A stretch of DNA of 64,000 bases from Henriciella sp. (GTDB taxonomy: Bacteria > Pseudomonadota > Alphaproteobacteria > Caulobacterales > Hyphomonadaceae), in NCBI GenBank assembly GCA_030066975.1, contig JASJAO010000008.1, positions 62,001-126,000 on the forward strand. Direction: 5' to 3'. Shown in pieces: positions 1 through 64,000 of the stretch (the stretch's first letter is position 1; the number at the start of each line of letters is the position of its first letter). The notes under the pieces are model-generated. The model was not told the DNA's origin and made no database searches. It saw only the letters and a program-made list of their open reading frames with translations. The position numbers and the translations under genes are program-made.

Positions 1-323
1 TAGCCGATGGCATCAAACATTTGCAGCGAACCGACCACTGTGACCGCACTGATTGTAATGGCGGCGCCGTAGGCAAAACCTTTGAGATGGATCTGGCGAT
101 GATATTCATCGGTTTCGGCAAAATAGCGCAGCATCACCGCAAAGAACCCGAGCAGCGGCAGCGCGGTCGCAACACCCAGGGCCACCTGCAGCCAACGCGG
201 CTCCGGATCAATGATCTTTAGATAGTAACTGCCGCCGAGCACGATGAGCATGTAGATCGCCATAAGCGGGACAAAAGCGCGCCAATAGCGCCTTCCAGCA
301 GACTTGAATGTTTGTTGGGTCAT
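1..323 (-). CDS. Membrane protein of unknown function, 3' end beyond the window
   Basis: An open frame runs without a stop from an ATG at 323 down to base 1, so only the N-terminal 107 residues are visible. It begins MTQQTFKSAGRRYW and shows three hydrophobic stretches (about residues 15-35, 45-65 and 85-105) separated by charged turns, so it is an inner-membrane protein. It starts 19 bp after the small membrane gene at 343-549 and very probably shares its transcript. Small polytopic proteins of this kind are often encoded beside an XRE-type regulator, which would lie just outside the window; that is inference. No function is recognised. Confidence 0.72.
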   Translation of the reverse strand, partial: MTQQTFKSAGRRYWRAFVPLMAIYMLIVLGGSYYLKIIDPEPRWLQVALGVATALPLLGFFAVMLRYFAETDEYHRQIHLKGFAYGAAITISAVTVVGSLQMFDAIG

Positions 324-342
324 ATCGGGTTCCAATTCTTGT

Positions 343-549
343 TTAGATGACTGTTTGCGCAAAGGCTTCTGCATCTCGAAGCTTCTTTTCGGTCCGCCGC
401 GACATCGCGAACAGGATGATCAGCGCGAGACAATTGACCGTAATGACAGGCCAGACAGCCTGGTCCGGCAAGGCCGCGATCATGGCCTGCGTGCCCATAA
501 GCATAAGGAGCAGATGGGAAAGCTTGGGGTTTGAAATTCTCCGGTACAT
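343..549 (-). CDS. Small two-helix membrane protein
   Basis: A 68-residue protein with two hydrophobic segments (about residues 10-25 and 30-46) and a charged C-terminal tail. The frame is open further upstream to a TTG at 579. The ATG at 549 was chosen because AAGGAG lies 7 bases before it, whereas the TTG overlaps the likely -10 element. It is first in a probable two-gene operon with the protein running off the left edge, and a near-perfect palindrome lies in its promoter. The family is not recognised; a small membrane partner of the next gene is plausible. Confidence 0.6.
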   Translation of the reverse strand: MYRRISNPKLSHLLLMLMGTQAMIAALPDQAVWPVITVNCLALIILFAMSRRTEKKLRDAEAFAQTVI

Positions 550-576
550 CGCCGACTCCTTGTCTAGTGTCATTGA

Positions 577-605
577 CAAATAGACAAGTAAACTTTACAT
601 GTCAA
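577..605 (-). promoter_or_regulatory. Promoter with embedded operator palindrome
   Basis: On the minus strand a perfect TTGACA (605-600) is followed by a 17-base spacer and TATTTG (582-577). The spacer and the end of the -35 are occupied by a 21-base inverted repeat (583-603): arms GACATGTAAA and TTTACTTGTC around a central G, with one mismatch. A dimeric repressor bound here would block RNA polymerase. The site precedes the small membrane-protein operon. The binding protein is not in the window; an XRE-family regulator encoded further along the operon is a guess. Confidence 0.5.
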
Positions 606-621
606 GTGTGCTTTACAACGA

Positions 622-1647
622 TCAGTCCGGCACGGCGAAATGCTTGCTCAGTTTCAATCCCTGGCCCTGATAATTGCTGGTCTTTCCACCGTAGAGGGCG
701 GCCGGTTTTTCGCTCATCGGCTCATAGATCAGCTTTGCGACTGGTTGGCCGTGCTCAAGAATGAACGGGACATCGCGTGAGCGCACTTCGAGCACAGCGC
801 GGCTGCCGCCTTTATTCATGCCAAACCCCGGGTCGAAGAATCCCGCATAATGGGCCCGAAATTCACCGAGTTCCGGCGCGATTGGGGCCATCTCAGCGGC
901 CTTGCCTGAAGGGACTTTGACGGTTTCGCGGGACGCCAGTATGTAAAACTCTTCCGGATCGAGGACCAATCTGCCGCCGGTCGCGTAAAGCGGCTCCCAG
1001 AAATGCCGCACGTCATGACGCCCAATGCCGCGCAAATCGATCAGGCCGCCATGCCGTTTCGCCCGCCATCCGACCGGTGTGCCTGCCGGCTGCTCAAGAT
1101 CAATAGAGACGGTCTTCTCACTTGTATCCTCAGCTTTTCCTCGTCTCAGACGCAGCTGCGCCAGGCGGTCACCCGGCCTCGCCAGGATCGGGAAGGTGCG
1201 TGGGCTAATCTCCAGCCAAAGCGGCCCCGAATAGCCGACCGGCACATCATCAAACGCCCGGCTGCGATTGCAGACCACGCGGGTGAACACATCAATCCGG
1301 CCAGTTGAGCTCTTCGGATTGGCTCGTCCTGACATGCCAGCCGGTAGGCGCAAACTCTCCTGTAATGGCACCAGATAGACGCAGCCTATCTCCAGCACAG
1401 CGCCTTGTGGTGTCAGCTCAATGCGATGCAGCTCAATCCCCGGCTCACGCAAGACATCCGCGACGCTTCGGTCCTTGCCCGGTAAGAAACTTGCTCGAAT
1501 ACGATAGGCGTCAAAGGCGAGGCGCAGGTCCAGACTGGCCGGCTGAATCTGGTCGCCGTCCAGCGGCTGCTCTGTGCGTATCGCGCCCTGTTTCAACAAG
1601 GCGTTCAGGGCACTATCGGGAAGAACCCCTTTATTTACATCAGCCAT
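622..1647 (-). CDS. dcd: 2'-deoxycytidine 5'-triphosphate deaminase (long alphaproteobacterial form)
   Basis: Deaminates dCTP to dUTP, supplying dUMP for thymidylate synthesis in the cytoplasm. The 341-residue product is about twice the length of the E. coli enzyme, as in the alphaproteobacterial subfamily. It appears to hold two dUTPase-like beta folds: an N-terminal half with PASLDLRL and SGRANPKSSTGRIDVFTRV, and a C-terminal half ending in the glycine-rich SNYQGQGLKLSKHF tail expected to close over the nucleotide. The frame extends upstream to a TTG at 1698, but the ATG at 1647 has GAGGGA about 7 bases upstream and starts at the family-typical MADVNKGVLPD. It is divergent from metZ with 62 bp between starts. 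Confidence 0.9.
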   Translation of the reverse strand: MADVNKGVLPDSALNALLKQGAIRTEQPLDGDQIQPASLDLRLAFDAYRIRASFLPGKDRSVADVLREPGIELHRIELTPQGAVLEIGCVYLVPLQESLRLPAGMSGRANPKSSTGRIDVFTRVVCNRSRAFDDVPVGYSGPLWLEISPRTFPILARPGDRLAQLRLRRGKAEDTSEKTVSIDLEQPAGTPVGWRAKRHGGLIDLRGIGRHDVRHFWEPLYATGGRLVLDPEEFYILASRETVKVPSGKAAEMAPIAPELGEFRAHYAGFFDPGFGMNKGGSRAVLEVRSRDVPFILEHGQPVAKLIYEPMSEKPAALYGGKTSNYQGQGLKLSKHFAVPD

Positions 1648-1709
1648 GGCTTGATCCCTCTCATGCCACAGGCTTATGACGGTGCACCGAAAATGCAAAG
1701 GACGAAGCC

Positions 1710-2900
1710 ATGTCAGGGCGCGGAAAAGAACAGTGGAAGACAGCCACCAAACTGGTGCGCGGTGGCACTATGCGATCCCAGTTCGGTGAGGTTTCCGAAG
1801 CGATCTTCCTGAACTCCGGCTACGCCTATGATAGCGCTGAACAGGCCGCGGCGCGGATGTCCGGTGACGAAGAGGGCTATGTCTATTCGCGCTATGGCAA
1901 CCCGACCAATCAGATGCTGGCAGAGCGGCTTATGCTGCTTGAAGGGGCCGAAACCTGCCGGGTCACCGCGTCAGGCATGGGGGCGATTTCAAGTGCGATG
2001 ATCGCGCCGTGCAGTGCCGGGGACCGCGTGGTTGCGGCGAGCGCCCTGTTTGGATCCTGCCGACATATCTGTTCGACCATTCTGCCGCGCTATGGCGTTG
2101 AGACCGAATTCGTCAATGGTGCCGATCTCGAGGCGTGGGAACAGGCGCTGTCAAAACCGACGCGTCTCGTCCTGATCGAGAGTCCGTCCAATCCGCTTCT
2201 GGATGCGGTCGACATCGCGGCTGTGGCAGATCTCGCCCATAAAGCTGGCGCACTGCTTGTGGTCGACAATGTGTTTGCAAGCCCGGTCCTGCAAAAGCCA
2301 CTGGAGTTTGGCGCGGATATTGTCGTCTACTCGGCCACGAAACATATGGACGGTCATGGCCGGGTTCTAGCTGGCGCCATCCTCGGGTCATCCGAATTCA
2401 TCGAAGAGCATATCGATCCCTGGCTGCGCCATACCGGGCCGTCCTGCTCACCCTTCAATGCCTGGACCGTACTGAAAGGTCTCGACACGCTGGATCTGCG
2501 GGTGCGGCAAGCCTCGGCCAATGCTGCAACCCTGGCGGACCAGATAGCCACTCACCCGAATGTCGCAGCTGTCCGCTATCCCGGTCGCGAAGATCACCCG
2601 CATCATAAAGTTCACGCTGAACAAATGACGCTGGGCGGCACGCTTATTGCTCTCTCCGTCAAAGGTGGAAGGCCGGAAGCGTTCAAAGTGCTCAACGCGC
2701 TTCAACTGGTCGATATCTGCAACAATCTCGGCGATACGAAATCGCTCGCCTGCCACCCGGCGTCGACAACGCATCGTGCCCTCAGCGAGGAAGAGCAAGC
2801 TGAAATGGGGCTGGACGAGAGTTGGCTACGACTTTCAGTCGGGCTCGAAGATGTCGAGGATTTGGGCGCAGACCTGATGCAGGCTCTGTCCGCGATCTAG
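1710..2900 (+). CDS. metZ: O-succinylhomoserine sulfhydrylase
   Basis: A PLP enzyme of the Cys/Met metabolism family that makes homocysteine from O-succinylhomoserine and sulfide, the direct-sulfhydrylation route of methionine synthesis. It has 396 residues, a normal length. Visible are YSRYGNPTNQMLAERL near residue 65, the phosphate-binding SGMGAISSA, VVDNVFASP, and the Schiff-base lysine in YSATKHMDGHGR around residue 210; the C-terminal LACHPASTTH is typical. The GHGR context and overall length favour MetZ over cystathionine gamma-synthase. It is divergently transcribed from dcd; no room is seen for a SAM riboswitch in the 62-bp gap. Confidence 0.9.
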   Translation: MSGRGKEQWKTATKLVRGGTMRSQFGEVSEAIFLNSGYAYDSAEQAAARMSGDEEGYVYSRYGNPTNQMLAERLMLLEGAETCRVTASGMGAISSAMIAPCSAGDRVVAASALFGSCRHICSTILPRYGVETEFVNGADLEAWEQALSKPTRLVLIESPSNPLLDAVDIAAVADLAHKAGALLVVDNVFASPVLQKPLEFGADIVVYSATKHMDGHGRVLAGAILGSSEFIEEHIDPWLRHTGPSCSPFNAWTVLKGLDTLDLRVRQASANAATLADQIATHPNVAAVRYPGREDHPHHKVHAEQMTLGGTLIALSVKGGRPEAFKVLNALQLVDICNNLGDTKSLACHPASTTHRALSEEEQAEMGLDESWLRLSVGLEDVEDLGADLMQALSAI

Positions 2901-2924
2901 GTCGGTGTGTCTACACGCCGACCT
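2899..2924. terminator. Hairpin between convergent metZ and the DksA-like gene
   Basis: AGGTCGG at 2899-2905 pairs with CCGACCT at 2918-2924, and inside this GTGT (2907-2910) pairs with ACAC (2913-2916), giving an almost continuous 12-bp stem around a CT loop. It covers both stop codons of the convergent genes. There is no T-tract on either strand, so it may be a weak bidirectional terminator or simply a transcript-end hairpin. Confidence 0.4.
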
Positions 2925-3207
2925 GGTCGCCAGACATACAGTTTCCACAGTCAGCCACGGATGGATCAGCTTCTAGCCGTTCCAGACTGATTTGCGCGCC
3001 GCAGGAAATACAGATCCCGTAATCGCCCGTTTCCAGGCGTTTTAATGCGGCCTCAATCTGTGCGAGTGCTGTATCACTTGACAACCCGCTTAACGGGTTA
3101 GGCTGCGGGCAGCCGTCAGGGTTTACAGTCTTTGGGACGAGAATGCGGTCATGCTCACCCCCAAGCGCCGTAGCCAAATCCGCAGATTTTGACCCGAACC
3201 TCTTCAT
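2911..3207 (-). CDS. Short DksA/TraR-family C4 zinc-finger protein
   Basis: A 98-residue protein with the C-terminal four-cysteine zinc finger of the DksA/TraR family (CISC near residue 67 and CGNC near residue 88, with the typical ERLEADP between). Members bind the RNA polymerase secondary channel and modulate initiation. This one is shorter than true DksA (about 150 residues) and lacks most of the long coiled coil carrying the acidic tip, so it resembles the short TraR/YbiI-like group. A direct role at polymerase is inference. It is convergent with metZ, with an 11-base gap. Confidence 0.8.
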   Translation of the reverse strand: MKRFGSKSADLATALGGEHDRILVPKTVNPDGCPQPNPLSGLSSDTALAQIEAALKRLETGDYGICISCGAQISLERLEADPSVADCGNCMSGDQVGV

Positions 3208-3273
3208 AGCGAGAATATCGTGGGTCTACTTTAAGAGCTTGGCAAGGCTAGACACGCAAAAGAATGCCTTATC

Positions 3274-3283
3274 TTATCGATAA
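3274..3283. promoter_or_regulatory. TTATCGATAA palindrome upstream of ABC exporter operon
   Basis: A perfect 10-base palindrome lies 27 bases before the start of the ABC ATPase gene, in the 103-bp divergent region between the DksA-like gene and the exporter. It could be an operator half-site or chance in an AT-rich promoter; no regulator gene is adjacent. Confidence 0.2.
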
Positions 3284-3310
3284 ACAAGAGATTCATGGAG
3301 AAATGGACGT

Positions 3311-4267
3311 ATGAGTGAGGCTCGTCCTCTGGAAATGATCGGCGCGACCAAGTGGTTTGGCAACTTTCGCGCAGTCAATGCGCTCGATTTTTCTGTCGAG
3401 AATGGCTCAATTGTCGGCTTTCTGGGTCCGAACGGCGCGGGCAAATCCACAAGCCTGCGCATGGCGCTCGGGGTTTTGTCTCCAGACTTCGGCCATTCAA
3501 ACCTGTTTGGGGCCCCACCCAGTTTGACCAATCTCCGCCGGGTGGGCTTCCTGCCGGAGGAGCGCGGCCTTTACAAGAAAATGACGCCGCGCCAGACGAT
3601 CACCTATTTTGCACGGCTGAAAGGCCTGTCAAACCGAGACGCCAAGGCGCGCGCCGACGAGTTGCTCGATATGATGGGACTGGGGGAGTTCGCCAAAACG
3701 CGCGTCTCCCGCCTGTCCAAGGGCATGTCCCAGAAAGTGCAGATTCTCTGCGCGCTCGCCCACAAACCGGATTTTCTTATCCTTGATGAACCGTTTTCCG
3801 GGCTTGACCCGGTCAACCAGCAAGCGCTTGAAGCCCTGATTGTTGAGGAGCATCAGCGCGGCGCAACGATCGTCTTTTCTACGCATGTCATGGAGCATGC
3901 CGAACGCCTGTGTCAGAAGATCGTGATGATGGCGCGTGGCCGCAAAGTCTTTGATGGGACGTTGGATGAAGCGTTCACCGCGCTGGGCCGGGCGGTAAAG
4001 GTCGGCGTCGCGAATGGGTTTGATCTATCACAGACCCTCGCACCCGCCGGATATTCAGCTGAAGCAGAAGACGGCGTTTGGCGGGTGAACCTGCCACAAG
4101 GCCGCGATGCACAGGATGTGTTGCGTCTGGCAATCAATGCCGGTGCGCCGATTACAAGTTTTGTTCCGGAAGAAGCGCGATTGCGCGATGTCTTTGTCTC
4201 GCTGGTGAGCGATGCGGAAGCGCAGGACCTCGCCGATACGCTGGCAAGTGACAAGGAGGCTGCGTAA
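3311..4267 (+). CDS. ABC-2 type exporter, ATP-binding subunit (NatA-like)
   Basis: The 318-residue ATPase of an ABC exporter working with the permease immediately downstream. Seen in order: Walker A GPNGAGKST near residue 40, signature LSKGMSQKVQ near residue 138, Walker B FLILDEPFSGLDP near residue 155, and H-loop STHVMEHA near residue 190. The last 100 residues form the accessory domain common in NatA/YhaQ-type proteins. Its stop overlaps the next start by one base (TAATG), indicating translational coupling. The substrate is unknown; NatAB homologues export sodium or act on lipids and peptides, so no specific call is made. Confidence 0.88.
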   Translation: MSEARPLEMIGATKWFGNFRAVNALDFSVENGSIVGFLGPNGAGKSTSLRMALGVLSPDFGHSNLFGAPPSLTNLRRVGFLPEERGLYKKMTPRQTITYFARLKGLSNRDAKARADELLDMMGLGEFAKTRVSRLSKGMSQKVQILCALAHKPDFLILDEPFSGLDPVNQQALEALIVEEHQRGATIVFSTHVMEHAERLCQKIVMMARGRKVFDGTLDEAFTALGRAVKVGVANGFDLSQTLAPAGYSAEAEDGVWRVNLPQGRDAQDVLRLAINAGAPITSFVPEEARLRDVFVSLVSDAEAQDLADTLASDKEAA

Positions 4268-5718
4268 TGCTGTCGACATATCTCGTCGCCCGGCGCGATT
4301 ATCTTGGCTATGTAACCGCTTGGGGGTTTTGGCTGGGGCTGCTGCTCACGCCTGTCCTGCTCGGCATTGGCATTCTCGCACCAAGTCTCGCGGCAAGCTC
4401 TCAGCCGACACGCTATTTCACCATTATCGAGACGGGTGACGAGTTCACCAAGGCGATCCGGTCTGAACTGGACAGTATCGCGGCCGAGCTTGCCCGCACC
4501 AGCCTCGATCCGGTTGCGACCCTCCAAGGCGAGGAAAGTGAACGCCAGCAGCTGTTCGATGAAGCTCGTCAGAGTGGTGCAACCACGCAGGAAGCGCTGG
4601 ACGCCGCAGGTGGCGCACCAATCGAATTAACGCTTGGCGATTTTGTTGAAGTACCGCCGCCCGCCCGCACCGCTGAAGCGCTAAAGCCCTATTTGTTGGG
4701 GCAACAGCTGATCGACACGCCGGAAGGCCCGAAACCTCTGTTTGCGGCGCTGGTTGTGTCAGAGGATGGCGAAACGATCGAGTATTGGAGTGAGAATCTG
4801 CAATCGCGCGCGCTGATGGATATCAGCCGAGCCGCTGAGCGCAAGATCGCGGAGGAACGTATCTTCACCGCGGCGGGCGTCAGCAGTCGGTTGCTTGATG
4901 ATGCGCGTGATGCGCGGCGCGATGTGGTTGCGCAACGCGCAAGACCAACCTCTGATGCGGCCAGCTCGGAAGTCACCTTAAGTGATCAGGCACCGTTTAT
5001 CGTGTCCATCGCCATGGCCTTTGCGCTCTGGTTTCTGATCTTTTCCGTCATCAACTATCTCCTGATGGGGACAATCGAAGAGCGCTCCAACAAGATCTTC
5101 GATAGTTTGCTGACCTCGGTTTCACTGCCGAGCCTGCTTGCCGGCAAACTGCTGGCGGTCCTGGCACTGGCTCTGACCTTGATGGCGTTCTGGGGCATCG
5201 GGTCTGCCGCGATCGGTATGTTCGCCAGCCAGCAGCTGTCACCGGATTTTGCAAACAATGCGCTGACCGTGCTCGGCGCCGCGCTTCACCCGAGTTTGAT
5301 CGTCCCGGCGGTGATAAGCTTTATTCTCGGCTATCTGATGTATGGCTCGCTTTTCCTGGCGCTCGGATCCCTCTGCGACACGATCCAGGAGGCCCAGACC
5401 CTGATGACGCCTCTGATTGTTCTGCTCATGGTGCCGCTCTTCATGCTGACCTTTGCGATCAGTGACGCGCAATCGCCGATCATTGAAGCGATGGTGTGGA
5501 TTCCGGTCTTCACGCCGTTCCTGCTGATCTTGCGCATGCCAACAGATCCGCCGATGATTGAAGTGTTTGCCCAGCTCGGCCTGATGGCGGTTGCGGCAGC
5601 CCTCATTCTCTATCTTGCCACCCGGGTTTACCGGGCTGGCGCCGTTCACGGCGCGGGTGTTGCCGATGTCTGGGCCTTTTTCGGCAAACTGATCCCGGGT
5701 CGTAAGGCCGAAAGCTAG
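4267..5718 (+). CDS. ABC-2 type exporter, permease subunit (NatB/YhaP-like)
   Basis: The 483-residue membrane partner of the preceding ATPase. One transmembrane helix near residues 16-38 is followed by a roughly 200-residue periplasmic domain, then five or six helices from about residue 240 to 460, the layout of NatB-type ABC-2 permeases. The motif TIEERSNKIFDSLLTSVS near residue 270, just after the second helix, is the conserved cytoplasmic coupling helix of the family. It overlaps the ATPase gene by one base. The substrate cannot be deduced. Confidence 0.87.
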   Translation: MLSTYLVARRDYLGYVTAWGFWLGLLLTPVLLGIGILAPSLAASSQPTRYFTIIETGDEFTKAIRSELDSIAAELARTSLDPVATLQGEESERQQLFDEARQSGATTQEALDAAGGAPIELTLGDFVEVPPPARTAEALKPYLLGQQLIDTPEGPKPLFAALVVSEDGETIEYWSENLQSRALMDISRAAERKIAEERIFTAAGVSSRLLDDARDARRDVVAQRARPTSDAASSEVTLSDQAPFIVSIAMAFALWFLIFSVINYLLMGTIEERSNKIFDSLLTSVSLPSLLAGKLLAVLALALTLMAFWGIGSAAIGMFASQQLSPDFANNALTVLGAALHPSLIVPAVISFILGYLMYGSLFLALGSLCDTIQEAQTLMTPLIVLLMVPLFMLTFAISDAQSPIIEAMVWIPVFTPFLLILRMPTDPPMIEVFAQLGLMAVAAALILYLATRVYRAGAVHGAGVADVWAFFGKLIPGRKAES

Positions 5719-5738
5719 ACCCGATCTGCCTCAGAACG

Positions 5739-5768
5739 AAAAACCCCGCCGGGTTCAGACCAGCGGGG
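5739..5768 (-). terminator. Rho-independent terminator of rpsU
   Basis: CCCCGC at 5744-5749 pairs with GCGGGG at 5763-5768. Read on the minus strand the stem is followed at once by five T residues (complement of 5739-5743), a classical intrinsic terminator 27 bases past the rpsU stop. On the plus strand it also follows the ABC permease gene by about 25 bases but lacks a strong T-run there. Confidence 0.75.
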
Positions 5769-5795
5769 CTTCAAACTCTGTATCGGCTGAAAGGT

Positions 5796-6005
5796 CTAGA
5801 CCAGACCCTCACGCTGTGCCCGCTTGCGTGCGAGCTTGCGCGCCCGGCGAACTGCTTCAGCTTTCTGGCGGGCTTTCTTTTCCGATGGCTTCTCGAAATA
5901 GGTCCGAGACTTCATTTCGCGGAAAAGGCCTTCGCGCTGCATCTTCTTCTTCAGCGCGCGTAGGGCTTGCTCGACATTATTGTCGCGAACGGTGATCTGA
6001 ATAAT
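5796..6005 (-). CDS. rpsU: 30S ribosomal protein S21, probable ATT start
   Basis: Small basic protein of the 30S subunit. The core, from [20 protein letters not shown] to [10 protein letters not shown], is a standard S21, so the end is certain. The start is unusual: no ATG or GTG lies at the homologous N-terminus. Family members begin M-(I/V)-Q-I, which here aligns with ATT at 6005-6003. A GGAGAG Shine-Dalgarno sits 6-8 bases upstream of that ATT. The alternative TTG at 6011 directly abuts GGAGAG, leaving too little spacing, and a TTG at 6077 would add 24 unrelated residues. With the ATT start the protein has 69 residues. Confidence 0.85.
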
Positions 6006-6032
6006 GGTCAACTCTCCATTGATGTATGTGGC

Positions 6033-6067
6033 CCCAGAGGTGCCGATGCGGTAATCTGGCCTCTGGG
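6033..6067 (-). promoter_or_regulatory. Leader hairpin upstream of rpsU
   Basis: CCCAGAGG at 6033-6040 and CCTCTGGG at 6060-6067 form a perfect 8-bp stem with a 19-base loop, about 15 bases upstream of the rpsU Shine-Dalgarno. It lies in the presumed 5' untranslated leader. It may stabilise the leader or act in ribosomal-protein feedback; both ideas are inference. Confidence 0.4.
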
Positions 6068-6130
6068 ACCAATACAAAGGCGGGCCTATAACATGACGAC
6101 CGATGTTTGCCTACCACTGGACTCATAAAG

Positions 6131-6772
6131 ATGCGTACGCCTTCTGAAGCCTTGAAAGACCGGTGGCTGGACGCTGCTCTTGTGCACATCAATGTCGATG
6201 GCTGGACAGAGCGTGTTCTTCAGAATGCCGCTGAGGAAGCGGACCTGTCTGAAAATGAGCAAGCCCTAGCTGCGCCAAACGGGGTCAATGACCTGATTGA
6301 TCACTTTTTTGAACGCGCCACGGATGAAATGCTGGAGCGCCTATCGACAGAGAATCTTGAGCAAATGCGGGTACATGAGCGCGTTGCGGCGGGCTTGCGC
6401 GCCTGGCTCGACAGTCTTGACGCCAACCGTGAAGCGGTTCGCCGAGCGGCCGCGCGAGGCTTGCTGCCCTGGGGCGCTGGTGCGGCGACGCGGCGGGTCT
6501 GGAAGATTGCCGACGCGATCTGGGAGGCCGCAGGCGATACCGCAACAGACTATAACCGGCACACCAAACGCGCCCTGCTGAGTGCGACCATTCCGTCCAT
6601 CGTACTCTACTGGCTCAACCATGACGATGACGATGCCGTTGACGCGTTCATCATGCGGCGCTTGAAACAGGCCATGCAGCTTGGCCGCGCTGGCGGAAAA
6701 GTGGTTGGGCCGGTCCTCTCTGCGATCGAGAAATTCCGAAAATCCCGGTCAGATCGTTCAAACAGCTTTTAG
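6131..6772 (+). CDS. COQ9 family protein
   Basis: A 213-residue member of the COQ9 family, a TetR-fold lipid-binding protein that in mitochondria presents ubiquinone intermediates to the COQ7 hydroxylase. The N-terminal helices (residues 1-40) are HTH-like as in TetR relatives, and the C-terminal half carries the family block around LWxxAGDTATDYNRHTKR...TIPSIVLYWL. An in-frame TTG at 6107 exists, but the ATG at 6131 starts directly at the conserved domain. Its last 15 bases overlap the convergent GST gene. A ubiquinone role fits the COQ4-family gene about 1.1 kb downstream. Confidence 0.82.
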   Translation: MRTPSEALKDRWLDAALVHINVDGWTERVLQNAAEEADLSENEQALAAPNGVNDLIDHFFERATDEMLERLSTENLEQMRVHERVAAGLRAWLDSLDANREAVRRAAARGLLPWGAGAATRRVWKIADAIWEAAGDTATDYNRHTKRALLSATIPSIVLYWLNHDDDDAVDAFIMRRLKQAMQLGRAGGKVVGPVLSAIEKFRKSRSDRSNSF

Positions 6773-7705
6773 GCTATAGCCGGTGCGGGGAAAGTGCAGG
6801 TGGAGATTGTCGGCCTGCGCATCCTGCCGCGCAAGGATCACGCGCTCTGCATTGGCCACAACAAGATCACCTTCGACCCAATCCTTGGCATAGTCATCCG
6901 GAGCAATCGCCACACGCGTTCCCGGCAGAAACCCCCGCAGATCATCGTCGGTTGAGGCCGGTTTCAAGCGCGGTGCTGCGGCGTGCGCAATCGCAATCGC
7001 ATCGGCCCCGGTCAGTTCTTCTGGCAGTTGACCTTTGAAATCCTTCAGGCGTTTGAACCAGTTTCTCGTCAGCGGCGCGTCCTCAAAACACCGCTCCAGA
7101 AAATCAGGCACAGTCTGTTCAACAAACCACGGGTTCATAAACGCATGGACGTCGACAAGTCCAGGCTTGGTGCCGACCAGCCAATCCCCGGTGCCGGCAT
7201 GACGCCCGCCTTCCAGCCGTTCCTCGATCCACATCAGCTGAGCACGCCACTGATCGCGCAGCATCGGGGCAGCGGTTTTCATCGCCTCAACATCAAACCC
7301 CTGACCTGACATCTTGACCCGGTCGTCGATGAATGCCTGCGGGACCTGATCTACATTAGTGCCGAAGATCACACCAACGCTGGTCTGAAACCATTTCCCA
7401 TCTGTCCAGGCCGCCACCATTTTCGCCAGGCCCTCATGACCCGGCAGGTTCAGCGCAGGCAAGGTAAACCGTCGCTCCAGCTCCGGCAGCATAATCGCTG
7501 TGTCGCAGTATATGTCGGCGCCGATCTGCATCACCGGTGTGCGGCGATAACCACCCGTCAGCGGCATCAGATCCGGTTTCGGCAGGATCACCGGGACGGT
7601 CACACCGGCCCAGGCGAGATTCTTCATGCGCAGCGCAAGCCGGATTTTCTCCGAATAGGGCGAGCTTGGATAATGGTGAAGAATAATGCTCTGGGCGTTT
7701 GCCAT
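6758..7705 (-). CDS. Glutathione S-transferase family protein
   Basis: A 315-residue protein with an N-terminal thioredoxin-like GST domain: HHYPSSPYSEKIRLALRMK near residue 10, the cis-proline RRTPVMQI near residue 57, and the glutathione-contacting DTAIMLPELERR. It is longer than a classical GST (about 210 residues) because of an extended C-terminal part ending in a separate beta-rich segment. Start at 7705 with GGGAGG about 9 bases upstream. The substrate is unknown. It is convergent with, and overlaps by 15 bp, the COQ9-family gene. Confidence 0.8.
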   Translation of the reverse strand: MANAQSIILHHYPSSPYSEKIRLALRMKNLAWAGVTVPVILPKPDLMPLTGGYRRTPVMQIGADIYCDTAIMLPELERRFTLPALNLPGHEGLAKMVAAWTDGKWFQTSVGVIFGTNVDQVPQAFIDDRVKMSGQGFDVEAMKTAAPMLRDQWRAQLMWIEERLEGGRHAGTGDWLVGTKPGLVDVHAFMNPWFVEQTVPDFLERCFEDAPLTRNWFKRLKDFKGQLPEELTGADAIAIAHAAAPRLKPASTDDDLRGFLPGTRVAIAPDDYAKDWVEGDLVVANAERVILARQDAQADNLHLHFPRTGYSLKAV

Positions 7706-7812
7706 GGACCTGCCTCCCCGACGGGCTGAGACTTATCTTGCGCGGTTTACCCGCAATGGAAAGGGCGATCTTGTCTCAGAAACATGAGCGTTGTCTAAAG
7801 AGCAAAATAAAA

Positions 7813-7824
7813 TGAACATGTTCA
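7813..7824. promoter_or_regulatory. TGAACATGTTCA operator upstream of coq4-tetR
   Basis: A perfect 12-base palindrome, 46 bases before the coq4 start. The downstream gene of the operon encodes a TetR-family regulator, and TetR proteins commonly repress their own operon through such a palindrome. The TTCACA inside it could also serve as a -35, with TATCAG 17 bases on as a -10. That this is the TetR site is inference. Confidence 0.5.
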
Positions 7825-7870
7825 CATTATGAGGAATATATGCTATCAGGAGGATAAAGGAGGAGTGCGC

Positions 7871-8590
7871 ATGACCCAACCGATCACGGATAAGCCGCCC
7901 ATTGTCGATCGCGGTTTTGTTGAGAAATTCATGATCTCTGTCGATCGTCCGCTCGATTATGGTGTGTATTTTCTGATCAATGACTGGTGGGAAACCGCGA
8001 CGCAGGACGCGATCGATGCCTATATGGAGGAGCTGTATGCGATCCCCGGCGCAGAAGACTTTCTGCGAGAAGGCCATATCGCTGAGCCAATGGTGGTTGA
8101 GGATCTCAAAGATTACGCCCCGGGCACGCTTGGCGCGGCCTATCGCGATTTTGTGGTCGAGAATAACCTGATGAAGAATTTCGGCACAGATTATCGCAAA
8201 TTCCAGAAAGAGCTGATGGCATCGGGCAAGCTCAGCAAAATGCCTGAAGAGATGGCGTATATGTCGGTGCGCGGCACGCAGCTGCATGATTTCATGCATG
8301 TCCTGACCGGCTATGGTGCGACGATCCCGGGCGAGCTGGCGCTCGCCTCCTATTATCTGTCGCAGATCCGCAGCCCGTATCACGCCATTCGGCTGGCTGT
8401 GGTGATGACGCATACGGCTCTGGTGGCGCCGAAAGGGAATCTCCCTGCCATGGATGCGTTCGTGGATGGATGGTATTATGGCCGCAATTCGATGAATATC
8501 AATTTCGAGAAATGGGAAGAGCGGCTCGGCGAGCCCTTGTCGGCATTGCAGTCGGAAATGAACTTGCGTCAGATCGCCAAAGCCGCCTAA
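7871..8590 (+). CDS. COQ4-family ubiquinone biosynthesis protein
   Basis: A 239-residue protein with the zinc-binding signature of the COQ4 family: HDFMH near residue 138, followed eleven residues later by the conserved Glu of IPGELAL (HDxxHx11E). COQ4 proteins have been implicated in C1 decarboxylation/hydroxylation of the quinone head group and as scaffold of the CoQ complex. The start at 7871 has a strong AAAGGAGGA 5-6 bases upstream; the in-frame start at 7829 would precede that Shine-Dalgarno and is rejected. It is followed after 9 bp by a tetR gene, so the two are probably co-transcribed. Confidence 0.85.
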   Translation: MTQPITDKPPIVDRGFVEKFMISVDRPLDYGVYFLINDWWETATQDAIDAYMEELYAIPGAEDFLREGHIAEPMVVEDLKDYAPGTLGAAYRDFVVENNLMKNFGTDYRKFQKELMASGKLSKMPEEMAYMSVRGTQLHDFMHVLTGYGATIPGELALASYYLSQIRSPYHAIRLAVVMTHTALVAPKGNLPAMDAFVDGWYYGRNSMNINFEKWEERLGEPLSALQSEMNLRQIAKAA

Positions 8591-8599
8591 AGGAGCTCC

Positions 8600-9205
8600 A
8601 TGGCGCGGCCCAAATCGACACCTGAACAACGCGAAGCGGTCCGAAACCGCATTCAGAAAGCCGCATCGGACCTCTACAATCAGGACGGCATCGCCGCGAT
8701 TTCGGCCCGGGCCGTGGCCAGGAAAGCCAGCGTATCGGTCGGAACGATCTATGCTCATTTCGGCGATCTGACCGGTCTGATGCAGTCGCTGTGGATCCCA
8801 ACCGTGGAGCGTCAGGCGCAGGTCTTTCGGGCCAAGGCGGGCGAATATAAAGATCCGGTTCAACGTCTTCGAATTCTCCTGATGGAGTATTTGCGCTTCG
8901 GAATTGAAACCCCGGAACTTTACAGAGGTGCTTTGATGTTTGTTCGACCGGCCGGGCTGGAGAAACCGGACGCTGAACCGCTCAGCACAGTCGACTTTGC
9001 CGACCTGCTGATCGAGACCCTCAAGGAAGGCCGGGAGAGCGGCCAGTTTGTCGACGGACCGCCGGAAGTCCTGGCGCAAATGCTTTGGTCGGGCGTGCAT
9101 GGCTGCCTCGCGCTGCCGGTGAACATGGACCGGGTAGCCCTGGCGCCGGCCCGGGATGTGTCTGAGCGCACGGTCGAACTGTTGTTGAAAGCGGTACGCG
9201 CTTAG
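8600..9205 (+). CDS. TetR/AcrR family transcriptional regulator
   Basis: A 201-residue regulator with the TetR N-terminal helix-turn-helix: ISARAVARKASVSVGTIYAHF spans about residues 34-54. The C-terminal helical domain is generic and would bind an unknown ligand. It lies 9 bp after the coq4 gene with AGGAG before its ATG, so both probably form one autoregulated operon under the palindrome at 7813-7824. A possible ligand is a quinone precursor or an acyl compound, but nothing in the sequence decides this. Confidence 0.88.
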   Translation: MARPKSTPEQREAVRNRIQKAASDLYNQDGIAAISARAVARKASVSVGTIYAHFGDLTGLMQSLWIPTVERQAQVFRAKAGEYKDPVQRLRILLMEYLRFGIETPELYRGALMFVRPAGLEKPDAEPLSTVDFADLLIETLKEGRESGQFVDGPPEVLAQMLWSGVHGCLALPVNMDRVALAPARDVSERTVELLLKAVRA

Positions 9206-9209
9206 TTTT

Positions 9210-9249
9210 GGGGGGCGAAGGGAACAGCGCCCCCAGTCGAGCTGGGGGC
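9210..9249 (+). terminator. Two mutually exclusive hairpins after tetR
   Basis: GGGGGCG at 9211-9217 can pair with CGCCCCC at 9228-9234 (7 bp), or GCCCCCAG at 9229-9236 can pair with CTGGGGGC at 9242-9249 (8 bp). The two stems share the same C-run and cannot coexist. They lie 5 bases after the tetR stop. No T-tract follows, so termination is uncertain; the arrangement resembles an attenuator or a compact transcript-end structure. Confidence 0.4.
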
Positions 9250-9264
9250 AGCACGTGCGGCCGC

Positions 9265-9400
9265 GGATGCGGCAGATTTGGAGATTCGGAGGGGTTGTGG
9301 TTTTGCAAAGCGCTAAGAGGCTTCGCCTCACGCTTTGCGAAGCGGGTTCCCGATCCTCGCTGCGCTCGTCCGATGAACCTGGCTCAGGGCTGTTTGTGTT
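9265..9400 (+). repeat. Structured repeat family, copy 1
   Basis: The clearest copy of a four-copy family. An 8-bp outer stem (GCAAAGCG 9305-9312 with CGCTTTGC 9331-9338) surrounds an asymmetric loop (CTAA / A) and a 5-bp inner stem (GAGGC 9317-9321, loop TTC, GCCTC 9325-9329). Then follow GAAGCGGGTTCC, a second variable element, and GATGAACCTGGCTCAGGGCT. A shared upstream part (CAGATTTGG ... GGAGGGG ... TGGTTTTGCA) also occurs before copy 3. Boundaries are approximate. Confidence 0.8.
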
Positions 9401-9404
9401 CGGA

Positions 9405-9515
9405 ACCGGTTGTCCTGGAACGGGAGCCCTCAGCCTGGTTCATGGGCTGGCGCAGCCAGACCGGAACCTGCTTCTGCCTCGCGTCGCCCGAAGGGCGTTA
9501 GCGCGAGGCCAAACT
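9405..9515 (-). repeat. Structured repeat family, copy 2 (inverted)
   Basis: Inverted relative to copy 1 and back-to-back with it. The outer stem is CCTCGCG 9477-9483 with CGCGAGG 9502-9508; the inner stem is CGCCC 9485-9489 with GGGCG 9493-9497, loop GAA. On the minus strand it continues GAAGCAGGTTCCGG, a perfect CTGGC-TGC-GCCAG hairpin, and CATGAACCAGGCTGAGGGCTCC. Both stems differ from copy 1 in sequence but keep complementarity. Confidence 0.8.
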
Positions 9516-9521
9516 CAACCT

Positions 9522-9908
9522 TTAGCTGCTGTCCTGAACCGCAGGCAGAGCGCACTCCACCTCAACCCGCACATGGCCGACGCACCGCTCGCCGCATTCC
9601 ATGATGCGGCCCATCCAGAAGTGGATGGCGCTGAGATGCATCTCACCGGATTCATTGTACATGGCGCGCCAATGGGCGCGGTAGACTTTATTCTGCTGAT
9701 GGCACCAGGCGGTGAGGTCTTTCTCGTCGTCGGAGACGTAAGTCACCCAGACTTTGCCAGTCTCGTCAGCTTGCCAGAGGACTTTGCGTTTGTTGATCCG
9801 GCACCAGCGTTTCACAGCAAACAACTGCCACCACACCCATGGCCAGAGATAGACTGGCAGGTGGCGTACAGCGGCAATGGAGAAGCGAATGTCCATGGGT
9901 AGAAGCAT
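9522..9908 (-). CDS. Orphan 128-residue protein between repeat pairs
   Basis: A predicted 128-residue protein rich in Trp, Cys and Arg, with a WPWVWWQLF patch near residue 22 and a basic KRWCRINKRK stretch after it. No family is recognised and no signal peptide is evident. ATG codons at 9908 and 9896 are both possible; no clear Shine-Dalgarno is visible, and the upstream part is the edge of repeat copy 3. Its amino-acid make-up looks more like a real protein than the opposing plus-strand frame (9255-9902), which begins inside a repeat. The flanking repeats make acquisition as a cassette possible. Function unknown. Confidence 0.55.
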   Translation of the reverse strand: MLLPMDIRFSIAAVRHLPVYLWPWVWWQLFAVKRWCRINKRKVLWQADETGKVWVTYVSDDEKDLTAWCHQQNKVYRAHWRAMYNESGEMHLSAIHFWMGRIMECGERCVGHVRVEVECALPAVQDSS

Positions 9909-10070
9909 ACGCCAGATTTGGGAGGGGAGGATAAGCGGCGGTCTTATCCATGGTTTTGCACAGCGCCAAAAGGGGTTTGCTTGTTACCGCGCTAATGCCC
10001 TACGGGCGACGCGGTGGAAGCGGGTTCCGTATCGCGCTTCGCGCTCACATGAACCAGGCTGAGGGCTCCG
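9905..10070 (+). repeat. Structured repeat family, copy 3
   Basis: Same orientation as copy 1. The outer stem is ACCGCG 9986-9991 with CGCGGT 10010-10015; CTAA lies at 9992-9995; the inner stem is TGCCC 9996-10000, loop TAC, GGGCG 10004-10008 (one G-T pair). It continues GGAAGCGGGTTCC, a GCGC-TTC-GCGC hairpin and CATGAACCAGGCTGAGGGCTCC. The left part resembles that of copy 1 (CAGATTTGGGAGGGG ... TGGTTTTGCA). It begins at the 5' end of the orphan gene on the other strand. Confidence 0.8.
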
Positions 10071-10110
10071 GGGCCGGGATGGCATTTGCTGAACCTTGAG
10101 AAATACAGTC

Positions 10111-10195
10111 TTGAACCTGGTTCATCGGACGAGCGCAGCGAGGATCGGGAACCTGCTTCCACTGCGTGAGGCGAAGCCTCTTAGCGCGGTGAGAA
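10111..10195 (-). repeat. Structured repeat family, copy 4 (inverted)
   Basis: Inverted relative to copy 3. The inner stem is GAGGC 10168-10172 with GCCTC 10176-10180, identical to copy 1; the outer stem is CACTGCG 10160-10166 with CGCGGTG 10185-10191, containing one mismatch. On the minus strand it continues GAAGCAGGTTCCCGATCC and CGTCCGATGAAC, very close to copy 1. Copies 1 and 4 therefore form an imperfect long inverted repeat about 0.8 kb apart. Confidence 0.8.
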
Positions 10196-10358
10196 AAACA
10201 CTCCCCCCCTCCGAGCGCTGCGCGCCCACCTTCTCAGCGCAATCGTATAGGATTGCTGACGCTTCGAAGCCTGCAAAAGCGGGGGAGGAAAGAGACCGGA
10301 AGCGTCGCACTTTCATCGCAGATGGCAACAATCTCGACGATTTGGTCCGTTGAACCGA
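10196..10358. other. Remainder of intergenic region before tRNA-Arg
   Basis: Together with copies 3 and 4 this fills a gene-free stretch of about 450 bases. It holds a C-run (10201-10209) and a 6-bp hairpin, GCAATC 10239-10244 with GATTGC 10251-10256, loop GTATAG. No convincing coding frame, promoter or terminator is seen. Confidence 0.4.
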
Positions 10359-10435
10359 TGGCGATCCCGACGTGATTCGAACACGTGACCTACAGATTAG
10401 GAATCTGTTGCTCTATCCTGCTGAGCTACGGGACC
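10359..10435 (-). tRNA. tRNA-Arg (anticodon CCT)
   Basis: A complete cloverleaf on the minus strand. The acceptor stem GGTCCCG / CGGGATC (one G-T pair) is followed by discriminator G and a genome-encoded CCA (10361-10359). The D arm is TAGCTCAGC-AGGATAGAGC, and the anticodon stem ACAGA/TCTGT holds the loop TTCCTAA with anticodon CCT (10401-10399), reading AGG. The T loop is GTTCGAATC. It sits immediately beside the repeat island at 9.2-10.2 kb; tRNA genes are common integration points, but no att-like duplication of its 3' end was noticed in the window. Confidence 0.95.
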
Positions 10436-10468
10436 GTAGGGTGGTGATTAGCGTGAAAAGGATGTGGT

Positions 10469-11245
10469 TTGAAGAGGCGTTGGGCGGCGTGGAGGTGTGT
10501 CGGGCTGTGGGTGTGGGCACTCGCGGCCTGCGGCGGCACATCGCCCCTGCCGGACATGGAGCCGGGCGAGACCGGGCGGGTTGTGCGGGTCATCGATGGC
10601 GATGCGCTGGTGCTGAACACCGGTCAGGTGGTGCGGCTGGTCGGGATTGAAGCGCCGGTTCTCAAACCGCGTGGGCGCGAGCCGGATCCGCATTCGCGCG
10701 AAGCGGCAAGAACCCTGGAAGATCTGGTGCTTGGGCGTGAGGTGCAGGTCTACTATCCGGGCCTGACGCGGGACCGCTATGACCGCGCGCTCGGGCATCT
10801 GGTGGCGGTGGATCAGGCCGGTCCGCCACTCTGGGTGAATATGGAACTGATCCGGCGCGGGGCCGCGCGGGTGCGGCTTTATCCCGACACGGCCGCCATG
10901 GGTGAGGCGCTGCTGATAGCCGAAGCGGTCGCGCGCCGGGATGAGACCGGGTTGTGGGGCAAGGCTGCTTATCGGGTGCGTCAGGCCAGTCAGCTTGAGG
11001 AGGGGCAGCGCGGGTTTGAGCTGGTCACAGCCACACTGGCGGGGGATTTGCCGATCCCGGTGGGGATACCGGTGGAACTTGCCTGTGTTCGCGCCGTTGA
11101 AGGTGGCGCGCTGCGGGTGGAGGTGCGCGTTGAGGCGGCTGAGGTCTGCGCGCTGCCGGAGGGCGCGCGGCTGCGGCTACGCGGCTGGGTCACTGAGGGA
11201 CGGCTGGATCTCACGCATCCCCTGCACGCCGAAGAGTTAGATTAA
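10469..11245 (+). CDS. Thermonuclease (SNase-like) family lipoprotein
   Basis: A 258-residue exported protein. The signal peptide ends in a lipobox (LAAC, Cys near residue 21), so it is probably lipid-anchored. Residues 35-165 match the staphylococcal-nuclease fold: VVRVIDGDALVL and VRLVGIEAP at the front, DRYDRALGHLV in the middle and NMELIRRGAARV later. The second half has no recognised domain. The start is TTG at 10469, with AAGGA in AAAAGGATG upstream; no in-frame ATG precedes the lipobox. Whether the nuclease is active is unsure, because the usual catalytic Arg/Glu positions are only partly recognisable. Confidence 0.75.
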   Translation: MKRRWAAWRCVGLWVWALAACGGTSPLPDMEPGETGRVVRVIDGDALVLNTGQVVRLVGIEAPVLKPRGREPDPHSREAARTLEDLVLGREVQVYYPGLTRDRYDRALGHLVAVDQAGPPLWVNMELIRRGAARVRLYPDTAAMGEALLIAEAVARRDETGLWGKAAYRVRQASQLEEGQRGFELVTATLAGDLPIPVGIPVELACVRAVEGGALRVEVRVEAAEVCALPEGARLRLRGWVTEGRLDLTHPLHAEELD

Positions 11246-11254
11246 CGGCTTAGC

Positions 11255-11980
11255 CTAGCCTGCAATATATTGCGCGCCATTGACGGTCATCGTTGCGCCG
11301 GTGATGAAAGCGGCTTCGTCGCTGGCAAGATAGGCGCACATGGAGGCGATCTCTTCGGCTTTGCCGAGGCGGCCGACGGGAATGGTGGCGATAATGCTGT
11401 CGAGGACTTTTTCCGGGACCGCACGGACCATTTCTGTGTCGATATAACCGGGGCAGACGGTGTTCACGGTAATCCCCTTGCGCGCGCCTTCCTGGGCCAG
11501 GGCTTTGGAGAAACCGATCAGACCGGCCTTGGCAGCGGAATAGTTGACCTGTCCGAACTGGCCCTTCTGGCCATTGATGGAGGAGATATTGATGACCCGG
11601 CCAAAGCCGCGCTCGCGCATGCCTTCCCAGACCTGCCGGGTGAGATTGAAGGCCGAGGTCAAATCCACCGAGACGACTTTGTCCCACTGCTCCTTGCTCA
11701 TCTTGTGAAAGGGCGCGTCCCAGGTGATGCCAGCGTTGTTGATGAGTACTTCGACCGGGCCGAGATCGGCTTCGATTTGCGACAGGCCTGCGCCGACCGC
11801 GTCGAAGTCCGAGACATCGAACTTGTAACATTTCACGCCGGTCTCTTGTTCGCACAATGCTGCAGCTGCGTCATTGCCGCCATAATTGGCCGCGACCTGG
11901 TAGCCCTTGGCTTTCATATAGGCGCAGATTTCACGGCCGATTCCACGTGTCCCGCCTGTTACCAGTACTGTTCTGGACAT
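11255..11980 (-). CDS. phaB: Acetoacetyl-CoA reductase
   Basis: An NADPH-dependent short-chain dehydrogenase that reduces acetoacetyl-CoA to (R)-3-hydroxybutyryl-CoA, the precursor of polyhydroxybutyrate and, via crotonyl-CoA, of the ethylmalonyl-CoA pathway. It has 241 residues. The Rossmann motif TGGTRGIG is near residue 8, NNAG near 83, and the catalytic triad is the Ser of ISSINGQKGQFGQ with Tyr/Lys of YSAAK. It starts at MSRTVLVTGG (ATG 11980); the frame extends upstream but without homology. It is divergent from phaR, as is common in PHB loci; the PHB synthase is not in the window. Confidence 0.9.
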   Translation of the reverse strand: MSRTVLVTGGTRGIGREICAYMKAKGYQVAANYGGNDAAAALCEQETGVKCYKFDVSDFDAVGAGLSQIEADLGPVEVLINNAGITWDAPFHKMSKEQWDKVVSVDLTSAFNLTRQVWEGMRERGFGRVINISSINGQKGQFGQVNYSAAKAGLIGFSKALAQEGARKGITVNTVCPGYIDTEMVRAVPEKVLDSIIATIPVGRLGKAEEIASMCAYLASDEAAFITGATMTVNGAQYIAG

Positions 11981-11997
11981 CGCTGATCCTCCGTATA

Positions 11998-12009
11998 TGC
12001 TGCGCAGCA
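11998..12009. promoter_or_regulatory. TGCTGCGCAGCA palindrome between phaB and phaR
   Basis: A perfect 12-base palindrome 18 bases upstream of the phaB start, in the 170-bp divergent region. PhaR proteins of other alphaproteobacteria are reported to bind TGC-rich inverted sequences near pha genes, and this site has that character. Assignment to PhaR is inference. Confidence 0.45.
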
Positions 12010-12150
12010 TAAAATTGCTGTTTATGTTGGAACTGAATTTAAACACGCCCTTGATAGGTGTGCCAAGCAGTTCCCAATCATTCTTTGGTCCAATGCTCTC
12101 CTTGGGTAAACTTGGATCAGGGTGTGCCCAATTGTTGAAAGGACCGCGTG

Positions 12151-12753
12151 ATGGCCAAAGCGAATGGAACGTCTGGACCGGTAATCATCAAGAAGTACGC
12201 CAACCGTCGATTGTATGACACTTCAACATCGTCCTATGTCACCTTGGACCACTTGTCTGACCTGGTGCGGCGCGAGGTGGATTTTGAGGTGCGCGACGCG
12301 AAAAGCGGGGAAGATCTGACCCGGCAGGTGCTGACGCAGATCATCTTTGAAAAAGAGAATAAGGGCGAGGGGGCTCTGCCTGTGAATTTCCTGCGCAAGC
12401 TGATCGGCTTCTATGGCGGTGGATCGCAAATGCTGCTGCCGGCCTGGCTTGAGATGAGCATGAACAGCTTCGCCGAGAGCCAGGAACGCTGGACCAAGAC
12501 CATGGGCGGCGCGGCCAATCCGTTTGCTCTGTTTGAGAAACAGGCGCGCACGAATATGGAACTGTTTGAAAACACGATGCGAATGTTTTCTGCCGGGACT
12601 TTGCCGACCCGGGACCGCAAGAAAGACAGTTATCGATCCAAATCCTCTGGTAAGTCCGGTAAAGGCGAGCTGGATCAGGACGCGGTGGCGATGCTGCGCA
12701 GCCAGATGGAAGCGATGCAGGCTCAGCTCGACGAGTTGGCGACGAAGTCTTGA
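12151..12753 (+). CDS. phaR: Polyhydroxyalkanoate synthesis repressor PhaR
   Basis: A 200-residue repressor that senses PHB granules and controls phasin and pha genes. The N-terminal DNA-binding domain is unmistakable: IKKYANRRLYDTSTSSYVTL (about residues 13-32), followed by LRKLIGFYGGGSQMLLPAWLE in the PHB-accumulation domain. The C-terminus (AMLRSQMEAMQAQLDEL) is a short coiled coil suited to oligomerisation or granule contact. GTG 12148 directly precedes ATG 12151; the ATG is preferred. Divergent from phaB. Confidence 0.93.
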   Translation: MAKANGTSGPVIIKKYANRRLYDTSTSSYVTLDHLSDLVRREVDFEVRDAKSGEDLTRQVLTQIIFEKENKGEGALPVNFLRKLIGFYGGGSQMLLPAWLEMSMNSFAESQERWTKTMGGAANPFALFEKQARTNMELFENTMRMFSAGTLPTRDRKKDSYRSKSSGKSGKGELDQDAVAMLRSQMEAMQAQLDELATKS

Positions 12754-12757
12754 GGCC

Positions 12758-13420
12758 CTAGTTCAGGACCAAAGTGGCGTGGATTTCGCCGTGACCGGGT
12801 TCCTGGAGGATTGCCGCGCACGTATAGGTGCAGGACAGATCGACTGTGCCGCTAGTTGGGTCCCAATCTGAAATCACCCGGGTGGAGATGACCGGGTTGA
12901 CCATGTCGGTCTGATTGGCCTCAGCGGAGAGATATTCCACGACATGCAGGTCGAAGCTTTCTGGGTCGGCGCCTGTGATCTCAATGCCGGTCTCGGTCTG
13001 GGTGAGTTGCGGGGCGAGGTCTGGCCTTGTGTCGCGACGCGCCTCGATATTCTGCAGAACACGCCGACGGTTTGTGGCCGGGCATTGTTTGACGCCATCA
13101 TAGACCGATTGCGGCGTGTAGGGCGCGCGCAGTTCCATCTGGTCCGCATAGGCCGCCTGACGGGCTTTGGCTTCCGGCATCGCCATCGGGTCCGGCGCGC
13201 CGAGATAGTCCCAATAGTCGACCGACCAGGTGAGGATCAGCACATCGTCATTCTCACGTGAGACACGGTCAAGCGTGCGATGCGCCCGGGGACAGGCCTG
13301 GCAGTTCTGCGAGGCGAAAAGCTCGACCACGACCGGGGAAGCTTCGGCACTTGCGGGCAGCAGGGCCGTGGGCGTGAGACATAGAAAAAGGGCGAGGAGA
13401 CGGGTCATGCTGGGTGACAT
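12758..13420 (-). CDS. DUF1223 family periplasmic thioredoxin-like protein
   Basis: A 220-residue protein with a cleavable-type signal peptide (about residues 1-27, ending SAEAS) and a thioredoxin-like domain starting VVELFASQNCQACP, whose CxxC is typical of DUF1223. WSVDYWDYLG near residue 66 is also family-characteristic. A redox or secreted role is suggested by the fold, but the function of the family is not established. ATG 13420 is preceded by GAGGAAA. Convergent with phaR, with a 4-base gap. Confidence 0.82.
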   Translation of the reverse strand: MSPSMTRLLALFLCLTPTALLPASAEASPVVVELFASQNCQACPRAHRTLDRVSRENDDVLILTWSVDYWDYLGAPDPMAMPEAKARQAAYADQMELRAPYTPQSVYDGVKQCPATNRRRVLQNIEARRDTRPDLAPQLTQTETGIEITGADPESFDLHVVEYLSAEANQTDMVNPVISTRVISDWDPTSGTVDLSCTYTCAAILQEPGHGEIHATLVLN

Positions 13421-13467
13421 AACCGTTTCCTCGCCCTTTGGGCACTCACGTCTGCGTTATAACTGCG

Positions 13468-16155
13468 TTACGCCGCGTCGTTGGCGAGGTTGCGCAGCAC
13501 ATAGTGCAGGATGCCGCCATTGCGGTAGTATTCGAGCTCATTATCGGTATCGATGCGGACCGTGGTCTCAGCCGTCACTTTCGAGCCGTCAGCGCGGGTG
13601 ATTTCCACCGGTACGGTCTGACGCGGCTTGATGTCATCAATGCCGGTAATGGTCACCTGCTCATCGCCTTTCAGGCCAAGCGATTGCCAGCTCGTGCCTT
13701 CAGCAAATTCAAGCGGCAGCACGCCCATACCGATCAGGTTGGAGCGGTGAATGCGCTCAAACGAGCCTGCAATCACAGCGCGGACACCGAGCAGGATCGT
13801 GCCTTTGGCTGCCCAGTCGCGCGAAGAGCCGTTACCGTAGAGGTGACCGGCAAAGACGACCAGAGGCTTGCCTTCGGCCTGATACTTCATGGCCGCGTCA
13901 TAGATCGGCATCTGCTCACCGCTCGGGTGGTGAATGGTAACACCGCCTTCAACGCCGGGCACCATCTGGTTCTTGATGCGGATATTGGCAAAGGTGCCGC
14001 GCATCATCACCTGGTGGTTGCCGCGCCGCGAGCCATAAGAGTTGAAGTCGAGCACGTTGACCTGACGGTCTTGCAGATACTCGCCCGCCGGGCTGTCGGC
14101 TTTGATCGAACCGGCCGGAGAAATGTGGTCGGTTGTGATACTGTCTGCAAACAGGCCGAGAATGCGCGCATCGTGCACGTCTTCGGGTTTCTCAACGGTG
14201 CGGCCCATGCCTTCAAAGTAAGGCGGGTTCTGCACATAGGTTGAGGAGATCGGCCAGTCATAAGTCTGACCGCCGGAGACCTCGATATCCTGCCACATCT
14301 CATCGCCCTTGAAGACGTCTGAATAGCGTGAGGCAAACATTTGCGGGGTTACAGCCTCAGCCATGATTTCAGCGATCTCGTGGCTGGTTGGCCAGATGTC
14401 TTTCAGATAGACATCGTTGCCGTCTTTGTCCTGACCGAGCGGCTCTTTGGTAATGTTGATCTTGAGCGAACCGGCAATCGCGTAAGCCACCACAAGCGGC
14501 GGTGATGCGAGGTAGTTCGCCTTGATGTCGGGACCGATCCGGCCTTCAAAGTTGCGGTTGCCGGACAGAACCGAACAGGAGACCAAGTCGCCATCTGCGA
14601 TCGCTTTGGAAATGTCCGGATCGAGTGGTCCGGAGTTCCCGATACAGGTCGTGCAGCCATAGCCAACCAGGTTGAAGCCAAGCGCGTTCAGATCCTCTGT
14701 CAGGTTCGCTTTGTCGAGATAGTCGGTGACGACCTGTGATCCGGGTGCGAGTGAGGTTTTGACCCAGGGCTTGCGATTGAGGCCGAGCGCCGCCGCTTTG
14801 CGGGCCACAAGACCAGCGGCGATCAGAACGCTTGGGTTGGATGTGTTCGTACACGACGTGATCGCAGCGATGAACACGTCGCCATGCGTGACGGTGTAGT
14901 CTTCGCCCGCGACTGGGACCTCGGTTGCATCATCAGCGGCGGTGCCGAACTCCTTAACCATGGCTTCGGCGAATTTGGTGTCGGCTTCGGAGAGCAGAAC
15001 CTGATCCTGTGGGCGTTTTGGCCCTGAAATGGAGGGCACGACGGTTGAGAGATCAAGCTCGATCGTGTCAGTGAAGATCGGCTCGGCCATCTCAGGCGCC
15101 CAATAGCCTTGGGCCTTGGCATAGGCTTCGACGAGCGCGATGCGGTCAGCCTCGCGGCCGGTATTGGTGAGGTAGCGGACGGTGTCATCATCGACCGGGA
15201 AGAAAGCGCATGTTGAGCCGAACTCAGGCGACATGTTGGACAAGGTGGCCTGATCTTCGAGCGTGAGATTGGCAAGGCCCGGGCCAAAGAATTCGGTGAA
15301 TTTCGCAACCACGCCAAAGTCGCGCATCATCTTGGTAACGGTCAGCACGAGGTCGGTTGCGGTTGCGCCTTCTGGCAGTTTGCCGGTCAGTTTGAAGCCG
15401 ACCACTTCCGGGATCAGCATGGAGACGGGCTGACCCAGCATCGCCGCTTCGGCTTCGATGCCGCCGACGCCCCAACCCAGAACAGAGAGGCCATTGATCA
15501 TGGTTGTGTGGCTATCGGTGCCGACGCAAGTGTCCGGATAGGCAACCGTCGCGCCATCGGTTTCTTTGGTCCAGACGGTCTGGCCAAGATATTCAAGGTT
15601 AACCTGATGGCAGATGCCGGTGCCCGGAGGGACCACCCGGAAGTTTTCAAACGCGGTCGAGCCCCAGCGCAGGAATTCGTAGCGCTCTTCATTGCGCTCA
15701 TACTCGACTTTGACGTTTTTCTTGAAGCTGTCAGGACCCGCAAAGTGATCCACCATGACCGAGTGGTCGATGACCAGATCGACCGGAACCTGTGGGTTGA
15801 TCGCGTCGGCTTCGGCGCCGAGCTTTTTGGCGGCATCGCGCATCGCCGCGAGATCAACGACGGCCGGAACGCCGGTAAAGTCCTGCATCAGGACGCGGGC
15901 CGGGCGATAGGCGATTTCGTGAGTGACCTTGCCCCCATTGTCGAGCCAGGTCTTGAACGCGGTGATGTCATCCTTGGTGACCGTCGTGCCGTCTTCATTG
16001 CGGAGCATATTCTCGAGCAGCACTTTCAGCGAGGCCGGAAGTCTCGATACATCGCCAAGACCATTTTCGGCTGCGGCATCGAGGGAGTAGTATGTATAGT
16101 CCTTACCGTTTACGGTTAGGGTCTTGCGGGCCTTGAAACTGTCGAGGGAAGACAT
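13468..16155 (-). CDS. acnA: Aconitate hydratase A
   Basis: TCA-cycle enzyme isomerising citrate to isocitrate with a [4Fe-4S] cluster. It has 895 residues, the normal AcnA length. Cluster cysteines are visible in [13 protein letters not shown] near residue 438 and [14 protein letters not shown] near residue 505; [21 protein letters not shown] and the C-terminal swivel-domain motif [13 protein letters not shown] are present. The frame opens with GTG at 16167, but [13 protein letters not shown] (ATG 16155) matches the family N-terminus. Single gene; the ccmA gene diverges upstream. Confidence 0.95.
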
Positions 16156-16266
16156 TGGCGTGAGCACCTCTCTTGTGAATATTGTCGTGACTTGCGCGTG
16201 TCCTATACCGCCTAGAGCCTTGACGCAATTGGCACATCGGGCCGCAGGTGAGATGGCGGGTGTGGC

Positions 16267-16842
16267 TTGAGCGGTGCGGTTCTGATCAAGACGCAGTCTG
16301 TCGGGGCGGTCCGCGGGGAGCGGGTACTGTTCAAGGCGCTGAGCCTTGAGGTGCGCAGCGGTGAAACGGTGCTGCTGCGCGGCGCGAATGGCAGCGGGAA
16401 AACGACCTTTCTGCGCCAGCTTGCCGGACTGTCAGAGGTCGCAAGTGGAGCGATGACGCGGGTGGCAGCGCATCACTGGCTTGGCCATACAAACGGACTA
16501 AAGGCGCATGAGACGCCGCGTACACACTTGAAGCACTGGGCGCGGGTCTGGGGCAGCAATGTGGAGATTGACGGCGTGCTGGAGCGAATGCAGCTGAAAC
16601 GACCTGCGGATGTGCCATGCCAAATGCTGTCAGCGGGGCAGAAACGGCGCACAGCTCTAGGGCGGCTCTTGCTGGTGGAGCGCCCGCTCTGGCTGCTGGA
16701 TGAGCCGTTCAATGCGCTCGACACAGCCGGGCGGGATCTGCTCGCCGGGATGATTGAGACCCATTGCGCGGGCGGCGGCGCAGTCATTGCGGCGCTGCAT
16801 GGCGACGCGCCGTTGGCTGCTAGCCGCGAGGTGGCGTTGTGA
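16267..16842 (+). CDS. ccmA: Cytochrome c biogenesis ATP-binding export protein CcmA
   Basis: The ATPase of the CcmABCD complex that drives release of haem-loaded CcmE in System I cytochrome c maturation. It has 191 residues with Walker [10 protein letters not shown] near residue 39, signature LSAGQKRR near residue 120 and Walker [14 protein letters not shown] near residue 139; the very short ABC domain is typical of CcmA. It starts with TTG; no better start lies nearby. Its stop overlaps a GTG that would start the small membrane ORF, followed by ccmB, ccmC, ccmD and ccmG. Confidence 0.92.
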
Positions 16843-17144
16843 GGGGGAGTCAAAGAAGACGACAAAGACGTAGGCGTCGCTCAGGCGATTTTAACGCGCT
16901 GCATAAGCCAGTTCATTCCGCTTCCGATCAAGAAAAAAGCGATAGCGAAAATGAGGGTTTGGGTCTTGACTATTGGGGCGCGGCGATTGTCGTCGTATTC
17001 TTGATAGCGCTTCAAACGACTGGGATCGGCCCTTTGATATTTGCCATGCTTGTAGCTGCTGTGATCGGCGGACTTGCTTATGGAATTTGGTTTAATTTGA
17101 AGCAACGAAAAGACAGGCTCGATCGAGAGAAAGATGAAGGCTAG
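16839..17144 (+). CDS. Small membrane protein inserted in the ccm operon
   Basis: A 101-residue frame fitting exactly between ccmA and ccmB: its GTG overlaps the ccmA stop by 4 bases and its end overlaps the ccmB start by 11. It has an Arg-rich N-terminus, one long or two short hydrophobic stretches (about residues 47-87) and a charged tail. Purine-rich first codon positions support the plus strand over an opposing 74-codon frame. Third positions are less GC-rich than in ccmA or ccmB, suggesting a later acquisition. It is not ccmD, which is found downstream. Function unknown. Confidence 0.55.
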   Translation: MRGSQRRRQRRRRRSGDFNALHKPVHSASDQEKSDSENEGLGLDYWGAAIVVVFLIALQTTGIGPLIFAMLVAAVIGGLAYGIWFNLKQRKDRLDREKDEG

Positions 17145-17799
17145 TCCAGCCCCTCTCTCCTCAGCGTTTCGTCAGGCCTTGTCGGAGGCCTGGGCGGGCG
17201 GGTCTGGGCTGTTATTGCCGCTCGGGTTCTTTGCCGGGACGGCGATGCTGATCCCGTTCAGCCTGGGCAGCGATGCGGAACTGCTCGCGCGGATTGGACC
17301 GGGGGTCCTGTGGCTGGCGCTGGCGCTCGCGTCCATGGTCACGCTGGAGCGAGTGTTTCAGGCTGATTTGCAGGATGGTGCGCTCGATCTCTGGATCCAG
17401 TCGGGCGACTCAATCTCGCTGATCGCAGCGAGCAAGACCTTTGCGCATTGGCTGATTTCAGGTCTGCCGCTGGTCATCCTGACACCGGCCATCGGCTATA
17501 TGCTGGGCGTGCCGATGAGCGAGATGCTGCCGGCCATGCTGGGCTATGCGATGGGCGGTATAACCTTCTTCCTGTGGGGCGGTGTGGCAGCAGCGCTTGC
17601 GGCAAGTGTTGCGCGGGCCGGATTGCTCATCGCAGTGATTGCGCTGCCTTTCTATGTGCCCGCGATCATTTTTGGCGTGCGCGTCGCGGAGGAGGGGCTG
17701 AACGGTGTGGGTCTGCCCTTTTTGGGCGCGTCCATGCTGTTTGCGCTTGGTGTCGCACCCCCTGCAATGGGCGCGGCTTTGCGGTTGGCGGCAGAATAG
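17134..17799 (+). CDS. ccmB: Heme exporter protein CcmB
   Basis: A 221-residue inner-membrane subunit of the CcmABCD complex. It has six predicted transmembrane segments and the family features LERVFQADLQDGALD near residue 70, just after the second helix, and IQSGDSISLIAASKTFAHWL. It starts 11 bp before the upstream small ORF ends, so translation is probably coupled. It works with CcmA as the ABC half-transporter; the substrate question (haem or energy transduction to CcmC-CcmE) is open in the field. Confidence 0.93.
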   Translation: MKASPAPLSSAFRQALSEAWAGGSGLLLPLGFFAGTAMLIPFSLGSDAELLARIGPGVLWLALALASMVTLERVFQADLQDGALDLWIQSGDSISLIAASKTFAHWLISGLPLVILTPAIGYMLGVPMSEMLPAMLGYAMGGITFFLWGGVAAALAASVARAGLLIAVIALPFYVPAIIFGVRVAEEGLNGVGLPFLGASMLFALGVAPPAMGAALRLAAE

Positions 17800-17819
17800 A
17801 TAGGCAGTAGATAACGCTC

Positions 17820-18596
17820 ATGTGGTCTTTCCTTGCCAATCCGCACCGGTTCATGGGGTTTTCGCGCCTAGCGGTGCCGATCTGTTTCGCGATCGGGGCG
17901 CTGCTGATCGGGTGGAGCCTGTACAATGGACTTATGGTGGTGCCGCCGGATGAGGCTCAGGGCGGTGATCTGATGCGGGCCATGTTTACGCATGTGCCGT
18001 CGGCCTGGCTGTGCATGGGGCTTTATGCCGGGCTCGCGGCGGCGAGCTTTGTCTGGTTTGTCTGGCGTCATGAGCTGGCCGATGTGGCGGCGCGCGCGAT
18101 TGCGCCGATCGGGGCAGGCTATACCGCGCTCTGTTTTGTGACCGGCGCGATCTGGGGCCAGAAAGGCTGGGGCCAGGGCTGGCACAATCTGATCCTGGGG
18201 GACAGCCGGTTGATGTCGGTCCTGGTCCTGTTCTTCCTGTTCCTTGGTTATATTGCCTTGCGCGCGGCCATGGAGACACGGCAGAAAGCGGCCAAGGCGG
18301 GCGCGATCCTCGCCATGGTGGGGCTGATCAATGTGCCGATCATCAAAGTGTCGGTAGACCTGTGGGAGACGACCACCATCCACCAGCCCTCCAGCGTGAT
18401 CCGTATTGGGGGTGCGCCGGAGGGAGCCGAGGCCGAAGAAGGCCAGGGTATGAATCCGATGTATTTGCAGCAATTGCTGTGGGGGTTTGGCGGGCATGGC
18501 CTGCTCGCCAGCGCGCTTATCTTCATGCTGATGCGGGCCGAGATTTACAGCCAGAGATCAGACCGCCTCCTCGCAGCGCGGCTGGAAGAAAGCTGA
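17820..18596 (+). CDS. ccmC: Heme-handling protein CcmC with unusual WWD region
   Basis: A 258-residue six-helix protein that loads haem onto CcmE. The axial histidines are present in HVPSAW (His58) and IHQPSSV (His188). The tryptophan-rich WWD motif between them is altered: relatives read roughly WGTWWVWDARLTS, but here residues 118-133 are WGQGWHNLILGDSRLM, with fewer tryptophans and about four extra residues. The second loop (DLWETTTIHQPSS) also looks about two residues longer than usual. The frame is intact on both sides, so this is not a frameshift. It remains a clear CcmC by the other segments and by position. Confidence 0.9.
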   Translation: MWSFLANPHRFMGFSRLAVPICFAIGALLIGWSLYNGLMVVPPDEAQGGDLMRAMFTHVPSAWLCMGLYAGLAAASFVWFVWRHELADVAARAIAPIGAGYTALCFVTGAIWGQKGWGQGWHNLILGDSRLMSVLVLFFLFLGYIALRAAMETRQKAAKAGAILAMVGLINVPIIKVSVDLWETTTIHQPSSVIRIGGAPEGAEAEEGQGMNPMYLQQLLWGFGGHGLLASALIFMLMRAEIYSQRSDRLLAARLEES

Positions 18597-18600
18597 GCCG

Positions 18601-18753
18601 ATGCCGGATTTTGCTGATGATGCGATTTATATCTGGTCGATCACTGTGCTTGGCCTTGCGGTGCCGATCGTGATGGCGGCTTTGACGCTGCTGCGTGTGC
18701 GGCTTGCGAAACAGCGGCTGGAGCGGCTTCAGAAAGATGAGTTGCCGAAATGA
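18601..18753 (+). CDS. ccmD: Heme exporter protein CcmD
   Basis: A 50-residue single-pass protein: an acidic N-terminus (MPDFADDAIYIWS), one helix at about residues 11-31, and a charged, basic cytoplasmic tail. This is the standard CcmD topology. It lies 4 bases after ccmC and overlaps ccmG by ATGA. CcmD is needed for release of holo-CcmE from the CcmABC complex. Confidence 0.88.
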   Translation: MPDFADDAIYIWSITVLGLAVPIVMAALTLLRVRLAKQRLERLQKDELPK

Positions 18754-19268
18754 AGCGCTGGTATGCTGCTATTCCGCTGATTGCGCTGCTGATCCTGGGT
18801 GCGGTTGGGGCCTCGCAGCTGATGAATCCGGAGAAGCCGGGATTTGAAGAGGCGACGCTGCGACCGGCTCCGGTCATGGCGTTTGAACGTTTGCGCGGTG
18901 AGGGTGAAATCCGTTTTGCACCACCTGAAAATGGCGAGACGGTTGTCGTAAACCTGTTTGCGTCCTGGTGCGCGCCGTGCCGGGTTGAGCATCCCCTGCT
19001 AATGGATCTGGCGCTTGCCTATCCTGAGCAGGTTTACGGGCTGGCGTATAAGGACGCGCCTGAAAACACGCTGCAATTTCTGGCTGATCTTGGTGATCCG
19101 TATGCTGATATTGGCAAGGATCGCGACGGGCAGGGCGGTCTGGACTTCGGCCTCACCGGCGTGCCGGAGACCTTTGTCATTGATGGTGACGGGCAAATTG
19201 TAATGCACGTTCGCGGAGTGCTGGACCCCGAAAGCCTTGGACGTATTGAAGACGCGTTAGCCGAGTAG
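18750..19268 (+). CDS. ccmG: Periplasmic thiol:disulfide reductase CcmG (DsbE)
   Basis: A 172-residue membrane-anchored thioredoxin that keeps apocytochrome c or CcmH thiols reduced. It has an N-terminal anchor (about residues 5-22), active site WCAPC near residue 72, and the family-specific GVPETFVID near residue 132. It overlaps ccmD by 4 bases and is the last gene of the ccm run; ccmE, ccmF and ccmH must lie elsewhere. Confidence 0.93.
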   Translation: MKRWYAAIPLIALLILGAVGASQLMNPEKPGFEEATLRPAPVMAFERLRGEGEIRFAPPENGETVVVNLFASWCAPCRVEHPLLMDLALAYPEQVYGLAYKDAPENTLQFLADLGDPYADIGKDRDGQGGLDFGLTGVPETFVIDGDGQIVMHVRGVLDPESLGRIEDALAE

Positions 19269-19273
19269 AGCGC

Positions 19274-19789
19274 TTACTTCTTCTTCTTTTTTTTCTTTTT
19301 CTTCTTCTTTTTGCGCGGACGATCATCCTCGTCTTCATCTTCCTCTTCATGGTCGCCAGCGACCACGGTCAGGGAAAAGATCAGGCTCTGGCGGCGCGAC
19401 TTGCGCAACTCATCGACCAGTTCGCGATCGGCTTCGGCGACGATCGGGGCGGCTTCGCTATAGGCGCGTTCGCCCGCTTCGCTGAGCGAGACGGCTTTGG
19501 CGCGCGCGTCTTCCTTGGATTTGACGCGTTTGACGAGGCCGCTCTTTTCCATCCGGGAGACCATGTCGGCAAGGGTCGAGCGGTCGATGCCAGTCGCATC
19601 AACCAAGTTGGATTGGCTTTGTCCGTCCTCGTCATGCAGGGCGGCGAGCACTGCAAATTGTCGAATGGTCAGCCCCTGTTTGCTGAGCGGTGTCGCTGAC
19701 AAGTTCACAGCTGCCTGTTGTGCTCTGTGCAGCAGATGCGTCACCGAAGTCGCCAGTACGAATTCGGACTCAACGTCTTGTTTGGCCAT
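19274..19789 (-). CDS. MarR-family regulator with acidic and poly-lysine tail
   Basis: A 171-residue protein with a winged-helix MarR domain (about residues 15-135): LTIRQFAVLAALHDEDGQSQSNLVDATGIDRSTLADMV and the wing KEDARAKAVSLSEAG. Beyond the domain lies an acidic run (EEEDEDEDD), then RPR and twelve lysines up to the stop, encoded by a mix of AAG and AAA codons (about 19277-19312). Such a tail is not part of the MarR fold. It could bind nucleic acid, and the TTC/TTT tract may change length by slippage without shifting frame. Convergent with ccmG. Ligand unknown. Confidence 0.85.
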   Translation of the reverse strand: MAKQDVESEFVLATSVTHLLHRAQQAAVNLSATPLSKQGLTIRQFAVLAALHDEDGQSQSNLVDATGIDRSTLADMVSRMEKSGLVKRVKSKEDARAKAVSLSEAGERAYSEAAPIVAEADRELVDELRKSRRQSLIFSLTVVAGDHEEEDEDEDDRPRKKKKKKKKKKKK

Positions 19790-19895
19790 GATTTTAGCCT
19801 ACCCTTTTTAGCTCAGCCCGGTTTAACACGGTTTTGCGAACAAACCGTGTGCAGATCAATTGAATTCACCCATAAAGGGAGAGCCTGACAATAAG

Positions 19896-20432
19896 ATGAC
19901 AGTCAAAACCGCCCAAGCCTTTGAATTTGCTATACCTGCGGGCGATGACAAGGAGCGTCGGGTCTGCCGCACCTGTGACTTCATTGACTATCAGAACCCG
20001 AAAATCGTTGCTGGGTCGGTCGTGACCAAGGGTGATAAGATCCTGTTATGCAAGCGGGCGATCGAGCCGCGCAAAGGATTCTGGACCCTTCCAGCGGGAT
20101 TCATGGAACTCGGCGAAAGTGTCGAGGAAGCCGCAATGCGTGAGGCCCAGGAAGAGGCGCTCGCCGACATTCGGATTGATCGCCTGCTTGCGGTCTATTC
20201 CGTGCCGCGGATCGGGCAGGTGCAGGTGATGTTTCGCGCTGAGCTAACGGGCGACTATGGCGTTGGACCAGAAAGCGAAGCGGTGGACCTGTATGACTGG
20301 AAAGACATTCCGTGGTCAGAGCTTGCCTTTCCAACCGTGGTCTGGGCGTTGACGCATTTCGCGCAGACCCGTGATCAGGATGTGTTTGCGCCGTTTGCCA
20401 ACCCGCCGGGAACCGACAAGCTTACGCGCTAG
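19896..20432 (+). CDS. NUDIX hydrolase with N-terminal CxxC
   Basis: A 178-residue hydrolase of nucleoside-diphosphate-linked compounds. The Nudix box is complete: GFMELGESVEEAAMREAQEE near residues 70-89. It is preceded by a VCRTCDFIDYQNPK segment typical of the subfamily with a short metal-binding knuckle at the front. ATG 19896 was chosen; a TTG at 19860 is also in frame. The substrate could be ADP-ribose or NADH-like dinucleotides; sequence alone does not decide. It overlaps the convergent ispZ/yciB gene by 11 bp. Confidence 0.83.
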   Translation: MTVKTAQAFEFAIPAGDDKERRVCRTCDFIDYQNPKIVAGSVVTKGDKILLCKRAIEPRKGFWTLPAGFMELGESVEEAAMREAQEEALADIRIDRLLAVYSVPRIGQVQVMFRAELTGDYGVGPESEAVDLYDWKDIPWSELAFPTVVWALTHFAQTRDQDVFAPFANPPGTDKLTR

Positions 20433-21183
20433 GTTCGGCGTCTTTCGTGTCCGGGTCCTGCAGATATTTCAGCATGAGCGGTGTGTTGGCGATCATGAAG
20501 ACGACCGTGATGCCCCAGGTCGCGAGCTTCCACCAGGTTGCCCAGATGCCTTCGGCGTCGCGCGATCCAAACTCCAGGCCGAGGAACTGATAGGTTCCAG
20601 CCGGCGCCCATTGGAAGCCGAGAATATTGAGCGGTGTTTCCAGCCCCGGCGCATAATAACGCCAGATAAATTCATTCGCTGCGGCCATGGCAACGAAGTA
20701 GCAAGCCCAGCGCAGCGCGAAAATGTCCCAGACGCGGTCTGGCAGCTGAAACACCTTTTCAAACATCACTTTCCAGATGTTCTGCCCAAAGGCGAGACTG
20801 CCCAAAATGATGCTTGCCAATACGAGTTGCTGGATCGTGGGCTTGGCGTAGATGAAGCCCTTGTCCTGCAGGACGATGCCGATCACGCCGAACGTGCCGA
20901 CAATCCCAGCGCTCATCAGCATGAAGAGCGGGACGGGTAGGCGGTTCATCCGCTTGTGGACGATGACGCCGAGTGTGGCGATGATCAGGACACCGGTTGC
21001 CCAGTAGAGCGCGGTGTCGTTATTGATCGCCATGTCCAGCCCGAACAGGTTGAAGCTGGTCTCAATCCCAGCAATCCGGATGATGTTGTACAGGCCGACA
21101 AAGGCGATCACGGGCAGCAGTTCCGCCCAGATCTGATTGGCCTTGTCGGCGGTCTTGCCGATATCGCTTTGTGTGTCGCTCAT
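20422..21183 (-). CDS. Inner membrane septation protein (IspZ/YciB family)
   Basis: A 253-residue polytopic protein of the YciB/IspA septation family, linked to cell-envelope synthesis and division. About six hydrophobic segments are visible; family blocks include WAELLPVIAFVGLY near residue 19, FGQNIWKVMFEKVFQLP and WRYYAPG around residues 135-180. It is longer than E. coli YciB (179 residues), with extra sequence in the C-terminal third. It overlaps the convergent NUDIX gene. Confidence 0.8.
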   Translation of the reverse strand: MSDTQSDIGKTADKANQIWAELLPVIAFVGLYNIIRIAGIETSFNLFGLDMAINNDTALYWATGVLIIATLGVIVHKRMNRLPVPLFMLMSAGIVGTFGVIGIVLQDKGFIYAKPTIQQLVLASIILGSLAFGQNIWKVMFEKVFQLPDRVWDIFALRWACYFVAMAAANEFIWRYYAPGLETPLNILGFQWAPAGTYQFLGLEFGSRDAEGIWATWWKLATWGITVVFMIANTPLMLKYLQDPDTKDAEPSA

Positions 21184-21225
21184 ACTGTGAGTTACGCGCT
21201 GCGGCGTCCTTTGGATGACCGGGTT

Positions 21226-22659
21226 TCAGCCCTGACCTCTATTTCGCAGAAATTGGCGGGCTCCGCCAGCATCCAGCAACAGCGCAATCGTGACATAGAC
21301 GAGCCCGCCAGCGATGACTTTACCGAGCAATTCCAGCCAGCCGCCCCAGGCCGGAATCAGCTGAATAACGGGCCACATGCAGGCGGCCGCGGCCGTGATG
21401 CGCGCAAGATCGCCGAGCGGGAGGGGCAGGGCGACATACTGGCGTCCGACCAGACCGACAATCAGCACGCCGACACCATAACTGATCAGGGTCGCATAGA
21501 CTGCGCCCATCAGACCGTAGGTGGGGATCAGGATCAGGTTGAGCCCGATATTGAGGCTAGCGGGGATCAGCATTAAAGTGGTGAGGCGCAGGGTTTTGTG
21601 GGCGAGCTGAAAGACTTCGGAAAAATAGTGCATCAGCAAGCCATTGAGCAGACCGGCAAAGGCGATCCAGGGAATAATCTGCGTCGCCCCGACACGGACC
21701 TCTGCGCCGATCAGCACCTCCGCGAGGGGTGTGGCAACCATGGCAATGCCCGCCGCCGCCGGAACGCCGAGCAGGAGCAGGGTTGAGATCAGACCGCGGG
21801 CCTCTTTACGGGCAGCGTCTTTGCCGCCGGACTCGTAGGCCGCCATGATCAGGGGCGAGCCGGCAATCGCGGCCCAGCTACAGATCAGCAGAACTGTCTT
21901 GTCCGCGACGCCATATCCCGCCGCATATTCGCCAACCGCGGCTTCGCCGAGAAAGATCGCGATCAGGAACCGGTCGGCGACGGAGACGATGATGTCGAGC
22001 ACCAGTGCAGCCGCGATGGGCAGGCCATAGGCGAGGTAAAGCTTGCGGCGCTCCGGGCTGACAGTGCCGCCTTTGGCCTGCGCGCGCAGCCATGCCGCTT
22101 CAGGGATGAAGACAATTGCGGCGGCAAGGGCGAGACCGACAAAGGGACTGACGGCACCAAGCCCAGTCTGCCAGGCCACCAATGCGCCGAACAGAAAGCC
22201 GGACAGCGTCAGGAAGGTCTGCAGCAGGCTGTAGCGGCTGACATTCTGCATCGCTTTATGGGATTCCAGCGCCACTTGAATGATGGTGCTCATCACCGTG
22301 ATGACGAGTAGCCAGGGCAGGATGGCGAGATAATCCGGCTGGTGGCGCAGGACGATGGCCAAGGCCGCAAACAGGACAGTTGTGACAATCAGCGAGCGGA
22401 AGGTCAGGGAAAGCGCGGTGCGGAAATGATCCGGCAGTTCGGAGCGCGCCTGCGCCTGTCCGGCATAGCGATAGGCCGCCGCTTCGGCGGGTACCAAGCT
22501 CATTGTATGTACAAGCGTCAGGACCGAGAACATCAGCGCGTAGCGGCCATACTCTTCGGCTTCAAGCAGCCGCGTGAACAGGAAGACCCCGCCAAAGGCG
22601 GCCAGGCCACTGGCAATGCTTACAGGCGTATACCCGGCCAGGTGGCGCAAAAACTTCAT
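21226..22659 (-). CDS. Oligosaccharide flippase family (Wzx-like) membrane protein
   Basis: A 477-residue protein with twelve to fourteen transmembrane segments of the MATE/Wzx polysaccharide-export type; the opening (LASGLAAFGGVFLFTRLLEAEEYGRYALMF) is typical of the family. It would flip an undecaprenyl-linked glycan across the inner membrane. No glycosyltransferases are adjacent, so its glycan is unknown; the glycan operon at 58.9-62.1 kb is far away. It follows the DMT permease by 36 bp on the same strand. Confidence 0.8.
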   Translation of the reverse strand: MKFLRHLAGYTPVSIASGLAAFGGVFLFTRLLEAEEYGRYALMFSVLTLVHTMSLVPAEAAAYRYAGQAQARSELPDHFRTALSLTFRSLIVTTVLFAALAIVLRHQPDYLAILPWLLVITVMSTIIQVALESHKAMQNVSRYSLLQTFLTLSGFLFGALVAWQTGLGAVSPFVGLALAAAIVFIPEAAWLRAQAKGGTVSPERRKLYLAYGLPIAAALVLDIIVSVADRFLIAIFLGEAAVGEYAAGYGVADKTVLLICSWAAIAGSPLIMAAYESGGKDAARKEARGLISTLLLLGVPAAAGIAMVATPLAEVLIGAEVRVGATQIIPWIAFAGLLNGLLMHYFSEVFQLAHKTLRLTTLMLIPASLNIGLNLILIPTYGLMGAVYATLISYGVGVLIVGLVGRQYVALPLPLGDLARITAAAACMWPVIQLIPAWGGWLELLGKVIAGGLVYVTIALLLDAGGARQFLRNRGQG

Positions 22660-22695
22660 GGCGCTGGACTTATCACGGGATATGCGAAAGTCCGG

Positions 22696-23556
22696 TTAAG
22701 GGGCGAACTCGAGCAGCATCAGACCGGCCGCAAGGATTGATGCGGCGGCGATCCGGCGGCGTCCAAACGGTTCGCGCAGGAAAATCGCCCCAAACAGCGC
22801 GCCGAACACAACGGAGGTTTCGCGGATCGCGGTGACATTCGCGGTGTCGGCGAGTGTAAACGCCCAGAGGGCCGCGCCATAGGAGATGGTGCCGAGCAGG
22901 CCGCCCAGGGTCCCGTTCCAGATTTGTGGTCTGATGCCGCTCCAGATCCGGCCCCGCCGGGAGACCAGCATCGCGGCAGTGATACCAATCCAGTCGAGCA
23001 GGAAGAGCCAGACGATGTAGGTGCCGACATGGTCCGCAAGCCGGATGCCGCGCGCATCAACCACCGAATAGGCGGCAATTCCCATCGCTGTCATCACAGC
23101 CCAAAACAAAGCGGCGCGTTGCAGTTTTTTCTGTCCGGCTTCCAGATCGTCGGGCAGGGCAAAGACGATGAGTGCGGCGGTGGCAATCAGCAAGCCGATC
23201 CAGCCGAGCAGGCTGGGAGTTTCTGACAGAAACACGGAGGCGGCAATCGCAGTCATCAGGGGCGCCAGGCCGCGCATCACTGGAAAAACAAGTGAAAGAT
23301 CGCCGCGATGAAGCGAGCGGATCATGGCGAACTGATAGCCCCAATGCACGACCACTGAGGCTGCGAGTGCAGCCCAGACCGTTGGCGTCGGCAGGGGCAC
23401 AAACGGTATGAATGGCACCACGCTTAAGGCCATGGCAATGGACAGGATCATGCGCGCGGAGAGCACGTCGCCGCCGTTTTTGAGAAACGTATTGGTCGCC
23501 GCCACCGTAACGGCGGACAACAGGCACAAGGCAATGGGCAGCAGGGTTGAGCTCAT
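22696..23556 (-). CDS. DMT-superfamily (EamA) permease
   Basis: A 286-residue protein with ten predicted helices in two EamA repeats (about residues 5-135 and 145-285); each half ends in the usual short helix and loop, LFGAIFLREPFGRRRI in the second. It is a drug/metabolite exporter or importer of unknown substrate. ATG 23556 is preceded by GAGGGGG; an upstream in-frame start at 23640 adds a polar, non-homologous stretch and is rejected. Divergent from the ABC-F gene. Confidence 0.82.
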   Translation of the reverse strand: MSSTLLPIALCLLSAVTVAATNTFLKNGGDVLSARMILSIAMALSVVPFIPFVPLPTPTVWAALAASVVVHWGYQFAMIRSLHRGDLSLVFPVMRGLAPLMTAIAASVFLSETPSLLGWIGLLIATAALIVFALPDDLEAGQKKLQRAALFWAVMTAMGIAAYSVVDARGIRLADHVGTYIVWLFLLDWIGITAAMLVSRRGRIWSGIRPQIWNGTLGGLLGTISYGAALWAFTLADTANVTAIRETSVVFGALFGAIFLREPFGRRRIAAASILAAGLMLLEFAP

Positions 23557-23638
23557 CTTGCCCCCTCGCGCGTCGGCATAAGGGAAGTCAAGCGGTGGAT
23601 GCTTGTCTTCGCCGGTAGCGGCGCTAAACCCCTCGCCC

Positions 23639-25540
23639 ATGTTGAAGATTTCCGATCTTGATTACCGGGTCGAGGCCCGGCCCCTGTTTGAAGGGGCGTC
23701 CGCGCAGATTGCGGCGGGTTGGAAAGTCGGTCTGGTCGGGCGCAATGGAACTGGCAAGTCGACGCTGCTGCGGCTGATCCGGGAAGATGTCGAACATCCC
23801 AGCAAGCAAAGCGCGATCAAACTGAACCAGGGCGCGCGGCTCGGTTGGGTCGCGCAAGAAGTCGCCCCGGGCGATGAGACCGTGCTGGAGGTCGTGTTGG
23901 CCGCCGATCATGAGCGCCACGCGCTGATGCAGGAAGCCGACACCGCGACCGATCCCGACCGGATCGCCGAGATCCATACGCGCCTGGTTGATATTGATGC
24001 CTGGTCGGCCGAAGCCCGCGCCGCCGAAGTGCTGATGGGGCTAGGGTTTACGCATCAGGATCTGTCGCGGGCCACACGGGAGTTTTCGGGCGGCTGGCGG
24101 ATGCGGGCGGCGATTGCCGGGGTGCTGTTCTCACAACCAGATCTGCTCTTGCTGGATGAGCCGACCAACTATCTCGATCTGGAAGGCGCGGCCTGGCTTG
24201 AAGGCTATTTGAAGAAGTATCCGCACACAGTGATCATTGTCAGCCATGATCGCGAGCTGCTGAACCGGTGCGTGACGCACACAATGGCGCTGGAGCATCG
24301 CAAACTGTCTATCGTACCGGGCGGATATGATGCCTGGTTGAAAATCCGGGCGGAAAAAGTTGCGCAGCTCGAAGCGCAGCGGAAGAAGCAGGAGGCAGAG
24401 CGGGCGCACCTGCAGGCTTTTGTCGACCGGTTTCGCTATAAGGAATCCAAGGCGCGTCAGGCCCAGTCTCGGGTGAAGATGCTGGAGAAGATGAAGGACA
24501 TTTCCATCCCGCTCGCGGAACGGACTGTACCGTTCAATTTTCCATCCGGTGAAGAGAAACTCGCCCCGCCCATGTTGCTGCTGGAAGACGCGGTGCTTGG
24601 TTATGGCGCCGGGGCTGACATTTTGCGGAATGTGGATCTGCGCCTGGACCCCGATGACCGGATCGCGATTGTCGGCACGAACGGGCAGGGCAAGACCACG
24701 CTCGTCAAATCCATTGCCGAACGCCTGCCGCTGATGGCGGGGCGTAAGAAAGTGCCGAAAGCCATTCGGATCGGCTATTTCAGTCAGGATCAGATGGATG
24801 AGCTGACGGCGGGCGAAACCGTGCTGGATCACGTTCGGCGGGCTTTACCCCTGAACACGCCGGTCGCGCGTCAGCGTGCTGTGGCCGCCGGGATGGGCTT
24901 TTCTCACGAGAAAGTCGAAACCAAGATTGAACGCCTGTCCGGCGGCGAGAAAGTTCGCCTTCTGCTTGGCCTAATGGCAATGGAAAAGCCGAATGTGCTG
25001 ATCTTGGATGAGCCGACCTCACATCTCGACATCGATAGCCGCGAAGCGCTGATCTATGCCCTGAATGATTTTCGAGGCGCGGTCCTGCTGATCACCCACG
25101 ATGTGTTCCTGGCGGAGGCCACGGCGGATCAGTTGTGGCTGGTCAAGGATGGAGCCGCGACGCCTTATGCTGGCGATCTGTCTGACTATCGCAAACTGGT
25201 GCTGCAGGCTGATCGTGGGAAGGGGGAGACACCGAAGGCGAAAACGGTTGAGGTGAAGCCGGAACCGAAATTGGACAAGGCCGAGCAACGCCGTCTGGCA
25301 TCGGAAAAGCGCAAGGCTGCCGCGCCCTTGAAGCGCAAAGCCGAAGCGGCAGAAAAGCGGCTCAGCAAGGCGACGGCGGATCTCTCACGCATTGATGAAG
25401 ACCTGTCGCAGCCGGGACAGAGTTCTGACGAGATACAGGCGCTGATGGTGAAACGCGGCAAACTGACGGACGCGATTGAACAAGCCGAGATGGACTGGAT
25501 GGAGGCGAGCGAAGCCTATGAAGCGGCGCTAGAGGATTAA
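23639..25540 (+). CDS. ABC-F family ATPase (Uup/YheS type)
   Basis: A 633-residue soluble protein with two ABC domains and no membrane part. Domain 1 has GRNGTGKST near residue 35, FSGGWRMR and LLLLDEPTNYLD; domain 2 has GTNGQGKTT near residue 350, LSGGEKVR and VLILDEPTSHLD. A charged linker of about 80 residues lies between them, and the last 90 residues form a basic coiled coil as in Uup-like members. ABC-F proteins act on ribosomes, rescuing or tuning elongation. ATG 23639 starts at MLKISDLDYRVE. Confidence 0.9.
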   Translation: MLKISDLDYRVEARPLFEGASAQIAAGWKVGLVGRNGTGKSTLLRLIREDVEHPSKQSAIKLNQGARLGWVAQEVAPGDETVLEVVLAADHERHALMQEADTATDPDRIAEIHTRLVDIDAWSAEARAAEVLMGLGFTHQDLSRATREFSGGWRMRAAIAGVLFSQPDLLLLDEPTNYLDLEGAAWLEGYLKKYPHTVIIVSHDRELLNRCVTHTMALEHRKLSIVPGGYDAWLKIRAEKVAQLEAQRKKQEAERAHLQAFVDRFRYKESKARQAQSRVKMLEKMKDISIPLAERTVPFNFPSGEEKLAPPMLLLEDAVLGYGAGADILRNVDLRLDPDDRIAIVGTNGQGKTTLVKSIAERLPLMAGRKKVPKAIRIGYFSQDQMDELTAGETVLDHVRRALPLNTPVARQRAVAAGMGFSHEKVETKIERLSGGEKVRLLLGLMAMEKPNVLILDEPTSHLDIDSREALIYALNDFRGAVLLITHDVFLAEATADQLWLVKDGAATPYAGDLSDYRKLVLQADRGKGETPKAKTVEVKPEPKLDKAEQRRLASEKRKAAAPLKRKAEAAEKRLSKATADLSRIDEDLSQPGQSSDEIQALMVKRGKLTDAIEQAEMDWMEASEAYEAALED

Positions 25541-26118
25541 AGCGCGGCCTCAACGGCGGTGACTTCCGGCACATAGGCTTTCAGCATGTTCTCAATGCCC
25601 TGTTTCAGAGTCATGGTCGATGAAGGGCAACCGGCGCAGGCACCGCGCATGGAGAGGTGGACGATGCCGGTGTCGGGTTCAAACCGGTGGAAGATGATGT
25701 CGCCGCCATCTTGGGCCACAGCCGGGCGGACGCGCGTATCGATCAGTTCGATAATCTCGCCGACAATCTCTGCGGCATCGCCTTCATAATCATCAGCAGA
25801 GGCCTCAGGTGTTGTTTGTTCGGGCGCGCCGGTCGCCATCACGGGCAGGCCCGCAACGAAATGGTCCATAATCGTTGCAAGCGCCATCGGGCGGACATGT
25901 TTCCAGTCGGCGTCCGCGTCTTTGGTGAGTGAGATGAAATCGCTACCCAAGAAGACGCGTACGACCCCACTGACATCGAACAAGGCTTGCGCGAGGGGGC
26001 TCGTGCCGGCTTCTTCCACTGCGGCGAAATCATACGGGCCGGTTTGGCCGGTCACAGTCTGGCCGGGCAGAAATTTCAGCGTGTCCGGATTGGGCGTCGG
26101 TTCGGTCTGGATAAACAT
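25537..26118 (-). CDS. Fe-S carrier of the NfuA/NifU C-terminal type
   Basis: A 193-residue scaffold/carrier for [4Fe-4S] clusters. The N-terminal Nfu domain starts FIQTEPTPNPDTLKFLPG; the C-terminal NifU-like domain contains the cluster ligands in MRGACAGCPSSTMTLK near residue 160. Start ATG 26118 with GAGGA upstream; the frame extends to 26163 without homology. Its last 4 bases overlap the convergent ABC-F stop. Confidence 0.9.
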   Translation of the reverse strand: MFIQTEPTPNPDTLKFLPGQTVTGQTGPYDFAAVEEAGTSPLAQALFDVSGVVRVFLGSDFISLTKDADADWKHVRPMALATIMDHFVAGLPVMATGAPEQTTPEASADDYEGDAAEIVGEIIELIDTRVRPAVAQDGGDIIFHRFEPDTGIVHLSMRGACAGCPSSTMTLKQGIENMLKAYVPEVTAVEAAL

Positions 26119-26182
26119 ATCAGCGTCCTCTGGTCTGCCTGTCAGATGATGGATACAGGCCAAAGTTTCAAGGCGAATGCGC

Positions 26183-27253
26183 TTACGGTGTGACCGTTTC
26201 TTCTGCTGAGGCCACGGTCACCGCTTCGGTATTGGCGGCCTGGGCCTCGAGAGCGGCTTTCAGATCCATCAGCGCGGTCTCGGCTTCCAGCATGTAGAAG
26301 GTCATGGTGGCGGGGTGATCGGACAAGACCTTACCGGTGCCGGACTGGCTGGAAATGATCATTGGGCTGAAGGTTGCGGCGCGGCGCAACGTAGCAAAGG
26401 CACGGTCCATGGCTTCAGCAGCGTCGGGGGAAGAGACCAAGCTCGGCTCGTTCAGAAAAGTCGCCATGAGAAGCTGACCGGCGACATGGGCCCGAGCACG
26501 GGCCTGATAGATGGCCATCACGTCCTGTTTTGAAGCGGGCCAGGCTTCTGCCGAATTGGCGCGGACCCGCAACTCGGTTTGCGCCTCAGAGGCCCAGGAT
26601 GCGAACATGTCGAGACGTCCGAACAGTGTTTCGAGCCCTACAGGAGCGATGGTCAGCTCACGTGAGACGCGGCCATCGAACCGTTGCAGGGCTTCTGCAG
26701 CCGCATGCAGACGTGGTTCCAGTTTTGTGTCATCGGCCGGGGCAAGCAGGCGACCTGCAGCGGTGAGATCGACGTCCGGGCGACCGTCAGCGTCGAGCGT
26801 GGCATTGGCGCTGGCGAGCACATATTCCGATAGAGCAGCGAAGGTGCTGTCCTGCCAGGCCGGGAGGGCGATGAGACGAGCCTGCGGATGCCAGTCGCCG
26901 CGGTCGGCTGCGATCCCGGCGCCTGTCAGTTCACGGCCGACCAAAGTCAGCGCTGTGCCGATTTCGGGCGAGGTCCAATTGTCGCCAGGCGCCATGACAA
27001 TCTGGCTGTCATCGACCTGATGCGACGTCATGACGGCTGCGGGGTAACCGCCGACCAGGACCAGAACGATCAAAAGTTTGGCCGCGCCGACAATCCGGCG
27101 CCAGATCCGACCGAGGGTTTCCATAAGCGGGCTCGGTTCGGCCTCATCCAGGTAGGCCTCTGGAAGGTCTGAGCCGATGAGTGTGACGATAGGAGGTTTG
27201 CCTGTCGATTCAGCTTCTTCGTAGGCGGCAGGTATTTTTTGAACCACGCTCAT
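26183..27253 (-). CDS. Membrane-anchored protein, DUF2333-like
   Basis: A 356-residue protein with a cytoplasmic N-terminus of about 55 residues, one transmembrane helix (about residues 57-76) and a large periplasmic helical domain. PGDNWTSPEIGTALTLVGRELT just after the membrane segment and the helical remainder resemble DUF2333; this is a low-certainty family call. It ends in an acidic, Glu/Thr-rich tail. No known function. It stands alone between nfuA and the lipoprotein cluster. Confidence 0.65.
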   Translation of the reverse strand: MSVVQKIPAAYEEAESTGKPPIVTLIGSDLPEAYLDEAEPSPLMETLGRIWRRIVGAAKLLIVLVLVGGYPAAVMTSHQVDDSQIVMAPGDNWTSPEIGTALTLVGRELTGAGIAADRGDWHPQARLIALPAWQDSTFAALSEYVLASANATLDADGRPDVDLTAAGRLLAPADDTKLEPRLHAAAEALQRFDGRVSRELTIAPVGLETLFGRLDMFASWASEAQTELRVRANSAEAWPASKQDVMAIYQARARAHVAGQLLMATFLNEPSLVSSPDAAEAMDRAFATLRRAATFSPMIISSQSGTGKVLSDHPATMTFYMLEAETALMDLKAALEAQAANTEAVTVASAEETVTP

Positions 27254-27399
27254 GGGCTGATCGACGTCTCTTCTGTTGGATGGACTTCACTTGGCGCAAG
27301 AAACGCGCCGCGTTCAAGTCATATTCTGTTTAAACTTTGTCAAGACTTAGTCCGTGCCCTGAATTACAACCAGAAAACTGTTGCGAAGGGCAGACCTGC

Positions 27400-28539
27400 C
27401 TATTCGATGATCTCGACCCCCTCGGGCAGGACCGCCACGCTGGCGACCTCGACTGTATCATTTTCGATCATCTGGCCCCGGCCATTCTCGCGGCGTTCAT
27501 AGGCGGCGACGAGAGACATATAGGGCGGGACATGGGTGAAGCCTTCACCTTCAAGCGGCGACTTGATTTCGAAATGCAGATGGAACGTGGTTGCGGTGCC
27601 GCCGAAATCGTTCGACGCATAGCCAAGCTCCTGGCCTTTGGTGACCAGCTCATCTTCGGCGACTTTCAAAGCCCCCATATTGAGATGGATATAGTTGTAG
27701 AGATTGCCGGTCTCATTGCCGCGAAGTGTGACCCAATAGTTACCGATCTTGGTGATCGTGCCAGCCTCGACCGCAACGACGGAATGCAGTTCCGGTTTGT
27801 CCGGACGCATCGCCACCATTTCGAGACAGTCGGCGCGGGTGCCAACGCGGATGTCCTGACCCTGATGAACTTTCTCAGCTGGGCAGAGCGGCGTGTTGCG
27901 CGTACGCGAGCGGGTTTCGCAGAAATTGTCGCGCCAGGGCGCGGTGAAATTGCGTTCATCGCATTGGCCGCCCTGACCGCCCATAAAGCCGCCAAACCGC
28001 CAGACCTGGGACTGAGGATAGGCCGGGGCATCCTTGATCGGGAACAGCATGTCGGGGACATAGACGGTCTGGTCCGGGGATCCGATCCCTGAACCCGGAA
28101 TAAGATCGCCCGGCGGATAGTATTCGAACTTGACCGGCAAGGGTTGGGGTTCCGGCTCGACCGGGTCGGGCGTGTCCGGGTCGGCAGGGCCGACGGGATC
28201 GGGTGTATCGGGATCTGTGGGGGCATCTGGATCCGTGGGGACGCTTGGATCGTCTGCTCCATCGGCTGGGTCCGGCGTAACGGGATCGGCCGGGTCAGCG
28301 TCCACAGGATCAACCGGATCTGCTGCGTCCGGATCAGGGGGCGTGACCGGTGTGTCTGGATCAGGGTCGGGCTCGCCATAAGGATTATCGACCGGGACCG
28401 TTGGCGGCGCCGGGCCTGGGGCTCCATCCGGAATGACGGGATCTTCCGGCACGCTGCGGCCATCGCCGGGCAAACGCACCGCGTCGCAAGCGGATAAGGC
28501 GAGAACCGCGCCCAGAACTGAGCTCAACAAAATGCGCAT
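27400..28539 (-). CDS. M23-family metallopeptidase lipoprotein with Asp-Pro linker
   Basis: A 379-residue outer-envelope protein: a lipoprotein signal with LSAC (Cys near 18), a low-complexity linker of Asp/Pro/Thr repeats (about residues 25-135) and a C-terminal LytM/M23 domain. The zinc ligands are recognisable in HQGQD near residue 225 and HLHFE near residue 340, so it should be an active peptidoglycan hydrolase. The linker resembles a spacer across the periplasm. It starts immediately after the upstream lipoprotein stop, as the last gene of a four-gene lipoprotein run led by a subtilase. Confidence 0.83.
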   Translation of the reverse strand: MRILLSSVLGAVLALSACDAVRLPGDGRSVPEDPVIPDGAPGPAPPTVPVDNPYGEPDPDPDTPVTPPDPDAADPVDPVDADPADPVTPDPADGADDPSVPTDPDAPTDPDTPDPVGPADPDTPDPVEPEPQPLPVKFEYYPPGDLIPGSGIGSPDQTVYVPDMLFPIKDAPAYPQSQVWRFGGFMGGQGGQCDERNFTAPWRDNFCETRSRTRNTPLCPAEKVHQGQDIRVGTRADCLEMVAMRPDKPELHSVVAVEAGTITKIGNYWVTLRGNETGNLYNYIHLNMGALKVAEDELVTKGQELGYASNDFGGTATTFHLHFEIKSPLEGEGFTHVPPYMSLVAAYERRENGRGQMIENDTVEVASVAVLPEGVEIIE

Positions 28540-29190
28540 CTATCGTGTCCTTGCAACGAGCAGCTCATTGACGGCTGCGATCGCTTCTTCCTCGCTTATG
28601 CAAGTTTCGTTCGGGCGCGCATTGTTGCAGGTGAACTCGACAATGTAGCTCGCGCCATAGCGGCTGAAGGAGACCTGTGCCCCGATCATGGTTTCTTCGA
28701 ACCGCAGGTCTGTGTCGGTTGCGGTGAGGCCGCGTCCGGGCGCTGCGACGAGCCGGTCGGTTCCATTGATTTCCATGTCGTAGTCCCCGCCGGGATATGA
28801 GGCATAATAGCCATCAGCGACCGGGACGACTTTCGGGCGCTCGCCGCCAGTGACCGATGCCGGGGCGATCGGGCCGACAGGGAGTAAAACCGGAACCTGA
28901 GGGTCCTCGGTGATGTTGGCGATTGTCACGCTGTCATCGGAACTGATGTCTCGGGTGGCAAAATCAGCCTGGGCGGCCTGCCAGTCGATGTCGGCCCGTT
29001 TGGCGGTCGATTCAGTGCGATCCTGCACAGGCGCCAGGTCGACATCAGGCGCCGGCGGGTCAGCCGGAGCTGCAGGCGCGGCGAGGTCAACTGGCGGCTC
29101 GGGCTCTGTCTGCGGCGTTTCACCCTGGCGATAGCAGGCGGTGAGCAAGATGGCCGCGCCGAGGCTGGTGAGGAAGAAGGTATGGGTCAT
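28540..29190 (-). CDS. Lipoprotein of unknown function
   Basis: A 216-residue protein with a lipobox (LTAC, Cys near 19), a Pro/Ala-rich spacer (about residues 25-55) and a C-terminal globular part containing SYIVEFTCNNARPNETC; its two cysteines may pair. No family is recognised. It overlaps the previous lipoprotein gene by 4 bases (ATGA) and abuts the M23 gene, so the three are surely co-transcribed. A regulatory or adaptor role for the cluster enzymes is a guess. Confidence 0.7.
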   Translation of the reverse strand: MTHTFFLTSLGAAILLTACYRQGETPQTEPEPPVDLAAPAAPADPPAPDVDLAPVQDRTESTAKRADIDWQAAQADFATRDISSDDSVTIANITEDPQVPVLLPVGPIAPASVTGGERPKVVPVADGYYASYPGGDYDMEINGTDRLVAAPGRGLTATDTDLRFEETMIGAQVSFSRYGASYIVEFTCNNARPNETCISEEEAIAAVNELLVARTR

Positions 29191-29699
29191 TTCGGGTTGC
29201 CTCCGGCATTGGCATAGGCGTTGGAATCAAGCTCCGCATAAGCCAGATTGTTGAGGCCGCGCAGGGCGGTCAGCACGTCCTGCGGCGAACGATTGTAAGG
29301 ATCATTCTGGGGCAGGGCGAGGATCAGTTCGCCGGAATAGCTGGCACTGCTGAGGTAAAGTCCAGCAAGGGCCGGGCGCCCGGAGGCCCAGGCCTGATAT
29401 TTGGCCTGCGCGCCATTATAGTCACGTCGGAACGATTTGCAGACGTCTTCCAGCGCGGGTTCGTCCCGGAATCTAACAATGAAGGTCGCGGCGGGTTGAA
29501 CGGAGGTCATGGCCTGTGCGGGCAGAACTTCAGGCTCGTTTTCTGGTGTTTCGAGCATCCAGCGGGGAATCCAGGAGGCGGACTGATCAGGCGCGGTATT
29601 TCCGAACGTATCGCAGGCTGCAACGCCGATCAGGCAGAGGGCGCCCATTAAGCCGGCGAACCGAACCGTCTCGTTTGAATTTGCGAATTGGATCGCCAC
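29187..29699 (-). CDS. Lipoprotein resembling a stand-alone subtilase propeptide (I9-like)
   Basis: A 170-residue protein, starting at GTG 29699 with AGGGGAA 6 bases upstream; the longer frame to 29759 would overlap the subtilase gene. Lipobox VAAC near residue 28. The C-terminal 100 residues open with TFIVRFRDEP and close with LTALRGLNNLAYAELDSNAY, the beginning and end pattern of an inhibitor-I9 subtilase propeptide (a short strand, helices, then a VxYAExD-type edge strand). It lies 19 bp downstream of an S8 peptidase. It may be a membrane-tethered chaperone or inhibitor of that enzyme; this is inference from pattern and neighbourhood. Confidence 0.62.
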   Translation of the reverse strand: MAIQFANSNETVRFAGLMGALCLIGVAACDTFGNTAPDQSASWIPRWMLETPENEPEVLPAQAMTSVQPAATFIVRFRDEPALEDVCKSFRRDYNGAQAKYQAWASGRPALAGLYLSSASYSGELILALPQNDPYNRSPQDVLTALRGLNNLAYAELDSNAYANAGGNPK

Positions 29700-29718
29700 T
29701 GTCTTCCCCTTTTCTCCC

Positions 29719-31926
29719 CTATTGCGACAGGTCGACCGCGCCCATGTCGAGCAGGCCACTGCCGCACTTTCTCAAGCAGATATCGTCGTTTCCTTCGATC
29801 CGCGTTGCCCCCGGAAACTGCCGACATTCGCCAAGGCACTGATCTCCGGTGATGGAGGTTACGCCGGTCATCAGGCGGGAGACAAGCTCGGTGGCTGTCA
29901 ATTCCGGGCGTTTCGACTTGATCAGAGCGAGCGCGCCAGACACGTGAGGGGCGGCCATACTGGTGCCTTGCTCATAGGCATAGAAACAACTGGCCACGGG
30001 CTGTCCGCTGACCGGGTCAAAGCAATTGGCGGCTGACTTGGTCGACAGGACGCCGTCAGGATTGCCATCGCCATTGTCATCGCGGGTGAGGTCGCCGCCC
30101 GGGGCGAGAATATCCACCTCGTCTCCGAAATTCGAGTAGGGAGCGAGGAAACCGCGCGCATCGCTGCCGGCCACGGTAACCACGTTGCGGCAGCCGGCCG
30201 GTGCGTAGAATTCGGTCGAAACGCGATCATTGCCAGCAGCTGCGACCACAACAACGCCTTGTGCGGTGACCGCATCAATGGCGTCCTGAAGCGAGGCCGG
30301 GCAGGTCCGGAACAGGCCAATCGACAGGTTGATGATGTCTGCCGGGTTGTCGTTCCAGACCTCTTCGTTCAGCTCGTTAAACTCAGGGATCTCACCAGCG
30401 GCCCATCGGATTGCGTCATTAATGTCTGACAGGCGCCCGCCGCATTTACCGAGTGCGCGGACCGGCACGATTTTGACGTTCCAGGCGGCACCGGCAATGC
30501 CCGCGCGATTGTTGGTTGCGCCAGCCCCGACGGTGCCCGCGACGTGGGTACCATGATAAGTATCAGCGAAGACCCCGTTCTCCGGGCAGGCGTCGCCCGG
30601 ATCGTCCGGGTTGTCGTCTCTGCCATCGCCGTCATTGCCGACCAGTGGATCGGTGACCATGTCCCAGCCCCGAACCAGATTCTCAGACTCGGATATGTCC
30701 GGGTGCGCCATGTCGAGGCCGGTATCGATCACAGCGACAACGACATCCGGTGAGCCTTGCGTGCCCTCATTGGTCCAGAAGTCCACAAAGCCAGCACCGC
30801 CTGCAGATTCGCCGGTGTCTGAGCCTTGCGAGCGCAGGTGCCATTGCAGGTCAAACAGCGGGTCATTCGGGGTGATCTGAACCGTTGTCGGCCCTTCTCC
30901 TTCCGGACGCCGGATGATCTGTGCGTCGAATACATAGTCCTTTTCGACATATTCAAACTCGCCGGAGGCCTGTAAATCGTCGATCACGCATTGCATCGCC
31001 AGCAGGGGATCATTGCGGGCCGCCTCGACATTTTCCGGCGTACACTCAATGTCTGTTTCGTAGGCGTAGGTCTGTTGCGGCGTGGTCTGACCCTGAAACT
31101 GGGTCGGGCTCATCGCATCGGCGCCGATTTCGATGACCATCTGACCCGTGCGCGAGCGCTGAATGGCAGCGGCGACCCCGAATTTGTTCGCCGCTTCGAT
31201 CATCCGGTCTTCTGCGATCATCTGTCGATCGAGCGCTGCAGCCCGCATAGTCAGCGCGCGCTCGGCCAGTTTCGGCCGCATGTCTGGAAGCGCCGCAATC
31301 TTTTCTTCAATGCTTGGTGGGCGCGGTAGGGAGCGGCTGCGCATGACCGAGCGTTCCGGCGCGCTCGGCGCTTGCTCGGCGTCCGGGTCGCGTGGCGATA
31401 GCGAGCGGGTGCGCTCTCGAATGGCGACACGAGGGCTCATCACGGCAATTGAGCGCGTTCGTTTCGTGGTCGGACCCTGGATTTTCTCAATCACTTCAGG
31501 GTTGGACATCGCCTCTTCGGTGGTTTCCTCGTCCAGCACGACGATTTTCGCTTCGGTCATGTCATCGACAATGATATCTTCAGCGAGCGTCGGGTCGGCC
31601 TTCACCGAAGCCATGGCCACTGGCGGTGGCAAGTCGCGCGGCTTGGCCACGATCGAGCCGATCACGAAGCGACTGGCCGCGCGCTCCTGCGGCGGGACTT
31701 GAACGGATTGGGGCTGAATTGTGCCGGACATGGCCCGGGCTTCGACCGGCACGGCTTCAAGCTGATCCGGCGCGGAATCGACCTCATTGCCAAGGATCTG
31801 ATTGATCACCGAGGAGATCAGGCCATTGGCGCGGTCTGCGCGCTCCTGCTGGCGATCACAAGCTGTCAGAGTTAGCGCCAGCAGACCACACACGGTCAGT
31901 TGGAACGCCTGGTACCGGGTCTTCAT
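29719..31926 (-). CDS. S8-family serine peptidase lipoprotein (subtilase)
   Basis: A 735-residue lipoprotein: lipobox LTAC (Cys23), a long N-terminal region (about 24-345) and a subtilisin domain. The catalytic residues are Asp401 (VAVIDTGLD), His458 (DTYHGTHVAG) and Ser656 (GTSMAAPH), with oxyanion Asn566 (AAAGND). A putative propeptide ends near SGEFEYVEKDYVF (residue 332). Several cysteine pairs in the catalytic domain suit an oxidising compartment. The Arg/Ser-rich 155-205 segment looks disordered. It leads the four-gene lipoprotein operon. The substrate is unknown; envelope maturation or defence against surface proteins are possibilities. Confidence 0.88.
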   Translation of the reverse strand: MKTRYQAFQLTVCGLLALTLTACDRQQERADRANGLISSVINQILGNEVDSAPDQLEAVPVEARAMSGTIQPQSVQVPPQERAASRFVIGSIVAKPRDLPPPVAMASVKADPTLAEDIIVDDMTEAKIVVLDEETTEEAMSNPEVIEKIQGPTTKRTRSIAVMSPRVAIRERTRSLSPRDPDAEQAPSAPERSVMRSRSLPRPPSIEEKIAALPDMRPKLAERALTMRAAALDRQMIAEDRMIEAANKFGVAAAIQRSRTGQMVIEIGADAMSPTQFQGQTTPQQTYAYETDIECTPENVEAARNDPLLAMQCVIDDLQASGEFEYVEKDYVFDAQIIRRPEGEGPTTVQITPNDPLFDLQWHLRSQGSDTGESAGGAGFVDFWTNEGTQGSPDVVVAVIDTGLDMAHPDISESENLVRGWDMVTDPLVGNDGDGRDDNPDDPGDACPENGVFADTYHGTHVAGTVGAGATNNRAGIAGAAWNVKIVPVRALGKCGGRLSDINDAIRWAAGEIPEFNELNEEVWNDNPADIINLSIGLFRTCPASLQDAIDAVTAQGVVVVAAAGNDRVSTEFYAPAGCRNVVTVAGSDARGFLAPYSNFGDEVDILAPGGDLTRDDNGDGNPDGVLSTKSAANCFDPVSGQPVASCFYAYEQGTSMAAPHVSGALALIKSKRPELTATELVSRLMTGVTSITGDQCLGECRQFPGATRIEGNDDICLRKCGSGLLDMGAVDLSQ

Positions 31927-32010
31927 TCTAATTCCCCTTACGATTACGCGCGTCGGATTATCTTAACCATATGTCAATCCTGTGGCGAGGGGCGATTGTC
32001 CAAATCGGAC

Positions 32011-32964
32011 TTAAATGCTGCCAAGTGCTTTGCCGACAACGACACCGGCGTCGTGGATGGCCTCGCGCACGGTGGTGGAGAAGGCGGTCATATTCATAAA
32101 GCCATGCACCATGCCAGCATGTTCCCTGACCGTAACCGATACGCCGTGGGCGGCCAGTTTCGAGACATAGGCCTGGCCTTCATCCTTGAGCGGATCCCAG
32201 CCGCAGAGCACCATATGCGCGGGGGGGAGACCGGCAAACGCAGCGTCGTCTGCAAACAGGGGCGAGACGCGGGGGTCCATGCGGTCGGTGTCATTTTCAA
32301 TGTAATTGTCACGAAAATAGTCGAACAGATTGGGGGTCAGGAAGAAGCCGCCTTCCTGAAAGGTGAGCTTCTTTTTGCGGATGTCGACAAACTGTACCAA
32401 TGGGTAGAGCAGGAGCTGAAAGGCGGGCATGTGCTGTCCGGTCCGGTTGGTTTCCTGGCAGATAAAGGCGGCGAGATTGCCGCCGGCACTATCGCCGGCG
32501 ACAGCGATGCGATCGGGATCGAACCCAAGCATGTCGCCGCGTTCTGTTGCCCAGGTCCAGGCCGCGAGCGCATCGGCATGTGCAGCCGGGAACTTGCTCT
32601 CTGGTGCCAGTCGGTAGTCGATCGACAGAACCCGGCAATGGGAGCCCGCAGCGAGGCGGCGACAGATAATGTCATGCGAGTCGAGATCCCCAAGAACAAA
32701 GCCGCCGCCATGAAAGAATAGGATGGCCGGGGCCGGGGCGATCCCGGCACCAAGCGGAACATAAAGGCGGGCTTTCAGCGGGCCGTCGGCGCCATCAACG
32801 ATCAGATTGGACATTTCCGCAAGATTGGGCAGGTCACGCTCAACCGAGCGACTGGCGCGATAGAAACTCTCTCGCAAGCCGTCGATGGAGCCTTTCCAGT
32901 CGTCTGGAAAGGCCGGCATTTTCATCTGTTCCGTGAATTTCCGTAGCGTATCTTCAAAACTCAT
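32011..32964 (-). CDS. Alpha/beta hydrolase, hormone-sensitive-lipase type esterase
   Basis: A 317-residue carboxylesterase of the HSL (family IV) group. The oxyanion-hole motif ILFFHGGGFVLGD is near residue 80, nucleophile Ser in GDSAGG near residue 155, acid in WDPLKDEG near 255 and His in MVHGFMNM near 285. No signal peptide, so cytoplasmic, cleaving short-chain esters. ATG 32964 is used; the extra 8 residues upstream are not conserved in type. Single gene. Confidence 0.85.
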   Translation of the reverse strand: MSFEDTLRKFTEQMKMPAFPDDWKGSIDGLRESFYRASRSVERDLPNLAEMSNLIVDGADGPLKARLYVPLGAGIAPAPAILFFHGGGFVLGDLDSHDIICRRLAAGSHCRVLSIDYRLAPESKFPAAHADALAAWTWATERGDMLGFDPDRIAVAGDSAGGNLAAFICQETNRTGQHMPAFQLLLYPLVQFVDIRKKKLTFQEGGFFLTPNLFDYFRDNYIENDTDRMDPRVSPLFADDAAFAGLPPAHMVLCGWDPLKDEGQAYVSKLAAHGVSVTVREHAGMVHGFMNMTAFSTTVREAIHDAGVVVGKALGSI

Positions 32965-33009
32965 GTCGCGACATTGCCGCGATCTCAAGTCAATTTGAAG
33001 ACGAAATTC

Positions 33010-33900
33010 CTAGAAACCGCCGATTTGGCTGATCGCTTCGTTGAACCGGGCTTCGTTCAGATAGCTGGCCATCTCGCCCCACATGCGGCGGCGCGTGTCT
33101 GTGGGCAGGCTGGTCAGGATGCCAAGAGCGCTGCTGCCGAGTTGACAGGCATCGACTTTTCCGATGGCTGCGCGTTGGTCCTGCTCACTCATGCTGCCGA
33201 TCATCATCAGCTGCATGACTTGCGGATCGGCGATCAGTTGCATCATGGAATTCTGGAGCAGGGTTTGATCTTGCGCCGTCAGCGTGCCGTTCCTCACCGG
33301 ATTCTTCTGTCCATCCAGGCGGGCTTTCAAGACCAGGGAATTGAGCTGAATGCCCCACTCATAGGCGTCGCTGCCATAGCCGAACGTGGTTTCAACCTCT
33401 TTCATGATGCGATACTGGGACATGTCTGCGAACTGCTCATAGGTGCTGCCTTTGCACCATTTCGAACGACCATCGGACATGCTGTCGAGACCGGTGCGAG
33501 CATGGTTCAGAATGGCGTCGAAGTGTTTGACATCTGATTTGGCGAGCGTCTGCAAGCCTGAGGGGTCAAGGGCATTAAACACCATCATCACCAGCTCATT
33601 CTTGTCCGCCCCGTTTTCGACCGCCATCTCGGCATCGATCTCCAGGTCAAGCGCCGCATCCGGGTCTGTTTGCTCGAGCAGGGTGAAGAACTCCCTCGTG
33701 TGCGGGTCGTTCAGCTGCGCGAGCAGGACATTGTCGGTGGAGGTCAGCTTCATATCCGGCAGACCATCTGACTTTTTCGAACCGATCGGGATAAGGAAAG
33801 CGATACAGAATGCGAGCGCGACAACCCCGACAAAGATCGCGCCAAAGACTAGATTAGAGTCTCCACCGGAGATTGAGTGGCCTTTACTTGCATCATACAT
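33010..33900 (-). CDS. Membrane-anchored protein, paralogue A of a tandem pair
   Basis: A 296-residue protein with a single N-terminal helix (about residues 18-40) and a helical periplasmic domain. It shares with the next gene (33997-34854) a set of features: a conserved WC pair (SKWCKG), then DAYEWGIQLNSL, then VDACQL and LPTDTRRRMWGE. The two cysteines could form a disulfide. No family is recognised. The pair lies in the same orientation, with 96 bp between them. Confidence 0.7.
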   Translation of the reverse strand: MYDASKGHSISGGDSNLVFGAIFVGVVALAFCIAFLIPIGSKKSDGLPDMKLTSTDNVLLAQLNDPHTREFFTLLEQTDPDAALDLEIDAEMAVENGADKNELVMMVFNALDPSGLQTLAKSDVKHFDAILNHARTGLDSMSDGRSKWCKGSTYEQFADMSQYRIMKEVETTFGYGSDAYEWGIQLNSLVLKARLDGQKNPVRNGTLTAQDQTLLQNSMMQLIADPQVMQLMMIGSMSEQDQRAAIGKVDACQLGSSALGILTSLPTDTRRRMWGEMASYLNEARFNEAISQIGGF

Positions 33901-33996
33901 GTCCGAAATCCAGATCTGCCCGTAGTCACAGGAAGGTCTCAGAAAAAGGCTTGGAAAGTCTTAGGATTGCGAACGAAATTCCTAACAAGCTGTTCA

Positions 33997-34854
33997 TCAG
34001 ATGAAGAAGAAGCTGGTCAGCACAGCCAAGGCATAGGGGGTGTTGCCGTAAAAGGTTTCGGGCAGAAGTTCCGCCAGAATCCGGCCGCGCGTATCGGTCG
34101 GGAGTTGGCTGGAGAGGTCGGCCATGGCGAGACTGAGTTCACAGACATCGATCGCTTCGATTGCCTCACGCATTTTGTCGTAACTCTGCCCTTCGGCCTG
34201 ACTGAACGCGGCAATCGAGAGTGCCATGACCCAGTTTCTTGTGCCCATGGCGCGCCCCTGATCCTGCAGGATCAGCTTGTCGCGGTAGGTGCGCTGGCCG
34301 TGTTGAACCGGACGGGCGCGGGCGGAGACGATCGCGTCAAGGTAGAGGTTCGCAAGCTGTGTGGCCCAAGCGTAAGCGTCATCATCACGAGCGAAGGTCT
34401 CGATCAGAACTGGGATCAGCTCGGTTTCATTGAGGCGGACATAGGTCTCGACCTGCCCAGCCTCACACCAGGTTGAACCGCTGTCTTGAAGTTTTTGGAC
34501 ACCGTCTCTGAAGTGGGTGACCAATGTATCGAAATCAGTCGTGGAGGCGTAGCGCAGGCGTGGGGCCTCGAGCTTGAACAGATGGAGCGCTGACTGAAGC
34601 AGGACTTCACGACGCTCGCCTGATGGCGACAGGGCGAGAACGCGGCGTGTTTTGTCGGCAAGTTCCGGTGAGGCTGTGTCAAGACGCTGGAGAAAGACCG
34701 GTTCGTCCACAAGAAGCGGCGCGGTTTCTGCCATCTGTGTGGAGGCGCCTCGCTCGGGTCCGGTGAAAACCAGACCAAGCCCTGCCAGCAGAACACAGGC
34801 GAGGACAATCAGGCCGGTTTTCAAGCCGGTTTGGCGGGCAGGGTTCTGCGGCAT
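33997..34854 (-). CDS. Membrane-anchored protein, paralogue B of a tandem pair
   Basis: A 285-residue protein with an N-terminal anchor (about residues 14-32). It repeats the signature of paralogue A in the same order: STWCEA, DAYAWATQLANLY, IDVCEL and LPTDTRGRILAE, while the rest has diverged widely. An old duplication of an unrecognised periplasmic helical family is the simplest reading. The C-terminal FFFI end is hydrophobic. No function is claimed. Confidence 0.7.
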   Translation of the reverse strand: MPQNPARQTGLKTGLIVLACVLLAGLGLVFTGPERGASTQMAETAPLLVDEPVFLQRLDTASPELADKTRRVLALSPSGERREVLLQSALHLFKLEAPRLRYASTTDFDTLVTHFRDGVQKLQDSGSTWCEAGQVETYVRLNETELIPVLIETFARDDDAYAWATQLANLYLDAIVSARARPVQHGQRTYRDKLILQDQGRAMGTRNWVMALSIAAFSQAEGQSYDKMREAIEAIDVCELSLAMADLSSQLPTDTRGRILAELLPETFYGNTPYALAVLTSFFFI

Positions 34855-34878
34855 TGCCGAAACCTAGCCCAGAAAGGG

Positions 34879-36735
34879 TTAAAGCTGAACCACGCCCGGG
34901 CCGGGTTCGTCGACAAACAGGCTGGCGACCAAGTCTGCGCGGCGATCTTGAACCAGGCGCTGGTTCACATAGCCTTTGTCCGTGATCTCGCCAGCATCAA
35001 TGGAGGGCGGTTCGGTCAGGATCAGGAAGCGCTTGATCCGGCGGGAGGAGCCCGGCTCCGCGGCGTTAAACGCGCCGATCTTGGCGGCGATGTCTTTGGT
35101 CAGGCTGGTAAACGCGGCGACCTGATCGCCGCCGGCGGCTTTGACATAGTCTTCGAAGGCACCGGGAGAGGGCCACAACATGGCGCCGATGAAGTTCTTG
35201 TCCTGACCACAGATCACGCCGTCAAAGACGAGCGGTGAACAAGCGGCCACCAGGTCCGGGCGGAGCGTACCGACACTGACCCAGGTGCCAGAAGAGAGTT
35301 TGAAGTCTTCGCCGACCCGGCCGTCAAAAATGATGCCCTGATTGGGGTCGCTCTCGTCTACGAACTTGGCGGCATCACCGAGGCAGTAATAGCCTTCCTC
35401 ATCGAAAACCTCGGCATTCTTGTCCGGCAGATTGAGGTAGCCGGGCATGACAGTGGGGCCTTTGACGCGCACCTCCAGCTTGCTGCCATTTGGCACCAGT
35501 TTCAGCGTCACTCCGGCGATGGGCAGACCGATCAGGCCAACGCGTTCTGCCTCCCAGTGGACCACAGTGATGCCTTGAGTTTCGGTGGCGCCATACATGG
35601 TAATGATTGGAATACGCCGTCCGGTGGCTTTGATCGCGAGGGCCTGTAGACGGTCATAGAGATCGTCTGACAATGTGGCACCGCCATAGCCGATCTGACG
35701 CATGTTTGCGAAGAAGGCCTGCAAGAGCTCGTCATCCTCTTCCATGGCTTCGGCCAGCATGGCGAGTGCGATCGGTGCCGTCCCGAAGGTCGAGGGTTTC
35801 GCGTCGCGGACATTACGAATGGTTTCGTGGAACAGGGCCGGGGTTGGCTTGCCGCCATCAATCCAGAAGGTCGCGCCGCTCCAGAGCGCCCCGTTAAAGT
35901 TCACATTCGACCCAGAAATGTGGTTCCAGGGCAGCCAGTCGAGAAAATTGTCGACCTGGTCAGGATCATAGTCCGGGTCGCGGCTGTCATCGCGCAGGCC
36001 CTCGACGCCAGCAATCATCGAGCACATCGCGCCTTGCGTGGTCGGAACCGGTTTCGGCATGCCGGTCGAACCTGATGTGAACAGATATTTTCCGATCGAG
36101 TCGTCGTTCAACGCTTTGATCGCCTGGTCGACCGCCGGGGTGACCGGGGTCTGGATAAGGTCGTCGTAGGCTTTCACCTCACCGCCTGCGCCGTTTACCG
36201 CAACGACGGTGCAGCCATGCTCGCCAAGTGCAGCAAGGGCGGGTTCAAAGGGTTTCAGATCCTGAACAAAAATGACTTTTGGTCGAACGGTTTCAAAACA
36301 GTGTTTCAGTTTGGCGAAGTCCGTCGACATCAGTGAGTAAGGCACAGAAATCGGCGCAGCGGGGGCGCCGATGGCCATCGCCCCCATGATCACAAGTGCG
36401 CTTTCAATCGAATTGCCCGACAGGATCATGACCGGTGCGTCAGGGCCCGCCCCCATGTCGAGAAAAGCCTGAGCCAGAGCGTCGCTCCGGGCTTTGCCCT
36501 CGCCATAAGTCACGGCTTCCCACTCGTCAGTCTGCGGGTTGCGTTGTTTCAGCCAGGGGCGATCTGGATGTTCGCCTGCGCGCATGGTCAGCGCGGCAGG
36601 AATAGACGGCGGACGCTCGCCCGGCGCGTGATGCTGGCGAAGATAGACTGTGCCGTCTGGCTTCCGAATACACTCAATGTCCGGTGCTTTTTGCGCCAAG
36701 GGTCGAAAGGCAGGTAGCGAAGATGCGTCGGCCAT
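34879..36735 (-). CDS. Acyl-CoA synthetase, feruloyl-CoA synthase-like
   Basis: A 618-residue ANL-superfamily adenylating enzyme. The P-loop-like motif LFTSGSTGMPKPVPTT is near residue 220, the adenine-binding YGATETQG near 385, and the domain hinge region FDGRVGEDFKLSSGTWVSVG near 480; this last wording and the length match the feruloyl-CoA synthase group (activation of hydroxycinnamates or related aromatic acids with CoA). ATG 36735 has GGGAG about 7 bases upstream; ATG 36771 is weaker. No enoyl-CoA hydratase/vanillin gene is adjacent, so the substrate is open. Confidence 0.78.
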   Translation of the reverse strand: MADASSLPAFRPLAQKAPDIECIRKPDGTVYLRQHHAPGERPPSIPAALTMRAGEHPDRPWLKQRNPQTDEWEAVTYGEGKARSDALAQAFLDMGAGPDAPVMILSGNSIESALVIMGAMAIGAPAAPISVPYSLMSTDFAKLKHCFETVRPKVIFVQDLKPFEPALAALGEHGCTVVAVNGAGGEVKAYDDLIQTPVTPAVDQAIKALNDDSIGKYLFTSGSTGMPKPVPTTQGAMCSMIAGVEGLRDDSRDPDYDPDQVDNFLDWLPWNHISGSNVNFNGALWSGATFWIDGGKPTPALFHETIRNVRDAKPSTFGTAPIALAMLAEAMEEDDELLQAFFANMRQIGYGGATLSDDLYDRLQALAIKATGRRIPIITMYGATETQGITVVHWEAERVGLIGLPIAGVTLKLVPNGSKLEVRVKGPTVMPGYLNLPDKNAEVFDEEGYYCLGDAAKFVDESDPNQGIIFDGRVGEDFKLSSGTWVSVGTLRPDLVAACSPLVFDGVICGQDKNFIGAMLWPSPGAFEDYVKAAGGDQVAAFTSLTKDIAAKIGAFNAAEPGSSRRIKRFLILTEPPSIDAGEITDKGYVNQRLVQDRRADLVASLFVDEPGPGVVQL

Positions 36736-36945
36736 AGGTGTCTCCCAGAAATGTCTTGTTTCTTCAGACATACGCGATCTTCACGTTTCGCCAAACCGAT
36801 GCCTTCGGGGCAGTTTGTCCAAACTCGGGAGAGAAACGGCTTCGGTGCTACAGAAATGAACGGGATCTGAAGACGGCTCTGCAAACACGTTCAGGGTAAG
36901 TGTGATGTCTGTCGACCAAACCTCGTCAGATCGGAGTAGAGATCC

Positions 36946-37872
36946 ATGACCAAGATATTTTCGCGTGGCGCAGCCTTACTTGCGCTGGCCGTGTCCGCTT
37001 TCGCCCTGTCTGCGACCGCGCAAGGTCGCGGCTATGGGGAAGTCATTGTGTTCAAGGACCCGGGCTTTCGCGGCGCAAGTCTGGCGATAGGCGGGGCAGT
37101 TCCGAACCTCGCCTATGAGCGGTTCAATGACACGATTTCCTCAATTGAAGTCCGCGGGGCTTGGGAAATTTGTACAGATCCAGACTATCGCGGACGGTGC
37201 AAGATCGTCGAAGGCGGCGTCCATCGCCTCGCTGACATTCGCATGAACGACAATATCACGTCGCTGCGTCCGGTGAGTGGCCGGGCCTTTCGACATGACC
37301 GTAAGGATTATCGCTCACGCGATTATGGCTACAGTGATTATGCGCCCCGGCGCGGCAGCGGCGCGGTGACCCTGTTCAAGGACCCTAACTATCGCGGCGG
37401 GGCCATCGACATCGATTATGCTGTGCGCAACCTCAAGGACCTGCGCTTTAACGATACGGCCAGTTCCATTTCGATCCAGTCCGGCACCTGGCTGGTGTGC
37501 GAGCACCCGGATTTTCGTGGCCGGTGCGAAGTGGTCGAGGGGGGCGTGCCGCATCTGAGTATCTTTGGCCTGAATGACCGGATTACATCGCTGAAACGCT
37601 ATCGTGGCGAGCGGGCTGGTGGCGGGCGGGGTTACCGTGACAATGTTGGCTATCAGCCACGGGATCGCCGCGATTATCGCAGAGATGACGGCTATCGCGA
37701 AGGTTACGGGCCGCAGACGGTCCAGTTTGATCGTCCGCGCGATGCCTATGGCAATCGCATTCCAGCCCGCAAACGGGCCGCGCGTCGGTTCTGCCGTGAT
37801 CAGGGCTTTTCACAAGTGGTCGAGATCGAGACCCGCGGCGATTATCTCGCCTGCGTGGTGTGTGCTTACTAA
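36946..37872 (+). CDS. Secreted beta/gamma-crystallin family protein
   Basis: A 308-residue secreted protein (signal peptide about 1-25, ending SATAQG). It carries two complete beta/gamma-crystallin domains, each of two Greek-key motifs: FKDPGFRG, TDPDYRGRC, FKDPNYRG and EHPDFRGRC mark the four motifs. Each is followed by a calcium-site consensus N-D-x-x-S/T-S (NDTISS, NDNITS, NDTASS, NDRITS). An Arg/Tyr-rich linker and a C-terminal Cys-containing segment follow. It should bind Ca2+ outside the cytoplasm. Start supported by GGAG 9 bases upstream. Confidence 0.85.
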   Translation: MTKIFSRGAALLALAVSAFALSATAQGRGYGEVIVFKDPGFRGASLAIGGAVPNLAYERFNDTISSIEVRGAWEICTDPDYRGRCKIVEGGVHRLADIRMNDNITSLRPVSGRAFRHDRKDYRSRDYGYSDYAPRRGSGAVTLFKDPNYRGGAIDIDYAVRNLKDLRFNDTASSISIQSGTWLVCEHPDFRGRCEVVEGGVPHLSIFGLNDRITSLKRYRGERAGGGRGYRDNVGYQPRDRRDYRRDDGYREGYGPQTVQFDRPRDAYGNRIPARKRAARRFCRDQGFSQVVEIETRGDYLACVVCAY

Positions 37873-37884
37873 GCCAATCTGACC

Positions 37885-39723
37885 TTAGCCTGTCAGACCC
37901 GAACTGCCCTCGAATGGGTCATGTTCAGCCACCATATGGCCCGGAGCGACTTCGATCAGCTTTGGGGCATACTGGTCTGCATCGGCATCATCGATGAGTT
38001 TCGATTTCAGGAAACGCAGCGGCGCACGGGTGTCGAGCGGGCTTGGCAGGTCGCCTTCCAGTTTGACTTTAACCCGGCTGCGTTCGGCTTTCGGGTCGGG
38101 GGCCGGAACCGCTGAAATAAGAGCGCGTGTATAGGGGTGGCGGGCGTCCTCGTAGATTTCCTCACGACCTGCAATCTCCACGACTTTGCCTAGATAGAGG
38201 ACCATCACCCGGTGCGAGATTTCACGCACAACTGACAGGTCGTGACTGATAAAGATCATCGCAAGATCAAATTCTTTTTGAAGTTCAATCAGGAGATCGA
38301 CGACCTGGGCTTGTACCGAGACATCAAGCGCGGAGACCGCCTCGTCACACACGACCAGTTTGGGATCGAGAATCATCGCACGGGCAATGCCGACCCGCTG
38401 GTTCTGCCCGCCGGACAGTTCATGCGGGTAGCGATTGATCAGCGCCGGGTCGAGGCCGACACGCGGCATAATTTCGGCGACTTTGGCTTCGCGTTCGGTC
38501 TTGCTCAGATGGGCAGCGTGAACCGTCAGCGGCTCTGCGATCGAGTTGCCAATCGTCATACGCGGATCAAGGCTCGCCATCGGGTCCTGAAACACGATCT
38601 GCAAGTCGTCGCGCAGGGCGTTCATCGTCTTGCGGTCGGCCTGAGAGATGTCTCGCCCCATCCAGGCGACCGTGCCTGAGGTTTGTGGCACCAGTTTGAG
38701 CACGGCGCGGGCGAGCGTGGACTTGCCGCAGCCGCTTTCACCAACCACGCCAAGGGTTTCGCCCGGGCGAAGATCGAAACTGACCCCGTCAACGGCCTTG
38801 AGCGGCTTTGTCTTGCCGAACAGACCGCCGCCAACATTGATCGGGAAGTGGACTTTGAGGTCCTGGGCCGTAAGGATGGGCTCGACGCTGGCATCCGGGG
38901 CCTTGCCGAGGCTTGGCCGACCTTCGCGATTGGGCTGATCAATCCGCGGCACGGCTTCCAGCAGCATTTTTGTATAGTCGTGCTGGGGATTGTAGAAAAT
39001 ATCGTCTATACTGCCGGTCTCGACAATTTCACCATGACGCATGACCACGACGCGGTCACACATACGGGCCACGACGCCCATATCGTGGGTGATCAGCGCA
39101 ATGCCGGTGCCGGTTTCGCGTTTCAACTCGTCCATGAGATCCAGGACCTGTGCCTGGACGGTGACATCCAGCGCAGTGGTCGGCTCATCAGCAAGCAGGA
39201 GTTTCGGCCCACAGAGCATGGCGATGGCCACCATCACACGCTGTCGCATGCCGCCGGACAGCTCATGCGGGAACTGATCCATACGTCGGCGCGCTTCCGG
39301 GATACGGACATGTTCGAGCCAGTCGACGCAGACTTTGTTCGCCTCTTCCGTGCCCATGCCTTTGTGGAGTTTCAGCACTTCCCGCATCTGGGCACCAACC
39401 GTCATGTGTGGGGTCAGCGAGGTCAGCGGGTTCTGGAAGATCATCGACATCTTGTCGCCGCGAATGTCACGCAGCGTCTTGGTGTCGGCTGAGAGCATGT
39501 CGGTGCCGTCAAATATGACTGAGCCGGTGGCGGTGCTATTGTCAGCAAGCAGGCCCATGGCGGCCAGAACCGTCTGGGATTTGCCGGAGCCGGACTCGCC
39601 GACAATGCCGAGGCATTCTCCGGCGGCGACTTCGAAATTGGTGCCTTTCACCGCCTGAACCGTGCCGTCAGGTGTATCAAACTCAACCTTCAGGTCGCGG
39701 ACGGTCAGAATAGGCGTGGTCAC
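37885..39723 (-). CDS. Fused peptide/nickel-type ABC ATPase (DppD-DppF / YejF-like)
   Basis: A 612-residue protein with two oligopeptide-type ABC ATPase domains. Domain 1 has GESGSGKSQT, LSGGMRQRV and LLADEPTTALD; domain 2 has GESGCGKST, LSGGQNQRV and LVVCDEAVSALD (Ala in place of Pro). The OppF-like C-terminal part with GDLPSPLD is present. It energises a Dpp/Opp/Yej importer, but no permease or binding-protein gene is adjacent, so its partners are elsewhere. Single gene, convergent with the crystallin gene. Confidence 0.87.
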   Translation of the reverse strand: MTTPILTVRDLKVEFDTPDGTVQAVKGTNFEVAAGECLGIVGESGSGKSQTVLAAMGLLADNSTATGSVIFDGTDMLSADTKTLRDIRGDKMSMIFQNPLTSLTPHMTVGAQMREVLKLHKGMGTEEANKVCVDWLEHVRIPEARRRMDQFPHELSGGMRQRVMVAIAMLCGPKLLLADEPTTALDVTVQAQVLDLMDELKRETGTGIALITHDMGVVARMCDRVVVMRHGEIVETGSIDDIFYNPQHDYTKMLLEAVPRIDQPNREGRPSLGKAPDASVEPILTAQDLKVHFPINVGGGLFGKTKPLKAVDGVSFDLRPGETLGVVGESGCGKSTLARAVLKLVPQTSGTVAWMGRDISQADRKTMNALRDDLQIVFQDPMASLDPRMTIGNSIAEPLTVHAAHLSKTEREAKVAEIMPRVGLDPALINRYPHELSGGQNQRVGIARAMILDPKLVVCDEAVSALDVSVQAQVVDLLIELQKEFDLAMIFISHDLSVVREISHRVMVLYLGKVVEIAGREEIYEDARHPYTRALISAVPAPDPKAERSRVKVKLEGDLPSPLDTRAPLRFLKSKLIDDADADQYAPKLIEVAPGHMVAEHDPFEGSSGLTG

Positions 39724-39825
39724 GTGGGCTTGGCTCTCTTTTTACAATGGCCGCAGAGGGCGTGAGCAGGGTCGCTTTGTCAAGCAGGCGCGGCAGCGGC
39801 TTAGCGCCTCGCGATACAGCTATGG

Positions 39826-40809
39826 TCAAGCAAGATAACGAAGGTTGCGCAGACCTGCGGCTTCGTAGACATCGTCCAGAACCTTTTGTTGGCGCAGGAT
39901 CATCTCGCCTTCGGTGGGCAAGTCTGTCCCAAGCTCGATCGCGCGGATGACGGCAGCGAGCTGATAGGAATAGGTGCTGATCGGGCTGATCTCTGCCTGG
40001 CTGCCATCACTGCAGGCAAGAGAGGCGCCGCCATGCGGAGCAAGGGCATTGCGGAACGTGATCTCGCCCTGTGTGCCTTTGATGATGAGATCGGCTCGGA
40101 ACTTCACGCCTGCGGCCATGCTACAGGACAGATTGGCGGTTGCACCATCCTTGAAGGTCAGAACCGCATTCATGGTCTCATCAACGCCGGTCGGCGTGAG
40201 GTCTGCGCGCGCCTCCACTGATACAGGTGCCTGCCCCATCACAGACAAAGCCCAGTGCAGCGGATAGCAACCGAGATCCATCATCGCGCCGCCGCCGGTT
40301 TCGACCTGGTGGCGGATCTCGTGGCCATTATCCTTGATTGCGACATCGAACACCGCATCAATCTCTTTGATATCACCGACTTTGCCTTCAGAAATCCAGT
40401 CGAGACAGGTGCGGAAGGCGGGGTGATAGCGATAATGGAACGCTTCGACCAGGCGCTTGCCGGAGGCGTTGGCTGCCTCAAGCATGGCCTCGGCTTCCTC
40501 TGAATTCATCGCAATGGGCTTCTCACACAGGACATGTTTGCCCGCGTTCAGCGCCTTGATCGTCCAGTTGGCATGATGGTTGATCGGCAGCGCATTGTAG
40601 ACAACATCCACGTCACTTGCGGTGATAAGCTCATCATAGCTGCGGAAGACTTCTGGTATATGGTGGCGCGACGCAAAGGCGGCGGCGCGTTCCGGATCGC
40701 GGGCGGCGACACTGACAATCTCTGCATGTGGAATGACGCGGGCTGGATCGATGACCGCTTTCGGCGTAATGCGCGCGGCCCCGAGCAGGCCGATGCGGAG
40801 GGGTGTCAT
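39826..40809 (-). CDS. Gfo/Idh/MocA family oxidoreductase
   Basis: A 327-residue NAD(P)-dependent dehydrogenase. N-terminal Rossmann fold: LRIGLLGAARITPKAV near residue 5; the conserved EKPIAMN lysine motif is near residue 92; the second-domain catalytic area has METGGGAMMDLGCYPLHW near residue 165, with GCY and HW typical of trans-1,2-dihydrobenzene-diol / glucose-fructose oxidoreductase-like members. ATG 40809 begins the domain. The substrate is probably a sugar or polyol but unknown. Divergent from the Fe-ADH gene. Confidence 0.84.
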   Translation of the reverse strand: MTPLRIGLLGAARITPKAVIDPARVIPHAEIVSVAARDPERAAAFASRHHIPEVFRSYDELITASDVDVVYNALPINHHANWTIKALNAGKHVLCEKPIAMNSEEAEAMLEAANASGKRLVEAFHYRYHPAFRTCLDWISEGKVGDIKEIDAVFDVAIKDNGHEIRHQVETGGGAMMDLGCYPLHWALSVMGQAPVSVEARADLTPTGVDETMNAVLTFKDGATANLSCSMAAGVKFRADLIIKGTQGEITFRNALAPHGGASLACSDGSQAEISPISTYSYQLAAVIRAIELGTDLPTEGEMILRQQKVLDDVYEAAGLRNLRYLA

Positions 40810-40913
40810 ACTCAAAGTCTTGTATCCTTCTGCCCTTGGGAGAGGCGTTGCTCTCCTTGCTTTCATAGGCTTTGTAGCCTGCAGAAGGAAACACGCCAGC
40901 CCCGGAGACCGCC

Positions 40914-42047
40914 ATGCCTGTAATGAGCTTTCTAACCACGTGTATTTTCGATCATGGTGCCGTTGCCCAGCTGGGCAACACGCTGAAAGGGTTCGGGGTA
41001 AGCCGCCCGATGGTGATCACGGATCCGGGCATTCAGGCAGTTGGCCTGCTGGATACTGTACTGCAGCATCTTGGAACTGAACCTGCGGCTGTCTTTGCAG
41101 ACACGGTCGCAAATCCAACTGAAGATCAGGCGATTGCGGTCGCTGAACAATACAATAGCGCACAGGCAGATAGTCTGGTCGCGCTCGGCGGTGGCTCGGC
41201 CATGGATCTTACCAAAGCCGTTGGCCTGCTCGCGAGCCAGGGTGGACCGCTTGAGAAATATGCGGCGATCACCGGGGGCGCAAAACACATCGGCAAGCTG
41301 CCGCCACTGATTGCGATCCCAACGACCGCGGGGACAGGTTCAGAGGTGTCTGTTGGCATGATCACGACGATGAATAATGGCCGTAAGGAGACGTTCGCCT
41401 CGCCGCACCTGATCCCGTCGACCGCGATTTGTGACCCGGACCTGACGCTCGGCCTGCCAGCGCTGCTTACTGCGGCGACAGGCATGGATGCGGTGACGCA
41501 TTGTATCGAGGCGGTGCTGACCCCGGCGGTCAATCCACCGGCCGAAGGGGTGGGCTATGACGGACTGAACCGGGCGATCAAGACCGGGGCTCTAAAGCGC
41601 GCGGTGGCCGATGGCAGCGACAAGGACGCGCGCTGGAATATGATGATGGCGAGCTATGAAGGGGCCCTCGCCTTTACCAAGGGCCTTGGATCGGTCCATG
41701 CGCTCAGCCATGCGGCGGGCCGTCTGAAAGAGAAGAAGCTGCATCATGGTACGCTGAATGCGATCTTCCTGCCGCATCTGCTGCGTTTCAATGAGGGCGC
41801 GGCACCTGAGAAATATGAGCGCCTGCGTTTTGCCATGGGGCTCAGCTCAAACGCGGATCTTGGTGATGCGATTGCCAAGCTGAATGAAGATATCGGTATC
41901 CCAACCACACTGGGCGCGATTGGCGTCGAAGCCTCGGATGGCCCTGGGATCGTCGAGTATGCGCTGGCTGACCTTGCTCATCGCGGCAATGCCAGGCCCG
42001 CCACGCAAGGCGATTATGAGCGCCTGTTCGAAGTTGCTCTAGGCTAG
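40914..42047 (+). CDS. Iron-containing alcohol dehydrogenase
   Basis: A 377-residue type III dehydrogenase. NAD-binding ALGGGSAMDLTKAVG near residue 92; IPTTAGTGSEVSV near 138; metal ligands in GMDAVTHCIEA (Asp, His), GSVHALSHAAG (His) and HHGTLNA (His). All ligands are present. It would interconvert alcohols and aldehydes; specificity is unknown. CGGAG precedes the ATG. It overlaps the convergent GST gene by 9 bases. Confidence 0.88.
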   Translation: MPVMSFLTTCIFDHGAVAQLGNTLKGFGVSRPMVITDPGIQAVGLLDTVLQHLGTEPAAVFADTVANPTEDQAIAVAEQYNSAQADSLVALGGGSAMDLTKAVGLLASQGGPLEKYAAITGGAKHIGKLPPLIAIPTTAGTGSEVSVGMITTMNNGRKETFASPHLIPSTAICDPDLTLGLPALLTAATGMDAVTHCIEAVLTPAVNPPAEGVGYDGLNRAIKTGALKRAVADGSDKDARWNMMMASYEGALAFTKGLGSVHALSHAAGRLKEKKLHHGTLNAIFLPHLLRFNEGAAPEKYERLRFAMGLSSNADLGDAIAKLNEDIGIPTTLGAIGVEASDGPGIVEYALADLAHRGNARPATQGDYERLFEVALG

Positions 42048-43124
42048 GGCCAGTTTGTAGTTTCGGCGGGTCAGCCGAGCCTTGAGTTTAAACGTCTTCA
42101 GCGCGCCGCCGCCGATCTCATCGAGCAAGGCATCGGCGCGCGCTTTGTCGTCAGGATGTAACAGCGCGTAGGCGTCGAGCGCGTCCTGTAGACGGTAGAG
42201 CGGGAAAGACCGCGCGGCGCACTGGCCACTGTGGCCGCCGGTCGTGAACGGGATCATGTCAAAACCGCGTGGAACCTCTGAGAGCGGCTCGGCGGTTTCA
42301 GCCCATGTGCCGAACAGATCATTGGTCGCACTGAGCGCCGGGATCTGCTCTGCCATCTGGACTTTCAAAATGGGCAGCAGGGTTTCGGGGATCGCGTCGT
42401 CTGGGATCAGGTCACCATCCTTGCCGTCCCCCGCAATGACACGCTCAACCCAGTTTGCGACGCGCGGCGCGACCCGTTTCATCAGCTCACCGGAATATTT
42501 GTCGCGATATTGATGGGCATAAAGCGGGCCGATCAGGCCGAAGTCTGCGAATGAGGCGCGGTGACCGAAGACATAAGGGTAGATTTCAAGATGCGTTGAG
42601 AAATCGGCGAGGAATTGCTCATAGGCTTGCTCGATACCCGGTATCGTCGCGTCCGTTACGCCAAGCATCGGGACAAAGCCGTGAAACCGAGCCCCGACTT
42701 GTTTTCCAGCTTCGTACTGCTCTTCCGGCGAGGCGTCTGGTGCCGCGTTGGCGCCAAACTGAGTGTAGATCCATTCCTCATTATGGTTCCAGCGATAATG
42801 CATAGCGGGAAGTGTCAGCCATTCATCAGCGAAGAGCTGAATGAGATAGGAGACAAAATTTTGGACGGGCGCGCCCGGCATAACCGGGCGTGTACTGTCT
42901 CGGCGCTCGAACACGTCGATGATATCGGCTGTGTCCTGCACGTAGGCGCCGGTGTCGAGCTTAATCACGGGGACCACCGGCCAGCCAATATTGGCGATAA
43001 TCTCTGATTTCATGATGGCTGGGGTTGGTGCGATTTCTGTGAACTCCACGCCTTTCCAGCGCAGATAGGCCCGCGCCTTGCCTGAAAACAGGCTCATCTC
43101 GCTGCCATACATGATGTGACCCAT
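42039..43124 (-). CDS. Glutathione S-transferase family protein
   Basis: A 361-residue GST-like protein. The N-terminal thioredoxin fold has YGSEMSLFSGKARAYLRWK near residue 6, cis-Pro VVPVIKL near 50 and the GSH-binding DTADIIDVFE near 63. The long alpha-helical C-terminal domain extends about 100 residues past normal GSTs. Start ATG 43124 with GGGAGG 7 bases upstream. Not closely similar in sequence to the other GST at 6758-7705. Substrate unknown. Confidence 0.8.
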   Translation of the reverse strand: MGHIMYGSEMSLFSGKARAYLRWKGVEFTEIAPTPAIMKSEIIANIGWPVVPVIKLDTGAYVQDTADIIDVFERRDSTRPVMPGAPVQNFVSYLIQLFADEWLTLPAMHYRWNHNEEWIYTQFGANAAPDASPEEQYEAGKQVGARFHGFVPMLGVTDATIPGIEQAYEQFLADFSTHLEIYPYVFGHRASFADFGLIGPLYAHQYRDKYSGELMKRVAPRVANWVERVIAGDGKDGDLIPDDAIPETLLPILKVQMAEQIPALSATNDLFGTWAETAEPLSEVPRGFDMIPFTTGGHSGQCAARSFPLYRLQDALDAYALLHPDDKARADALLDEIGGGALKTFKLKARLTRRNYKLALA

Positions 43125-43361
43125 TGCTGCCTCCCGGGTTTTCCAAAGCTATAGCAGGCCCTTGCGCCGTGGCGAGATTGCCCGCGCGGAGGCCAGTGTC
43201 TTAATTTTTGGCGAGACTTCGTTAACCCGAACCGGGTCATTACCAGTTTTCTATGCAGTTTGCGTGGAACCCGTCACGTTTCCGCCTGATTCTCTGCGGA
43301 TAGACAACGAGCATATAGGCGGCCGTCGTGCAGCCTCTCAATCTATGGATGGAATGTCAGT

Positions 43362-44066
43362 ATGGATGATCAACCCCTCGGCGAGCTGAGCGCAGAGAGT
43401 ACGTTCTCATTGATCGGTCTTCTGATGGAAGCAGATCTGGTCGTGAAGCTGGTTCTGGTCGCGCTGTTACTGGCCAGTATCTGGTCGTGGGCGGTTGTGA
43501 TGGAGAAGTACTTCACGATTGGCGGTGCCCGCAAGAAGATGAAAAAGTTCGAGGATGCGTTCTGGAGCGGACGGGGCGATGAGTTCGAACCCCGCCCGGG
43601 CGAAGCGCCCGACAATGCCGGGGCGCGCCTGTTCTCCTCTATTTCGCGCGAATGGCGGGATGCCCGGAGCGCCTCGCTTGCAGAGCACGGGCCTTTGGTC
43701 TCGCGCGCTGAGCGGTCTTTGCGGGCAACCACAGACCGCGAAGTTGGTCGCCTCAGTAAAGGTCTTGGCGTGCTCGCAACGATTGGGTCGGCTTCGGTTT
43801 TTATCGGTCTGTTCGGCACCGTCTGGGGCATTATGAACGCGTTTTTGAACATTGCGGAACAGCAGGATACCAGTCTCGCCAATGTCGCTGGGCCAATTGC
43901 TGAGGCCCTGTTTGCGACCGGTCTCGGTCTGGTGGCCGCGATACCTGCGGTGATTTACTACAACAAGTTCTCAGGTGACCTGAACCAGCTGGCAGATCGG
44001 ATGGACTCCTTCTCTCAGGATCTGCTCGTTCGCCTGTCTCGCCGGGCCTCCGACGGAGGATCTTAA
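43362..44066 (+). CDS. tolQ: Tol-Pal system proton channel TolQ
   Basis: A 234-residue inner-membrane protein; with TolR it forms the proton-driven stator that energises TolA for outer-membrane constriction at division. Three helices are visible (about 17-45, 140-162, 175-200); [15 protein letters not shown] and [25 protein letters not shown] are the family's conserved second and third helices. First gene of tolQRAB-pal-cpoB; a 237-bp region upstream separates it from the divergent GST gene and should hold the promoter. Confidence 0.94.
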
Positions 44067-44069
44067 GCC

Positions 44070-44519
44070 ATGGGCATGATGACGAGCGGATCTGGAGGCA
44101 GTAGTCGGGGTCGGCGCTCGATGAACGCCGAAATCAATGTGACGCCCCTGGTGGATGTCATGCTGGTGCTGCTGATCGTGTTCATGATTACCGCGCCGCT
44201 TCTGACCACCGGCGTGGATGTCACCCTGCCGCAAACAGCGTCTCAGAACCTGCCTGCACCAAGTGAGGCACCGCTGTCTGTGACCGTCGATGAGGAGGGT
44301 AAAATTTATGTTCAGGAGACCGAGATCGAGATCGAGGCTCTGACCTCGCAGCTGATCGCGATCACGAATGAAGGTTATGAGGAGCGGATTTTCCTGCGCG
44401 GCGATCAGAATGTAGATTATGGGCGCGTGATGGAAGTGATGACGCAGATGCAGCGGGCCGGGTTTCGCAATATTGCCATGGTCACGGACCCGAAATCTAC
44501 GGTGCAGGGAGCCCAATAG
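44070..44519 (+). CDS. tolR: Tol-Pal system protein TolR
   Basis: A 149-residue single-pass protein of the ExbD/TolR family. [21 protein letters not shown] (about residues 22-42) is the membrane helix carrying the protonatable Asp in LVDVML. The periplasmic domain includes [23 protein letters not shown] about 9 bases before the ATG. It lies 3 bases after tolQ and 3 before tolA. Confidence 0.94.
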
Positions 44520-44522
44520 CCG

Positions 44523-45419
44523 ATGCTTCGCGGCCTGCCTGCCTCGATCATTTTCCACGCTGCGGTCGTGGGTGCAGGCTATGTCAGCTGGCCCTATGTC
44601 AGCGCGACGACGGCCACCGATCAGGAAATGGTGATCATTCCGGTTGAGCTGGTGGATCTGGGCGCCTTCACCAATATTGCGCCGGTCCGCGAGCCCGACC
44701 CCGAACCGGAAGAAGAAATCGCGCCCGAGGTGCCGGAAGAGGAACCTGAAGACGAGCTGCCGCCTGAGGATCCAGACCCGGTGGATGAGACGCTGCCGGA
44801 AGACGAGATCGCCACCGCGAGCGAAGAAGCGCCGCCAGAAGAGCCGGACCCCCAAGATGTGGTGCCAGACCTCGATGCCGAGCCGGAAGTTGTTGAGGAA
44901 GAGGTGCCGAAGCCAGAAGAGCCCGAGCCGGAACCGCCTGTGCAAAAAAAATCGAACGCACTTGATAGTCTCTTGAACGATGCCGACAGCACCTTCCAGA
45001 GCGAGCGCCAGACCCGCAAGCGAGAAGAGCCGAAGCCGGTCCAAACGCGTTCTGTTCTAACCGACAAACCCGTGCCGCAAGAAGCTAGGAAGGGTGCAGG
45101 TGAGCGGACCGGGAATACGACGCGCCTTGAGAATCTGTTCCTCAGCCAGATTGCGGCGTGTGGCCAATCGGTAAAGGATCAACCGAATTGGGAATCGCTG
45201 ATCGTGACCGTTAACATTCAACTCGACATGAATGGCAATATTGATGATCTGTCACTGGTGAATCCAAAGCGGCGCCCCCTGGGGCGACAGCCTATGGGCA
45301 TTGCGATTGATCGCGCCCTGCGTGCAGTTCGAAAATGCGCGCCATACTCGTTCCCCAGAAATGAATATGAGGAGTGGAGAGAAGTCACGCTAACGATGGA
45401 TCCCACCTACGCTGAATAA
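44523..45419 (+). CDS. tolA: TolA-like protein with Pro/Glu-rich spacer
   Basis: A 298-residue bridge between the inner membrane and Pal/TolB. N-terminal anchor about residues 4-25; then a 120-residue spacer extremely rich in Glu, Pro and Asp (about 55-145) where E. coli TolA has an Ala/Lys-rich helix; then a C-terminal domain with two cysteines (IAACGQ and RKCAPY) typical of TolA domain III. The acidic, probably extended spacer is the notable difference. Called TolA by position and C-terminal domain. Confidence 0.85.
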   Translation: MLRGLPASIIFHAAVVGAGYVSWPYVSATTATDQEMVIIPVELVDLGAFTNIAPVREPDPEPEEEIAPEVPEEEPEDELPPEDPDPVDETLPEDEIATASEEAPPEEPDPQDVVPDLDAEPEVVEEEVPKPEEPEPEPPVQKKSNALDSLLNDADSTFQSERQTRKREEPKPVQTRSVLTDKPVPQEARKGAGERTGNTTRLENLFLSQIAACGQSVKDQPNWESLIVTVNIQLDMNGNIDDLSLVNPKRRPLGRQPMGIAIDRALRAVRKCAPYSFPRNEYEEWREVTLTMDPTYAE

Positions 45420-45446
45420 GAGACCCGACCCATGAGGATACCTGTC

Positions 45447-46820
45447 ATGATCAAACGACTATGCACCGCACTTTTTGTGGGTTTGGCATTTACTATCTCG
45501 CACGCTGCTGCGCAGTTGGAAGTCACGCTGAACCCAACCAATTTCGAGCCGACACCGGTGGCCATCCCAACTTTTGAGGCGATCGGGGTCGATCCGGCGA
45601 TCGCCGAGGAGATCAGCGAAATTGTTCGCAATGACCTTCTGTCGACGGGCCTTTTCACGATCACGCCGGAAAGCGCGCATATTCAGAAAGACGTGAATAT
45701 CGAAGTCGCGCCGCGGTTTGCCGACTGGAAGATTATCAAATCGGACGCGCTGGTGGTTGGGTCGGTTGAAAGCGTTGTGCGCGACGGCAATGAGTTGCTG
45801 CGCGGGTCAGTGCGCCTGTGGGACGTCTATGGCGAAGAGCTGATGCGGTTCGAGGACGAGAGCGGTCGACAGGTTTCCGGGCGCCGGTTCCTGACCAATC
45901 CGGAAGATCTGCGCCGGATCGCGCATAAAATCTCTGATGCGATTTATACGAGGCTCACCGGTGAGACCGGCTACTTTGATACGCGCATCGTCTATATTGC
46001 CGAGACCGGGCCAAAGGATCGCCGCACCAAGCGGCTGGCCATCATGGATGCTGACGGGGCTAATGTTCAATATCTGACAAGCGGTCGCTTCACCGTGCTG
46101 ACACCGCGTTTCTCGCCGGAAGCTCAGCAGATCACCTATATGTCTTACGAAAACCAGATGCCGCGTGTTTATCTCTATGATCTGCGCCGCGGGCGGCAGG
46201 AAGTCCTGGGCAACTTTCAGAATATGACATTTGCACCGCGTTTCTCACGCGATGGCGGGTCTGTGCTGCTGACGCAAGCGACAAACGGGAACTCTGATAT
46301 TTACATTATGGATCTGCAGACCCGGCAATCCCGGCGCCTGACCGATCACCCGGCGATCGATACCTCACCGTCCATGTCACCAGACGGTCGGGAGATTGTG
46401 TTCAACTCTGACCGGGGTGGTAGCCCACAGCTCTATATCATGAACACGGACGGTACGCCGCGTACCTGTCCGTCTGGCGGTCGCGATGTGGCTTGCCGGA
46501 TCACCTTCGGGGCCGGACGGTATTCAACACCGGTCTGGAGCCCGCGCGGCGATCTGATTGCCTTTACAAAACAGGCCCGCGGTAAGTTTCATATCGGCGT
46601 CATCGGAACCGATGGTGACGGCGAACGCCTGCTGACGGAGGCCTATCTTGATGAGGGGCCGGACTGGTCGCCAAATGGGCGTGTGATCACGTTTTTCCGA
46701 GAAGCGGCCCCTGGCGCATCGCCTGGATTGTGGTCCGTTGACCTGACCGGACGCAATTTGCGGCGGCTGCCAACCCCAACAGATGCCTCAGATCCAGCAT
46801 GGTCGCCATTGTTACAGTAA
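45447..46820 (+). CDS. tolB: Tol-Pal system periplasmic beta-propeller TolB
   Basis: A 457-residue periplasmic protein: signal peptide about 1-22 (cleavage after AHAAA-type sequence), an N-terminal D1 domain and a six-bladed propeller from about residue 190, with blade repeats such as SPDGREIVFNSDRGGSPQLYI and SPRGDLIAFTKQ. The ATG at 45447 has GAGGA 9 bases upstream and is preferred over ATG 45432. TolB binds Pal and the TolA C-terminus. Confidence 0.94.
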   Translation: MIKRLCTALFVGLAFTISHAAAQLEVTLNPTNFEPTPVAIPTFEAIGVDPAIAEEISEIVRNDLLSTGLFTITPESAHIQKDVNIEVAPRFADWKIIKSDALVVGSVESVVRDGNELLRGSVRLWDVYGEELMRFEDESGRQVSGRRFLTNPEDLRRIAHKISDAIYTRLTGETGYFDTRIVYIAETGPKDRRTKRLAIMDADGANVQYLTSGRFTVLTPRFSPEAQQITYMSYENQMPRVYLYDLRRGRQEVLGNFQNMTFAPRFSRDGGSVLLTQATNGNSDIYIMDLQTRQSRRLTDHPAIDTSPSMSPDGREIVFNSDRGGSPQLYIMNTDGTPRTCPSGGRDVACRITFGAGRYSTPVWSPRGDLIAFTKQARGKFHIGVIGTDGDGERLLTEAYLDEGPDWSPNGRVITFFREAAPGASPGLWSVDLTGRNLRRLPTPTDASDPAWSPLLQ

Positions 46821-46903
46821 TTCTGTGAAATTCGCCTTTCAGGTGACAATGAAGCCGGTTAGGGTCATATTTGCGTAGAAACTGACACGAAGTTGACAAA
46901 TTC

Positions 46904-46918
46904 GGTGCCTAAGGCACC
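46904..46918 (+). promoter_or_regulatory. Hairpin in the tolB-pal intergenic leader
   Basis: GGTGCC (46904-46909) and GGCACC (46913-46918) form a perfect 6-bp stem with loop TAA, 29 bases before the pal start and just after a TTGACA (46893-46898). No good -10 follows the TTGACA. It could partly terminate tolB messages or structure the pal leader. Confidence 0.3.
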
Positions 46919-46947
46919 AACCCAAAGTGCAAGCAAGGAGTACTTAT

Positions 46948-47505
46948 ATGCGTCGCCTTATGATGACATCAGCATCACTGGCCCTGATTATTGGAGCGGC
47001 GGCCTGTACGTCGACCCCTCCGCCAGAGCCGGAAGTTGTCGAAGTTGAACAGCCAGCCCCACCACCGCCACCACCCCCGCCGGTGGAAGTCGTTGAAGTT
47101 GAGCCAGCAGAGCCGATTCCAAACGGACCCGTTGAAGGCTCAGTTGCAGATTTCCAGGTCAATGTCGGCGATCGCGTGTACTTTGACCTTGATCAATATC
47201 GCCTCAGCGCAGACGCACAGTCTGTCCTGCAGCGTCAGGCTGCCTGGCTGAGCTCTTATCCTGATGTGAACATTCTGGTGGCGGGCAACTGTGATGAGCG
47301 TGGCACACGCGAATACAACCTTGCCCTCGGTGAGCGCCGCGCGTCTGTCGTTAAAGACTATCTGGTCGATCTGGGCGTTGACCCGGCCCGCATTCAGACT
47401 GTCTCTTACGGTAAAGAGCGTCCGATCGCGATCGGCAGTGATGAGCAGGCCTGGGCCCAGAATCGGAACGGCTTTACTCAGATCCTGTCTGGTGCCGTCG
47501 GCTAA
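46948..47505 (+). CDS. pal: Peptidoglycan-associated lipoprotein Pal
   Basis: A 185-residue outer-membrane lipoprotein (lipobox GAAAC, Cys20). A Pro/Val/Glu linker (about 22-60, with a run of eight prolines) leads to the OmpA-like peptidoglycan-binding domain: VYFDLDQYRLS near residue 83, GNCDERGTREYNLALGERRA near 115 holding the Asp and Arg that bind diaminopimelate. ATG 46948 has AAGGAG 8 bases upstream. It binds TolB and peptidoglycan in the Tol system. Confidence 0.95.
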   Translation: MRRLMMTSASLALIIGAAACTSTPPPEPEVVEVEQPAPPPPPPPPVEVVEVEPAEPIPNGPVEGSVADFQVNVGDRVYFDLDQYRLSADAQSVLQRQAAWLSSYPDVNILVAGNCDERGTREYNLALGERRASVVKDYLVDLGVDPARIQTVSYGKERPIAIGSDEQAWAQNRNGFTQILSGAVG

Positions 47506-47534
47506 TCGCCGCGCGAAAAACCAAAGATCAGTTG

Positions 47535-47570
47535 CGGCCGGTGCCACATTTTGGCCCCGGCCGTTTCTTA
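47535..47570 (+). terminator. Terminator between pal and cpoB
   Basis: CGGCCGGTGCC (47535-47545) pairs with GGCCCCGGCCG (47553-47563) with one mismatch, and is followed by GTTTCTTATT. This resembles an intrinsic terminator 30 bases after pal; cpoB may be expressed by read-through or from its own promoter. Confidence 0.55.
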
Positions 47571-47618
47571 TTCTCGTTGAAAACGAACTGAAATCCTGCC
47601 TGAGTGGAGTCCGACACG

Positions 47619-48647
47619 ATGATGCGCCAAGTCCTGATTGCTGCCTGTTTTCTGGGAATGATTGCGAGTGTGCCGCAAGCTCACGCGCAAGCATCGGTCA
47701 GGCAGGGCTCGACGAGCGGGCAATTGGCAGCTGAGGTCAATGCTCTGCGCGCTGCGAACGCGTCCATGGGCGCGCGCATCACGGGGTTGGAATCCGACAA
47801 GGCCAGCCTTGCAGGTGAAGTTGAAACGCTGGGATTTCTGCTGTCGCAGTCCCGCGATGAGATTAATCGCATGCAGGAAGACGATGCCGAAATCGGACGC
47901 CTGATCGCGCGTTTGGAAGACCGGATTGACGCTCAGGACGATCTGATTGCAGATTTACAGGACCAGATTGCTGAGTCCAGCGTGAGGCCGGGCTTTGCGG
48001 AAGATGCGCGTTTGCCCGCTGGGTCGCCACAACAGATTATTGACCAGGTTGCCGGTGGTGCCACAAGTGTCGGTAATGGTCGGGGTAGTGCGATCAACGA
48101 GGTTGACGCCGCCGCCACCCAAGGCGGGCCGACACGTATTGTCCGCCGTGTCGAAAGTCCCGGAGATGCGGCCGGGGCGCAGTCGACGGATGCCGAGTTT
48201 ACCACAGACGGATTGCCGCAAGGCACGCTTGGCACAATCTCTGCCACCGCCCTGCCCGGCGAGGCGGGCCCGTTATTTGCCGAAGCGAAGTCCCGTCTTC
48301 TGCAGTTTGATTATGCCGGGGCAGAAGCGGCATTCGGGGCGTTTCTGAACCAGTTTGGGGATGACCCTCAGGCCGGTGAGGCGCAGTATTGGCTGGGTGA
48401 AGTCCTGTATCAGCAGGAAGAGTATGCCGCCTCTGGTCAGGCCTATACCAAAATGATCCGTGAATATCCCGATGATGCCCGCGCGCCGGAGGCGCTCGCG
48501 AAACTGGCGCGTTCCATGCGTCTGGTCGGTGACACAGAACGCGCTTGCAATGCGCTCGATCTGTTGCCGCAGCAGTATCCGAATGCGTCAGGGGTGACGC
48601 GTAATCTCGCCGCTGGTGAGCGGCTGCGGTCTGGGTGCGACAGCTAA
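47619..48647 (+). CDS. cpoB: Cell division coordinator CpoB (YbgF)
   Basis: A 342-residue periplasmic protein: signal peptide about 1-23 (HAQA), an N-terminal coiled coil (about 40-115) for trimerisation, a variable spacer and C-terminal TPR repeats (about 225-340: AEAKSRLLQFDYAGAE, AQYWLGEVLYQQEEYA, PEALAKLARSMRLV). CpoB links Tol-Pal to peptidoglycan synthesis at septation. ATG 47619 is preferred over 47604; GGAG is 9 bases upstream. Standard last gene of the tol cluster. Confidence 0.9.
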   Translation: MMRQVLIAACFLGMIASVPQAHAQASVRQGSTSGQLAAEVNALRAANASMGARITGLESDKASLAGEVETLGFLLSQSRDEINRMQEDDAEIGRLIARLEDRIDAQDDLIADLQDQIAESSVRPGFAEDARLPAGSPQQIIDQVAGGATSVGNGRGSAINEVDAAATQGGPTRIVRRVESPGDAAGAQSTDAEFTTDGLPQGTLGTISATALPGEAGPLFAEAKSRLLQFDYAGAEAAFGAFLNQFGDDPQAGEAQYWLGEVLYQQEEYAASGQAYTKMIREYPDDARAPEALAKLARSMRLVGDTERACNALDLLPQQYPNASGVTRNLAAGERLRSGCDS

Positions 48648-49821
48648 TTTGACCCTCGCGCTGGGCCCTGAATTTGACCAGCTTGTTCAGCGATTCAGCG
48701 ACGATGTGAAAGCGCCTTTGGCGGTCGCGGTCTCTGGCGGCAGCGATTCAACGGCCCTTTTGTATCTGACCGCAGACTGGGCTGCGCGGGCTGGGCGCAA
48801 GTTACTCGTCCTGACCGTGGATCATCAGTTGCGGACAGCGTCTGCCGCAGAAGCCAGATCAGTGGGAGATCTTGCGGCGACCCTCGGCGTGCAGCATCGC
48901 ACACTGCTTTGGCAGGAACCGCAGGCGGGGCAGAGCGCGGCCCGCGACGCGCGTCATCGCTTGCTGGCGCGCGCGGCACGAGATGCTGGGGCGTTAATCT
49001 TGCTGCTCGGGCATACGCTGGATGATGTGATTGAGACCATCCACATTCGCGAGCGGCGATCGACGCCGGAGGACCGTCTGGCCGGGCCCGTGCTGGCCGC
49101 GCCGTCCCCGGTGTGGCCGGAAGGGCGCGGGCTGACGCTGCTTCGCCCGTTGATTGCGACCCGTCGGCAAGTCTTACGCGACTGGCTGTCGGCCGAAAAC
49201 AGACCATGGATCGACGATCCATCAAATGAGAACCAGGCCTATGAGCGGATTGAGGTTCGAGAGGCGCTGAAGCGGGAACGCGGCGAAGACGCCCGGCGCG
49301 TGGAAGAGACGCTTCAATTGATGGCGCGTCGTCAGGAGGCCGATATCGGACTCGGTGAATGGCTCGACCGGGCAGATATTGTAACTGTCGACCCGTTCGG
49401 GCTGGTACGATTGGCGCTCGATCGCGTGCCGCCCCAACTGGCCGAGCGTCTGGTCGGGGTGATGGTACGGGTGTGCGGCGGGCATGATCGCACACCGCGG
49501 GCAGAGCCTGTCAAAGCTCTGTTGGAAATGCTTAAAGGGCCGGGGGATCGTGCGACCCTGGGTGGCGCCTGGTTTCAACGGACCCGTGATGGCGTGCTGA
49601 TCGGCCGTGACCCAGGGGCGGTGCATGCAGTTGAAGCGGGTGGACTGTGGGATGGGCGGTTTGCTGAAGCCGCAGACGGACATGTCGCCCACGAAGACGC
49701 GCCGTTTCTGGTCCGTCATGCGATGCCGCCGGGGCCGGGCTGGCGACAAATCCTGTCAGAGCGCATCGCGCTGGAAGCTAGGATCTACCAGACGCCTTTG
49801 GTCAATCCGGTCCACACATAG
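48616..49821 (+). CDS. tilS: tRNA(Ile)-lysidine synthetase TilS
   Basis: Converts C34 of tRNA-Ile(CAT) to lysidine so that it reads AUA. It has 401 residues with the PP-loop AVSGGSDSTALL near residue 38, LTVDHQLR near 65 and LLGHTLDDVIET near 135. The start is unsure: GTG 48616 overlaps cpoB by 32 bases, whereas TTG 48649 just after the cpoB stop is also in frame; neither has a strong Shine-Dalgarno. The 3' end overlaps the convergent formyltransferase gene by 37 bases. Confidence 0.87.
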   Translation: MSGCGLGATANLTLALGPEFDQLVQRFSDDVKAPLAVAVSGGSDSTALLYLTADWAARAGRKLLVLTVDHQLRTASAAEARSVGDLAATLGVQHRTLLWQEPQAGQSAARDARHRLLARAARDAGALILLLGHTLDDVIETIHIRERRSTPEDRLAGPVLAAPSPVWPEGRGLTLLRPLIATRRQVLRDWLSAENRPWIDDPSNENQAYERIEVREALKRERGEDARRVEETLQLMARRQEADIGLGEWLDRADIVTVDPFGLVRLALDRVPPQLAERLVGVMVRVCGGHDRTPRAEPVKALLEMLKGPGDRATLGGAWFQRTRDGVLIGRDPGAVHAVEAGGLWDGRFAEAADGHVAHEDAPFLVRHAMPPGPGWRQILSERIALEARIYQTPLVNPVHT

Positions 49822-50555
49822 CGACCGAACATCGGGGCGAAATACTGCCGGGACGGGAGATCAAGCGTATAGGGGCGCAGGGTTCCGGTGAGTGCATCAT
49901 TCACGGCATTGATGACAATCGCCTGACTGCCTGCGGCAATGCGCCAGACATAAGTGTGAAAATTGTCCTTCGGGTGGACCTTGATGCGGGACTGATAAAG
50001 AATATCGCCCGTATCCACGCCGTGATCGATCAGGTGAACTGTGGCGCCGAAATATTCCGGCTGCTCATTCGCCAGGGCAAAATAGCCTCCGAACATGCCG
50101 CGATACAGCGGATTGAAGCCCGAATGATAGTTGATGAAGGGCGCTTTGACGGTACTTAGCGTACGCGCGCCAATCATTCGCGTGGAAACCACAAACACGG
50201 CGTGCGGATCAGTCTCAATGAGCGCCTCCTGCGCCGCTTTCGAATTGACCGATGGCACCTTAATTGGCTGCAGATCCGCCGGGCGCTCGGGCTTCAGGCC
50301 ATAGTCCGTGATGATCTGATCGATCACTGCGCCAGTCCCACGTTTGGCGAGTTTGATCGGGAGACGCGCGGCCTGCATGCTGGCGACTTTTAGCGGCCCC
50401 AGCAGGCGTCGCCGCCGCGCCCAGAACAGATCTTCAGGCTCTGGATCTTCCAGTATCACCGGAAAATCGCCAAACTCAGCGCGCAGGGCGTTGATCATGA
50501 TCCACGCATGAGGACCCCCGGCTGTCAGGGCAACAATGGGACTGGGTTTCGGCAT
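49785..50555 (-). CDS. Formyltransferase family protein
   Basis: A 256-residue protein with the formyltransferase fold of Fmt/PurN/ArnA. The catalytic trio Asn-His-Asp is recognisable: NYHSGFNPLYRGMFGGYFAL near residue 141 and HLIDHGVDTGDILY near 173. The N-terminal part is longer than PurN, with a positively charged ARRRRLLG segment near 46. It would transfer a formyl group from 10-formyl-THF, perhaps to a sugar amine; the acceptor is unknown. Confidence 0.8.
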   Translation of the reverse strand: MPKPSPIVALTAGGPHAWIMINALRAEFGDFPVILEDPEPEDLFWARRRRLLGPLKVASMQAARLPIKLAKRGTGAVIDQIITDYGLKPERPADLQPIKVPSVNSKAAQEALIETDPHAVFVVSTRMIGARTLSTVKAPFINYHSGFNPLYRGMFGGYFALANEQPEYFGATVHLIDHGVDTGDILYQSRIKVHPKDNFHTYVWRIAAGSQAIVINAVNDALTGTLRPYTLDLPSRQYFAPMFGRYVWTGLTKGVW

Positions 50556-50629
50556 GCGTCACTCCGCCAAGTGCAAACTGTAGCACCTGCTGAGGTTTTT
50601 TGGACGCAAATATCGTGCCCTTTTTTTGC

Positions 50630-51898
50630 CTATGACGCCAGGGTTGAAGGCGCAGCCAGGACATCTTCCACGGTGCGCAGACCCGGCTTGGGACTGCTCA
50701 CCAAAGCCGCCATATTGCCCGGCATGTGTTTGTTATCCAGCATCTTTTCATGGGCCGCCGGAATGTCTGACCAGGAGAAAACTTCCGACATGCAGGGATC
50801 AATGCGGCGATCAATCACCAGCTGGTTGGCGGCCGAGGCCTGTTTCAGATTGGCAAAATGGCTGCCTTGCACGCGTTTCTGACGCATCCAGAGGAAACGC
50901 GCATCCACAGTCAGGTTGAAGCCTGTCGTTCCGGCGCAGATCACCACCATGCCGCCGCGTTTCACCACAAAGACCGAGACCGGGAAGGTTGCCTCGCCCG
51001 GGTGTTCGAAGACGATGTCGACATCTTTCTTGCCGGTGATTTCCCAGATCGCTTTGCCGAATTTGCGGCTCTCGCGCATATAGTCGCCGAACTCAGGGCC
51101 GTTCACTGTGGGCAGCTGTCCCCAGCAGTTGAAATTCTTGCGATTAAGCACGCCTTTTGCGCCCATCGAGCGGACAAAGTCGAACTTGTCATCACTGGAC
51201 ACGACGCCGATTGCGTGGGCGCCGCTCACCGCACACAGCTGAACCCCGAAACTGCCAAGACCGCCTGATGCGCCCCAGACGAGAACATTGTTGCCGGGTT
51301 TGACGATGTGTGGACGGTGCCCGAACAGCATCCGGTAGGCGGTCGCGAGCGTCAGCGTGTAGCAGGCGGCTTCTTCCCATGTGAGATGTTTGGGTCGCGG
51401 CATGCATTGGCGCGCCTGGACGCGGCAGAACTGGGCGAAAGACCCGTCAGGGGTCTCATAGCCCCAGATCCGCTGCGACGGAGAGAACATCGGATCGCCG
51501 CCATTGCACTCCTCATCATCGCCATCATCCTGATTGCAATGGATCACGACTTCGTCGCCGGGTTTGACGCGCGTCACTTTTCGTCCCACGGCCCAGACAA
51601 TGCCGGAGGCATCCGATCCGGCAATATGGAAGTCTGCCTTATGGACGTCGAACGGTGAGATCGGCTCGCCGAGACCGGCCCAGATTCCGTTGTAATTGAC
51701 GCCTGCGGCCATCACCAGGACGAGAACCTCGTCGCTATCAATTTCCGGCACAGGCACCTGTTCGAGCTGCATCGCGGTGGACGGGCGTCCATGACGCTCT
51801 CGCCGGATCGCCCAGGCATGCATCAATTTCGGGACGTGGAATTCAGGTGGGATTTCCCCAACCGCGTAGAGGTCTTTCTGTTCACTGGCTTGTGCCAT
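50630..51898 (-). CDS. ccr: Crotonyl-CoA carboxylase/reductase
   Basis: Reductively carboxylates crotonyl-CoA to ethylmalonyl-CoA with NADPH and CO2, the key step of the ethylmalonyl-CoA pathway for acetyl-CoA assimilation. It has 422 residues of the MDR family: GVNYNGIWAGLG near 70, HIAGSDASGIVWAVG near 93, NADPH-binding VWGASGGLGSFGVQL near 210, and CO2-pocket segments GYETPDGSF and GSHFANLKQA. ATG 51898 with GGAGGA. Ethylmalonyl-CoA mutase lies 2.3 kb away on the other strand. Confidence 0.93.
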   Translation of the reverse strand: MAQASEQKDLYAVGEIPPEFHVPKLMHAWAIRRERHGRPSTAMQLEQVPVPEIDSDEVLVLVMAAGVNYNGIWAGLGEPISPFDVHKADFHIAGSDASGIVWAVGRKVTRVKPGDEVVIHCNQDDGDDEECNGGDPMFSPSQRIWGYETPDGSFAQFCRVQARQCMPRPKHLTWEEAACYTLTLATAYRMLFGHRPHIVKPGNNVLVWGASGGLGSFGVQLCAVSGAHAIGVVSSDDKFDFVRSMGAKGVLNRKNFNCWGQLPTVNGPEFGDYMRESRKFGKAIWEITGKKDVDIVFEHPGEATFPVSVFVVKRGGMVVICAGTTGFNLTVDARFLWMRQKRVQGSHFANLKQASAANQLVIDRRIDPCMSEVFSWSDIPAAHEKMLDNKHMPGNMAALVSSPKPGLRTVEDVLAAPSTLAS

Positions 51899-51997
51899 CT
51901 TGTCCTCCGGCCTAGTAGGCTTGTTGATCACGAAGCCACACCCTCCGACCAAAGATGCCGGATGGCAAGTCAGACGAAGGCCGAAGGGAAATCAAAT

Positions 51998-52867
51998 ATG
52001 ACGCTTGGCACAACGGTGTATTTGAATGGTGCATTTGTGGCGCCGTCACAGGCAAAAATCTCGCCATTTGACCGCGGCTTTCTGTTTGCCCATGCCGCCT
52101 ATGAAGTAACGGCTGTCTTTGACGGGAAACTGATCGACTTCGACGCGCATCTGGCGCGACTGGAAAAGACCCTCAAAGGGATCGAGATCCTTCAACCCAG
52201 TGAAGATTTACGCGCGCTCCACCGGGAGTTGATGGATCGAAATGATCTGACCGAGGGTCTGGTCTACCTGCAAGTGTCTGCCGGTGATCAGGGGCCGCGG
52301 GACTTTGCCGGACCGGAGGAATTGGTACCTTCGGTCTTCATGTTTGTCACGCACACGACTCTGATCGGTGATGTGGCAAGAGACGGCGTGACGGCCGTTC
52401 TGGCGGAAGACACGCGCTGGCTCCGGCGGGACATGAAAACGACGCAGCTCTTGTCGCAAAGCCTCGCCTATCGCGCCGCGCGTCGCAGCGGGGCACATCT
52501 GGCGATTATGCACGAGACCGGTCAGGTTACAGAAGCCGCATCAGCAAACGCCTGGATGGTGACGCAAGACGGCACTTTGGTGACGCGGGATCTGTCGAGA
52601 GCGCTGCTGCCCGGGATCACGCGGGCGTCTGTGGCGCGATTGTTGCGCGAGGCCGGGCTTGAAGTTGAGGAACGGGCCTTCTCCCTTGATGAGCTGCGCA
52701 GCGCCGCAGAAGTGTTCACAAGTTCTACCGGCCAGTTGATCTCGCCGGTCATATCAGTGGACGGTGTGGCGGTGGGGGCTGGTCAGCCCGGACCAGTGAC
52801 ACGACAGGTCCAACGCCTCTATTTCAGCTATCTCGGCGCAAACCCGGATAGATTTGCCTGGCTGTGA
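51998..52867 (+). CDS. Aminotransferase class IV, D-amino acid transaminase-like
   Basis: A 289-residue PLP enzyme. FDRGFLFAHAAYEVTAVFDGKL near residue 25 and the Schiff-base lysine in RWLRRDMKTTQLLS near 148 point to D-alanine aminotransferase rather than BCAT (compare RWxRCDIKSLNLL of Dat). ITRASVARLL follows near residue 208. It likely makes D-glutamate/D-alanine or degrades D-amino acids. ATG 51998; the frame to 51791 is antisense to ccr. Divergent from ccr with 99 bp between. Confidence 0.82.
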   Translation: MTLGTTVYLNGAFVAPSQAKISPFDRGFLFAHAAYEVTAVFDGKLIDFDAHLARLEKTLKGIEILQPSEDLRALHRELMDRNDLTEGLVYLQVSAGDQGPRDFAGPEELVPSVFMFVTHTTLIGDVARDGVTAVLAEDTRWLRRDMKTTQLLSQSLAYRAARRSGAHLAIMHETGQVTEAASANAWMVTQDGTLVTRDLSRALLPGITRASVARLLREAGLEVEERAFSLDELRSAAEVFTSSTGQLISPVISVDGVAVGAGQPGPVTRQVQRLYFSYLGANPDRFAWL

Positions 52868-52877
52868 CCAATCTGGC

Positions 52878-53441
52878 TCATGAGGATCGATCATCCTTGT
52901 CTATGATTTCGCCTTCCACTGTGAAGGCCTCGTCTGATGAGGCATCATAGGGTCGATCGGGTTGCATCTGCGCCATAGCTTCGCGCATTTGTCCCATCAT
53001 GTTCGCCATCTGATTAAAGCCCATGCGCGATGAAATCGAGGCGCCGATCAAAGCAATGATGGCCGGAGCGATTAGAAAGGGCAGGTCCTGGAGAGTGAGG
53101 GAAGGGTTAAACTCAGTGACTTGAAACACCGCAGCGATCAGGGCGGCGACAGCAAACAGGAAGCTGTATCCGAGAAGCCCTGCGCCGAGCCGCTGCAAAC
53201 TGCCGGAAAACGGGTTCTGGGGTGCGGGCTCTGCCTCATCGTTCAGGGCTGCCATCAGTTCCTGGGTCGGCGAAGGGGTCGTTGCGCGGATCACTGCCGT
53301 GGTCAGCGTTGCGACAATCGCCAGAAGGGGCACCAGAATGACAGCCCGGTTCATACCGCCAGCAATTAGGGCCGCAATGATGAAAGCAAGCGGGCCAGCG
53401 GCTCTCAGCAGGATGGGGAAAAATAAGGCAGGCGGCATCAT
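52878..53441 (-). CDS. Membrane protein of unknown function
   Basis: A 187-residue protein with four hydrophobic segments (about residues 5-28, 30-50, 88-110, 122-140) and a polar C-terminus rich in Met/Gln (NQMANMMGQMREAMAQMQ), then acidic. No family is recognised. Convergent with the transaminase gene, with a 10-base gap, and upstream of the SemiSWEET pair's 3' end on the same strand. Confidence 0.7.
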   Translation of the reverse strand: MMPPALFFPILLRAAGPLAFIIAALIAGGMNRAVILVPLLAIVATLTTAVIRATTPSPTQELMAALNDEAEPAPQNPFSGSLQRLGAGLLGYSFLFAVAALIAAVFQVTEFNPSLTLQDLPFLIAPAIIALIGASISSRMGFNQMANMMGQMREAMAQMQPDRPYDASSDEAFTVEGEIIDKDDRSS

Positions 53442-53485
53442 GATCTCCTGTCGTCGAGATGTAATGCCGAATCCCGGTTTCGCAA

Positions 53486-53755
53486 TCAGGCGCGCCGCAA
53501 GGACAGCTTACATCCCAGAATGATTGCAACAAATGCCAGAGACACGCCGTTCGAGAGACAGATCGGTAAACTGCCAATCAGTGTGCCATAGCTGAACCAG
53601 CTGACTTTGCCGGCGGCCAGGAGCGTATAGGTCGAAAGCGACAGGCTGTTCAGGATTTCTGTCCTTAGCCCCATCATCATTTGTGGGATGAAGGCAAAGG
53701 TTGTGCAAAAGGCGGCTGCGATACCAACCAGTTCAATACTTGTCAGAGTGAGCAT
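53486..53755 (-). CDS. SemiSWEET-type transporter, copy 2
   Basis: An 89-residue three-helix protein of the MtN3/saliva (SWEET) family with the PQ motif AFIPQ near residue 22. SemiSWEETs dimerise to form a sugar channel. ATG 53755 has GAGGC 5 bases upstream; the longer frame to 53779 overlaps the previous gene. It lies 10 bases after copy 1 and is only partly similar to it, so the two probably form a co-expressed pair. Confidence 0.85.
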   Translation of the reverse strand: MLTLTSIELVGIAAAFCTTFAFIPQMMMGLRTEILNSLSLSTYTLLAAGKVSWFSYGTLIGSLPICLSNGVSLAFVAIILGCKLSLRRA

Positions 53756-53765
53756 GGCTGCCTCG

Positions 53766-54044
53766 TCATGCCCGTGCAACGAAGCGGCGGTTCGCCATCA
53801 CGGCGCGCAGCTTCATGACCAGAATAAGCGTGGCCAGAACCAGCGTGACCACATTGGCGGCGATTACGGGAAAGCTGCCAATCAGCAAACCGTAAGACGT
53901 CCAACCGGCCACGCCGACCGTGAACATGATATACATGATCAGCGAAATCCCGGCGGTGTCGCCTGTACGCACAACCATCACGGCCTGTGGGACAAATGAG
54001 GCGGTGGTCAGGATAGCGGCGACAAGTCCAATCAGTTCGTGCAT
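53766..54044 (-). CDS. SemiSWEET-type transporter, copy 1
   Basis: A 92-residue three-helix SWEET-family protein with SFVPQ near residue 20 and SYGLLIGSFPVIAANVVTL in the third helix. ATG 54044 is supported by GGAG upstream. Followed directly by copy 2. Natural substrates of SemiSWEETs are mono- or disaccharides; nothing in the surroundings specifies one. The tandem arrangement suggests heterodimers, like a split eukaryotic SWEET. Confidence 0.87.
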   Translation of the reverse strand: MHELIGLVAAILTTASFVPQAVMVVRTGDTAGISLIMYIMFTVGVAGWTSYGLLIGSFPVIAANVVTLVLATLILVMKLRAVMANRRFVARA

Positions 54045-54230
54045 GACAAGGGGCTCCAAGCGTTGACGCAGAGGCCTATAGCTTGAATTGAGTTAGGCTT
54101 CACCGGGCATCGACGTGTCTCTGCTATGCGAAAATGCATGCATATGTGTTCCCTCGCGGCCACTTGCGAGATGCCGATCGGTCGGCCATGCTGCAGTGCA
54201 ACCAGTAGGAAAGTTTGCGGAGCGAAGTGA

Positions 54231-56222
54231 ATGGCAGAGTTTCAGCATAGCCCCGACCGGCCCTGGATTTTCCGAACCTATGCCGGGCATTCGACGGCTG
54301 AAAAATCAAACGCGCTGTATCGCAGCAACCTCTCCAAGGGGCAGACGGGTCTGTCGATTGCATTCGATCTGCCGACCCAGACGGCCTATGACGGGGATCA
54401 CATTCTGGCGCGCGGTGAGGTCGGAAAAGTCGGCGTCCCGGTCGCGCATCTCGGCGATATGCGAACGCTGTTTGCTGAATTGCCGCTGGAAGAGATGAAC
54501 ACGTCCATGACGATTAATGCGCCAGCAGCCTGGCTGCTCGCGCTCTATGTCGCGCTGGCGGATGAGCGCGGGGATGACCGCAAGAAACTGCGCGGGACTA
54601 CCCAAAATGACATCATCAAAGAGTATCTCTCACGCGGCACATATGTGTTTCCGCCCCAGCCCAGTATGCGGCTGATCGCGGATATGGTGAGCTGGTGCTA
54701 TACCGAAGTTCCGAAATGGAACCCGATGAATGTGTGTTCTTATCACTTGCAGGAAGCAGGCGCCACCCCGGAGCAGGAACTGGCCTATGCGCTGGCGACG
54801 GCGTGCGCGGTGCTCGATGCAGTGAAAGCAGGCGGGCAAGTTCCTGAGGAAGATTTCGAGACCGTGTTCGGGCGGATTTCTTTCTTTGTGAATGCCGGGG
54901 TTCGGTTTGTCACCGAGCTTTGCAAGATGCGGGCATTCGTCGACCTGTGGGAAGAGATTGGGCGCGAGCGCTATGGCGTGAGCGATCCCAAAGCGCTGCG
55001 GTTCCGGTACGGTGTGCAGGTCAACTCGCTCGGCCTGACCGAACCGCAGCCGGAGAACAATGTTTACCGCATTCTGATCGAAGCGCTGGCTGTCACATTG
55101 TCTAAACGTGCCCGCTGTCGAGCGCTGCAGCTGCCTGCCTGGAACGAGGCGCTTGGCCTGCCGCGTCCCTGGGATCAGCAATGGTCCTTGCGCATGCAGC
55201 AAATCCTCGCCTTCGAGACTGACCTTCTGGAGTTTGAAGATCTGTTCGATGGTTCACACGTGGTTGAGGCCAAAACCGAAGCGCTGAAAGCCGAGGCCCG
55301 GGCAGAACTCGCCAAAATTGACGGATTTGGCGGCGCGATTGAAGCGGTTGGCTATATGAAAGAAAGCCTCGTTGGGGCGCATATTGACCGCATTCGCGGC
55401 ATTGAAAGCGGCGATCTGAAAGTGGTCGGCGTCAACAGCTATACCAATACCGAAGACAGCCCGCTTGGGGCCGGAAATGACGCGATCCAGACCGTCGATC
55501 CAATGGTCGAGCGCGAGCAAGTTGAGGCTTTGAAAAGCTGGCGGGCAAAACGCGATCAAACGGCCGTCGACGCGGCTCTGGCGGATCTGCGGGCTGCAGC
55601 CGAAGGCACTGGAAACATTATGGAACCGTCAATTGCGGCGGCGAAGGCGGGGGTCACCACGGGTGAGTGGGGCGCGGCGCTGCGCGGCGTGTTCGGCGAA
55701 TATCGCGGGCCAACCGGAGTGGCTGCCGTGATCGAAACCGGGGGCGACGAAGATATTGAAGCGACCAAAGTGAAAGTAGACGCGCTTTCAGAACGTCTGG
55801 GTCGCCGGTTGAAATACGTGCTGGGTAAGCCTGGGCTCGACGGGCATTCGAACGGGGCCGAGCAGATTGCCGCGCGCGCGCGGTCCTGCGGCATGGAGGT
55901 CGTTTATGACGGCATCCGCTTCACCCCAGCCGAAATCGCAGCGCAGGCGAAAGAGGCGAACGCACATGTGGTTGGCCTGTCTATTCTGTCGGGAAGCCAC
56001 CTTGATCTGGTGCGTGAGACATTAAGCGAGATGCGCAAGGCCGGTTTGGATCGTGTCCCGCTGGTTGTCGGCGGGATCATCCCGTTCGAGGACGAGCAGG
56101 CTTTGCGCCAGATGGGCGTGCGCCGGGTCTACACGCCGAAAGACTTCCAGATCACCGAAATCATGGAGGATGTGGTCGATGTGGTTGAAGCCGCGTGGCT
56201 CTCCCCAGAGGCGGCTGAATAG
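54231..56222 (+). CDS. ecm: Ethylmalonyl-CoA mutase (MeaA type)
   Basis: A coenzyme B12 mutase converting (2R)-ethylmalonyl-CoA to methylsuccinyl-CoA. It has 663 residues: an N-terminal TIM-barrel substrate domain with FDLPTQTAYDGDH near residue 45 and TINAPAAWLLALY near 90, and a C-terminal B12 domain with the cobalt-binding GKPGLDGHSNGAEQIA (DxHxxG) near residue 532 and VVGLSILSGSH near 580. The size and N-terminus are those of Ecm/MeaA rather than methylmalonyl-CoA mutase. It matches ccr nearby. Confidence 0.9.
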   Translation: MAEFQHSPDRPWIFRTYAGHSTAEKSNALYRSNLSKGQTGLSIAFDLPTQTAYDGDHILARGEVGKVGVPVAHLGDMRTLFAELPLEEMNTSMTINAPAAWLLALYVALADERGDDRKKLRGTTQNDIIKEYLSRGTYVFPPQPSMRLIADMVSWCYTEVPKWNPMNVCSYHLQEAGATPEQELAYALATACAVLDAVKAGGQVPEEDFETVFGRISFFVNAGVRFVTELCKMRAFVDLWEEIGRERYGVSDPKALRFRYGVQVNSLGLTEPQPENNVYRILIEALAVTLSKRARCRALQLPAWNEALGLPRPWDQQWSLRMQQILAFETDLLEFEDLFDGSHVVEAKTEALKAEARAELAKIDGFGGAIEAVGYMKESLVGAHIDRIRGIESGDLKVVGVNSYTNTEDSPLGAGNDAIQTVDPMVEREQVEALKSWRAKRDQTAVDAALADLRAAAEGTGNIMEPSIAAAKAGVTTGEWGAALRGVFGEYRGPTGVAAVIETGGDEDIEATKVKVDALSERLGRRLKYVLGKPGLDGHSNGAEQIAARARSCGMEVVYDGIRFTPAEIAAQAKEANAHVVGLSILSGSHLDLVRETLSEMRKAGLDRVPLVVGGIIPFEDEQALRQMGVRRVYTPKDFQITEIMEDVVDVVEAAWLSPEAAE

Positions 56223-56236
56223 ATCCCAAACGAAAA

Positions 56237-56262
56237 GGACTGAGGCCGCTAAGCCTCAGTCC
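56237..56262 (-). terminator. Terminator hairpin between mutase and 56256-57311 gene
   Basis: GGACTGAGGC (56237-56246) and GCCTCAGTCC (56253-56262) form a perfect 10-bp stem with a 6-base loop. On the minus strand it is followed by TTTTCG, and it overlaps the stop codon of the minus-strand gene. It probably terminates that gene and may also stop the mutase transcript. Confidence 0.7.
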
Positions 56263-57311
56263 CAAAGGTCGCCCAGTTCGAGCTGATCTACCCAGCTTGC
56301 TCCGGGTGGATCCACGCTGGCATCGCCATGACCGCGCCGTTCCAGGCGGTAGGTCAGGGTCTTGATCGCCGGGCCGGTGCGGGCCCCGGCGGCTTCGACC
56401 GCCGCCACGATGTCGCGCAGCGGGGCTTCTTCCAACTCGGTGTTCGCTTTAGCTTCCGCCTCGGCGAGCCGCCATCCAGCCGCATCCCAGGTCAACGCGA
56501 GCGCTGCCTTGGGGGCGCCATGCCAGACATAGACGGCCATCCGACCGATGGCGATTTCAGTGGTGAAATCACGCAGGCAGTTGGCAAACTCCAAGGCCGT
56601 CGCGATCAGCTGTTTTCGGGTTTGAACCCGCTCAAAAGGAGCAGGCAAAACCGGCGCTGGGCGCGGCGCGCTGAAGACGTGCGGGATCAGGCCACCGGCG
56701 GCCATTTCAAACAGGCGTTTGGTGTCCTTGGCCCGGGCCCATTGACGGGCGATCTGGCCTGCGTGTGCCTCACCCTGCAAACGCAGCGTGATTTTGAACG
56801 CTGAGGCCAAATCAACCGCAGCAGGCAAGTTTGGCACAGCCGCGATGACACCGGCTTCCCGCAACACAGTCGGCAACACGCTGATCGGTGCGAAATTGGC
56901 CGGACGCAGCGTCTCTAGGTGACGCAAGGTCCGGTTCGCATTCGGCTCGGCGAACAGTTCGAGGAAAGTCTCATAGTCAGAAACCTGCCAGAGCTGCTCG
57001 CCCATTTTTGCCAATGCTTTCATAACACCCGCCGTGACACCGTCACCGACGATCAGGCGTGCGACCTGCGCATCGCGGCCGCGCTCGATCACCGATTTCA
57101 GCGTCAGCATCTGGTCTGCACCGACCAGACGATTAACCAGGATCGCCGCAGCGTGGCGACGCGACGCGGGCAGGGCAAAGAAGCCCTCGTGCGGCGCTGG
57201 CCAGAACCAGGCGATCCGATCTGCGTGCTCCCCGGCCAAGTAGCGAAGCAGGGAAGAGACGGGCTGCGATTTGCGAACCCGCAAGGCGTCCTTTGTCTTG
57301 GCAACGGTCAT
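56256..57311 (-). CDS. Conserved-type protein of unknown function
   Basis: A 351-residue cytoplasmic-looking protein: no signal peptide or membrane segment, mixed helices, basic N-terminus. Recognisable patches are WFWPAPHEGFFALPASRRHAA near residue 35 and RTLRHLETLRP near 127, but no family is recognised. It ends at the terminator hairpin. Single gene with a 297-base non-coding region upstream. Confidence 0.7.
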   Translation of the reverse strand: MTVAKTKDALRVRKSQPVSSLLRYLAGEHADRIAWFWPAPHEGFFALPASRRHAAAILVNRLVGADQMLTLKSVIERGRDAQVARLIVGDGVTAGVMKALAKMGEQLWQVSDYETFLELFAEPNANRTLRHLETLRPANFAPISVLPTVLREAGVIAAVPNLPAAVDLASAFKITLRLQGEAHAGQIARQWARAKDTKRLFEMAAGGLIPHVFSAPRPAPVLPAPFERVQTRKQLIATALEFANCLRDFTTEIAIGRMAVYVWHGAPKAALALTWDAAGWRLAEAEAKANTELEEAPLRDIVAAVEAAGARTGPAIKTLTYRLERRGHGDASVDPPGASWVDQLELGDLWD

Positions 57312-57608
57312 GACCGCGCCTCCTCTCTATCACTGAAAGCCCACACCCCGAAAACAGGATGCAGGCCCGTCCTGTCGCCGTTGCGGCGAGGACGACGTGT
57401 TCAAGTTAGATAATTGAGGTCAGGCGCTGCCCGGCAAACGCGAGGAAGCGCTGACACGCCTCCCGATATCGAGAGGCGAATTTCGTAGATGACTACCTAT
57501 TCGCCGCATACGTTATGCTCCGGTTGAAGACAAAGCTGGAAAGAATTTCCAGCCAAGCTCCGCTGATAGCAATGGCTTATGTCTGAATTGTGTCAAAGGC
57601 GCACTTTT
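57312..57608. other. 297-base non-coding region with two hairpins
   Basis: No convincing coding frame. It holds a perfect 8-bp hairpin (GCTGGAAA 57535-57542, loop GAA, TTTCCAGC 57546-57553), which on the minus strand is followed by TTTGTCTT and could terminate the MFS gene. A 6-bp inverted repeat CGCCTC 57457-57462 / GAGGCG 57473-57478 lies around GATATC. A small RNA is possible but unproven. Confidence 0.4.
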
Positions 57609-58847
57609 TTACCGGGATTCGAACAGCTTGCCGCGTTCAGTCAATAGAATGATGCTGAGCGAGCCGAGGCCGAGTCCGACAAAGCCGAACATGACCGGGG
57701 CGACACTGCCGTCAAACTGACTGGCCACCAGGAACCCGAAACTGCTAGCCACGGTACTGGTCGCGAAGCCGTAGGCCGCGCTCGCCGTTCCGGCGATCTT
57801 GCCAAGCGGCTCCATGGCGAGTGCTGAGAAGTTCGCCCCCATCATCCCGAAACAGGCAAAGGTCAGGCAGAAGAGTGGGTAGAACAGGTAGAGATGTTCG
57901 CCCACGAACGTCATGGTGATCGCGTTTATCAAAGACAAGCCCGTGAACGTGAGCAGCACAAAGTGACTGATCCGGCGCATGCCGATCCGCTCCACAATCC
58001 GCGAGTTCATGAAGTTTGCCCCCGCCAGGCTGGCGGCGATCCCGGCAAACCAGAGCGCAAAGGTTTCTTCCATGCCAAACACATCGCTGAAGATCTGTTC
58101 GGAGGCGGCGATGAAGGAAAACAGCGCCCCGAAGATCACGCCGCTCGCGGCCATATAACCGAACGTGACCCGTGAGGTGATCACCTGCAGGTAGGCGCGG
58201 CCCGTCTGCGCCACACTCAGGGGCTGTCTTGCATCTGCGGGCTGTGTTTCGGGCAAGCGGATCTGAACCCAGATCAACAGCGCGATCCCGGCGATCACCA
58301 GGACGCCAAAGGTCCATTGCCAGGGCGCGATCAGCAATACGCCCGCGCCAAGGGTCGGGGCGAGGATCGGTACGACCATGAACACGGTCATGACCAGCGA
58401 CATGACTTTCGCCATGGATCGCCCCGCCATCAGGTCACGCACGATCGAGGCGGCAATCACACGAATGCCTGAGGCGAACACGCCATGAAAGAACCGGGTG
58501 ATCAGCAAGAACCCGAAGGAATCGGTCAGCATGCAGGCGATGCCGGCGGCGATGTATCCGACCAGGCAGATCTGGAGCAGGCCTTTACGGCCAAACCGGT
58601 CAGAGATGGGGCCGAAGAATAGCTGTGGGAAGCCGAAGCCGAAAACATAGGCGAAAATCACCCATTGCTGCTGATTGGCTTCGGCCAGCTGATAATGATC
58701 TGAGATATCGCCCAGCGCGGGCAACATGATGTCGATGGCCAGCGCATTCAGCGCCATCATGCTGGCAATCATCGGCACAAACTCCCACAGCGGCATCGGC
58801 AGAACCGGTGTCGTCTGAGTATCGGGCGTTGCCGTGACTTGGGCCAC
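57609..58847 (-). CDS. MFS multidrug exporter (Bcr/CflA type)
   Basis: A 412-residue 12-helix drug:proton antiporter. DIMLPALGDISDHYQL near residue 39 and GPISDRFGRKGLL near residue 78 are the Bcr/CflA motifs, with FHGVFASGIRVIAASIVRDL in helix 4. The exported compounds are unknown. Single gene, followed by the hairpin at 57535-57553. Confidence 0.87.
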   Translation of the reverse strand: MAQVTATPDTQTTPVLPMPLWEFVPMIASMMALNALAIDIMLPALGDISDHYQLAEANQQQWVIFAYVFGFGFPQLFFGPISDRFGRKGLLQICLVGYIAAGIACMLTDSFGFLLITRFFHGVFASGIRVIAASIVRDLMAGRSMAKVMSLVMTVFMVVPILAPTLGAGVLLIAPWQWTFGVLVIAGIALLIWVQIRLPETQPADARQPLSVAQTGRAYLQVITSRVTFGYMAASGVIFGALFSFIAASEQIFSDVFGMEETFALWFAGIAASLAGANFMNSRIVERIGMRRISHFVLLTFTGLSLINAITMTFVGEHLYLFYPLFCLTFACFGMMGANFSALAMEPLGKIAGTASAAYGFATSTVASSFGFLVASQFDGSVAPVMFGFVGLGLGSLSIILLTERGKLFESR

Positions 58848-58915
58848 CTATTGGTCTTTCCTTGCGAGCAGAGCCCGCCCTTCTGAACCTGCGGCAGGCT
58901 GTCTGCAACCGGAAT

Positions 58916-60454
58916 CTAGGTCCCGGGAGGGCATTCCCCGACTTTATAGAGAATGAGTTGCTCAGATGCCGCAATCTCGCAGACGGGAAGATCTGTCAGA
59001 CCTTGGCCGCCATGTTTCCGGAAGAGGGCGACATAATCCCAATGCTGAGGCCAACCGCGCGCATAGGACAGCGACCAGTAGCCATTCTCCGACGGGGGCA
59101 GCTCCAATGGAGCGAGGCGGCGCAAATACTCTGGTTCCAGAGGTATGGACTGCGGCAGGTGTAGCTTGGCCATGTCCGGCTGAATATCGACCGGTGAGGT
59201 ATTGGTGAACAGGCCGGGCACATAGGCGGAGCGGTCGATCACCGCCATAGCAGAGGCATTCATGGCGACTTCATAGGTGGCACCGTCCTCAGAATAGGCA
59301 CTGAGCAATTTTGCCCCGCGCGGAACCTGCTCAAATACGGTGCGGATGGACTGGGCGTCCCCATGCACGCGTGCCATCTGCAGACCACCATTGACGAGCG
59401 TGGCGAGCATCAGGACGGCAAAAACCGGGCGGTAGAGCTGACTTGGTCCGGTAAGAAAGTCGGGGGCAGGTTGAACGCTGGCTGCGACAAGGATCAGAAG
59501 TATGCCGGTAAAGCGTAGGTGGAGCCCCCAAATGCCCATCACGCTGGTCGGCATCAGCAAGACGAGCGCAAGGAAACCAGCTGAAATCCATCCCATCTTT
59601 GGCGCAAACTGGAACCAGCCGCGGCGTAGCGCCAGTCCCATCATCGCGATGACGATGAAAGCCACGCCGAGCCCCAGGGGGCGGTTGTAGAACTCGCTAC
59701 CTGCAGACAGCGCATAGGCTTTTTGCTCAAGGCTGAAAAATTCGGCCGTGTTGCGCGGCAGATCGTCGGCGCCCTGCGTTGCGAGATAGATATAGATCAG
59801 CCCGCCCAGCGTGGCGGACAGATCAAACAGAATGGCGCGCGTCACAAACTGGACCCGGTGTCCGCGCTCGCCCCTGGCAAAAGAGGCGAGTTCCCACGCT
59901 GCGGCCAGAAAGCCGAACATCAGGAAGGCGATCGCGTGATTGATTGCGAGAAACAGGCCGAGGGGTAGAAACACAGCTGTGCGCACCGCTCCCGGGGCCA
60001 TGCGGATCCAGAGCACGAACGCAAAAAGCCCCAGCCCGCTGGACGCGGCATAGTTGATGAGGCCCCAGTCCATACTGACATTGAAGACCGTCAGAAAACC
60101 GAGCAAAGACAACCAGGTGACCCGGCCGTGTAGAGTTTTGGCGAGCGCAAGTCCGGCGAGCGGCGGGAGCAGGAAGGCCATCCAGACCGTGACAGCGCCC
60201 GCCGGATAGGTCCCGATCAGATGAGACAGCCATGGCACGATCAGATCCATGGTGAGGTCAGGAATGAAGTCAAAAGACAGCGCGAAATATTGCTGCAGTA
60301 TCGGATCGCCTGCCAGGTGCCCTTCAATATGGGTTCGGGCGAGGTGGTTCATATAGTCCCGGCCAACACCGAGCGGCCACAGGATAATGAACAGCGTAAC
60401 GACACCTGTGAGCAGGAGCGCCATGCGCGCAGGCGTCATCGCGAGCTTGCTCAT
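58916..60454 (-). CDS. Polytopic membrane protein of a glycan operon
   Basis: A 512-residue protein with about ten to eleven helices in the first 360 residues and a periplasmic C-terminal domain of about 140 residues. The acidic/His loop after helix 1 (GRDYMNHLARTHIEGHL) resembles that of GT-C type glycosyltransferases, but the family is not certain. It overlaps the methyltransferase gene by 4 bases (ATGA) and lies downstream of a GT2 gene, so a role in surface or lipid-linked glycan assembly is likely. Confidence 0.72.
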   Translation of the reverse strand: MSKLAMTPARMALLLTGVVTLFIILWPLGVGRDYMNHLARTHIEGHLAGDPILQQYFALSFDFIPDLTMDLIVPWLSHLIGTYPAGAVTVWMAFLLPPLAGLALAKTLHGRVTWLSLLGFLTVFNVSMDWGLINYAASSGLGLFAFVLWIRMAPGAVRTAVFLPLGLFLAINHAIAFLMFGFLAAAWELASFARGERGHRVQFVTRAILFDLSATLGGLIYIYLATQGADDLPRNTAEFFSLEQKAYALSAGSEFYNRPLGLGVAFIVIAMMGLALRRGWFQFAPKMGWISAGFLALVLLMPTSVMGIWGLHLRFTGILLILVAASVQPAPDFLTGPSQLYRPVFAVLMLATLVNGGLQMARVHGDAQSIRTVFEQVPRGAKLLSAYSEDGATYEVAMNASAMAVIDRSAYVPGLFTNTSPVDIQPDMAKLHLPQSIPLEPEYLRRLAPLELPPSENGYWSLSYARGWPQHWDYVALFRKHGGQGLTDLPVCEIAASEQLILYKVGECPPGT

Positions 60455-61068
60455 CGAGGCTTGGCGACCAGAATGACGAATGGGAAACGGGTTTTAACTT
60501 CGGTGACGTCGGCATATCCGCTCACGAATTCGGCAAACGTCTTCTTATTCCAGTGATTGATGTGCTCTGGATGATTGCCGAGCCGGATGAGGTCGCGGCC
60601 TCGGGCGAGGTTTGAGAGCTGAAACCACGGCTCGTTCGGCACGGTCAGTAGCAGCTTCCGGTCTGTCAGGGAGACGAGGCGTTCCAGTGCTTTTTCCGGT
60701 TCAAACAGATGTTCCAACACTTCCAGCGCCATCACAGTGTCAAAACGCTGATCATCAAACGCCGGATCGAACAGATTGGCGCAGGTAAAACGCTCCGCCG
60801 GCCAGCGGGATCGGGCCGAGGCGAGGGCATCCGTGCGCAGATCAAGCCCCTGATAGCCACCCAGGGAAACGTCCCGCGCCGCCAGCATGTCGAGAATGTA
60901 GCCTTCGCCGCAGCCGAAATCCAAAACGCTGCTCGGTGCGAGATCAGACAGGGTTTGGGCGACCGCGTCGTAAAACCGGCCCAGGCTCAGCTGGTGGATC
61001 GGGTTTTTGTTGGTGTATTTGTTGACGTGTCGCTCGGTTGTGTCGTGGCGAATGGTTGTGGCGTCCAT
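60451..61068 (-). CDS. Class I SAM-dependent methyltransferase
   Basis: A 205-residue methyltransferase: SAM-binding VLDFGCGEGYILDML near residue 48, acidic LDLR after strand 2, and ALEVLEHLFEP near residue 114. HVNKYTNKNPIHQLSLGRFY at the N-terminus is typical of the group linked with glycosyltransferases. AAGGAGG lies about 11 bases before the ATG. The start lies 82 bases inside the end of the GT2 gene in another frame. It probably methylates a sugar or lipid intermediate. Confidence 0.83.
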   Translation of the reverse strand: MDATTIRHDTTERHVNKYTNKNPIHQLSLGRFYDAVAQTLSDLAPSSVLDFGCGEGYILDMLAARDVSLGGYQGLDLRTDALASARSRWPAERFTCANLFDPAFDDQRFDTVMALEVLEHLFEPEKALERLVSLTDRKLLLTVPNEPWFQLSNLARGRDLIRLGNHPEHINHWNKKTFAEFVSGYADVTEVKTRFPFVILVAKPR

Positions 61069-62108
61069 TTGGCTTGCGCCTCCTTCATGCGGGCGGCAGC
61101 GAGCAGAAGATCATCGACCAGATGACCGGTGCTGCGGCGGCGGAGCTGAATGTTCTGGGTGTCGCGTATTGTATAGCGACGTTGTTTGGTGGCGCTCTGG
61201 CGCTGAATGAACTCACCGAGCAGGCCGATGGTCAGGAACTGGAAAGCGGTCATCACCATCAGCATGCCAAACAGGAGCAGTGGGCGGTTGCCGATCGGGC
61301 CTGCGCCAATGAACCAGAGCACAGTCAGATAGCTAAGCGCAGCAAAACCGATGGTGCCGAAAACCATTCCTGCTCCGCCAAAGACGTGCAGCGGGCGGGT
61401 GGCAAAGCGCGTGTTGAGCATCACACCCATCAGATCGAGTGCACCCTTGAACAAACGGCTTATCCCATATTTGGATTTGCCGTACTGACGCGCGCGATGA
61501 TTGACCGGGACCTCGGCAATACGGAAGCCTTTCCAGTGCAGCAGAACCGGGATGAAACGGTGCAACTCGCCATACAATGTCAGGGCTTCCAGCGCTTCGC
61601 TGCGATAGGCTTTGAACCCGCAATTAAAATCGTTGAGTTTGACCGCGCTTAACCGACCAACCACGCCATTGAAGACTTTAGAAGGCAGCGTCTTGTCAAT
61701 CGGGTCATGGCGCACATGTTTCCATCCGGAAACGACATCAGCACCCTCTGCAATTGCGCGCAGAAAGTTTGGGATCTCAGCTGGATCATCCTGCAAATCT
61801 GCATCCATGGTGAAGACAATCTCACCCTGCGCAGCTGAGAACCCGGCGTCCAGCGCAGCGGCTTTGCCAAAATTCCGCCGGAAGGTGATCGTCTTGATAT
61901 GCTCATGATCAGACGAGAGTTCGGCAAGCGCTTTCGGCGTTTCGTCGGTGGATCCATCGTCAACGAAGATGATCTCAAACGCCTGATCCATCTCATCCAT
62001 GACGGCGGTGATCTCGTCTGTGAGAATCTTGACGCTTTCAGCTTCATTATAGGCTGGCACAACGATCGAGATCAGTGCCACGTTCAGGCCATTCGTTTCC
62101 GTATCCAC
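60987..62108 (-). CDS. Glycosyltransferase family 2, polyprenyl-phosphate type
   Basis: A DPM1/ArnC-like transferase putting a sugar on polyprenyl phosphate. GT-A domain: VVPAYNEAES near residue 16, FVDDGSTDET near 50, TMDADLQDDPAEI near 100, NCGFKAYR near 160; two C-terminal helices (about 245-305) anchor it. The start is unsure: GTG 62108 follows AAGGTGG, but GTG 62117 and TTG 62141 are in frame. The last about 27 codons are hydrophilic, Thr/Pro-rich and overlap the methyltransferase gene. First gene of a three-gene operon. Confidence 0.87.
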   Translation of the reverse strand: MDTETNGLNVALISIVVPAYNEAESVKILTDEITAVMDEMDQAFEIIFVDDGSTDETPKALAELSSDHEHIKTITFRRNFGKAAALDAGFSAAQGEIVFTMDADLQDDPAEIPNFLRAIAEGADVVSGWKHVRHDPIDKTLPSKVFNGVVGRLSAVKLNDFNCGFKAYRSEALEALTLYGELHRFIPVLLHWKGFRIAEVPVNHRARQYGKSKYGISRLFKGALDLMGVMLNTRFATRPLHVFGGAGMVFGTIGFAALSYLTVLWFIGAGPIGNRPLLLFGMLMVMTAFQFLTIGLLGEFIQRQSATKQRRYTIRDTQNIQLRRRSTGHLVDDLLLAAARMKEAQAKWTPQPFATTQPSDTSTNTPTKTRSTS

Positions 62109-62185
62109 TTGTGCCACCTTACTCTCGGCCCGCCGGGCCAACTCTACAGACCCGGTTTTGCGCAGATTATGGTTGAGGAATGGTT

Positions 62186-62462
62186 AGGGTCAGGACTCAT
62201 TAATTTTGTTGTGGAGGTCATCTGATGAGCAAGGGACGCGAGGAAAAGCGTGCAGAGCGGGATGAGCCCCGGTCAAACGCTTTGACGCTGCAGATCGCCG
62301 CTCAGCAGATGAAGGCTGTGTTGGACCACGCCGAGCATCGGCCTTTTTCGCCCCTGCCGCGTTGCAAGCCCTTGAAAGCCTTCAGGCTTCCTGCGGTCTC
62401 GCGCCTTGCAGGATCAAAAAACTCCGCCGCCCGCCGCGGCAAAATTCATGAGTCCTGACCCT
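62186..62462. mobile_element. MITE-like element with 22-bp terminal inverted repeats
   Basis: GGGTCAGGACTCATTAATTT-TG (62187-62208) and its inverted copy at 62440-62461 match at 21 of 22 positions, and match for one further base outside. They enclose 277 bases with one small ORF and no transposase. The TIR style is that of a DNA transposon such as an IS5-type element; no clear target duplication is seen. It sits between the GT2 operon and trmB. Confidence 0.65.
62225..62458 (+). CDS. Small ORF inside the MITE-like element
   Basis: A 77-residue frame with a good Shine-Dalgarno (GGAGG 8 bases before the ATG). The first 44 residues (MSKGREEKRAERDE...) look like a charged helical protein; the rest is basic and of lower quality. 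The stop lies inside the right terminal repeat, so the ORF is a feature of the element. It could be a remnant of a passenger gene or host gene fragment, or non-functional. Confidence 0.4.
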   Translation: MSKGREEKRAERDEPRSNALTLQIAAQQMKAVLDHAEHRPFSPLPRCKPLKAFRLPAVSRLAGSKNSAARRGKIHES

Positions 62463-62528
62463 TGGTGGCGGGGTGAAAATTCAGTGCCGCTGTTTCACAT
62501 CTGTTGGCTTTCGCGATAGAGCGCCGAC

Positions 62529-63224
62529 ATGACGGATGAAGATCGCCTCGCGCATCGCCCCTTGCGAACCTATGGTCGCCGTGGGGGCCGGCCTTTGTCC
62601 GGGCGCCAGAAGCAGCTGTTTGAGACACTGCTGCCACAGATTCGCGTGCCTGTCGGTGCGCCGGGGGCCTTGGATCCGGCGACTCTGTTCGATGACGTAG
62701 ATGAGATCTGGCTCGAGATCGGTTTTGGTGGCGGGGAACACACAAGCGGGCAGGCCAAGTCCCATCCTGAAGTCGGTCTTCTGGCCAGCGAAGTGTTTAT
62801 CGAAGGCATGGCGAAGTGCCTCGGCCAGATTGAAGATGAAGGCCTGACCAATGTCCGCCTGTGGGAGGAGGATGCGCGCGAGCTGATGGCAGGCTTGCGG
62901 GACCAGTGTATCGACCGGGTCTTCATCCTGTTCCCCGATCCTTGGCCGAAGACCAAACAGCAAAAGCGGCGTCTCATACAGCCAGACTTTCTCGACGATC
63001 TCGCCCGGGTCCTGAAACCAGGCGGGCGCGTTCGATTTGCGACCGATGTGCGCTCTTATGCCGACGAAGCGCTAGAACGACTTCTGCGCCACCCGGCGTT
63101 TGACTGGTTGGCTGAGACCGCAGAGGATTGGCGCCGGGCCCCTGCAGATCACATCCAGACGCGGTATCAGACCAAGAATCTGGGCGACATCGCGCCAGTC
63201 TATTTCGAGTTCATCTGCGCCTGA
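62529..63224 (+). CDS. trmB: tRNA (guanine-N7-)-methyltransferase
   Basis: Methylates G46 of tRNA. It has 231 residues with the SAM motif IGFGGGEH near residue 65, an ASEVFIEGMAKC helix near 86, LFPDPWPKTKQQKRRLIQPDFL near residue 139 and RFATDVRSYADEAL near 175, ending QTKNLG before the final strand. Complete and typical. It follows the MITE-like element, which may have altered its promoter. Confidence 0.93.
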   Translation: MTDEDRLAHRPLRTYGRRGGRPLSGRQKQLFETLLPQIRVPVGAPGALDPATLFDDVDEIWLEIGFGGGEHTSGQAKSHPEVGLLASEVFIEGMAKCLGQIEDEGLTNVRLWEEDARELMAGLRDQCIDRVFILFPDPWPKTKQQKRRLIQPDFLDDLARVLKPGGRVRFATDVRSYADEALERLLRHPAFDWLAETAEDWRRAPADHIQTRYQTKNLGDIAPVYFEFICA

Positions 63225-63306
63225 CCAAACAGTTTTTCATTTGACAGACCTCTACCCTCCAATGAGTAACCATTGCGAATGGACGAACCGGTGAAGAGGG
63301 TTTGAA

Positions 63307-64000
63307 ATGCGGCTGTTGGTGCTGGGCCTGATATCGAGCCTGCTGGCGCTTGGCGCAGCAGCAGATCGGGTGAGTGAAGCGATCGCGACCTATAATGCGG
63401 TCATCAACACGTCAGATCAGGATACGAAACTGATAGCAGCCCGCGAGCTCGGCGAGGCGGCAATGACCGCCACCGAGCGGCCTGATGCGGCGCTTCTTGC
63501 TTTCGAAGCTGCAAAAACACTTTGTCTTGCCAATGCCTGCGAGACAGCTCAACCCTTTGCCAACTGGGCCGTGAGCGAAGGCGGCAGTTACGATGGCGTT
63601 CCGTATGAAGATTTTATCCTTCTCAGCGCCTACACCGACTGGCGTGTCGACGCCAACAAAACGACCCGGGCAGCGCTTGATCGGGCCTTGACCTCGATTG
63701 TAAACACGGACCCGAGTCTATTGTCCGTGATCGCCTTCCAAACCCGCTATAGCGAAGATCTTGCGGCAGAAGCGTGGGAACGTGCGGCGAGTGCGGCAGA
63801 AGACGCGGTCTCCCATTTCAAGCCTGTGAAAGAGGTGATCGGGCAACAATGGAGCCATGCGCGCCTGGTTCAGATCTCCAGTGCGTTCAACCATGAACCC
63901 GATCTTGAACAAGTTTTCGCATTTGCTCGTCTGGAGCGTGAGCTGAATGAGCTGCATCATGCGTATCATGAGGCTGCAAGTGAGGAGCCGCTCCCGGCCT
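63307..64000 (+). CDS. Secreted helical-repeat protein, truncated by the window end
   Basis: An open frame from ATG 63307 to the window end (231 codons). Signal peptide about 1-20 (LALGAAA), then helical repeats resembling degenerate TPRs: AARELGEAAMTATERPDAALLAFEAAK near residue 45, with a Cys-x-x-x-Cys (CLANAC) near 75. Family not determined; the C-terminus lies outside. Confidence 0.65.
   Translation, partial: MRLLVLGLISSLLALGAAADRVSEAIATYNAVINTSDQDTKLIAARELGEAAMTATERPDAALLAFEAAKTLCLANACETAQPFANWAVSEGGSYDGVPYEDFILLSAYTDWRVDANKTTRAALDRALTSIVNTDPSLLSVIAFQTRYSEDLAAEAWERAASAAEDAVSHFKPVKEVIGQQWSHARLVQISSAFNHEPDLEQVFAFARLERELNELHHAYHEAASEEPLPA

Follow-up and report, generated by a model that had tools for sequence, protein, structure and literature searches.

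What do four short hairpins with differing stems, all lying within one stretch of an alphaproteobacterial genome, have in common, and what keeps them paired? The window that we analysed is a stretch of 64,000 nucleotides from Henriciella sp. (G000:C5:62001-126000) and belongs to a genome of 3.57 Mb in 24 contigs (G000, the own genome hereafter). A sequence-only reading of this window had proposed that the four hairpins form one repeat family, that compensatory changes maintain both of their stems and that the fold is either selected or copied by a mechanism needing the hairpin, as with REP/BIME elements.

The four hairpins belong to two inverted pairs of two-hairpin units

All four hairpins were found at the positions first proposed for them. 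Each is half of a unit of ~90 bp that contains two hairpins, and the four units form two inverted pairs. The features are as follows, with scores from the covariance model R1 described below and with predicted DNA folding energies in kcal/mol.

9303..9391, plus strand: repeat unit A1 (96.0 bits, E 1.2e-25), made up of hairpin 1, GAAGCGGGTTCC, the hairpin 2 region and GAACC-GGCTCAGGGCT
9305..9338, plus strand: hairpin 1 of A1 (-10.8; opposite strand -12.7)
9425..9511, minus strand: repeat unit A2, the inverted partner of A1 (86.4 bits, E 6.7e-23)
9477..9508, minus strand: hairpin 1 of A2 (-11.8; opposite strand -13.7)
9982..10067, plus strand: repeat unit A3 (93.2 bits, E 7.8e-25)
9984..10016, plus strand: hairpin 1 of A3 (-9.4; opposite strand -9.2)
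10107..10194, minus strand: repeat unit A4, the inverted partner of A3 (92.1 bits, E 1.6e-24)
10160..10191, minus strand: hairpin 1 of A4, with one C-A mismatch (-5.2; opposite strand -9.4)

Copies 1 and 3 read on the plus strand and copies 2 and 4 on the minus strand, and it is because the copies are inverted pairs that the CTAA side of the hairpin switches strand from copy to copy. Pairing, which had been described as kept, is imperfect in copy 4, whose outer stem contains one C-A mismatch on its own minus strand, corresponding to a T-G wobble on the opposite strand. The flank that had been described as conserved in sequence does keep GGTTCC..GAACC, but these bases are the stem of a second hairpin that is also variable; likewise, the CTAA/A loop is present, but as one of two stem registers, CTAA and GCTGA.

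A complete unit consists, in this order, of a T-rich flank, hairpin 1, GAAGC-R, GGTTCC, hairpin 2, GAACC and NGGCTNAGGGCT. Hairpin 1 is composed of an outer stem, CTAA or GCTGA opposite a single A, an inner stem of 4-5 pairs and a loop of 3-4 bases. The two hairpins are built alike, with a freely varying stem, a conserved internal loop and a short inner hairpin whose loop is of the type GNA or GNNA when read on one of the strands. The internal loop is GCTRA/A in hairpin 1 and either C-GTATC / TCACAT-G or C-CGATC / TCCGAT-G in hairpin 2; the inner hairpin is weak in a common hairpin 2 type (CGATC..TCCGAT), which 13 of 84 anchored units carry.

The units form a genome-wide family with a REPIN-like organization

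A covariance model (R1) was built from 27 aligned units and used to search the own genome and related genomes, a check that the sequence-only reading had called for. Further copies turned out to be abundant and genome-wide: R1 gave 42 matches in the own genome at E <=0.01, 40 of them at E <=3e-6, and an exact pattern of the second half of the unit gave 14 matches there, compared to 0 for the reversed control. An outcome that would have counted against the proposal, no other copies anywhere, was thus not seen, in this genome or among relatives. The congener G013 contains at least 72 units, a lower bound that equals the number of candidates scored, while G006 contains 9 units and G035 gave 28 weak matches.

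Units are found singly, in tandem or as inverted pairs that could form a single large hairpin. Of the 16 neighbouring pairs in the own genome, 14 are inverted and have hairpin 1 on the outside, their spacers being either 18-20 (5 pairs) or 33-39 bases long (9 pairs), and the 24 clusters comprise 14 pairs and 10 singletons. Of 24 such pairs in G013, 13 are inverted, and 7 and 4 have a tandem arrangement. The family therefore displays the architecture that characterizes REPINs, which is an over-representation of inverted doublets foldable into one hairpin. Two peculiar layouts were also observed: several tandem units at G013:C2:217069-217562 (L174-L178), four of them at a 95-bp step, resemble tandem REP arrays, and two units in the own genome (L008, L019, L028) carry an insert of ~60 bp in hairpin 2 that is itself palindromic (GAAATTGATCCACCGGATCAATTTC).

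Compensatory changes keep both stems paired

The statistical covariation test that had been suggested was done on the 27 aligned units, which were compared with 500 shuffles and with slid versions, one register being imposed on both classes. Paired cells amounted to 85.5% (69.0% when shuffled, 30.5-47.8% when slid), double-change cells to 69 (27.0 when shuffled, sd 3.3) and the covariation score to 0.363 (0.098 when shuffled), and none of the 500 shuffles or of the slid versions reached any of these three values. The remaining two of the five measures were not distinct from shuffled data: 9 pairs showed a double change (7.9 when shuffled, reached by 97 of 500) and 17 further pair types were found (15.9 when shuffled, reached by 181 of 500).

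Since R1 itself rewards pairing, the test was repeated using an anchor that ignores hairpin 1. Of 84 units located with this hairpin-blind anchor, 70 had a strict hairpin 1, compared to none of 1680 mononucleotide shuffles: 17/17 in the own genome, 49/60 in G013, 4/4 in G006 and 0/1 in each of G016, G032 and G008, identical sequences and matches near contig ends being excluded (which brings G013 from 65 to 60). Apart from the 11 of 60 G013 units that failed the strict parse, most of which appeared by eye as hairpin 1 with extra mismatches, we did not see copies that keep the sequence and lose the pairing.

We then swapped the partners of the arms among 44 distinct hairpins. Outer arms matched their own partner at 97.4% of positions and a swapped partner at 54.6% (best of 5000 shuffles 67.9%), while five-base inner arms (n=41) reached 100% with their own partner and 62.4% with a swapped one (best 77.1%). 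Altogether, the covariation, hairpin-blind and swapped-partner tests bear out the compensatory change proposed for both stems and confirm that the window hairpins with covarying stems are real and beyond chance. Covariation within a genome does not suffice, however, to tell whether the fold is selected or whether palindrome correction or gene conversion is at work.

Copies in other genera stay paired through double changes

Relatives also carry the family, with R1 matches at E <=1e-6 in 18 of 105 family genomes; in one other genus, nine genomes gave a single match each. Twelve of 16 examined stretches (the nine from that genus, with a further one from each of G008, G016 and G024) contain hairpin 2 and the tail without hairpin 1. 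Hairpin 2 copies lie behind the stop codon of a gene with what we take to be a GyrB-like end in G032, G088, G103 and G084, behind a tRNA (identified by Rfam) in G078 and G093, and behind hairpins that look terminator-like by eye in G099, G080, G079, G008, G016 and G024. In a set of 12 ungapped 35-base copies of hairpin 2 from ten genomes besides the own one (eleven without hairpin 1, the 37-base G080 copy being omitted, and one G016 copy with hairpin 1), 119 of 120 stem cells were paired. The four copies at the GyrB-like site differ by the double changes T-A to G-C and G-C to C-G, with zero unpaired cells. Judged by eye, the outer stem of hairpin 2 is GCTTC/GAAGC in G018 and GTCTC/GAGAC in G035. 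The loop rule is loose in other genera, where TTG, CTC, GAT, GTA and GGC occur.

These observations bear on the possibility that the fold is not selected at all and that the arms are simply kept alike by palindrome correction (template switching) together with gene conversion among copies. Such a process would fit the near-perfect arms (457 of 477 cells are Watson-Crick), the free recombination of inner and outer stems among copies (CCTCGCG, for example, is found with three inner stems in G013) and the mosaic look of the copies of a 124-codon gene described below. It leaves unexplained, however, why internal loops and loop class are conserved despite varying stems, and the four copies at one orthologous site pair on through two double changes. 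We thus consider it unlikely.

Many repeat pairs occupy an exchangeable slot behind a 124-codon gene

In the window, the repeats are associated with a gene present in many copies, which is part of a larger gene unit:

9522..9896, minus strand: 124-codon gene, one of 25 matches in the genome, 20 of which are intact
9249..9273, minus strand: constant end motif of the gene unit, GCCGCATCCGCGGCCGCACGTGCTG
9929..9949, no strand assigned: short hairpin GGATAAGCGGCGGTCTTATCC at the 5' end of the gene unit, a putative boundary

The 20 intact gene copies are all 375 bp long, with a median dN/dS of 0.167 (185 usable pairs); the gene is under purifying selection. Short hairpins resembling GGATAAGCGGCGGTCTTATCC precede several other gene copies, and the end motif has 23 matches in the genome when up to 3 mismatches are allowed (control 0), and 21 of these matches stand behind a gene copy, on its 3' side. 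In each of the 22 copies whose 3' end is intact, a strongly folded module (z -4.6 to -13.2) comes next, with the same end motif after it. Four unlike palindromic modules share this position: the present repeat pair (9 copies), a second palindrome (9 copies), a third (3 copies) and a fourth (1 copy). Six members of the protein family had no match in Pfam, and neither NCBIfam nor PHROGs gave a credible match to the 124-codon protein. Its AlphaFold model (two sequences, mean pLDDT 68.9) matched nothing in the PDB or the viral library at E <=0.001, the best structural match being an uncharacterised viral protein (E 0.0092). Searches of plasmids and phages gave no match to the protein or to the first repeat pair.

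Two side observations concern this region. Between the second repeat pair and a tRNA-Arg gene, at 10205-10290, lies another type of palindromic repeat (CTCCCCC..GGGGGAG), which contains inner hairpins and also occupies the gene-unit slot in L023, L024 and L026. Moreover, within 8600-10435, the gene unit stands between a TetR side and a tRNA-Arg/nuclease side that are non-neighbours in relatives, and it may mark a rearrangement point.

Could the repeat then be a mere passenger, multiplied together with the adjoining gene unit? Eleven of the 14 own-genome repeat pairs are in or beside gene units (nine fill the slot and two flank), and of the seven genomes with the gene in a relative set of 61 (25 copies in G000, 14 in G013, 2 in G006 and 1 in each of four others), the three with at least two copies, G000, G013 and G006, are also the three with the most strong units. 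The repeat fills only 9 of the 22 gene units with an intact 3' end, however, the other 13 having other modules, and it also occurs without the gene as singletons, as copies adjacent to a transposase gene described below and as copies in another genus. A passenger role is therefore improbable in our view. The gene, the palindromic module and the end motif might instead make up one mobile or recombining cassette whose 3' slot would take any sufficiently folded palindrome, an idea that we put forward with considerable doubt. Where both could be located in genus relatives, the TetR side and the tRNA/nuclease side were either far from each other or on separate contigs, and because they are not adjacent, no empty site was seen for the window copy. 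As neither an empty site (sought for the window copy in genus relatives) nor a target duplication or an excision product was found, mobility is only inferred.

Loops, folding energies and mismatches favour a DNA fold

In 64 of 70 parsed units, one strand carries a loop of the G(N)NA type (GNA or GNNA), and the loop-closing pair is C-G in 44 of 44 distinct hairpins, while 167 other window hairpins used for comparison include 12 with G..A loops and 6 with T..C loops. On G-C stems, GNA and GNNA loops are described as extraordinarily stable DNA mini-hairpins (PMC4686876). With DNA parameters, the G(N)NA strand is the better folder in 3 of the 4 window copies. The 20 non-Watson-Crick cells among 477 comprise 7 G-T, 9 A-C and 4 others, so that G-T is not commoner than A-C, even though the hairpin parse itself favours G-T. 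The GNA-strand loops, the fold energies and the G-T/A-C balance favour DNA without proving it.

Structured RNA was a competing explanation, with units acting as 3' untranslated elements or small RNAs that would protect the mRNA of the adjoining gene or bring it to an end. Nine pairs stand directly behind the stop codon of the 124-codon gene, where three other strongly folded modules can take the same place, and in G013 the stop codon falls within the internal loop of hairpin 1 at 7 of 12 inspected loci, all of which would suit such a role. Against it, wobble pairs are not enriched as just described, each inverted pair presents one unit per direction, on both strands, single units also occur away from the gene, no terminator-like match falls on the repeat hairpins, six copies stand behind terminator-like hairpins and the repeat has no Rfam match. 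Because G-T pairs are not above A-C pairs and because some copies lie behind terminator-like hairpins, a selected RNA fold is not supported, and we give this explanation little chance.

Searches with Rfam gave a single tRNA over threshold in the whole window, no match in 9100-10350 at E up to 1 and, at 17 loci, only tRNAs over threshold with all else sub-threshold. A known RNA family was ruled out on this basis, as were transcription terminators, with zero terminator-like matches on the repeat hairpins.

A single RAYT gene in the own genome is followed by three units

An association with a transposase had also been proposed as a check. The own genome encodes one RAYT:

G000:C22:338849-339355: RAYT gene (NF047646 125.8 bits, cut-off 80, E 1.2e-36; PDB 4er8 E 2.3e-27)

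Its product has the features expected of a RAYT, with the HUH motif PGHMH and a Tyr aligned with Y115 of 4er8; it has no match to Pfam Y1_Tnp. Three units lie behind its stop codon within ~310 bp and zero units in the 1.5 kb upstream, the chance of a unit cluster beside one given gene being ~0.7% (24 clusters, assumed 3400 genes). The picture is different elsewhere: G013 encodes two RAYTs with no unit near either and with GTAG-type repeats adjoining them by eye, and no RAYT match was found in G006 or G035. The transposase association and a copying mechanism that needs the hairpin thus find a footing in the own genome but not in these three others, and because other unit-bearing genomes have no RAYT linked to units, the link is suggestive only. 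As an HUH single-strand DNA transposase with three adjoining units, the own RAYT would be the best candidate for a mobiliser, a tentative assignment that we regard as possible but somewhat more doubtful than not.

Among relatives, 5 of 17 aligned RAYTs (L099, L100, L101, L102 and L104, in G008, G024, G011, G028 and G016) have Phe at the position of the catalytic Tyr and keep the HUH motif. By eye, these share a neighbourhood with a nuclease gene and a hydroxyacyl-CoA dehydrogenase-like gene, and they are possibly domesticated, inactive RAYTs.

The family resembles known palindromic repeats without carrying their tags

GTAG and CGTC tags define known REP superfamilies (PMC3733652). GTAG or CTAC was found in hairpin 1 or within 18 bases of it in 4 of 70 parsed units, the 5' flank being T-rich, and CGTC or GACG in the six bases 5' of hairpin 1 in 0 of 70 (TGTC and CCTC variants and the 3' side being uncounted). 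Since both tags are absent, the units are not a defined REP family, and the earlier comparison with REP/BIME elements holds for their REP/REPIN-like organization only. As in the description of both superfamilies, they are short palindromes that form dimers and lie downstream of genes, and CGTC repeats are described as common in alphaproteobacteria and as having no dedicated transposase, as here (PMC3733652); the present units differ by having no tag at their hairpin ends, by having two hairpins each and by being longer.

The likeness to REPINs and their RAYTs extends to the inverted pairs, which are scattered between genes and favour two spacer lengths, and to the single RAYT of the own genome with repeats beside it. 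REPIN spacers are reported to show compensatory changes on the two sides of a predicted hairpin, as seen here (PMC3116915). In REPINs, however, the REP sequence itself is highly conserved, whereas here the unit stems vary and the internal loops are conserved, and the RAYT link is found in one genome only. Group 2 REPs of E. coli and TnpA-REP are likewise described as having a long stem with an irregular zone important for recognition and a strand-specific single-strand DNA substrate, but GTAG is essential there and absent here, and the present stems are far more variable (PMC8266576).

Integron cassettes with attC also consist of a gene followed by a folded, sequence-variable palindrome (PMC8266576), but the gene-unit copies are scattered over contigs rather than arrayed. 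An integron gene cassette was ruled out by the absence of the attC boxes, with RYYYAAC near the start of 0 of 22 modules and GTTRRRY near the end of 0 of 22.

A limited literature search found nothing on RAYTs in Alphaproteobacteria or on palindromic interspersed repeats in Hyphomonas, and as far as it shows, the family appears to have no published description. The ~40 copies with varying but paired stems, many of them beside a gene, suggest a mobile element that is recognised by its fold more than by its letters. Our preferred reading, which we hold to be probable, is that the units belong to a non-autonomous, REPIN-like repeat and function as a single strand of DNA in its folded state. The fold would act as DNA, a protein would read the internal loops while accepting any paired stem, and copying would need the fold.

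What the repeat family may tell about the reading of DNA shape

The exchangeable palindrome slot behind a many-copy gene is the oddest part of these findings. If the cassette idea were true, it would amount to a gene-dispersal system that reads DNA shape, integron-like but without integron boxes; if the slot were a recombination site read by shape, bacteria would have a second case of DNA exchange guided by structure. As for the repeat itself, the usual definition of REP-like repeats relies on a conserved tag and a palindrome, whereas this family keeps internal loops and a loop class. Every stem drifts within a genome and across species, so that the family would record in nature the requirements of an enzyme that reads DNA hairpins, and these are directly testable here using one RAYT and a few oligonucleotides.
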